From contig NZ_MJEJ02000046.1 in assembly GCF_002095435.2 (NCBI RefSeq), positions 1-64,000 on the forward strand: a DNA stretch of 64,000 nt. Direction: 5' to 3'. This document shows, piece after piece, positions 1 through 64,000 of this stretch. Under the pieces are notes generated by a model. That model ran no database searches. It was not told the origin of the DNA and saw nothing but the letters and a program-made list of their open reading frames with translations. How positions within the stretch are numbered: position 1 is the first letter of the stretch; every line of letters starts with the position of its first letter. The DNA is from Williamsia sp. 1138. GTDB lineage: Bacteria; Actinomycetota; Actinomycetes; Mycobacteriales; Mycobacteriaceae. Made by a program: the position numbers and the translations under genes.

Positions 1-39
1 CCTCAGTGTGACTCTTGTGTTGCCGCTCTGGCGGTGGTT

Positions 40-245
40 GGGTCCTGATCACCTGGTGTTTGGCTCTTGATGGGCCTACCGGCATCACCATCAAAGGGTG
101 AGGTCTGGTCTCCAAAAGTTGTGCCAACACCAGGTGTGATGGACCGACCGATGTGGCTTGATAGGAGCGTGGCACCGCCCCCAACTGAGGATTGCCCACC
201 GGCCGGCCCAACCGTCCCTGTCCCTGTTTCTGAATCAGGAGGCAA
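40..245 (+). ncRNA. Candidate bridge-RNA region of the IS110 element
   Basis: This non-coding leader holds an inverted repeat, 50-63 pairing with 124-136 (arms CACCTGGTGTTTGG and CCAACACCAGGTG). Enclosed by it is a smaller stem, 67-73 pairing with 88-94 (TTGATGG/CCATCAA). IS110-group elements are known to encode a structured bridge RNA upstream of the transposase that guides target and donor recognition. Position and fold fit that role, but the target- and donor-binding loops were not identified, so this is inference. Confidence 0.35.
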
Positions 246-250
246 CCACC

Positions 251-1306
251 ATGGTTGTTGTTGGAGTCGATGTACACAAGTCCACTCACACATTCGTCGC
301 CGTCGATTCCGTCGGCAAGAAGCTAGGCCACCTCACCTCTGCGGCCACCACCGAAGGGCACCACACAGCGATCAACTGGGCACTCACCGAGTTCGGTGGC
401 GATCTGGTGTGGGGTATCGAGGACTGCCGGCAGATGTCGACCCGCCTCGAGCGCGACCTGCTCGGCGCCGGCCAGACCGCGGTGCGCGTACCCACCAAGT
501 TGATGGCCCAAGCCCGCTCCAGCGCTCGCACCCGCGGCAAGTCAGATCCCATCGACGCCCTGGCCGTGGCGCGAGCGGTACTACGCGAACCGGACCTGCC
601 CGCCGCTGGCGCCGACCCCCAATCCCGCGAGTTACGGCTCCTCGTCGACTACCGGGAAGTCGCTGTCGCCCAACGCACTGCGTCAATCAACCGACTGCTG
701 TGGCGGGTCCATGAGATCAATCCCGCCTACGCTCCCAAACCCCGGTCGCTGAGCATGAACAAGCACCAAAAAATACTCGCCACCCATCTCGCGAACCACA
801 CCAGCCTCCTCGCCGACATCGCCCGCGCGGAACTCGACGACATCATCTCGCTGACAGCCCGGATCAACAAGCTCGCCACCGAGATCGGCAAGCGAGTACG
901 CCAACTGGTGCCGACCTTGCTCGAGTTGCCCGGCTGTGCCGAACTGACCGCCGGCAAAATCGTCGGCGAAACCGCCGGCATCTCCCGCTTCCGCTCCGCC
1001 GACGCCTACGCCAGCTACGCCGGCACAGCACCCATCCCCGTCTGGTCCGGCAACAGCGCCGGCCGCGTGCGACTACCCCGACACGGCAACCGACAGCTCA
1101 ATACCGCACTGCACCGCATCGCCCTGACCCAAATCCGCCTCGAAGACTCCGACGGCTACACCTACTACCGCAACCGCCTCGCCGCCAACGACACCAAAAC
1201 TTCAGCCCTACGGTGCCTGCGACGACGACTCATCCGCACCGTCTACCAACGACTCACCACCGACGCCCACACGCACCCCGCACCGACCGAACAAGCCGCC
1301 GCTTGA
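251..1306 (+). CDS. IS110-family transposase (DEDD recombinase)
   Basis: The 351-residue product is a full-length IS110-type recombinase. The N-terminal RuvC-like DEDD domain is visible: Asp7 in GVDVHK, Glu57 in WGIEDC, and Asp99 and Asp102 in KSDPIDALAVARA. The C-terminal Tnp20-like half carries LLELPGCAELTAGKI and an AYAGTAPIPVWSGNS segment, where the serine belongs to the composite active site known for the family. The ATG at 251 is chosen because AGGAGG lies at 237-242, eight bases upstream; a longer open frame from 158 has no such site. The start codon sits inside a small palindrome (CAACCACCATGGTTGTTG). No frameshift or internal stop is present, so the element may be active. It presumably acts in trans on DNA together with the leader RNA described at 40-245. 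Confidence 0.9.
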   Translation: MVVVGVDVHKSTHTFVAVDSVGKKLGHLTSAATTEGHHTAINWALTEFGGDLVWGIEDCRQMSTRLERDLLGAGQTAVRVPTKLMAQARSSARTRGKSDPIDALAVARAVLREPDLPAAGADPQSRELRLLVDYREVAVAQRTASINRLLWRVHEINPAYAPKPRSLSMNKHQKILATHLANHTSLLADIARAELDDIISLTARINKLATEIGKRVRQLVPTLLELPGCAELTAGKIVGETAGISRFRSADAYASYAGTAPIPVWSGNSAGRVRLPRHGNRQLNTALHRIALTQIRLEDSDGYTYYRNRLAANDTKTSALRCLRRRLIRTVYQRLTTDAHTHPAPTEQAAA

Positions 1307-1317
1307 CATAGGAGCAA

Positions 1318-1356
1318 CTTCTGGCGACCGCGACCTGCGGTTTTCCTCGCCAGAAG
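1318..1356 (+). terminator. Hairpin after the transposase gene
   Basis: A perfect 10-base inverted repeat, CTTCTGGCGA (1318-1327) and TCGCCAGAAG (1347-1356), begins 11 bases after the transposase stop. It lies before the ribosome-binding site of the racemase gene. A stem of this size could end transposase transcription or isolate the racemase from it. There is no long T tract, which is common for actinobacterial terminators. Confidence 0.5.
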
Positions 1357-1390
1357 GCCCCATTTTCGGTACCGATGGAAGGATGGACGC

Positions 1391-2125
1391 GTGCTACTAA
1401 GCGTGATCAACCCGAACACCACCGTCGCGATGACCGACCAGATCGCCGCTGCCGCGCGGTCGGTTGCGGCGCCGGGAACCGACATCGTCGGCGTCACCCC
1501 GACGATGGGTCCGGCATCCATCGAATCCCACTACGACGAGGCACTGGCGGTCCCGGGGCTACTCGAGGCGATCATCAGGAGCCAGCGCAGCGAAAACCCC
1601 GCCGACGGCCATCTCGTGGCGTGCTTCGGCGACCCGGGGTTGGATGCCGCTCGCGAAATCGCTACCGTCCCGGTGATCGGGATAGCCGAGGCGGCGATGC
1701 ACACCGCGTCCCTGCTCGGACGCGGATTCTCTGTGGTGACCACTTTGGGCCGCACGATCGGTCGCGCCGAGGAGTTGGTCGATCGCTACGGGATGGCCAA
1801 GCGGTGCCGCGGCGTTCACGCCTGCGAGATCCCGGTCCTCGAGCTGGAAACCAATCCGGACACCGCAGCGATCCTGATCGAGGCCTGCCGGACGGCCGCC
1901 GAAGAAGACGGCTCAGACGCCATCGTGCTCGGGTGCGCCGGAATGGCGGAGCTCGCACATCTCATCGGTCAGAAGATCGGCATCCCCGTCATCGACGGGG
2001 TGGCCGCCGGCACGCTGTTGTTGCAATCGCTCGTCACGATGCAGGTGACGCCCGCATCATCGGGCGAACTCGCGCCCCCACCGCCCAAGCGATACTCGGG
2101 GATCCTCGCGCAGTTCGGCGAGTAA
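1391..2125 (+). CDS. Asp/Glu/hydantoin racemase family protein
   Basis: The 244-residue product looks like a cofactor-independent racemase of the Asp/Glu/hydantoin racemase family. It begins with the typical N-terminal strand LLSVINPNTT and has the two catalytic cysteines expected for the two-base mechanism: Cys78 in VACFGDPG and Cys182 in VLGCAGMAE. Length fits the hydantoin racemase (HyuE) branch. The GTG at 1391 is preceded by GGAAGGA at about 1377-1383. No hydantoinase or carbamoylase gene is beside it, so the substrate is open. It ends 15 bases from the convergent small gene at 2141-2488. Its place at the edge of an NRPS locus with D-residues is suggestive, but epimerisation there is already covered by E domains. 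Confidence 0.85.
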   Translation: MLLSVINPNTTVAMTDQIAAAARSVAAPGTDIVGVTPTMGPASIESHYDEALAVPGLLEAIIRSQRSENPADGHLVACFGDPGLDAAREIATVPVIGIAEAAMHTASLLGRGFSVVTTLGRTIGRAEELVDRYGMAKRCRGVHACEIPVLELETNPDTAAILIEACRTAAEEDGSDAIVLGCAGMAELAHLIGQKIGIPVIDGVAAGTLLLQSLVTMQVTPASSGELAPPPPKRYSGILAQFGE

Positions 2126-2140
2126 TCCTTGGTCCGCCGG

Positions 2141-2488
2141 TCAGCCGACCTGCCTGCTCGGCTCCGTCTGGTCCCACCCGGTATCCCCGGTGATCTCACG
2201 CAGGATGTCCGCGACGCGATCGGCGACGCGGCCCGGGGTCTGGTCGGCCAGGCTCGGCAGAGTGCTCAACACTGCGGCGAAGACGGCCGCGTTCGCGTCC
2301 ATGCCGTTCGCGTCCATCACCGTTCGATACGCCTGGATCGTCGCGTGCAGACGCCCATACGTGACGAAGTCATCGCCGTACTCCGCCGCGACCCGAGCGG
2401 GGCGCGCGGCGGCCACCATCTCGATCACCGCGACCGCGGGAAGAGCGGATGGGGCGGGGCGCCCTGGCGCCGGGATCGTATCGCTCAC
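2141..2488 (-). CDS. Free-standing 'mini-A' protein (A-domain N-edge-like), copy 1
   Basis: This 115-residue protein has no recognised function. Its middle resembles the first stretch of an NRPS adenylation domain (VIEMVAAARPARVAAEYGDD, then FVTYGRLHA, matching core A1 TYxEL). It then follows a different consensus, GMDANAAVFAAVLSTLPSL, then a helix-like tail ending in VADILREITGD. The same consensus appears in two other small genes (41637-42065, 42625-42993) and twice inside the NRPS (modules 3 and 5). It lacks the ATP-binding core motifs A3 to A10, so adenylation is not expected. The start is GTG at 2488 with only a weak AAGG upstream. It is transcribed away from the lipase gene across a palindrome-rich interval. 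The function is unknown; a role in assisting the NRPS is inference. Confidence 0.7.
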   Translation of the reverse strand: MSDTIPAPGRPAPSALPAVAVIEMVAAARPARVAAEYGDDFVTYGRLHATIQAYRTVMDANGMDANAAVFAAVLSTLPSLADQTPGRVADRVADILREITGDTGWDQTEPSRQVG

Positions 2489-2585
2489 GGTGATCTACCT
2501 TCGGTGTCTGCTCAACGCTCGATTGCGCTGTTCTTTATTGGTGCTATGTGTACAGCACCTTCACAGGCCCTGTCTGCAGGAAAAC

Positions 2586-2663
2586 CATAAGAATTCTTAT
2601 GACCTGCATCACTGCAGGTCAGGGCGTTAGCCGAGGTAAATAACGGATCACAAATAAGTGATC
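2586..2663. promoter_or_regulatory. Cluster of three palindromes between divergent genes
   Basis: The 360-base gap between the divergent genes at 2488 and 2849 holds three dyads in a row. They are a 16-base perfect palindrome CATAAGAATTCTTATG at 2586-2601; a hairpin GACCTGCA/TGCAGGTC at 2601-2608 and 2613-2620; and GATCAC/GTGATC at 2646-2651 and 2658-2663. The interval is A+T-rich compared with its flanks. Operators for a dimeric regulator of both genes are the simplest reading; the regulator is not identified. Confidence 0.5.
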
Positions 2664-2848
2664 GTCACAGTCAGTTCTGCTTTGAGATTCAAGCATCTTA
2701 ACCATCCGCACTCCATGGAACGAGACCCAGAGGTTCAGAGGAGACACCAGCTCTTCATCCGATCGCTACTGCGCCGGAATCTGCTTATCGGCCGAGGTTG
2801 GGTACCGTCGACTGGTCGGAGAGACCGATAGACGACAGGGAGGTCCGC

Positions 2849-3775
2849 TTGCTGACCAGAGCCAGACGAAGAATTGCTTCACTGGGATTGCTCGTTGTCC
2901 TGTGTTTGGCAGCATCGTCAGTTCTTGCCGGTGGCACCCTTGCCGCACCGCCGGTCGACGAAACACCTCTGGGCGCGAACGACTGGACGTGCACTCCTGG
3001 TACACAGCATCCTCGCCCGGTGGTCCTCGTCCACGGAACATGGGCCGACATGGCCAAGACCTGGAACACGATGGCTCCCGCACTCAAGGAAGAAGGCTAC
3101 TGCGTCTTCGCACTGAATTACGGATCCAAGAAGCCGGGAAGTGGCCAGAATCTGCTGGACATGGTCGGCGGGGACACGATCGAAGACTCTGCCTCGACGC
3201 TGGCACAATTCGTCGACCGAGTCCGGAACTCGACCGGTGCCGGGCAGGTGGACCTCATCGGGCATTCGCAGGGTGCACTCGTTGCGCGCGAATACTTGAA
3301 GTCCGGCGGCGGTTCAGACCCCGGCGCCCCCTCGAACAACACAGTGCACACGCTCGTCAGCCTCGCCGGGACAAACCAGGGCACCAGTTTCAATCTGAAC
3401 CAACAGCTGGGTGCAATTGCCGAGATGCTGGGAATACCGGTGATCGGGCTCGCAGCCGCGACAGTCGGCCCGTCGTACGTGGAACAGATGACAGGGTCGC
3501 CTTTCCTGAAACAACTCAACGCCGGACCCGACACCCTCCCTGGAATCAAATACGTTGCGGTCGGCACGAAAGACGACTTGATGGTGACACCGCCTGAACA
3601 CTCATTCCTCGAGCCCGCGCAGGGTTCGGACATACAGAATATCTGGATCCAGGACGGCTGCGAGTCGGCACACGTCGACCACATGCAAGTAACCAGTCAT
3701 CCTCGGGCAATCTGGCTCACAAAGAAAGCACTGGACCCGGCGTACCAAGAATCTTCTCCCGGCCGGTGCACCTGA
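2849..3775 (+). CDS. Secreted lipase/esterase (alpha/beta hydrolase)
   Basis: The 308-residue precursor has a classical export signal: basic RARRR, a hydrophobic stretch LGLLVVLCLAASSVLA, and a likely cleavage near residue 33 (LAA-PPVD). The mature part carries the oxyanion segment VLVHGTWADMAKTW and the nucleophile elbow LIGHSQG with Ser140. Late Asp and His candidates are in VGTKDDLMVTP and SAHVDHMQVTSH. This fits the actinobacterial secreted lipase family (Lipase_2 type), which hydrolyses ester lipids outside the cell. TTG at 2849 is chosen as start because AGGGAGG lies at 2837-2843, five bases upstream; a more upstream TTG at 2798 lacks a site. It could act on the lipidic NRPS product or on host or medium lipids; nothing in the sequence decides this. 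Confidence 0.85.
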   Translation: MLTRARRRIASLGLLVVLCLAASSVLAGGTLAAPPVDETPLGANDWTCTPGTQHPRPVVLVHGTWADMAKTWNTMAPALKEEGYCVFALNYGSKKPGSGQNLLDMVGGDTIEDSASTLAQFVDRVRNSTGAGQVDLIGHSQGALVAREYLKSGGGSDPGAPSNNTVHTLVSLAGTNQGTSFNLNQQLGAIAEMLGIPVIGLAAATVGPSYVEQMTGSPFLKQLNAGPDTLPGIKYVAVGTKDDLMVTPPEHSFLEPAQGSDIQNIWIQDGCESAHVDHMQVTSHPRAIWLTKKALDPAYQESSPGRCT

Positions 3776-3784
3776 GTGTTCGGC

Positions 3785-4743
3785 TCAACCGTTCCAACGG
3801 CCCTGAAGATGAAACTTGCCCAACCTCAACAGCGATCGCGGTAGCCGCGGCCCGACGTCCAGCACCAGCCAGCGGTACTTGAGTAGCCTATGCTGCAGTG
3901 CATTGCGTGAGAGCACGTTCTCGAGCGCATCCTCGAGCTTGCGGTCGCGCATGCCGCCGCGGGTCCGCAACGCGCGTAAATTCTCCTCGACATACGGGTA
4001 GGCCGCTTCGCGTACATAGGTCCGGTGGATTCGCTCGGCCGACACCTCGTCGGGCAGAGTCTCGCACCGCTCTAATGCGTCGACGGCGTAAAGGTTGATC
4101 ATCGTCCGAATACACTTCTCGCAGTTCGCACGAGTTGTATTCGTCATCGGCGGCCAGACCGCATACATATAGATAACGCATTGCCAGATCGCTGTGCTTG
4201 ACTTCCTGCGCCTTGGCCACCCTGTTGACTTCGGTCCCGTCGTGCACGATGTCGAGAGAGCTCGGTCGCCACCGTTCGCTCGACCGACGAAATTCGCTCG
4301 TAAGGTCGCCTACGGGTCGGGCTGATGTCGACGCCGTGCACAAGAATCAGATGGGTGATCTTCGCGCTTCTTGAGCACGGTGTAGAACGCATCCAGCCCA
4401 CCGCTGAAGAAGCAACCCATGCCGCGGTCACCCTCACCGTGCGCCGGACTAGGGACCGCATGTCGCACAGCGGCGACATTCACAGCAACCATGTCCGGGT
4501 ACCAGGATCTCAGCAGATCCGCGGCCTCCTCGGCCCCGGCCAGGGCACCAGGGTCTACAACGCCGTCAAACGCTAGGGCATCGCCGATGGTCGCGGAGTA
4601 CCGTACTCCGCGGCAGGCAGGGGGTTGCCGTCGAGTCCAGGCGAAGGCGCCGTCGTGCGTATCCGGGAACCCCTGCCGTCGAGGACGATCCGGTCTTCCA
4701 CTGTGTTTTCGTCGACAGGATTGACCTGTACTTCGATAGCCAT
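3785..4743 (-). pseudogene. Degenerate PP-loop ATPase gene (inverted relative of 5142-6341)
   Basis: Pieces of a protein homologous to the intact gene at 5142-6341 are spread over several minus-strand frames. The N-terminus begins at ATG 4743 (MAIEVQVNPVDENTVEDR). A frame change near 4575 leads to ALAFDGVVDPGALAGAEEAA and GCFFSGGLDAFYTVLKK. Another change gives ITHLILVHGVDISPT. Roughly 90 residues are then missing before SLDIVHDGTEVNRVAKAQEV. A last shift leads to the C-terminal part ANCEKCIRTMINL, which runs intact to the stop at 3785. At least three frameshifts and one internal deletion make a functional product unlikely, and the PP-loop itself reads SGGLDA rather than SGGVDS. It ends nine bases from the convergent lipase gene. 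Confidence 0.85.
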
Positions 4744-5141
4744 CTCGCGACCCCTCGACAATTGACCAACCCGGGCATTTCAGCTGGTCGAATCACGCGA
4801 AAGGTGAGTCGTCCCTGCTCGGCAACACCGACGCCGCCGACATTCACGGATATAAACGCACCTGTGGTCCATCGACATCGAAACAGAATAACCAGCGGAA
4901 CAAATTGCACTAAACAATCAAGACCACGGAGCAATGACGACCCCAGGACCAGCACCGATACGCGGACGTATAAAGTGGTGGCTGACGAATTCCAAGCCTA
5001 CAGGAGTGAACTTCACTCGAAAGCATGGCAACTCGCTTCATAAGTGGCTTGAGATGCGTTACATTCAGAACATCCGCCTCCACCCCAACGCTGCTTCTAT
5101 AAGAATTAGCAGGTCAGAGCATCGACGCGAAGTGAGCTTTA
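4744..5141. other. Intergenic stretch between the divergent PP-loop gene copies
   Basis: About 400 bases without a supportable gene separate the pseudogene start from the intact gene start. Composition is A+T-richer than the surroundings toward 5040-5110. The interval presumably carries the promoter of the intact gene. I could not place a convincing -10/-35 pair or operator, and the frames open here look like chance frames. Confidence 0.5.
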
Positions 5142-6341
5142 ATGTCCATCGAACAGAGCCTCGAAAGCAATCAACTGATCGAGGCGATCGTCGCGCCAGG
5201 TAACTACCGCAGCACCGCGACCGTGAACATCGACGGAGGACAGTTCGTGGCGTGGACCGAGACGAGCATCCCGAACGATCCGAGTGCAACGCCGTGGTTG
5301 CCACCCCTGACCGTAACGGCGATGACGCAAGGCCACGCGCTGAGTTTCAACCAGCCCGTTGACTCAGCCGCGTACGCCGGAAGCCTTGCAGCACAAGAGA
5401 AACTCTTGGAGTGGTACCCCGATCGGCTGCACAACTCAGAAGTCAAGACCACTGACACCAAGGTTGCCGAGGGGGCCCCGGGGCGTGGAGTCGGCTGCTT
5501 CTTCTCCGGCGGGGTGGACTCCTTCTACACGGCGCTCAAGCACCTCGACTCGATAACCCACTTCATCGTGATCCACGGCCTGGATATATCGCTGACCAAT
5601 GAGCCGCTGTGGCATGAGACTGTCGGACACATCCGCATGATTGCAAGTGCCCTCGGCAAAGAACTTATCGAAGTCAAATCAAATGTCCGTGTACTCCACG
5701 CAAAGTTCGGTCCACACTGGCAAGATCAAGCTCATGGGGCGTTCTTGGCGCATGTGGGCCTGTTACTCTCTCCGCACCTCAAAGCCGTTTACATACCGGC
5801 ATCCGACGACAAGTCGCGGTTGAAGCCATTGGGGACGCATCCTGATCTGGATCCTCTGTGGTCGAGCGACGAAGTCAGCCTGATCCACGACGGTGTCGAA
5901 GCAAGCAGAGTGGAGAAACTCGAGTACCTGAAGTCTTCCGACGTTGCGATGAAGCACTTGCGTGTGTGCTGGTCAAACTTGTCGGGCATGTACAACTGCG
6001 GCAAGTGTGAAAAATGCGTCAGAACCATGATCGGTTTGCATATTGTGCGCGCCTCCGACCGCTGCGCCACCCTGCCGTCGAAAATCTCGCCCAGGGCGGT
6101 GCAGTCGATGTATCTCCGCGCCGGCGGGTCCGGCGGGGAACTGATGGCCGAAGAGAACATGCGTGCACTGGCAGCCAGGAGCCAGACCGACTCCCCCCTC
6201 TACAGGGCACTGGACCGTTCACTCCACCGTGGGCGCTTGGCCAACCTCGCCATCAAACTCAAGTTCTACGCGATCGACGTGGGTTTCGGCTTGATCAGGT
6301 ACCGGATCCGCCAACGCAGCACCACGTCGATGTCCAACTAG
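5142..6341 (+). CDS. PP-loop superfamily ATP pyrophosphatase-like protein
   Basis: The 399-residue product contains a PP-loop, GCFFSGGVDSFYTALK, with the SGGxDS signature at residues 122-127. Such loops bind ATP in N-type ATP pyrophosphatases (QueC, asparagine synthetase, GMP synthetase). A cysteine cluster follows: Cys276, then Cys286, Cys289 and Cys292 in YNCGKCEKCVRTM, which could bind zinc as in QueC. The N-terminal 110 residues are not a familiar domain, and no queuosine genes surround it, so a QueC assignment is not justified. It may activate a carboxylate or modify a small molecule, but the substrate is unknown. An inverted, broken relative lies directly upstream (3785-4743). The ATG at 5142 has no strong ribosome-binding site. 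Confidence 0.7.
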   Translation: MSIEQSLESNQLIEAIVAPGNYRSTATVNIDGGQFVAWTETSIPNDPSATPWLPPLTVTAMTQGHALSFNQPVDSAAYAGSLAAQEKLLEWYPDRLHNSEVKTTDTKVAEGAPGRGVGCFFSGGVDSFYTALKHLDSITHFIVIHGLDISLTNEPLWHETVGHIRMIASALGKELIEVKSNVRVLHAKFGPHWQDQAHGAFLAHVGLLLSPHLKAVYIPASDDKSRLKPLGTHPDLDPLWSSDEVSLIHDGVEASRVEKLEYLKSSDVAMKHLRVCWSNLSGMYNCGKCEKCVRTMIGLHIVRASDRCATLPSKISPRAVQSMYLRAGGSGGELMAEENMRALAARSQTDSPLYRALDRSLHRGRLANLAIKLKFYAIDVGFGLIRYRIRQRSTTSMSN

Positions 6342-6449
6342 GGGCCTTGATCTTTTCGCAAGATCCACGCACTCCCCGTTGTGAGGATGTGGCTACCCTG
6401 TACGCATAGGGGACTCTCATCTCGAGCGTGACTGGAACGTGGGGTAAGC

Positions 6450-7290
6450 GTGGTTTTTACAGGTGAATCGGCCTCAATCTCGATCGATGGGCGCAATCTG
6501 CACTACTGCCGGGCCGGACAGGGCCCAACGGTTGTTTTCGAAGCCGGACTTGGCAAGTCCCGCAATACATGGGCCTGGGTGCAACCAGCTGTGTCTTCCT
6601 TCGCCTCGACCGTCGTGTACGACCGGGCCGGCTACGGGCGAAGCGATCCCGCGCCGCAGGATGGCGGCCGGCCGTTGGAAGCTCTGCTCGATGACCACCA
6701 ACGGCTCATCTCCGAGGTGGTAACCGGCCCGTACATCCTGGTCGCGCACAGCTACGGCGGACCCATCGTCCGCCAGGCGGCAATGAGTGACCCCGCAAAT
6801 TGCCGCGGGGTCGTTCTGGTGGACGAGGTCTCCGAGATGTGCGAGGAGATCGTCAGCGGCCAAGCCATGCGCGGTGCAAATGCTCTGTATACGGCGCAGA
6901 TACCTCTTGCTCGCCTCGGACTCCTGTCCCGGCTGCTGACGCGGACGTATTACAAAGGCCTCCGGTCGCCGGCTTTGGCGGAGATCACCGACGAGGAAGG
7001 GACCCTGAAGCACGCGCAGGGCGCAAAGGCGGAATGGCGGGCCATGCTAGGCAGCCTGGCCCGCGCACGCGACACGGGGCCGTGGGTACCACAGTGCGCC
7101 CTGACGACCATCTCATCGAACCGGTCCGCGCGGCACCCGGAGGGCGGCGACTTCATCTTCGACTCCCATGCCTCGACCGCAGCCATGGTGCCCGACGGAC
7201 GCCATGTCACCGCTGCGACGAGGAGTCACTACATTCAGCTCACCGAGCCCGATTTCGTGGTCGCGGAGATCAGGCGAATGGTCGATCAGC

Positions 7291-7298
<8 letters not shown>
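6450..7298 (+). CDS. Alpha/beta hydrolase, convergent with the NRPS gene
   Basis: The 282-residue cytosolic protein is a typical alpha/beta hydrolase. It has an oxyanion region VVFEAGLGKSRNTWAW, the strand-4 segment VVYDRAGYGRSDP, the nucleophile elbow VAHSYGG with Ser101, and a late histidine in RSHYIQLTEPD. No signal peptide is seen. Start is GTG at 6450 after GGGG at 6441-6444. Its last eight bases overlap the last eight of the NRPS gene, which runs toward it (7291-7298). Because the NRPS ends without a thioesterase, this enzyme is a candidate for product release in trans, but it could equally be an unrelated esterase or haloalkane-dehalogenase-like protein. Confidence 0.75.
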
Positions 7299-41157
<33,859 letters not shown>

Positions 41158-41298
41158 TCTCGAACGACTGCTCGGCTCGGCCTCAAATCACGACGTTTGC
41201 GTGCTCCAGCAAATGTATCGCCCAAAGTCTTCATCGATTACATTCTGCCGAGCAACGGGTCAGTCCAACAGTAACCACGCAAGCGGGTCGCGGTTAAC

Positions 41299-41354
41299 AG
41301 ACACGCGATATGGCGTGTCTATCTGTGACCTATCGACCAGGCTGTCACACGTGT
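41299..41354. promoter_or_regulatory. Palindromes in the NRPS upstream region
   Basis: The 479-base interval between the NRPS start and the small gene at 41637 contains a perfect dyad AGACACGC/GCGTGTCT (41299-41306 and 41313-41320). It also contains TGTGAC/GTCACA (41324-41329 and 41344-41349) and an overlapping ACACGTGT palindrome (41347-41354). Toward 41410-41480 the DNA is A+T-rich and may hold a promoter of its own for the NRPS gene. Operators are inferred from symmetry only. Confidence 0.4.
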
Positions 41355-41577
41355 TACAGGAGTTCAAAGCGGCCCCGGACCGATTCCGACAGCACTGCTG
41401 CAAGCTGCACTAAGTTTAAGTTTCCTATGCTAAATACACATCACAAGAGCCAATGCCGAGCGACAAAGTTACCAAAAACACCTGTCGTGCATTTGAATGA
41501 ATCTCACACTGGGTTCAATACAGACAGATAGAACACACAGGCAGGCCGCGTTCGCACCGAGACTTCTCGACTTACGA

Positions 41578-41627
41578 GACTGCTCAACCTGCGGACTGCG
41601 CGGACTGCGCGGCCTGCAAGACTGCTC
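41578..41627. repeat. Short direct-repeat cluster downstream of the small gene
   Basis: CGGACTGCG occurs twice in tandem (41592-41600 and 41601-41609), followed by the related GGCCTGC. The block is flanked by two copies of GACTGCTC (41578-41585 and 41620-41627). It lies just past the stop codon of the gene at 41637-42065. It may be slippage-generated; no function is evident. Confidence 0.5.
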
Positions 41628-41636
41628 GACGAGGAC

Positions 41637-42065
41637 TTAAGCGCTCGACAACCTGCTCGCGATGACGCGGAGGTCCATCTCACTCGTCCGATTCGCACGC
41701 ACGGGCTGACGCGGGGGCTCAGTGGCCATGTCCAGCGCATTCAGGTCGGCGCCGATCCGGGCAAGGGCGGCATCGACGACCGAGGCGACAATCGCCGAAT
41801 CGGGTTCCGAGCCGAGGTTGGGTATGCCGGCGAAGATCGCAGCGACCACGGCAGAGCGGTCATCCATGTTCTGACTCCGCGTGACAGGCATCATGAGGTT
41901 GATGGCGGCCAGCAGATCGCGATAGTTGAGCCCTCGGGCGCGGTACCGGACCACGACTCGATCCGGGGTCACACGGGTGAGTCGTGACACTGCTTCCGGC
42001 AGCTGAGCCAGGGGCACGGCGAACTCCGCGGCGACCTCGTCGTTCCGGACTGTGGAAATAGCCAT
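41637..42065 (-). CDS. Free-standing 'mini-A' protein, copy 2 (NRPS operon)
   Basis: This 142-residue protein lies between mbtH and the NRPS gene on the same strand. It opens with AAEFAVPLAQLPEAVSRLTR, then has the A-domain-edge-like VVVRYRARGLNYRDLLAAI. It continues with the shared motif NMDDRSAVVAAIFAGIPNLG and a helical stretch SAIVASVVDAALARIGADL. A charged tail (about residues 115-142) is not shared with the other copies. It lacks ATP-binding motifs. The ATG at 42065 is chosen because the family-like sequence begins there, with GGTGAG a few bases upstream; the longer open frame to 42251 looks non-coding. A role linked to the NRPS or to MbtH is inferred from position and similarity only. 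Confidence 0.68.
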   Translation of the reverse strand: MAISTVRNDEVAAEFAVPLAQLPEAVSRLTRVTPDRVVVRYRARGLNYRDLLAAINLMMPVTRSQNMDDRSAVVAAIFAGIPNLGSEPDSAIVASVVDAALARIGADLNALDMATEPPRQPVRANRTSEMDLRVIASRLSSA

Positions 42066-42307
42066 CTGCTCACCAACCTGTGCGTGTACCCCGACTCCAA
42101 TTGAGCCAGCGTAGCTATATTCACAGTACCCGAACGAGAAGGGAAGAGAGAACGGCCAAGCCGTTACATGATCGAAGTGTGATCCATACCACACTTTACG
42201 ATTGCAACGCTCTGACCTGCGAGAACAGGGAAGACTCACAACCGACTGCAACGCGTCAGGTGGCGCGCCGGCGTCAAACAGTAATGATCTTGACGATCAA
42301 CTGTAAC

Positions 42308-42529
42308 TTACTTCGCCGAATCGGCTTCCATCGCGTCGATGAGGCTCTGCGGCCGCAGGTCGGTCCAGTGCTCATTCACGTAGTCGAGGCACTCCGAGCG
42401 AGACGCTTCGCCGAAGACCTTGTTCCAGCCGGCGGGAATGTCGGCGAACGTCGGCCACAGCGAGTGCTGGTTCTCGTCGTTGACCAGCACAAAGAAACGG
42501 CCGTCTTCGTCATCGAATGGGTTGCTCAT
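42308..42529 (-). CDS. MbtH-like protein
   Basis: The 73-residue protein matches the MbtH family over its whole length. It has [20 protein letters not shown], then [20 protein letters not shown] and [18 protein letters not shown], including the invariant tryptophans and the final SL. MbtH-like proteins bind the N-terminal subdomain of A domains and make them soluble and active. Here the partner should be the nine-module NRPS downstream on the same strand. An AGGAGG site lies seven to eight bases before the ATG at 42529. The gene is bracketed by two mini-A genes (42625-42993 upstream, 41637-42065 downstream), an arrangement I do not recall from described NRPS operons. Confidence 0.95.
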
Positions 42530-42624
42530 GGCGGACCCTCCTGTCGTGTCTCGCTTCGCGCAGCCACGACGGGCCTGTGGCGATATTGCTGATGCTCAGC
42601 GCACTGAGCCCAGACAACCGCAGG

Positions 42625-42993
42625 TCAGACCTGTTGTGGTTCTGCGAGAACCATCATTGCTTGAATGCGTATCGCCGTAAGCGTATCCGCGAGCCCCTTC
42701 GGGCCCGCAACCGCCAGTCCCGGCACCGCTGTCATCAGCGCGACGGTCAGCGCGGAATCATCGATCCCGGACTCACTGGCCATCGCGATCGCGGCGCTCT
42801 GCGCGCGCGCTTTCAATTCGCCGAAGCTCACGGCGTAGTCGTTGTCGCGGCTGATCACTGCGGGCTTGTCCCGGGCAGCGTCAGCCGCCGCGATCACGAG
42901 CTGCGTGAGGGTGCGATTGCCCCGGTCGCGAAATCCACGTTCGTCGGGTCGGGCCGACGGCCCCTTGCCAATATGGCGGAGCTGCAGTACCAC
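42625..42993 (-). CDS. Free-standing 'mini-A' protein, copy 3 (operon head)
   Basis: About 122 residues long, this is the first gene of the minus-strand run toward mbtH and the NRPS. It carries TLTQLVIAAADAARDKPAVI, then AVSFGELKARA, which resembles the opening of an A domain through core A1. The family motif GIDDSALTVALMTAVPGLAV and a GPKGLADTLTAIRIQAMMVL tail follow. No nucleotide-binding motifs are present. GTG at 42993 is preferred because GGGAGGG lies just upstream; an ATG at 43074 has no comparable site and would add an unconserved 27-residue leader. The N-terminal VVLQLRHIGKGPSARPDERG is specific to this copy. Function is unknown. Confidence 0.65.
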   Translation of the reverse strand: MVLQLRHIGKGPSARPDERGFRDRGNRTLTQLVIAAADAARDKPAVISRDNDYAVSFGELKARAQSAAIAMASESGIDDSALTVALMTAVPGLAVAGPKGLADTLTAIRIQAMMVLAEPQQV

Positions 42994-43052
42994 AACGCCC
43001 TCCCATCTCGCCTCGTGCGTCGAATGCGACCTACGAAACACGTTCTCGTCGC

Positions 43053-43086
43053 TGGTGACCTGCATTTGCCCCAACCCAGGTCACCA
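43053..43086. promoter_or_regulatory. Perfect inverted repeat between NRPS operon and exporter
   Basis: TGGTGACCTG (43053-43062) and CAGGTCACCA (43077-43086) form a perfect 10-base dyad with a 14-base spacer. It stands 60 bases upstream of the mini-A start at 42993, in the divergent gap before the exporter genes. A repeat of this kind could be an operator for a dimeric regulator of both directions. No regulator gene lies beside it. Confidence 0.5.
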
Positions 43087-43285
43087 AACTATAGCTATTG
43101 CTCGACCTTTGAATACCAATTGGCCGACATTACATTCACAGAGACGATATCGCCGTGTCGCCGCGTAGTGTTACTCCGGGATTTCTGCGCTAGATTCGCT
43201 ATCAATCGGCAAGGGCGATCGCATCGCCATGCGACCATGACGATGACGGGACGGACATGCAAGCGAGGCGGGGCCGAGTTACGGG

Positions 43286-43327
43286 AACCAGCAGGGAACA
43301 GACAGTAACCAGCAGGGCGCAGACAGT
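43286..43327. repeat. Tandem 21-base repeat upstream of the exporter
   Basis: Two adjacent copies of a 21-base unit (43286-43306 and 43307-43327) share 19 of 21 positions and begin AACCAGCAGGG. They lie 49 bases before the drrA-like start, likely within its 5' untranslated region or promoter. They may be paired binding sites or a slippage product. Confidence 0.55.
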
Positions 43328-43375
43328 ACTGGGCCGACCATCACCCATCATGCCGACGACAATTCACGCCGCCCG

Positions 43376-44359
43376 ATGACAGCGCCTGCCGCTACCACCG
43401 GCTCGCACAGCGTGATAGCCGAGAACTTGGTCAAGAAGTTCGGGGACTTCACTGCGGTCGACAACATCAGCTTCAGCGTGCCTACTGGGACTGTCCTCGG
43501 CCTGTTGGGGCCGAACGGCGCCGGCAAGACCACCACGGTCAACATGCTCGCGACGCTCCTCACCCCAGACGGCGGCACAGCGAGCATCGCGGGCTTCGAC
43601 GTGATCAAGGATCGCGCTGCGGTACGGAAGTCGATCATGCTCACTGGTCAGTTCGCCGCGTTGGACGAATCTCTCACCGGTAGAGAGAACCTGATCCTGT
43701 TCGGCCGGCTTATGGGACTGCGGAAGGTTCCTGCCGCACATCGAGCGGACGAATTGCTCGAGGCCTTCGACCTGGTCGAGGCGGCATCGCGCCGCGTCGG
43801 AAAGTTCTCCGGCGGAATGCGCCGACGAATCGACATCGCGTGCGGGCTCGTGGTGCGACCCGAGGTGGTCTTCCTTGATGAACCGACCACCGGACTCGAC
43901 CCACGAAGCAGGCAGGATGTCTGGAACATCATCTCCTCTCTGCGCGATCTCGGCATCACAACCCTGCTGACGACCCAGTACCTGGAGGAAGCCGACCTTC
44001 TCAGCGACCGTATCGTGGTGATCGACAAGGGCAAGGTCATTGCCGAGGGAACTGCCGACCAGCTCAAAGAACAGGTCAGCGGAACCTTCTGCGAAGTGGT
44101 GCCCAGCTACCCGGACGATCTGCACCGCATCGAGAAGCTGCTCGCGGACATGGTGCCGGCTGATCGAATCCGTATCGATGTGTCGCGAACCTCGCTGACA
44201 TTGCCTGCAGTGAACTCGACGCAGACTCTGGTCGAGATCGTTCGAAGGATCGACGCCGCAGGCATCAAGCTCACCGATGTCGGCCTGCGACGTCCCTCGC
44301 TCGACGACGTCTTCCTCAAGTTGACCGAGAGCACCGAAGTACCTGAGGCACGCACGTGA
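43376..44359 (+). CDS. drrA: DrrA-type ABC exporter ATP-binding protein
   Basis: The 327-residue ATPase has Walker A GPNGAGKTT (residues 45-53), the ABC signature FSGGMRRRIDIA, Walker B VVFLDEPTTGLDP and the D-loop/H-loop region ITTLLTTQYLEEAD. Its C-terminal about 90 residues match the extension typical of the daunorubicin-resistance (DrrA) group. It should power export by the two membrane proteins that follow, with which it is translationally coupled (GTGA overlap at 44356-44359). Position divergent from the NRPS operon makes the peptide the likely cargo, and self-resistance a possible role. The ATG at 43376 has no obvious Shine-Dalgarno site. Confidence 0.93.
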   Translation: MTAPAATTGSHSVIAENLVKKFGDFTAVDNISFSVPTGTVLGLLGPNGAGKTTTVNMLATLLTPDGGTASIAGFDVIKDRAAVRKSIMLTGQFAALDESLTGRENLILFGRLMGLRKVPAAHRADELLEAFDLVEAASRRVGKFSGGMRRRIDIACGLVVRPEVVFLDEPTTGLDPRSRQDVWNIISSLRDLGITTLLTTQYLEEADLLSDRIVVIDKGKVIAEGTADQLKEQVSGTFCEVVPSYPDDLHRIEKLLADMVPADRIRIDVSRTSLTLPAVNSTQTLVEIVRRIDAAGIKLTDVGLRRPSLDDVFLKLTESTEVPEART

Positions 44360-45171
44360 CGACCATGACGCCGGCTTTGGTCGTCTCCTCGGGTGCCACC
44401 GAGGCCATAGTCGCACCGACCCGTCAGTGGCTTGCCCTGACCAACCGGTCGCTGCGGGGGATGGCGCGGGAGGGCCAGTTCTTCCTGTGCATCGTGTCGC
44501 CTGTTCTGCTGACGGTCTGTTTCTACATCCCGCTGCGAACAATCATGAACAACTACCCGGGTATGAACTACGCGCAGTTCCTCATGCCTGTGATCTGTCT
44601 TCAGTCGGTCGGCTTCGTCGCCACGTCTGCGGCTATGCGCGCCGCGACCGACGGAAGCCTTGGGTTGACCAACCGATTGCGCAGCATGCCCGTCAATCCG
44701 CTGGTGCCACCCCTCGCCCGGCTGGGGGCCAACATGGTCCTCCTGGTCATATCGCTGACGTGGGCACTTATTTCCGGGTTGGTCATCGGATGGCGGCCTG
44801 ACTCAGGCCCGCTGAACTTCGCCGGTTTCATCGCAGTCGCGCTGCTGATCGGTGTGATCCTGGCGTTCGGTGCCGATATCATCGGTGCGCTCTCCCACAA
44901 CCCGCAGGCGACGAGCCAGGCGCTTGCACTTCCGCAGCTGATCCTGGGCATGCTGTCCACCGGTTTCGTACCGGAGGAGCGGTTCCCAGAGTGGATCCGG
45001 CCGTTCGCCCGTAACCAGCCAATCTCACAATTCACCGATTTAATGCGAGGATTCGACAACGGCAACGCGACTCTCCAGGTGGCGTTTCCTTCGATTTGTT
45101 GGGCGATCGGAATCGTGCTTGCGGCACTCGCCGGCGGTACGTGGGTGATGATGCGGAGCAGCCGGCGGTGA
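44356..45171 (+). CDS. drrB: DrrB-type ABC-2 transporter permease
   Basis: The 271-residue integral membrane protein has about six hydrophobic segments: FFLCIVSPVLLTVCFYI, QFLMPVICLQSVGFVA, MVLLVISLTWALISGLVIG, FIAVALLIGVILAFGADII, LILGMLSTGFVPEE and CWAIGIVLAALAGGTWV. The motif ERFPEWIRPFARNQPISQF is typical of ABC-2 drug permeases (DrrB family). GTG at 44356 overlaps the drrA stop, and its own stop overlaps the start of the next gene (GTGA at 45168-45171). Together the three genes form one exporter unit in the cytoplasmic membrane. Confidence 0.9.
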   Translation: MTTMTPALVVSSGATEAIVAPTRQWLALTNRSLRGMAREGQFFLCIVSPVLLTVCFYIPLRTIMNNYPGMNYAQFLMPVICLQSVGFVATSAAMRAATDGSLGLTNRLRSMPVNPLVPPLARLGANMVLLVISLTWALISGLVIGWRPDSGPLNFAGFIAVALLIGVILAFGADIIGALSHNPQATSQALALPQLILGMLSTGFVPEERFPEWIRPFARNQPISQFTDLMRGFDNGNATLQVAFPSICWAIGIVLAALAGGTWVMMRSSRR

Positions 45172-46484
45172 GCACAAAGGAAAGGCCCGAGGAAAACGGC
45201 GCCCCGACTATCGCGAACCGCCCAAGACACCGCGGCGACGACACTGCAAGGGACGATCAATGGTGGCGCAACGAGCATTCGCCGCCCAAGCGCCGACGAG
45301 CCCGCGCAGACAACGAACCGACAGTTCGTATTCCGTCCTCCGCCCGGGCGTCGAACGCACCGGACACCGGCCCCGCCCGGTCGGTCGTCGGGCCGTGGAC
45401 GATGCTCTCGCCTGGTGCCGCGTCCGCTGAATGGACGTCTGAACAAATCCGCGATCGTCACACACAGTTTCGTGGCGACGACAGCCACACAGTCGGATTG
45501 ACCCAGCTCACCGATCCGGCGTCACTCGATTTCAGTCATGTATCCGAAGAGCTGCAAATAGCGCCGACAGAGCGCATCGACATACGAGAGATTGCAGCCC
45601 GGTCGAAGTCGGCCGTGCCAAGAGACCCCAAACCACAAGCCCAGGACAAGGTTCGTGACGCACGTTCCTTCGCAACCACCTTCCCCGCTCACGCACCCGC
45701 GGAAGAACGTGGTTTGCACGCCTACCTCAGTCACACTCTTGCGCTTACCGGCAGGCAGTTGCGTGTGGTGACACGCGATCGCCTCACCCTGATCCAGAGC
45801 TTCATCAACCCCCTGCTCAGCATGATCATGTTCAAGGTTGTGCTCGGCGACGCGGTCGGGCAGGCGACAGGCATGAACAGTGCCTTCGGCACCGTTCCGC
45901 TGGTCATCCTGGTCGGCGCGATGTTCGGTTCCCTTGCTGTCGGAACACGATTGATAGGTGAACGAAGAACCGGCTTGCTCACGCGGCTGTACGTCATGCC
46001 CGTCCACCGGGGCGCTGATCTCAGTTCTCGGATTGGCGTCGAAATGATGCGAATTATCGCCAGCACTTTGGTCCTGACCACAGCAGGGATGCTTATCGGC
46101 TGGCGTTTCAACGAGGGACTTCTGCCGGCGCTCGGTATATTCGCCGTCGCGCTTTTGTACGGCGCGGCTTACTCGACACTGGTCATGACCGTTGCGGTCT
46201 CGGCGTCGAACATCCCTCTCGTCCCGATCATGTCGCTCTTCACCAGCTTGATGATGTTCTTCAACTCGGGGTTCTCGCCCGTCGACGCTTATCCAGAACT
46301 GATCCAGCCGCTGGTCGAGTATCAACCGATGACATGCGCGATCGATACGATGCGCGCCTTGGCGACGGGTGGTCCAGTCGCCGAAAGCTTCACCCTCACG
46401 GTCATCTGGGCGATATCCGTCATCGCAGTCTTCGCTTACCCGGCAGCGCGTGGCTACCGAAAAGCAGCCGCGTCCCGGACTTAG
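45168..46484 (+). CDS. DrrC-like ABC-2 permease with long hydrophilic N-terminus
   Basis: The 438-residue protein has two parts. Residues 1 to about 185 are hydrophilic and low in complexity, rich in R, P, E, D and S, with no domain I recognise. Residues about 190-438 are an ABC-2 permease resembling its neighbour, with six hydrophobic stretches including GTVPLVILVGAMFGSLAVG, a RRTGLLTRLYVMPVH loop and FNSGFSPVDAYPELIQPLVE. ABC-2 permeases are usually 250-290 residues, so the extension is exceptional. GTG at 45168 is the start because it overlaps the previous stop. A late start near residue 185 would give a normal-size permease but would leave about 550 bases of open frame unexplained. It ends 10 bases from the convergent PPOX-type gene. 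Confidence 0.85.
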   Translation: MSTKERPEENGAPTIANRPRHRGDDTARDDQWWRNEHSPPKRRRARADNEPTVRIPSSARASNAPDTGPARSVVGPWTMLSPGAASAEWTSEQIRDRHTQFRGDDSHTVGLTQLTDPASLDFSHVSEELQIAPTERIDIREIAARSKSAVPRDPKPQAQDKVRDARSFATTFPAHAPAEERGLHAYLSHTLALTGRQLRVVTRDRLTLIQSFINPLLSMIMFKVVLGDAVGQATGMNSAFGTVPLVILVGAMFGSLAVGTRLIGERRTGLLTRLYVMPVHRGADLSSRIGVEMMRIIASTLVLTTAGMLIGWRFNEGLLPALGIFAVALLYGAAYSTLVMTVAVSASNIPLVPIMSLFTSLMMFFNSGFSPVDAYPELIQPLVEYQPMTCAIDTMRALATGGPVAESFTLTVIWAISVIAVFAYPAARGYRKAAASRT

Positions 46485-46494
46485 TCGAGACCAG

Positions 46495-46920
46495 TCACGC
46501 CGTCGCATCCAGCGATGCAATGACTTTGGTCGGGTTGATCCAAATGACTAGTTCCCCCGGCACCCCGTTGCGGTCGCCGAATTCTCTGGCGCGATCGGCA
46601 CCCATGTACCTGCCGCCGCACGCGGTCGCGATTCGGTGGACCTCAGCTGGATCTTCACTGACCTCAGCGATGCCCTGAACCTGAACGAAGGCATAAGGCG
46701 GCTCTTGCAGGTCGACGCACAGCACGATGCGGCCGTCCCGCAGGATCGCTTTGCCCTTCGCGGTGTCGGCGCCGGTGTTGAAGGCGATGCGGTCACCGTC
46801 GACGACGAACCACACCGGAGCGACCAGCGGTCGTCCGTCGGATGCCGTGTAGCCAAGATGACCGGTTCGGGTCCCCTCTTCGAGAAACTTGCGGACCGAA
46901 GGATCAGCGAGAGATGTCAT
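46495..46920 (-). CDS. PPOX-class flavin/F420-binding protein
   Basis: The 141-residue protein has the split-barrel fold pattern of small pyridoxamine-5'-phosphate-oxidase-like proteins: GHLGYTASDGRPLVAPVWFV, IAFNTGADTAKGKAILRDGR, VLCVDLQEPPYAFVQVQGIA and a terminal WINPTKVIAS. The actinobacterial branch (Rv1155-like) binds F420 or FMN; which one cannot be read here. Its ATG at 46920 overlaps the mftG stop (ATGA), so it is the last gene of an mftE-mftF-mftG-PPOX unit. Such coupling to mftG suggests a redox role tied to mycofactocin, but this is inference. Confidence 0.85.
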   Translation of the reverse strand: MTSLADPSVRKFLEEGTRTGHLGYTASDGRPLVAPVWFVVDGDRIAFNTGADTAKGKAILRDGRIVLCVDLQEPPYAFVQVQGIAEVSEDPAEVHRIATACGGRYMGADRAREFGDRNGVPGELVIWINPTKVIASLDATA

Positions 46921-48251
46921 ACGGTCAATTTACCGTTCGCAAGCGTGTCCGCGATGTGCCAGGCGACCATCATCACCGTCGCATGTGGACCGCTCGATCC
47001 GGCGGTGGGCAGGATGGACGCATCCACGATGCGCAACCCCGGCATCTCGTCGACTCCGCCGAGCCAATTGGTGCGTACCCCCATGGGCATCGTTCCCCAG
47101 GCATGTTGAGAGGTCCGGACCACCGGTTCGATCCACGGCGACCCCGGCTGGACCAGTTCCTCGAAGTCGCTTCCGTCGAGCATGGAGACGACCCGTTCGG
47201 CGCACTGCCGGATCTTCTCGGAATCACCCGCTGACACCTCGCCGAGATCGACACGCAATCTCGCCACGGGATCCCAGGACACCGACCCCGCATACTCCGG
47301 CTTCATGAGCGCGACCCCGAAAGCCGGCGTCGATGGTGGCAGGCCATCGATGAACTGTGCGAAATCATCGTTGTAGCAGCGCACTTCGAGACCGTCACGG
47401 GTGTGCAGCACCGTTTGGAGCAGTGCCCCGGCCCGGTCGAGGTGGCCTCTCGGGGTGAACCTCACCAGTTGCTCGCGGTGCTCCCACAACGCGGCATCCT
47501 CGATCTCCGCCACGCCGGATCGCGCCAGCAGTTCTGCGGTCCCGAGCGTCCCGGCGCACAGGATCACCTCGTCGGCCGAGAGCACCTGCTCCCCCACCAC
47601 GACACCGCTGACGCGACCACCTGATCTCCGGAGCTGCACAGCCTGGGAATGGGTCAGCATTCGAACGTTGGGCCGGGCGAGCGCCGCCTCCAACAAACCC
47701 GCGGCGGAATGACGCGACCACCCGTCCCGGTTGGAGCGGACCCGCACGATCCCCACACCGGGCCACGCCGACGTCATCGGGTCGAAACCTGCTCTCCTCC
47801 AGTGCTTTTCGAAAGCCTGAGCATACGGATGCAGTTCGTCGTCCGCGAACGACGACACATTCATGACCCCACCGCCCGCGCTGCCGCCGTCGAGGTGGTC
47901 GAAGGCCGCTTCGATGGAACCCATCGGCCATACCTGCGGCGACCAGCGGTCGAAATCGCCCCGATGCCAGCGAAGGAAGTATCCGCCATTCACGGCTGAG
48001 GATCCGCCGAGCCCCCGCCCCCGGGGCAGATCGAACCCCTGCCTGCTCGGGTAATGCACGACCCGGTCCGAACCCACCCCTATGGGCAGTCGATCAAGTC
48101 GAAGTGCCGAAGCCGAGGGGGCACCGCCGCCGGCCTCGAGCACGATCACCGTGCGTGTCGGGTCACGCGACAGACGCTCGGCGACAACACATCCACTGCT
48201 TCCGGCACCGACCACGATCACGTCTGCACCGGCGTCTGCTGCAGCGGTCAC
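46917..48251 (-). CDS. mftG: Mycofactocin-associated GMC oxidoreductase MftG
   Basis: The 444-residue flavoprotein has the N-terminal FAD-binding motif VIVVGAGSSGCVVAERLS, the GMC signature GRGLGGSSAVNGGYFLR, and the C-terminal block SQHAWGTMPMG plus GPHATVMMVAWHIAD with the expected histidines. It belongs to the mycofactocin-system GMC family, thought to reoxidise reduced mycofactocin and pass electrons on toward respiration. The GTG at 48251 overlaps the mftF stop (GTGA), which decides it over the longer frame from 48356. The gene is third in the mftE-F-G-PPOX unit. Length is somewhat shorter than choline-dehydrogenase-type GMC enzymes, as usual for MftG. Confidence 0.92.
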   Translation of the reverse strand: MTAAADAGADVIVVGAGSSGCVVAERLSRDPTRTVIVLEAGGGAPSASALRLDRLPIGVGSDRVVHYPSRQGFDLPRGRGLGGSSAVNGGYFLRWHRGDFDRWSPQVWPMGSIEAAFDHLDGGSAGGGVMNVSSFADDELHPYAQAFEKHWRRAGFDPMTSAWPGVGIVRVRSNRDGWSRHSAAGLLEAALARPNVRMLTHSQAVQLRRSGGRVSGVVVGEQVLSADEVILCAGTLGTAELLARSGVAEIEDAALWEHREQLVRFTPRGHLDRAGALLQTVLHTRDGLEVRCYNDDFAQFIDGLPPSTPAFGVALMKPEYAGSVSWDPVARLRVDLGEVSAGDSEKIRQCAERVVSMLDGSDFEELVQPGSPWIEPVVRTSQHAWGTMPMGVRTNWLGGVDEMPGLRIVDASILPTAGSSGPHATVMMVAWHIADTLANGKLTV

Positions 48252-49744
48252 CCGACTCCGCTGCGGGTGGCCGACGGACGCGATTCGGTGGTCACCGAAT
48301 TGCTGATGCGGGGATAGAGAGCATCGGCACTGCGACCGGCGAGGGCGCCCTGCCACAGCCCCGCGCCGTAGGCGAGATCATCGAGTCGCTTGAGCGCGAT
48401 GAAGCGCCACCACCCGACCCGTGCACCCGGTTCGGGATTCAGCAGTTCCAGGCGCACCCACTCGTACGCCGCTTCACCGACGGCCACTGCCAGCAGCAGA
48501 GTTCGAAAACGCTTGGACACCAGGGCGAGCAAGAACGACAGCGGCCAATAGTGTCGGCACAGCGCGGAGGCCGACTGCAGTAGTCCGAAGCCGACGGATT
48601 GGGCCGTCAGCTTCGCGGCCATGCGCGCCGCATCCGGCATGGTCGACACACGTTTGTGGAGTCGCCCACCGATCACCCCGAAGACCACGAGCGCCGCCAG
48701 CACTCCCCATGCGGTCCCGGTCACGAGAGCGGCCATCGCCGCTGCCATCGGCACGGTCAGGGCAAGCGGCGCCCCGAGGCCTGGATGGCGGCCGGACAGC
48801 AATGCGGCGCCCGTGCCGTAGTACCGCTTGCGGTCGAGACTCTTCGAGAGCCGGCTGCGATGATCGTGGGCGACGGTCGCGATCGGGTCGTACCGCAGCG
48901 ACCAACCGCTCTCGTGCAGCCGCCAACACAGGTCGACGTCCTCGGCCACTTCCATCGTCTCGTCGAATCCCTCGAAACAGCTGCGGCGCATCACCATTGC
49001 GGCGCTGGGAACGTATGGGATGCGTGAGCGCGGGGCGATGGGGCCTTCCCGGCGACCCATGTCGAGCGAGGAACACAACGCCTCGTACCGCGACGTGGCA
49101 CCGCCACCGGGCTCGAGGGCCACGATGCGCGGCGCGACAAGTGCCACCTTGGGGTCGGAGAAGTGCCCCACCAGCTTGGTCAACCAGTCGTGCTCCGGAA
49201 CGACGTCGGAGTCGAGGAATGCCAGCAGTTCGGTGTCCGCCAGCGCCGCACCGCGGTTCCGGGCGGCAGCAGGACCCTCGCTGCGCTCCGTTCGCAACAC
49301 CGTTGCCCCGGGGGCCAGGATCGGCACTGCGGAGCCGTCATCGACGATGACGACGCGGTGTGCGGTCAGCTGCGGGAGTAGCCGGTCGATCCCGGATTGG
49401 TTGTCCCGCACGGGCACAACGACGGTGATGTCGGTTTCAGACGGTCCGAACATTGGCCTGGGGTGTCCGACGCCGGCGTCGAGCAACTTGCGGGCGAGCT
49501 GGGAGGTGAGACGGTTGTGCACCATCAGCCTGCCGTCGGCGTCCAGCAGTCCACCGGCCACCTCAGAGAGGTTCAGCAGTCTTAGTGGTGAGCCGCCAAC
49601 GATATGACGTCGGTCGTCGGAGACGGTGCAATGCGGATCGATCTGGACCTGGAAGCCCGTCGGGGGTAGTGCGGTCCCGGGATCGACAGCCACCGCCTGT
49701 TCGGCAGCAGCGGAGTCGCTGCGGATGTCCTGATCAGAGATCAC
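48248..49744 (-). CDS. mftF: Mycofactocin glycosyltransferase MftF
   Basis: The 498-residue protein has a central GT-2 domain (about residues 100-330). It contains ITVVVPVRDN, VVIVDDGS, ERSEGPAAARNRGAALADTE, the DXD-type LAFLDSDV, and EVAEDVDLCWRLHESGW. A C-terminal region with hydrophobic segments (LTVPMAAAMAALVTGTAWGV, LAALVVFGVIGG) follows. MftF attaches a beta-1,4-linked oligoglucose chain to premycofactocin. The N-terminal about 95 residues, with VQIDPHCTVSDDRRHIVGGS, are typical of MftF and not of other GT-2 enzymes. GTG at 49744 overlaps the mftE stop, and its end overlaps the mftG start. Confidence 0.93.
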   Translation of the reverse strand: MISDQDIRSDSAAAEQAVAVDPGTALPPTGFQVQIDPHCTVSDDRRHIVGGSPLRLLNLSEVAGGLLDADGRLMVHNRLTSQLARKLLDAGVGHPRPMFGPSETDITVVVPVRDNQSGIDRLLPQLTAHRVVIVDDGSAVPILAPGATVLRTERSEGPAAARNRGAALADTELLAFLDSDVVPEHDWLTKLVGHFSDPKVALVAPRIVALEPGGGATSRYEALCSSLDMGRREGPIAPRSRIPYVPSAAMVMRRSCFEGFDETMEVAEDVDLCWRLHESGWSLRYDPIATVAHDHRSRLSKSLDRKRYYGTGAALLSGRHPGLGAPLALTVPMAAAMAALVTGTAWGVLAALVVFGVIGGRLHKRVSTMPDAARMAAKLTAQSVGFGLLQSASALCRHYWPLSFLLALVSKRFRTLLLAVAVGEAAYEWVRLELLNPEPGARVGWWRFIALKRLDDLAYGAGLWQGALAGRSADALYPRISNSVTTESRPSATRSGVG

Positions 49745-50466
49745 CGCAACATTCCCATCGCATCGGGTTGCCAGCGTTCGAGAGCCTCGGACAACCGCGC
49801 GACCATCTCGTTCAACATTCGCCTCCCGTCGGCGGCCGACGCCTGCGTCGGATCGCCGAGCACCCCGTTGTCGCTCACTGCTGCCACACCCCCTGCGCGC
49901 ATCGCTGTCATCAGTTCCGACACCGGCGCCACGTTGCCACGTACCATCGCTTCCTGCCGCACCACCTCAGGCGAAAGGTGAAGTAGCAGGGATGTTTCGG
50001 TGAAACCCGCGTGCGCATCTCCGCCTGGCGCACCACACCCGAACCAGGCGACGTCGCGGCCTTCGTAACGCAGCTGCTTCACTGCGGTCGCCAACACCGA
50101 CCCGTTGCCACCGTGTCCGTTCACGAACACCACGCGCTCGGCCCAGCGGCACGCACTGCGACCGTACTCCACCAACACCGACAGCAACACGTCCCGACCG
50201 ATCGAGATGGTGCCGGGAAACCCCTCGTGCTCGCCTGCCGCGCCGTAGTTCAGCGCAGGCGCCACGAGCAGTTCCGGGCCCCCGCGCTGCGGGGCAGGTC
50301 CGGTTCCGACAACGGCCTCGGACACGGCCGTCGCGATTCGGACGTCGGTGTCGAGGGGCAGATGGGGGCCGTGTTGCTCGATGGAACCCAGTGGAACCAT
50401 CACGGTTGCGAGGCGTCCGTCCAATTCGGTCCAGCTCTCGAGACCGAGTCCGCCAGACGATGTCAT
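49741..50466 (-). CDS. mftE: Mycofactocin precursor peptidase MftE
   Basis: The 241-residue protein is a creatininase-family metallopeptidase. Metal ligands are visible in [18 protein letters not shown] and [11 protein letters not shown], and [11 protein letters not shown] follows. In the pathway it cleaves the processed MftA chain to release the terminal Val-Tyr-derived heterocycle precursor (AHDP). ATG at 50466 starts the conserved sequence; the open frame to 50517 adds only basic residues. There is no Shine-Dalgarno site, but a TAGCAT hexamer ends seven bases before the ATG, compatible with a leaderless transcript. It is divergent from the racemase gene at 50681, and heads a separate transcription unit from mftABCD. 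Confidence 0.92.
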
Positions 50467-50680
50467 TCGGACAATGCTAGACCGTCTGCGTCGCTGTCTG
50501 AAGGGGTTCGCCTTCACGGAGTGGGTACAAGACCCGATCCCCGAGACGAAGCGAAGCGGAGCTCGACCCGAGCAATCGCTCGGTACCTGGTTTACTGGGG
50601 CTTTGACTGTACTGGATTGGAATCATCATGCGCGTTGTGCAGCGCAGGTGGTGAACCACTCGACGATGAGGGGCGAGGAC

Positions 50681-51772
50681 ATGGCAAAGAGCGGACCGCT
50701 GAGCGGGACAAGGGTAATCGAGTTCGCAGGGATCGGGCCGGGACCGCATGCGGCGATGATGCTGGGCGATCTGGGGGCAGAGGTGGTGCGCATCGAGCGC
50801 CCCGGCAAGCTTCCGCAGGACGGGCAGGTGGCCGACCAGCTGCTGCGTAACCGCACGATCGTGGAGGCGAACCTCAAGGACCCGGTCGACAAGGAGGCGA
50901 TCATGAATCTGATCGCCAAGGCCGACGTCGTCATCGAGGGTTTCCGTCCCGGTGTCACCGAACGCCTCGGGTTCGGTCCGGAGGACGTGGCCGCGGTCAA
51001 CCCGCGCATCGTGTACGGCCGGATGACGGGGTGGGGGCAGGATGGTCCGCTCTCTCAGGTCGCCGGCCACGACATCAACTACATCTCGCTGACGGGTCTG
51101 CTGCACGCGGTGGGGCGCGCAGAGGAGCGTCCGACGCCCCCGCTGAACCTGTTCGGCGACTTCGGTGGCGGATCGATGTTCCTGGTCCAGGGAATCCTGG
51201 CAGCGCTCCTCGAGCGGGAGAAGTCGGGCAAGGGCCAAACCGTCGACGCTGCAATGGTTGACGGGGTCTCGGTCCTCGGCCAGATGATGTGGGCGTGGCG
51301 CGGAACCGGCTTCTGGGGCGACAAACGAGGCGCCAACCTCCTCGACACCGGCGCACCGTTCTACGAGGTCTACGAGACCGCTGACGGCAAATACTTCGCC
51401 GTGGGCGCCATCGAGCCCCAGTTCTACGCCCTGCTCCTCGACGGGATGGGCCTGACGGACGACGAGACGCTGCCACACCAGCTCGACATGCCGCAGTGGC
51501 CGGCGATGAAGGTGCGGTTCGCCGAGGTCTTCAAGTCCAAGACGCGTGATGAGTGGGCCGCGATCTTCGACGGCACCGACGCCTGCGCGTCGCCGGTGCT
51601 GGATTGGGATGAGGCCACCCAGAACAAGCATCTGTCCGCGCGGCAAACCCTGATCGAGGTCGACGGTGTGACGCAACCCGCTGTGGCACCGCGCTTTTCG
51701 CGCTCTGTACCTGCTGTCCCGGCAGCACCTGCCCGCAAGGCGACGGATCCCGCCACCCTCTGGCTCGACTGA
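50681..51772 (+). CDS. mcr: Alpha-methylacyl-CoA racemase
   Basis: The 363-residue protein is a family III CoA-transferase-fold enzyme that closely resembles mycobacterial MCR. It has [73 protein letters not shown] and [16 protein letters not shown]. His130 and Asp160 correspond to the catalytic His/Asp pair of the family. It interconverts R- and S-2-methylacyl-CoA esters, a step needed when sterol side chains or branched fatty acids enter beta-oxidation. The ATG at 50681 is preceded by GAGGGG at 50668-50673. It is inserted on the opposite strand between the two halves of the mycofactocin locus, which, with the KstR-like boxes nearby, points to a sterol context. Confidence 0.93.
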
Positions 51773-51775
51773 TCT

Positions 51776-51847
51776 CACAGAAGCACACGTTCGAGTCACA
51801 AGCACGCGTTTGAACGCGTGCTTGTGCCTTGAACGTGTGCTTCTGTG
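51776..51847. terminator. Nested double palindrome between convergent genes
   Basis: Outer arms CACAGAAGCACACGTTC (51776-51792) and their exact complement (51831-51847) enclose a second perfect hairpin, CACAAGCACGCGTT/AACGCGTGCTTGTG (51797-51810 and 51813-51826). It lies exactly between the mcr stop and the convergent SDR stop. It can fold on either strand, so a bidirectional terminator is likely. Outer and inner arms resemble each other, suggesting a duplicated extragenic palindrome. Confidence 0.75.
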
Positions 51848-51853
51848 TGCGGT

Positions 51854-52657
51854 CTAGATTTTGGTCGCACCCATGTCGACCTCGATCGAGGACGCCGTGA
51901 TGAACCGGGCCTTCTTCGAACACAGGTACATCACGGCGTCACTGATGTCTGAGGACTTGGCCATCCCGGGCAGGATCGGCAGGAAGTGCGGCTGATATTC
52001 GGGCATCTCGAAGACCGCGAATGCATCGGTGTCCTCGATGCACATCGGGGTGTCGACGCCGTACGGGTGAACGGTGTTGACCCGAATGCGATGCTTACCC
52101 AGTTCTTTTGCCGTGGTGTGCGACAAACCGACCAGTGCATGTTTGGACGCGGAGTACGCGGCCTGCATGGGCATCGATTTGATACCCGCCACCGAGGAGA
52201 TGATCACGATCGACCCTCCGTTGTCCGCGTCGATCATCGCCGGGATCGTGGCCTTGAGGGTCTTCCAGGTGCCGTTGACGTTCACGTCGATGACATCCAT
52301 GAATTGGCTCTCGGTCAGCTCGTGGACCGCACCCCAGGTGAGCACGCCGGCGTTCGCGATCACGTAGTCGAGGCGACCGAACTGCGCGACCCCGTCGGCG
52401 ACCAGTTGCTGCTGCGCGGCAAGGTCGCGGGTATCGGCCGCGATGGCAAGGATGTTGCCGCCGGCTTCCTTCACCAGGCGAACCGTCTCTTCGAGGTCCT
52501 CGGGTGTCGCAGCCGGATATCCGATCGCCGTGACCTCTCGGCAGACATCGAGACCGATGACCGAGGCACCCTCTTCGGCGAACTTGATCGCGTGACTGCG
52601 ACCCTGCCCGCGGGCGATACCCGTGATGTAGACGACCTTGCCGTCGAAATCTCCCAT
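51854..52657 (-). CDS. Mycofactocin-coupled SDR family oxidoreductase
   Basis: The 267-residue protein has the SDR nucleotide motif VVYITGIARGQGRSHA, the stabilising DYVIANAGV, Ser in IVIISSVAGIKS and the catalytic YSASKHA. The insertion-bearing cofactor region (CREVTAIGYPAATPEDLEET) is typical of the mycofactocin-coupled SDR group, which keeps NAD(H) bound and uses mycofactocin as external electron carrier. The substrate, probably an alcohol or hydroxysteroid, is not readable. ATG at 52657 starts the conserved sequence. A KstR-like box lies 9-25 bases upstream, and a large hairpin separates it from mftD, so it appears to be its own sterol-responsive unit inside the mft locus. Confidence 0.88.
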   Translation of the reverse strand: MGDFDGKVVYITGIARGQGRSHAIKFAEEGASVIGLDVCREVTAIGYPAATPEDLEETVRLVKEAGGNILAIAADTRDLAAQQQLVADGVAQFGRLDYVIANAGVLTWGAVHELTESQFMDVIDVNVNGTWKTLKATIPAMIDADNGGSIVIISSVAGIKSMPMQAAYSASKHALVGLSHTTAKELGKHRIRVNTVHPYGVDTPMCIEDTDAFAVFEMPEYQPHFLPILPGMAKSSDISDAVMYLCSKKARFITASSIEVDMGATKI

Positions 52658-52665
52658 AGCAGAAC

Positions 52666-52682
52666 TGTAACGTGTTCTAGTG
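52666..52682 (-). promoter_or_regulatory. KstR-like operator upstream of the SDR gene
   Basis: The sequence TGTAACGTGTTCTAGTG fits the KstR pattern TnnAACnnGTTnTAnnA, known for cholesterol-regulon promoters of mycolic-acid bacteria, at all but the last position. It ends nine bases before the SDR start codon on the minus strand, placing it at the promoter. Repression relieved by a sterol-derived CoA ester would be expected; this is inference from the motif. Confidence 0.6.
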
Positions 52683-52711
52683 CCGTCCGGCCACTCTTTC
52701 ACCCGACACAA

Positions 52712-52774
52712 AACCACCCGTTCCGGTCACACCCAAGGGCCGGAGACCAGTGGGTGTGACCGAAACGGGTGGTT
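52712..52774 (-). terminator. Long hairpin after mftD
   Basis: Two 24-base arms (52712-52735 and 52751-52774) are complementary at 23 of 24 positions, and further pairing continues outward with a bulge. The right end is 13 bases past the mftD stop. It should end the mftABCD transcript and separate it from the SDR promoter. There is no T tract. Confidence 0.7.
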
Positions 52775-52787
52775 GTGTGGGTCAGGT

Positions 52788-53975
52788 CTATGCGGTGGTC
52801 TCGCCGAACCGCTTCTCGAAGCCCTCGGGGATGATGATGTCATCACGCGTGAGTTCGTGAACGCTCTTGCGTCCCAAGCCGATCAGTGCCGAGTCGATGC
52901 CGCCGCGCAGGATGTCGAGGACGTTCTCGACGCCGGCCTGCCCATTGGCACCGAGGCCCCAGAGGTAGGCGCGGCCGATCATGACGGCGTCGGCACCGAG
53001 CGCGAGAGCCTTGACGACATCGCTACCGCGGCGGATGCCGCCGTCCAGCAGCACCTCGATGTCCTTGCCGACCGCGTCGGCGATGGGCCCGAGCATGCGG
53101 ATGGTGGCGGGGGTTCCGTCGAGGTTGTTGCCACCGTGGTTCGACACCGAGATGGCGCTGGCGCCGATGTCGACGGCGCGTTTGGCGTCGTCGAGGCGGG
53201 TGATGCCCTTGACCATGAACGGACCACCCCACTGCTCGCGCAGCCAGGCCAGGTCTTCCCAGGACGGCGGTGCGGTCTGCATCCACTGTCCGTAGGCACC
53301 GAAGAACGTCGGGCCGGTCTGGCCCTTGTCGACGACGTTGGGAGCGGTCAGATCGGGGATGGTGAAATTGCCCTTGTTGAACCAGTCCCAGGCGTACCGC
53401 GGCCGAGCTGCGAGTTCTGGAGCCAGCTTCAGAAGTGCTTTGAAATCCACTTTTTCGGGGATCTCGGGGCTGCCCCAGTCGCGACCCATCGAGAACGACC
53501 AGTCGGTGGTGACGATCAGACCTTTGGCTCCCGCTTCGCGGGCCCGCTCAGCGCGCTTGAGGATGTCCTCGCGGGAATTGAGCCAGTAGGCCTGGAAGAA
53601 GATCTTGTCGTTGACGGCGGTGACCTCCTCGATGGGCTTGCTGGCGAAGCTCGACAGACCCATCGCGGTGCCGCGGGCGGCTGCGGCGCGGGCGACCGCG
53701 ACCTCGCCGTCTTTGTCCACGGCCTGAACGCCCGTCGGCGAGATCATCACGGGCAACGAGATCTCTTGACCCATCACCGTTGTCGACAACTCGCGGTCTG
53801 CTTGTGCGCCGACCACATGCGGGGCGAACCCCAGTTCGGAGAATGCCTCGACGTTGTCGCTGAGCGTGACGCCTTTCTCACTGCCTGCGACCAACGAGGA
53901 GTACACCGACTTGGGCAGGCGCTTCTTCGCCCGCCGCTGCGCTTCTAGAACAGTCTCGAACCAGGGGTTCGCCAT
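52788..53975 (-). CDS. mftD: Premycofactocin synthase MftD
   Basis: The 395-residue flavoenzyme belongs to the FMN-dependent alpha-hydroxyacid-dehydrogenase-like fold. Visible parts are VMISPTGVQAVDKDGEVAVA, FFQAYWLNSREDI, VKGITRLDDAKRAVDIGA, the active-site SNHGGNNLDG and the FMN phosphate site DGGIRRGSDVVKALALGADA. MftD oxidatively deaminates AHDP to premycofactocin, creating the redox-active dione. ATG at 53975 (MANPWFET) follows AAAGGA by eight bases, so the longer frame to 54002 is not used. It is last in mftABCD and is followed by a large hairpin. Confidence 0.95.
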   Translation of the reverse strand: MANPWFETVLEAQRRAKKRLPKSVYSSLVAGSEKGVTLSDNVEAFSELGFAPHVVGAQADRELSTTVMGQEISLPVMISPTGVQAVDKDGEVAVARAAAARGTAMGLSSFASKPIEEVTAVNDKIFFQAYWLNSREDILKRAERAREAGAKGLIVTTDWSFSMGRDWGSPEIPEKVDFKALLKLAPELAARPRYAWDWFNKGNFTIPDLTAPNVVDKGQTGPTFFGAYGQWMQTAPPSWEDLAWLREQWGGPFMVKGITRLDDAKRAVDIGASAISVSNHGGNNLDGTPATIRMLGPIADAVGKDIEVLLDGGIRRGSDVVKALALGADAVMIGRAYLWGLGANGQAGVENVLDILRGGIDSALIGLGRKSVHELTRDDIIIPEGFEKRFGETTA

Positions 53976-54020
53976 CGCGATAATCCTTTGCTCACCCGGC
54001 AACTCTGCCGGGGTTCTTCA

Positions 54021-55247
54021 TTACTTGGAGGGGGTCAGTTCCGGCGTGAAGCCGGCAAGGGGGTTTTCGTCGCAGTCCCGCGAGGGCGGCCGCGTCATCA
54101 AGGTCAGCGGTACGCCACGGGAGTGGTCCTTGTTGGCAGAGGGCACGCTGCGGTCCTCGGCGAGCAGCGATTCACCGAATCCCTGGACACATTCGGGATC
54201 GGGTCCTGCGAGCGGCAGTCCGGTGAAGAACTTGGCAGCCATGCAGCCGCCGCGGCAGGCATCGAAGTGCGAGCACTTGGTGCAGGCGCCGGCATTCTGC
54301 GGTTCACGCAGCTCGAGAAACAGATCCGATTCCTGCCAGATGGTCTTGAAACCGCCGTCGGACAAGATGTTCCCGGCCAGGAAGTTCTCGTGGATCGCGA
54401 ACGGGCAGGCGTAGACGTCGCCGATCGGGTCGATGAGGCAGACCACGCGGCCCGCGCCGCAGAGATTCAGACCCGGAAGCGCACCGGCGCCCGGTTCGGC
54501 GAAGGCGGACAGGTGGAAGAACGAATCCCCGGTCAGCACCCCATCGCCGTGTGCGACCAGCCAGTTGTACAGGTCACGCTGCTGTGAGGGCAACGGGTGC
54601 AGGTCATCCCACACATCCGCGCCACGACCGGACGGCCGCAGTCGGGTGATGCGCAGGGTGGCGCCGTAGTGGTCGGCCAGTGCCTTGAACTCGTCGAGCT
54701 GGGTGACGTTCTGACGGGTCACGACAACGCTGATCTTGGCGTCGGCGAAACCGGCCTCCTTCAGGTTCTCCAGCGCCTTGATGGCCATGGCGTAAGAACC
54801 CGGCCCGCGCACCGCGTCATTGACCTCAGCGGTCGCACCGTCGAGGGAGATCTGCACATCGACGTAGTCCGACGCCGCGAGGCGCTCGGCGACCTTCTTG
54901 TCGATTTTCAGGCCATTGGTCGAGAACTTCACGCCCACTTGGTGATCGGTCGCATAGTCGACCAGTTCCCAGAAGTCGGGACGCACGGTCGGTTCACCGC
55001 CACCGATGTTGACGTAGAAGACCTGCATCCGCTGGAGCTCATCGATGATGGCCTTGCACTGTTCGGTGTCTAGTTCACGGGGATCACGCTTACCCGACGA
55101 CGACAGGCAGTGGACGCACGACAGATTGCAGGCGTAGGTCAACTCCCAGGTCAGGCAGATCGGGGCGTCGAGACCCTTTTCGAATTGATCGACCAGACGG
55201 CCGACGGGCTGTTGCGGCGCAGCTGGGCGCTCGAGAATTGAAGTCAT
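54021..55247 (-). CDS. mftC: Mycofactocin radical SAM maturase MftC
   Basis: The 408-residue enzyme has the radical SAM cluster motif CNLSCVHC (Cys40, Cys44, Cys47) and the GGEPTVRPDF SAM-binding segment. A C-terminal SPASM-type cysteine set is seen in LCGAGRVVCLIDPIGDVYACPF and CTKCSHFDACRGGCMA. MftC decarboxylates and crosslinks the C-terminal Val-Tyr of MftA. It needs the chaperone MftB, encoded just upstream (43-base gap). ATG at 55247 begins the conserved product. It forms one transcription unit with mftA, mftB and mftD. Confidence 0.96.
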   Translation of the reverse strand: MTSILERPAAPQQPVGRLVDQFEKGLDAPICLTWELTYACNLSCVHCLSSSGKRDPRELDTEQCKAIIDELQRMQVFYVNIGGGEPTVRPDFWELVDYATDHQVGVKFSTNGLKIDKKVAERLAASDYVDVQISLDGATAEVNDAVRGPGSYAMAIKALENLKEAGFADAKISVVVTRQNVTQLDEFKALADHYGATLRITRLRPSGRGADVWDDLHPLPSQQRDLYNWLVAHGDGVLTGDSFFHLSAFAEPGAGALPGLNLCGAGRVVCLIDPIGDVYACPFAIHENFLAGNILSDGGFKTIWQESDLFLELREPQNAGACTKCSHFDACRGGCMAAKFFTGLPLAGPDPECVQGFGESLLAEDRSVPSANKDHSRGVPLTLMTRPPSRDCDENPLAGFTPELTPSK

Positions 55248-55290
55248 GGCAAAGTCCTCAAGGGGCTGGAGTTCGCGAGGGTGCGCAAAC

Positions 55291-55578
55291 TCAAGAGGGT
55301 TGGACGATCATGCCCGAAGCAGCCAGTGCGGCAAGCGCATTCAGGTAGAGCGGGCGGTCGCGCTCGGTGATACCGGCCGCGGCCAGGGCGTGGTTGGCGC
55401 TGGGGTGATCGGGCAGCGACTGCACCACTTCGACCACTGTCAGATTCTTGAGAAACGACAGCTTGCGAGTGCCGAAGTGGTACAGCAGCGCTCCGAACGG
55501 TTCCGGTCGCAGAGCGACCGAAGAATTCAGCACCCACGCCTGATCGGCATCGAACGCCACAGTTGTGGGCGCGCTCAT
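55291..55578 (-). CDS. mftB: Mycofactocin precursor-binding chaperone MftB
   Basis: The 95-residue protein is a PqqD-like RiPP recognition element: AWVLNSSVALRPEPFGALLY, HFGTRKLSFLKNLTVVEVV, then a helical region ending in LYLNALAALAASGMIVQP. It binds the MftA leader and presents it to MftC. Its ATG at 55578 follows the mftA stop with one base between, so translation is coupled. Size and position are standard. Confidence 0.94.
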   Translation of the reverse strand: MSAPTTVAFDADQAWVLNSSVALRPEPFGALLYHFGTRKLSFLKNLTVVEVVQSLPDHPSANHALAAAGITERDRPLYLNALAALAASGMIVQPS

Positions 55579-55579
55579 G

Positions 55580-55696
55580 TCAGTAGACGCCGCACATGCC
55601 GTCGATCGACACCTCTTCGACCAATGACTCCGAGACCAATTCGCTTTCGGTCGAGGTGATGCTGTCTGCCTGCGAGGACGGATTCTGAGCTGTCAT
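55580..55696 (-). CDS. mftA: Mycofactocin precursor peptide MftA
   Basis: This 38-residue peptide is read directly from the DNA. It starts MTAQNPSSQADS, has an acidic leader (TESELVSESLVEEVS), and ends in the diagnostic IDGMCGVY, whose final Val-Tyr becomes the cofactor. GGAGG (complement at 55705-55709) lies about eight bases before the ATG at 55696. It is the first gene of mftABCD, and a -10-like element and palindrome lie 34-57 bases upstream. Its size and C-terminus match described MftA peptides. Confidence 0.97.
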   Translation of the reverse strand: MTAQNPSSQADSITSTESELVSESLVEEVSIDGMCGVY

Positions 55697-55729
55697 CTTG
55701 ATTACCTCCGTTGTTGGTATGTGATGGTC

Positions 55730-55753
55730 ATCATAATGGCACTCAGTGCATTA
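55730..55753 (-). promoter_or_regulatory. mftA promoter with overlapping palindrome (candidate MftR operator)
   Basis: On the minus strand a TATGAT hexamer (55730-55735) is a good -10 element 34 bases before the mftA ATG. A near-perfect palindrome TAATGGCACTCAGTGCATTA (55734-55753) overlaps its upstream edge, with arms TAATG-GCACT and AGTGC-ATTA. MftR, a TetR-type regulator encoded at 56863, is known to repress mftA-led operons, so this dyad is its most likely site here. It lies in the 178-base gap divergent from the hydrolase gene. Confidence 0.5.
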
Positions 55754-55874
55754 ATGCCAGCCCTTCGCATGAATCCGGCGAAATTCGGCGCGAAACCACC
55801 CAAAGGGACAGGTGCCGGATGCCGTTCCGACACCGGGTGGCATGGTCGAGCTGAGGGGGCGAGAGGAGCGTGGC

Positions 55875-56771
55875 GTGGCAACGACGAATGGCCTCGGGCC
55901 GACACCGGTGACGTTCACCGGATCCGGTGGGCTCGCGCTGGCCGCAGATCATTGGGAGCCCGCGTCCGCCGGCGGATCGGCGAACGACTCCCCCACCACG
56001 ATTCTTCTGCTGCACGGCGGCGGCCAGACGCGGCATTCCTGGAAGAAGACCGGCGAAGTACTGGCCCGGCGCGGCGCGGAGGTGTTCTCCCTCGACAGCC
56101 GCGGACACGGCGACAGCGACTGGGACCCCGACGCCGATTACAGCCTCCCGGCCATGACCGCAGACGGGTTGGCGGTACTCGAACAGATTCCGGCCATCAC
56201 CGGTCGCACCGGCCCGGTGTCCGTCGTCGGCGCGAGTCTCGGCGGGATGACAGGAATCGGGATCGCTGCGCTAGCACCGGTGGGCACCGTCGACAAGCTC
56301 GTCCTCGTCGACGTCGTTCCGCGCTTCGAGAAGTCCGGCAGCAAACGCATCCGGGACTTCATGAGCGGCAACGTCGACGGATTCGATGATCTCCACCAGG
56401 CCGCGGCCGCGATCGCCGACTATCTCCCCCACCGAAAAGCCTCCGGACCCACCGAGGGCCTCAAACGCAATCTCCGGCAACGCGAGGACGGGCGCTGGTA
56501 CTGGCACTGGGATCCAGCTTTCCTGACACCGCCGCACGACGACCCCGGCATCCGGACCGATGTGCTGGAGAAGCAGGCGATGTCGTTGACCATCCCGATC
56601 CAGCTGATACGTGGGCAGCTCTCCGATGTCGTCAGCGAGGAGTCGGTTCGCCACTTTCTCGACCTCGTCCCCGACGCCGAGTTCGTGGAACTCACCGGAG
56701 CGGGCCACACTGCCGCCGGAGACGACAACGATGCGTTCACAACGGCCGTGATCGACTTCGTCGGGCGCTGA
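55875..56771 (+). CDS. Alpha/beta hydrolase between mftA and mftR
   Basis: The 298-residue cytosolic protein has an oxyanion segment LLLHGGGQTRHSWKKTGEVL, SLDSRGHGDSDWDPDADYSL, the nucleophile elbow VVGASLGGMTG, and a C-terminal ELTGAGHTAAGDDN with the catalytic histidine. An acid candidate lies in QLIRGQLSDVVSEES. The GTG at 55875 is preceded by GAGAGGAG at 55861-55868; ATGs at 55812 and 55842 have no site. The substrate is unknown; similar hydrolases act on esters or C-C bonds. It is divergent from mftA and lies 91 bases before mftR, so it may respond to the same signal. Confidence 0.85.
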   Translation: MATTNGLGPTPVTFTGSGGLALAADHWEPASAGGSANDSPTTILLLHGGGQTRHSWKKTGEVLARRGAEVFSLDSRGHGDSDWDPDADYSLPAMTADGLAVLEQIPAITGRTGPVSVVGASLGGMTGIGIAALAPVGTVDKLVLVDVVPRFEKSGSKRIRDFMSGNVDGFDDLHQAAAAIADYLPHRKASGPTEGLKRNLRQREDGRWYWHWDPAFLTPPHDDPGIRTDVLEKQAMSLTIPIQLIRGQLSDVVSEESVRHFLDLVPDAEFVELTGAGHTAAGDDNDAFTTAVIDFVGR

Positions 56772-56862
56772 CGAACTACCATGGTCACCGCGCCCGAACA
56801 CCGGCGCCGGACGCCAGCACGCCCCGGAGGGATCGTCGGATGATCAGCACAGTGCGGGTGCC

Positions 56863-57504
56863 ATGACCGCTCAGATCGGCAGGCGACCGAGCACGACCAA
56901 GTCGAAGATCACCGAGGCTGCGATCGACCTGTTCACCGAGTCCGGATTCGACGAGACGAGTGTGGACGATGTCGCGGCCGCCGCCGGAATCGCCCGCCGG
57001 ACATTGTTCCGCTACTACCCGTCGAAGAACGCGATCGCCTGGGGCGACTTCGACGAGCACCTCCAGGACATGCGTCGCATGCTCACCGAACTCCCGCCGG
57101 ACATGCCGGTGGCCGAAGCCTTGCAGAGTGCGCTGCTCGCCTTCAACGAAGTGCCCACCGAACATCGCGAACACCATCGGCGACGGATGCGCCTGCTGCT
57201 CGGTGTTCCCGCACTGCAAGCACACTCGATGCTCATGTACACCGGGTGGCGCAACGTTGTCGCCGAGTTCGTCGCCTCGCGAACCGGCAGTGACCCGTCC
57301 GACCTCATTCCCCAGACCGTCGCATGGACACTGCTTGCCACCGCCCTGGCCGCCTACGAACAGTGGCTCGACGATCCGAACGCGGACCTCGAAGAACTCC
57401 TGACCCAGGGCAGCCGGATACTGTCCCTCGGACTGGACGACGTTCTCGCACCCTCCGCCCGCAGCAGGCAGGGACCCGATGCGAGCACTGGTAATCTAAA
57501 CTAG
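56863..57504 (+). CDS. mftR: TetR-family mycofactocin regulator MftR
   Basis: The 213-residue protein has an N-terminal TetR helix-turn-helix: KSKITEAAIDLFTESGFDET, then VDDVAAAAGIARRTLFRYYP and SKNAIAWGDFDEHL. The helical ligand-binding part contains HHRRRMRLLLGVPALQAHSM and QTVAWTLLATALAAYEQWL, typical of the mycofactocin regulator group. MftR represses mft genes and is reported to respond to long-chain acyl-CoA. The ATG at 56863 starts the conserved product. Its stop codon overlaps a KstR-like box that precedes kshB. Confidence 0.9.
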   Translation: MTAQIGRRPSTTKSKITEAAIDLFTESGFDETSVDDVAAAAGIARRTLFRYYPSKNAIAWGDFDEHLQDMRRMLTELPPDMPVAEALQSALLAFNEVPTEHREHHRRRMRLLLGVPALQAHSMLMYTGWRNVVAEFVASRTGSDPSDLIPQTVAWTLLATALAAYEQWLDDPNADLEELLTQGSRILSLGLDDVLAPSARSRQGPDASTGNLN

Positions 57505-57518
57505 AACGTGTTCCTGTT
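57498..57518 (+). promoter_or_regulatory. KstR-like operator upstream of kshB
   Basis: TAGAACGTGTTC (57502-57513) is a near-palindrome of the KstR type, with AAC-N2-GTT core and a TAG flank that is also the mftR stop codon. It ends 40 bases before the kshB start. KshB genes belong to the KstR regulon in related bacteria, which supports the reading. Confidence 0.65.
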
Positions 57519-57553
57519 TTCAGGCATAGTTCCCACGACTAGGAGGTACGCCG

Positions 57554-58603
57554 GTGACCGTGTCCCCGCACAGCACCCGGAGCGTTGTGCTGACCGTGGC
57601 CGACGTGATCGACGAGACCGGCGACGCGAAATCGCTGGTCTTCGATGTGCCGGAGGACAGCGCCGAGCGTTTTCACTACAAACCCGGGCAGTTTCTGACC
57701 CTGCGCATCCCCAGCGACCAGACCGGTTCCGTGGCCCGCTGTTACTCGCTTGCCTCCTCCCCCTTCGGCGACGAGAAGCCCAAGGTGACGGTCAAGCGGA
57801 CAGTCGACGGGTACGGCTCGAACTGGATCTGCGACAACGTTCATCCCGGTGACCAGATCGAGGTCCTGCCACCGTCGGGCGTGTTCACCCCCGCGGACCT
57901 GAATGCGCCGATCCTGCTGCTCGGCGCGGGCAGCGGCATCACCCCCGTGATGTCCATCCTCAAGTCTGCTCTGTCCCAGGGCAGCGGTCGGGTATTGCTG
58001 GTCTACGCCAATCGCAGCGAGAACGATGTGATCTTCGCAGCCGAATTACGCGATCTGCAGCAGCGGTTCCACGAACGTCTCACCGTGGTGCACTGGCTCC
58101 AGTCCGTGCAGGGCATGCCGTCGGTGGAATCGCTCGCCACGCTGCTGCGCCCGTTCAAGGCCTACAACGCCTACATGTGCGGTCCGGGGCCGTTCATGGA
58201 CGCAGTGCACAAAGCGCTTGCCACCATAGAGATGTCGCATCATCAGGTGCACGCCGAGGTGTTCAGCTCGCTGTCGGGCGACCCTTTCGAGGACACCGCA
58301 CCCGCCGAACTCACCGAGGACGAAATCGCAGACGCCGCGTCGGTAGAGGTCGAGCTCGACGGTGAGGTCCACGAGATGTCGTGGCCGCGAAGCCAAACCC
58401 TGGTCGACATCATGCTGTCGGCCGGGCTCGATGTCCCGTATTCGTGCCGTGAAGGCGAGTGCGGATCGTGCGCGTGCACGGTCACCGAGGGCACGGTGGA
58501 AATGGACAACATCGGCGCGCTCGATGAGGACGACATCGCTGACGGTTACATCCTCGGGTGCCAGGCCCGGCCGACGTCGAACACGCTCAAGATCGAGTTC
58601 TGA
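57554..58603 (+). CDS. kshB: 3-ketosteroid 9-alpha-hydroxylase reductase KshB
   Basis: The 349-residue protein has the order FAD domain (GQFLTLRIP, VARCYSLASSP), NAD domain (ILLLGAGSGITPVMSI, YMCGPGPFMDAV) and C-terminal plant-type [2Fe-2S] ferredoxin domain with Cys298, Cys303, Cys306 and Cys336. Sequence blocks such as TGSVARCYSL, VHWLQSVQGMPS and MSWPRSQTLVDIM resemble mycobacterial KshB closely. It passes electrons from NADH to the oxygenase KshA, which opens ring B of 3-ketosteroids; no kshA lies in this window. GTG at 57554 is preceded by AGGAGG at 57541-57546. A KstR-like box upstream agrees with steroid control. Confidence 0.92.
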   Translation: MTVSPHSTRSVVLTVADVIDETGDAKSLVFDVPEDSAERFHYKPGQFLTLRIPSDQTGSVARCYSLASSPFGDEKPKVTVKRTVDGYGSNWICDNVHPGDQIEVLPPSGVFTPADLNAPILLLGAGSGITPVMSILKSALSQGSGRVLLVYANRSENDVIFAAELRDLQQRFHERLTVVHWLQSVQGMPSVESLATLLRPFKAYNAYMCGPGPFMDAVHKALATIEMSHHQVHAEVFSSLSGDPFEDTAPAELTEDEIADAASVEVELDGEVHEMSWPRSQTLVDIMLSAGLDVPYSCREGECGSCACTVTEGTVEMDNIGALDEDDIADGYILGCQARPTSNTLKIEF

Positions 58604-58609
58604 ACCCGG

Positions 58610-59344
58610 TCAGCGCAATCCACGAAAGTGGCTGGTTTGCTCTGCGGTGAGGTGTTCGGTGGCGTAGCTCAACGCGGTACGTCCCATCTGGGCTGCGTGC
58701 TGCTCCAGGAAGTCCAGCAGCACACCACGGTCCACCCGCTTGCCGGTTTCGCGCAGCATCCAGCCCACCGCCTTCTGGATCAGATCACGACGATCATCGA
58801 GGACCAGCGGTGCCAACTCGAGCAGCGTTGTGGCGTCACCGCGTTTGATGAAGGCATGCGTCGCGAGAATCGCGACCCTCCGCCGCCACAGATCGACGTC
58901 CGCGACCAGCTCGAACAACACCGAATGATCTTCTTCGACAAGCGATTCACCGAGGATGTACGGTGCCGACGAGTCAACCAGATCCCAGTTGTCCACGCGG
59001 CCTTCATAGACCGCGTCGAGATAGCATTGCACCCATTCTCGACGGTCCGACTCCGAATCCGCCCGTTCGAAACCCGACCGCAGCAGCAGCAACCCCGTCA
59101 GTCGGTGCTCATGGATCTCGCTGGACAGCAGATCCCGCACACCCGCCCGGTCGAGACCGCGAAAGGCCCTCGCCACCTTGCGCTGGGCGGGCACACTCAC
59201 GCCCACGAATCGGTCGCCTTCTCCATACTGACCGGGTCCGGTCTTGAAGAACCAGGCCGAACTCTCGGCCCGGTCCGGATCGGCCAGGTCGTCGATTGCC
59301 GCCTTCACCGCCGCCGAAGTCGGCACCGGCCCGGCGGCGGGCAT
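58610..59344 (-). CDS. AlkD-like DNA alkylation repair protein
   Basis: The 244-residue all-helical protein resembles AlkD-type DNA glycosylases built from HEAT-like repeats. Characteristic parts are FFKTGPGQYGEGDRFVGVSV, RVDNWDLVDSSAPYILGESL, DLWRRRVAILATHAFIKRG and LIQKAVGWMLRETGK. The family removes alkylated bases without base flipping. The Asp in NWDLVD is the conserved catalytic-region acid. ATG at 59344 overlaps the stop of the upstream flavoprotein gene (ATGA). It appears to be last in an operon that starts with Mce-associated genes; a functional link is not apparent. It ends six bases from kshB (convergent). Confidence 0.88.
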   Translation of the reverse strand: MPAAGPVPTSAAVKAAIDDLADPDRAESSAWFFKTGPGQYGEGDRFVGVSVPAQRKVARAFRGLDRAGVRDLLSSEIHEHRLTGLLLLRSGFERADSESDRREWVQCYLDAVYEGRVDNWDLVDSSAPYILGESLVEEDHSVLFELVADVDLWRRRVAILATHAFIKRGDATTLLELAPLVLDDRRDLIQKAVGWMLRETGKRVDRGVLLDFLEQHAAQMGRTALSYATEHLTAEQTSHFRGLR

Positions 59345-60546
59345 CAGCCGATCAGTTCCGCGATCGGGGTCTTCTCGAGCAGCTTGGCCCGCATCTTCAT
59401 CACAGCGCCGGCTTTGCCCGCACCCACCACCGCGGTGAAGACGCCGTCACGGCTGTAATAGACCACGAACTTCGTGCCGTCGTCAGAAACCACATGCACG
59501 TCGTCGCCGGCGGAGGGATGGCCCAGTGCCTGAACCTTCACCTCGAACTGGTCGCTCCAGAAATACGGCACGAAGGGGCGGGCATTCGACTCGTCGACCT
59601 CGAGGATCGCGTAGGCGACCTTCGCCGCCTGCTCGACGACGTTGTTCCAGTGCTCGACCCGGGACGGCACACCGTGCTCGTCTCGCCAGTTGGCGACATC
59701 ACCGATGGCGTAGACATCGGGGACACTGGTGCGTCCCACCTCGTCGCAGGCGATCCCGCCACCGAACTCGCGGTCGGCAAGCGCAATGCCCGACCCGTCC
59801 AGGTAATCCACCACCGGGGTCGAACCGATCCCGAGGACCACGATGTCGGCAGGCAACTCCGTGCCGTCCGCCAGCCTCACTCCGGTGACCTTGTCGTCAC
59901 CGATGATGTCGGTGACCCCGACGCCGGTACGGATCTCGACACCGCGATCGGCGTGGATCCTGCCGACCATCGCGCCGACCTGCTCGCCCAGTGCGATCGC
60001 CAACGGAGCGAGCGCCGGCTCGACGACGGTGACCTGCAGTCCCTTCGTACTCAGGCTGGCAGCGACCTCGCAGCCGATGAATCCGGCACCGATGACCACC
60101 GCGGTGGACGCCCCCTCGATCTCCGAACGCAGCGCCATTGCGTCGTCGTAGGTACGCAAGGTGTGCACGCCGGACTTGCCCGCCGCGAACGGAAGGCTGC
60201 GGGGATCGAGACCGGTCGCGAGAATCAGGGTGCTGTACGAGACGGTCTCCGCTACCCCGCCCTCGACCGGCTCGACGGTGACGGTGTGCGCATCCGGATC
60301 GATTGCGGTGACCCGCGTTCCGGTCCGTAGATCGACGTTCTTCTCGGCGTAGAACTCCTGCGGCTGCAGGTCGACGTCGTCCTTGTCTCCCGTCAACACC
60401 GCCTTCGACAGTGGTGGCCGATCGTAAGGGATCCGGGTCTCCTTACCGATGAGGATCAGCTCGCCCTCGTAGCCTTCGTTCCGGAGATCGGCCACCAACC
60501 GCGCGCCACCGAGACCGGCCCCGACAATCACTGTTGCGGCACTCAT
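59344..60546 (-). CDS. Ferredoxin/rubredoxin reductase-type flavoprotein
   Basis: The 400-residue protein has two nucleotide motifs, ATVIVGAGLGGARLVADLR for FAD and AVVIGAGFIGCEVAASL for NAD(P)H. It also has IPYDRPPLSKAVL, LILATGLDPRSLP, DVYAIGDVANW with the second FAD contact, and a reductase C-terminal domain (YFWSDQFEVKVQALGH). This order fits the oxygenase-coupled ferredoxin reductases (TodA/BphA4 type) that serve cytochromes P450 and ring hydroxylases. Its partner is not in the window. ATG at 60546 follows GAGG by five bases, so the GTG at 60552 is not used. It lies 30 bases after the last Mce-associated gene. Confidence 0.88.
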   Translation of the reverse strand: MSAATVIVGAGLGGARLVADLRNEGYEGELILIGKETRIPYDRPPLSKAVLTGDKDDVDLQPQEFYAEKNVDLRTGTRVTAIDPDAHTVTVEPVEGGVAETVSYSTLILATGLDPRSLPFAAGKSGVHTLRTYDDAMALRSEIEGASTAVVIGAGFIGCEVAASLSTKGLQVTVVEPALAPLAIALGEQVGAMVGRIHADRGVEIRTGVGVTDIIGDDKVTGVRLADGTELPADIVVLGIGSTPVVDYLDGSGIALADREFGGGIACDEVGRTSVPDVYAIGDVANWRDEHGVPSRVEHWNNVVEQAAKVAYAILEVDESNARPFVPYFWSDQFEVKVQALGHPSAGDDVHVVSDDGTKFVVYYSRDGVFTAVVGAGKAGAVMKMRAKLLEKTPIAELIG

Positions 60547-60576
60547 CGCCACCTCACATCCCCACGGATCCTCGTG

Positions 60577-61095
60577 CTATCCGGGCCCGACCTGTTGCAA
60601 CCCGGCAAGCAGCCAATTTCCGTTGACCTTACGCATGTCCGCCCACCGCGTGACAGCCACCACCTCCGGCTCCTCACCTGCAGCAGGTAACACGATGCTC
60701 TGGTTCACGAAAACCAGTACCCGCGCGGAATCCTCGTCCATCCGGTTCACCGCGGTGGCCAGCACCCGCCCAGTCATCACGACCTTCGATTCCACCGCTG
60801 TGGGCAGCACCACCCCGGGCCCCTGGCTACGGAACTCGAGGAGAAGCCGCCCGGTGAGTTTGGTCCCGACCGTCCGCTGCTGCGCGGTCAGCGAATCCGG
60901 GCCGAAGGTCATCAGGGAGCCGACCGCGTCGGTGGTGGCCAATTGCACCTGTCGTCGCGCGTCCTCATCCGCCCGGCCGGGAGTGGCCGGCCCCAGGAAA
61001 CCCGCGACCGCGACGGCGATCAGCATCACCAGCACGGCCGTCAGGATCGGCCCTGCCACAGCGGGTCTGGTCAGGTTCCCCCACGTGGCGCTCAT
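60577..61095 (-). CDS. Mce-associated membrane protein (fourth of four)
   Basis: The 172-residue protein has one N-terminal membrane segment (VAGPILTAVLVMLIAVAVAG, about residues 14-34). A periplasmic domain follows, ending in ADMRKVNGNWLLAGLQQVG, typical of Mce-associated (Mas/Omam, VirB8-like) proteins. These accompany Mce lipid importers and are thought to stabilise the complexes. The ATG at 61095 overlaps the previous stop (ATGA). A longer frame to 61122 lies inside the neighbouring gene. Confidence 0.8.
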   Translation of the reverse strand: MSATWGNLTRPAVAGPILTAVLVMLIAVAVAGFLGPATPGRADEDARRQVQLATTDAVGSLMTFGPDSLTAQQRTVGTKLTGRLLLEFRSQGPGVVLPTAVESKVVMTGRVLATAVNRMDEDSARVLVFVNQSIVLPAAGEEPEVVAVTRWADMRKVNGNWLLAGLQQVGPG

Positions 61096-61718
61096 TGCAG
61101 CTGCGTCCGATCCATCTTCCACCGGCCGTCGGTCTCTTTCATCGTGACCAGCAACGCGACCCGGCTCTGCGCCGGGTCGGCCCCCAGCACGGTCGGATTG
61201 GTGCCCTCGGCGACCACGAGGACCTCGGCCGAGTCATCGGTGGCATCGCCGACGATGCCCGCGGACAGCACCTGCCCGGTGCTCGGCACCCGCAACCCGC
61301 TGATGACGTCCACCAGCTCGGATCGTGCGTTCTCGAGGCGTTCGCGTTGCGGGCCGGTGGTGACCTCCAACGCACCGTCCACGAACTCCTGCGCCCGCGC
61401 CGGATCGATGGTGAGCAGGGTTGTCACCGCGGAACGCGTGTCCGCCAGCACATCCGCATCGCGGGCCCGGTCCGACACAGCGCCGCGATGCACCACGATG
61501 AGGACGATCGCGGCGACCAGGGCGGCCACACACACCACCGCAGCGCCGACTGTCACCGCCGTCACCGCACGTCGTCGCCCGACCGCGCGGGCCGCCCAGG
61601 CCTGCTCCGCCGCCACGTTCGCTCGCTCGGCTTCCACACGTGCGTCCGCGACCCGCTCGCGCGCTGCCTGCAGCCGCCGCGACGAGGTGGCAGTCGAGTG
61701 GTCCTCGGGTGTGCTCAC
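61092..61718 (-). CDS. Mce-associated membrane protein (third of four)
   Basis: The 208-residue protein begins with a charged coiled-coil-like stretch (SRRLQAARERVADARVEAER). It continues with a membrane segment (AVTVGAAVVCVAALVAAIVL, about residues 53-72) and a periplasmic domain with TTLLTIDPARAQEFVDGALE and a final MKETDGRWKMDRTQL. This layout is that of Mce-associated proteins. GTG at 61718 overlaps the upstream stop (GTGA), and its own stop overlaps the next start. Confidence 0.8.
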   Translation of the reverse strand: MSTPEDHSTATSSRRLQAARERVADARVEAERANVAAEQAWAARAVGRRRAVTAVTVGAAVVCVAALVAAIVLIVVHRGAVSDRARDADVLADTRSAVTTLLTIDPARAQEFVDGALEVTTGPQRERLENARSELVDVISGLRVPSTGQVLSAGIVGDATDDSAEVLVVAEGTNPTVLGADPAQSRVALLVTMKETDGRWKMDRTQLQ

Positions 61719-62194
61719 AGCACCTCATCCGCCCTGGCGATCTTCCAGTCCCCACCGGACCGTTCGAACCTGACGTCCAGAACCTTGGTGTAGTCCAAGG
61801 ATTCGGCACCGGGCCGCTGCTCGGTCACCGTCGCCGAGACCACTGTGTCGACGTGGTCTGCCGCGACCGACGCGATCGCGGTGTGTACCGGTCTCCACGT
61901 GACGGTCACCGCCTGGGCCGGTGCGGTCGCCCCGTCGAACAACTGCCCGTATTCCCGGGCGAAGTCATCGGTCACCACCGCCCGCGCCCGCCGGCGCTGC
62001 GGTTCGGTCTCCCCCGGCTCCACCGAGAACAGCTGGGCCACAGCCGGTCCCGCCAGCTCGGATACTTCGGACCGGTTGGAGGCCAATTCTTCGTCGCCTC
62101 GATGGAGCTGCCAGGCCGCGATCAGGGCGACGACGCAGGCGACGACCACCACCAGGTTCGCCAGATACCAGCACCACATGCGACGCGCGGTCAT
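61715..62194 (-). CDS. Mce-associated membrane protein (second of four)
   Basis: The short 159-residue protein has a membrane segment right at the N-terminus (WYLANLVVVVACVVALIAAW, about residues 9-28). Its periplasmic domain contains AVVTDDFAREYGQLFDG and ends LDVRFERSGGDWKIARADEV, the usual Mce-associated ending. ATG at 62194 overlaps the stop of the first gene. The four genes show only low mutual similarity but the same architecture. Confidence 0.8.
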   Translation of the reverse strand: MTARRMWCWYLANLVVVVACVVALIAAWQLHRGDEELASNRSEVSELAGPAVAQLFSVEPGETEPQRRRARAVVTDDFAREYGQLFDGATAPAQAVTVTWRPVHTAIASVAADHVDTVVSATVTEQRPGAESLDYTKVLDVRFERSGGDWKIARADEVL

Positions 62195-62823
62195 GGGTAG
62201 AACTCCAGCGCCGAGATCTTCAGGGCACCATCGTCGGGCACCATGTCGACCTGTATCCGAAAGCGTTGCACCGCGGGATCCTGCGTCTTGTCCTCGTCGA
62301 GACCGGTCCTCACCTCGATCGCCGCGGTGACGAGCAACGTCGCGCGCTCACCTGACCTCGACGAGATCCCGACACCGTCGACGGTCCCTGTCGACACCGT
62401 GCCGATCTTCTGGACGAATGCCGTGAACGCGTCGGTGGACTGGGCGAACTCGTCACCGAACGTGCCGGTGGCGCCGGCGCGGATCTGCCTGGCGCGCTTG
62501 CCACCGTCGCCCGCGTCGGGCGTCAGCAACACCTCCACCCGCTCCGCGGCGGCCCGCATGTACTGGGCGTCGGTGAAGCCCCCGTCGGTATGGGCGTATC
62601 GGTAGCCGCCGATGGCTGCGACGACTGCTGCGATCAGGACCGCGACCACCAGACCCGTGAGCCACCGCGGGCGGGCATCCGGCTCGCGCTCGCCCAGTTC
62701 GACCTCCAATGCGGCCAGTTCGCGCTCGGCGGCCCGCAGGTGCGCACGGGCGGCCTTGTCCGAGGCGATCAGGGCGCGTTGCTCCCCGGATACGGCAGGG
62801 CGCAGTGCGCGGACGTTCAGCAC
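62191..62823 (-). CDS. Mce-associated membrane protein (first of four)
   Basis: The 210-residue protein has a charged N-terminal helix (AARAHLRAAERELAALEVEL), a membrane segment (WLTGLVVAVLIAAVVAAIGG, about residues 54-73) and a periplasmic domain ending VDMVPDDGALKISALEFYP. It heads a tightly overlapped minus-strand run of four such genes, followed by a flavoprotein and an AlkD-like gene. GTG at 62823 has no Shine-Dalgarno site; TAGGCT ends six bases before it, suggesting a leaderless transcript. A KstR-like box lies 11-27 bases upstream. No mce genes (YrbE, MceA-F) are in the window, so these may serve a sterol-importing Mce4 system encoded elsewhere. Confidence 0.8.
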   Translation of the reverse strand: MLNVRALRPAVSGEQRALIASDKAARAHLRAAERELAALEVELGEREPDARPRWLTGLVVAVLIAAVVAAIGGYRYAHTDGGFTDAQYMRAAAERVEVLLTPDAGDGGKRARQIRAGATGTFGDEFAQSTDAFTAFVQKIGTVSTGTVDGVGISSRSGERATLLVTAAIEVRTGLDEDKTQDPAVQRFRIQVDMVPDDGALKISALEFYP

Positions 62824-62833
62824 CGGTTCAGCC

Positions 62834-62850
62834 TAGTAGAACACGTTCAG
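62834..62850 (-). promoter_or_regulatory. KstR-like operator upstream of the Mce-associated operon
   Basis: TAGAACACGTTC (62837-62848) contains the AAC-N2-GTT core and TAG flank of KstR sites. On the minus strand it lies just before the -10-like TAGGCT and the GTG start at 62823. It shares its core with the boxes before the SDR gene and kshB in this window. Confidence 0.62.
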
Positions 62851-63022
62851 CGGCCCGGCGGACCCGTCAGTCCGGCACCGGGCGCCGACGGCCGGGTCGT
62901 CGACAGCTCATGGTCGCCCGCCTCGCACGACAGCGTGTAAAGAAACGATTTGTCGCTAACCGCGCCGGATCGCGCCTGCGATGGTTACATGGTTTTCCAC
63001 CACACTGATTCGGAGGTCGCCG

Positions 63023-63100
63023 ATGGCCACTCATTCGACACTGGCTGGTTCGCCGCCTGCGAATCCGGTGTCGCGCCCTGCAGATACCGCGCGACCATGA
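63023..63100 (+). CDS. 25-codon leader ORF coupled to the stress-protein gene
   Basis: An ATG at 63023 follows a strong GGAGGT (63012-63017) by five bases and opens a 25-codon frame (MATHSTLAGSPPANPVSRPA...). Its stop overlaps the start of the universal stress protein gene (ATGA at 63097-63100). The downstream gene itself has no ribosome-binding site, so it is probably translated by reinitiation or coupling through this frame. The peptide is proline/alanine-rich and not recognised; it may have no function beyond translation control. Confidence 0.5.
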   Translation: MATHSTLAGSPPANPVSRPADTARP

Positions 63101-63969
63101 GTGTCATCGTCGGGTACCAGCCCGGTCGGGGTGGTGATGAGGCGGTCGAACTCGGAGCCAGTCTCGCGAGCGCACTGTCCACCAATCTGGTCATGGTCAT
63201 CGCGACACCCAAACCGTGGACGACCCCTTCTCTAGCGCGGGTGGACGCCGAGTTCAGTGCCTATGCCCGGCGTTATGGCGACGACGCCGAATCCGCGGCC
63301 CGCGCGCATCTGGCCCTGCGTGCTCCCAACACCGAGGTGACCTATCTCCGGGTCAGCGAACGTTCGGTGTCCAAGTCGATCCAGAAGGTACTCACCGAGC
63401 ACGACGGGGAGATCCTCGTCCTGGGTACCACTCACGGGTCCGATGACGGCCGGATGTCCCTGGGCGTGACGACCAGTCGGCTGATGCACTCGAGTTCCAT
63501 CCCGCTGGCGCTGGCGCCCAAGGGGTACAGGTGCGCCCGGATCACCGGTGTCACCTGCGCGTATTCCGGCGACGACCACAGCGAAGACGTGGTCACGTCC
63601 GCGAAGGCACTCGCCGCGCAGATGAGCGTTCCGTTGCGGGTGGCCACATTCGGCGTCACACCCGCGGACATGTTCCCACCCGAGGTCGGCTTCGACGTCG
63701 AACGCAGCGTGCTGGAGGCGTGGAAGGAACAGATGACCGCGTCCATGCAGAAGTTGGTGTCGGACAAGATCATCGATGACAGCGTCCCGACGAAGATCAG
63801 CACCGGCAACGACTGGGACGCCGCGTTCGACGCCATCGAGTGGTCCGACGGTGAGGTGCTGGCGATCGGCACCACCCCGCGCGACGCGATCAAGCGGGTC
63901 TTCTTGGGCTCCAGGGCAGCGAAAATCGTCGCCTCCGCAACTGTTCCGGCAATAATCTTCCCAGGCTGA
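63097..63969 (+). CDS. Universal stress protein (two UspA domains)
   Basis: The 290-residue cytosolic protein contains two UspA-like halves. The first (MSVIVGYQPGRGGDEAVELG through SSSIPLALAPKGY) has the ATP-loop pattern GTTHGSDDGRMSLG followed by TTSRLMHSS. The second (ARITGVTCAYSGDDHSEDVV to the end) has AIGTTPRD, then FLGSRAAKIVASATVPAIIF. Tandem USPs bind ATP and take part in stress or dormancy responses in actinobacteria. ATG at 63097 is chosen because the domain begins there and it overlaps the leader ORF stop. The open frame upstream to 62950 lacks domain sequence. Confidence 0.85.
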   Translation: MSVIVGYQPGRGGDEAVELGASLASALSTNLVMVIATPKPWTTPSLARVDAEFSAYARRYGDDAESAARAHLALRAPNTEVTYLRVSERSVSKSIQKVLTEHDGEILVLGTTHGSDDGRMSLGVTTSRLMHSSSIPLALAPKGYRCARITGVTCAYSGDDHSEDVVTSAKALAAQMSVPLRVATFGVTPADMFPPEVGFDVERSVLEAWKEQMTASMQKLVSDKIIDDSVPTKISTGNDWDAAFDAIEWSDGEVLAIGTTPRDAIKRVFLGSRAAKIVASATVPAIIFPG

Positions 63970-63978
63970 GGTGTCCAC

Positions 63979-64000
63979 ATGGATTTGAGCAAAGACCCGG
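63979..64000 (+). CDS. Start of a further gene, cut by the window end
   Basis: GAGGTG (63968-63973) overlaps the previous stop region and is followed five bases later by ATG at 63979, reading MDLSKDP to the window edge. Spacing and ribosome-binding site suggest a real gene in one operon with the stress protein. Seven codons do not allow identification. Confidence 0.45.

What the first reader, a model, noticed from the sequence alone, without database searches (positions are those of the whole stretch)
2141..42993. A family of 'mini-A' sequences, three free-standing and two embedded in the NRPS
Five segments share one pattern: genes 2141-2488, 41637-42065 and 42625-42993, and NRPS residues about 3077-3173 and 5360-5458. 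Each has an A-domain-like opening up to core A1 (V[ST]YgxL), then G[MIV]d..A...v...t.lP.l and a helical tail. Motif examples are GMDANAAVFAAVLSTLPSL, GMDADAIASVVLTGLVPTI and GIDDSALTVALMTAVPGLA. None has ATP-binding cores A3-A10, and in the two embedded cases a full A domain follows, so they are extra domains, not broken A domains. I know of no description of such a family; a structural, docking or MbtH-related role is inference.
Basis: partly seen in the sequence, partly recalled or inferred. Interest (0 to 1): 0.85.

Follow-up and report, generated by a model that had tools for sequence, protein, structure and literature searches.

The report
Mini-A domains: probable NRPS docking pairs
Short pieces related to the start of an adenylation domain form a real, conserved protein family in Williamsia, Rhodococcus and their relatives, and in many genomes they sit as matched pairs on the two chain ends that meet inside a giant peptide-making enzyme, which suggests that they are a new kind of docking domain.

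Summary
All five segments lie on the minus strand and belong to one ~90-residue family: the first 50-60 residues of an adenylation (A) domain (alpha-beta-beta-alpha), then two helices of its own. It is a clade apart from A domains, was found only in the window's taxonomic family in my (capped) samples, and E1 and E2 are more conserved than both neighbouring catalytic domains in 11 of 14 comparisons, so they are not debris. The new result comes from relatives: in 30 distinct genomes an NRPS is split between the C and A domains of one module, the upstream chain ends in a mini-A and the downstream chain starts with one. The two kinds match by class in 28 of 28 loci on the tree. The window's free copies belong to these lineages (F2 to the C-terminal kind, F1 and F3 to the N-terminal kind); F2-MbtH-F1 is a conserved gene order. 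I read the family as an A-domain-derived docking domain for a C|A split. For embedded and free copies this is extrapolation. Binding is not shown: an AlphaFold2 pair model placed the two domains without confidence (pTM 0.42). Seven paper searches found no description.

The parts
42625..42993 (-). F2, free mini-A gene, C-terminal-kind lineage; first of the F2-MbtH-F1 run (the open frame reaches 43074)
42308..42529 (-). MbtH-like protein gene lying between F2 and F1
   Evidence: PF03621 6.7e-30; order conserved in 10 of 11 loci examined that hold F1 and F2
41637..42065 (-). F1, free mini-A gene, N-terminal-kind lineage
7291..41157 (-). NRPS of nine modules, 11,288 aa as listed from a TTG start; epimerization-type domains after modules 1 and 8 by motif, and at the end by reading the sequence
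31633..31938 (-). E1, mini-A embedded between C and A of module 3 (residues 3074-3175)
24784..25083 (-). E2, mini-A embedded between C and A of module 5 (residues 5359-5458)
2141..2488 (-). F3, free mini-A gene beyond the 3' end of the NRPS, N-terminal-kind lineage

Best explanation
Mini-A is a ~90-residue non-catalytic domain derived from the N-terminal alpha-beta-beta-alpha unit of an A domain plus two new helices. Its best-supported job is docking. Where an NRPS is split between the C and A domains of one module, a mini-A of the C-terminal kind ends the upstream chain and one of the N-terminal kind starts the downstream chain; the two pair and so rebuild the C-A-T module. SHOWN: the family, its position, the pairing by class, purifying selection, and a predicted fold. 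INFERRED: physical binding. EXTRAPOLATED: in the window the unsplit NRPS carries two copies (modules 3 and 5) that pair with each other or with the free copies, and F2 and F1 are a free pair of the two kinds, probably expressed with MbtH.
For: C-kind copies lie 328-340 aa after the C-domain HHxxxDG and 1-26 aa before the stop in 28 of 28 rows; N-kind copies lie 151-173 aa before core A3 and 8-67 aa from the frame start in 29 of 29. In the 11 named pairs the partners are separate genes with a stop, a spacer and an ATG. Three C classes meet only the matching N class, 28 of 28 loci on the tree. F2 groups with C class III (SH-aLRT 99), F1+F3 with N class III plus L090 (96). E1/E2 exceed both flanking domains in protein identity in 11 of 14 comparisons, e.g. 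E2 0.92 against 0.80 and 0.39, dN/dS 0.04. All 27 named loci found through E2 also hold E1.
Against: No binding was shown. The AlphaFold2 model of a tethered pair folded each mini-A but placed them without confidence (pTM 0.42, mean pLDDT 65, the other four models 49-53; 10-row alignment). Class matching may reflect shared descent of a locus, not recognition. L078 and L090 have an N-kind copy with no C-kind copy in the stretch fetched, L156 a C-kind copy alone. Embedded and free copies occur without each other: no free copy near the E1/E2 NRPS in nine genomes (eight with both flanks fetched, G131 with one), and F1/F2 without E1/E2 in G001, whose NRPS runs off the contig end. E1 is diverged or replaced in Williamsia sp. 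1135, W. herbipolensis and CHRR-6 while E2 stayed, which speaks against tight E1-E2 co-evolution. The free copies evolve faster than the MbtH beside them (identity 0.46-0.98 against 0.86-1.00). By hhalign F1 is nearer to A domains (4.9e-7) than E2's profile is to F1 (5.4e-6).
Confidence: 0.62

Rival explanations
1. Mini-A is a spacer or adaptor that reshapes the C-A platform of one module in cis. At split modules a copy remained on each side, and the copies need not touch.
For: The single embedded copy sits between C and A at a near-constant place. The pair model shows no confident placement.
Against: Does not explain free-standing genes, nor two distinct kinds matched by class at the junctions.
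Confidence: 0.2
2. Free mini-As are partners of MbtH, for example a co-chaperone or a decoy A-lobe, and the embedded copies recruit MbtH or the free proteins.
For: F2-MbtH-F1 gene order in 10 of 11 loci examined that hold F1 and F2, three GTDB genera; in two of three g9 genomes read, MbtH directly neighbours a free mini-A, three cases, one of them weak at 36 bits.
Against: The stretches fetched beside the E1/E2 NRPS of nine genomes hold no free mini-A, and an MbtH match in one of them only; the third g9 genome, G016, shows neither in the stretch read. L089 has F2 and F1 without MbtH in 4 kb. The MbtH contact of A domains lies, as I recall, in a later part of the A core, which mini-A lacks. Shared operons are common.
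Confidence: 0.12
3. Remnants of A domains left by recombination, without function.
For: The first 50-60 residues are clearly A-domain derived. G001 shows that a decayed A fragment can end a subunit.
Against: Purifying selection, identity mostly above that of neighbouring catalytic domains, one clade with its own tail, constant position.
Confidence: 0.04

Closest known systems
N-terminal lobe of NRPS adenylation domains (AMP-binding, PF00501; e.g. SlgN1 4GR4, TycA 5N81)
   Same: Sequence and predicted fold of the first 50-60 residues: 48-51 residues at 1.3-2.0 A in the compact hits, 25-37% identity; hhalign prob 98.3.
   Different: No cores A3-A10; the next beta-alpha of the A domain is replaced by two helices; E1 and E2 stay below Pfam's cut-off; separate clade, SH-aLRT 100.
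Beta-hairpin docking (bhD) domains, TubC_N PF18563
   Same: Similar string of elements (alpha-beta-beta-alpha-alpha, PMC9113145 section 15) and a place at an NRPS subunit end.
   Different: No sequence relation (hhalign prob 0.1). The presumed partner is a homologous domain, not a short linear motif; C|A split, not PCP/C or PCP/Cy. The 50 of 227 fold matches that were shown are A domains or other adenylating enzymes.
COM domains and PAX three-helix docking domains (PMC9113145 sections 11-13)
   Same: Complementary elements on the two ends of abutting NRPS subunits.
   Different: Those are short helices or a helix-hand, characterised at E/C or PCP/C junctions; mini-A is a ~90-residue domain at a C|A split.
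MbtH-like proteins
   Same: Small accessory genes in the same gene run.
   Different: Unrelated sequence; mini-A is A-domain derived.

Membership tests
NRPS docking domain (general kind) | Sits at the very ends of subunits that must interact | tested here: met
   28/28 C-kind and 29/29 N-kind rows; E and F copies do not sit there
NRPS docking domain (general kind) | Occurs as complementary pairs at the same junction | tested here: met
   30 distinct genomes; exceptions L078, L090, L156
NRPS docking domain (general kind) | The partners bind one another | tested here: inconclusive
   AlphaFold2 tethered pair: domains folded, placement not confident, pTM 0.42; needs experiment
NRPS docking domain (general kind) | Needed for transfer of the chain between subunits | not testable with these tools
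   -
Adenylation domain (PF00501) | Cores A3-A10 for ATP and substrate binding | tested here: not met
   Homology ends near profile positions 60-71; segments of ~95-115 aa
bhD / TubC_N docking domain (PF18563) | Sequence family | tested here: not met
   Not among Pfam matches; hhalign prob 0.1 against nine TubC_N sequences
[quoted passage not shown]
   E2 model alpha-beta-beta-alpha-alpha-alpha, pLDDT 84.7; no direct superposition on a bhD structure
MbtH-like protein (PF03621) | MbtH sequence family | tested here: not met
   Not among the matches of the mini-As; the neighbour 42308-42529 does match

The most novel reading that the evidence does not exclude
Mini-A is a portable pairing domain that bacteria made from the front of an A domain. 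In Williamsia, five copies, two embedded in modules 3 and 5 and three free (one C-kind, two N-kind, two of the three around MbtH), form a scaffold acting in trans that folds or holds a single-chain nine-module NRPS; in relatives the same parts join split chains at the C|A boundary.
Probability: 0.3. Interest if true: 0.82.

Novelty: new variant of a known kind. Interest (0 to 1): 0.7.

Why it matters
In the 2021 review that I read, the structurally characterised NRPS docking classes join subunits at PCP/C, PCP/Cy or E/C borders; its list of further predicted bhD and PAX partners names many domains but no A domain (PMC9113145, sections 11 and 15). A pair that works at a split between C and A would show that one module can be cut there and rebuilt, and would give engineers a native connector next to the A domain, which they often want to swap. 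It also warns that an NRPS gene ending in C plus mini-A is not complete, so a product predicted from that gene alone may be too short. That a docking domain can grow from a fragment of a catalytic domain of the same machine is of evolutionary interest.

Tried and rejected
Decayed A domains: judged unlikely for E1 and E2 from conservation. bhD membership: no sequence relation (in one search the TubC_N segments were badly cut and that part was discarded). The rule 'each embedded copy pairs with a free copy': rejected, because E1/E2 and F1/F2 each occur without the other. Alignment A3 as a scan query was unusable; A4 replaced it. Glycopeptidolipid Mps1/Mps2: one paper on phages in the listing, not pursued. 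Structure library pdb_via not available. Pair model: several alignments put N-kind or C-kind rows on the wrong half; 884 row sets were tried off-line, 3 aligned properly, and one of these (A10, 9 rows beside the query) was used. This was a choice by correct alignment, not by result.

Rows dropped or relabelled before counts: two weak ordinary A-domain rows (L156, L157) left out of the tree, one L009 row renamed from F3 to F2 and L156 from F3 to C; the row named E1_L100 is the N-kind copy of G054; E1_L088 is a lone embedded copy of genus g17. A12 holds 59 rows chosen from 76 distinct named rows plus the five of the window; L151 rows were left out.

Papers: seven searches. Read: PMC9113145 outline and sections 11 (with 12 and 13) and 15; PMC5550956 passages and section 8. 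All others seen in listings only.
Full report
WHAT IS THERE. The window lies in a 6.08-Mb genome of genus g1. The minus strand reads F2, MbtH, F1, an NRPS of nine modules and 11,288 aa with E1 in module 3 and E2 in module 5, and F3 beyond its 3' end. Pfam has no family for the free copies, and only sub-threshold AMP-binding hits for E1 and E2. Of 59 family members scanned, 35 match AMP-binding at E up to 0.1, three match PAS_8, and the other seven families listed have one member each.

ONE FAMILY. A profile of the five (A1) finds the five in the own genome and the same set in relatives; the ordinary A domains in the printed rows stop at position 71 of 105. Full length alone is not a perfect sign: three ordinary A domains gave 17-35 bits over most of the profile, and the weakest copies that I count have 36-42 bits. 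The seven subtypes (C, N, E1, E2, F1, F2, F3) match each other by hhalign with prob 86-100 over 68-100 columns, and A-domain starts with prob 65-98 over 49-86 columns. One link, E2 to F1 (prob 86), is weaker than F1 to A domains (92). On a tree of 148 mini-As and the 9 A-domain starts of the window, mini-As form one side of a branch with SH-aLRT 100. The tree has 97 columns for 157 rows, so inner forks are weak and long branches may attract. Supports used here: F2+C-III 99, F1+F3 99, F1+F3+N-III+L090 96, N-I 99, C-I 95, C-II 99, N-II 100, N-III 96. F3 alone has 85 and F1 alone 35; F2, C-III and E2 alone are not clades.

FOLD. AlphaFold2 for window E2 with 59 family sequences: mean pLDDT 84.7, pTM 0.71, alpha(6-16) beta(21-25) beta(28-31) alpha(32-47) alpha(53-64) alpha(77-93). 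Foldseek against the PDB: 227 matches with E up to 10, none under 0.001 (best 0.071). The 50 shown are A domains, chains that hold one, or other adenylating enzymes, with 48-51 residues aligned at 1.3-2.0 A in the compact ones and probabilities mostly 0.8-1.0. So the first half is an A-domain start; the last two helices replace the next beta-alpha of the A domain. Only E2 and one C/N pair were modelled; that the free copies share the fold rests on sequence.

DISTRIBUTION. Genus: 9 of 9 genomes have members, 8 of 9 the set of five, G001 only F1 and F2. Family: 150 of 251 genomes in 21 of 31 genera at E <= 1e-9. That count is too high, because an ordinary A domain of G001 reached 4.5e-12 with the same profile. 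By my hand count of the printed rows, which was cut, matches that run past profile position 84 lie in at least 60 genomes of 13 genera. Order: 20 of 397; phylum: 5 of 396, at 1e-12, all in the window's family. Only 12 candidates per genome were scored in those two searches, so absence elsewhere is likely but not proven. Named hosts: Williamsia, Rhodococcus, Rhodococcoides, Prescottella, Tomitella.

THE KEY RESULT. In relatives mini-As come as pairs on abutting chain ends. Of 20 loci that I chose, 16 have one mini-A at the C-terminus of an upstream NRPS and one at the N-terminus of the next; two have an N-kind copy alone, one an embedded copy, one two free copies. Of 39 named loci, 27 have E1 and E2 embedded in one long frame, and 12 have a C-kind copy, 11 of them with the N-kind partner. 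The scan query was built on E2 and two C-kind sequences, so E2 in the 27 is by selection; that E1 is there too in 27 of 27 is the informative part. Three more pairs are and two: 30 distinct genomes after removing two seen twice. The C-kind copy follows a C domain (HHxxxDG 328-340 aa before) and ends 1-26 aa before the stop, 28 of 28 rows; the N-kind copy precedes an A domain (A3 151-173 aa later) and begins 8-67 aa into the open frame, 29 of 29. So one module is split between C and A, with a mini-A on either side and little else at the ends. In the 11 named pairs the genes are separate: stop, spacer, ATG.

TWO KINDS, THREE CLASSES. Class I meets class I in 21 of 21 loci, II meets II in 3 of 3, III meets III in 4 of 4. 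The free copies fall in class III: F2 with C-III, F1 and F3 with N-III. In two g9 genomes read over their clusters (G079, G094) the C-III/N-III pair is on the NRPS ends and further free mini-As lie beside MbtH, three cases; a third, G016, has the pair but neither a free copy nor MbtH in the stretch read. In Williamsia and its kin the order F2-MbtH-F1 holds in 10 of 11 loci; L089 has F2-F1 without MbtH in 4 kb. These relations tie the window's free genes to the docking pairs.

SELECTION. Between the window and seven named loci, E1 and E2 exceed both flanking domains in protein identity in 11 of 14 comparisons; the exceptions are E1 of L131 and L144, and E2 of L131, which lies below its C flank. 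dN/dS is 0.04-0.35 in the 13 computable cases. F1 0.03-0.38, F2 0.05-0.28, F3 0.12-0.39; MbtH beside them 0-0.11, so the free copies are held less tightly than MbtH. Against W. soli the A domain beside E2 has 39% identity while E2 has 92%. Many dS values exceed 1 and are saturated, so the ratios are rough; the ranking by identity does not depend on them.

WHAT IT DOES. A place on both ends of chains that must rebuild one module is the usual ground on which docking domains are proposed (general knowledge). Homologous but distinct C and N kinds suggest a heterodimer that grew from a homodimer (inference). For E1 and E2 I prefer pairing with each other; pairing with F2, F1 or F3 is possible in Williamsia. 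Against: E1 is divergent or replaced in three Williamsia lineages (L128, L138, L145) while E2 is unchanged, and F1/F2 persist in G001 without embedded copies. The tethered-pair model gave each mini-A its fold (10-residue blocks: C-kind 64-88, N-kind 46-86) but no confident placement (mean pLDDT 65, pTM 0.42). Its failure is weak evidence, because the alignment was shallow and unpaired.

KNOWN OR NEW. A review of the structurally characterised NRPS and PKS docking domains lists COM, PAX and bhD for NRPSs, at E/C, PCP/C and PCP/Cy borders, and mentions further predicted partners, none an A domain (PMC9113145, sections 11 and 15). A Rhodococcus cluster survey contains neither 'docking' nor 'truncated' in its main text (PMC5550956; section 8 read). 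A search for truncated, partial or degenerate A domains returned eight papers, none on bacterial subunit ends by title. The library holds open-licence papers only, so print elsewhere is not excluded. bhD shares the order of elements, but not sequence. I file mini-A as a new variant of a known kind, with binding still to be shown.

Noticed in passing
L031/L032 (G001:C1:11221-19935 and 1-11094): An NRPS split at C|A whose upstream chain ends not in a mini-A but in a ~270-aa decayed A-domain N-lobe; the downstream chain starts with a full A domain. A possible intermediate in the making of C|A docking.
   Followed up: partly
window 24784-25083 and downstream; L126: The A domain beside E2 is only 39% identical to that of W. 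soli while E2 is 92% and the C flank 80%: the A domain seems to have been exchanged next to a fixed mini-A.
   Followed up: partly
L128:3206-3502, L138:3170-3478, L145:3053-3334: E1 is strongly diverged or replaced in three Williamsia lineages while E2 of the same enzyme is conserved.
   Followed up: partly
L177-L179 (G094:C18) and L174 (G079:C1): Free mini-A genes sit beside MbtH genes in another genus (g9), twice in one cluster, one of them a weak match.
   Followed up: partly
window 7291 and upstream on the minus strand (3' end of the NRPS): The NRPS ends in what reads as an epimerization-type domain, and I saw no thioesterase after it; an alpha/beta hydrolase gene (6450-7298, plus strand) lies beside it, and a DrrA/B-like ABC exporter at 43376-45171.
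   Followed up: no
window 158-1306: IS110-type transposase gene near F3, at the left edge of the window.
   Followed up: no
L129 (NZ_JNYV01000004.1): A record titled Kitasatospora arboriphila carries a Williamsia-like cluster and has the contig length of G006 of the window's genus; the record looks mislabelled.
   Followed up: no
L078:1660-1971, L090:1752-2066: NRPS chains that start with an N-kind mini-A but have no C-kind partner within the fetched stretch; the partner may be elsewhere in the genome.
   Followed up: no
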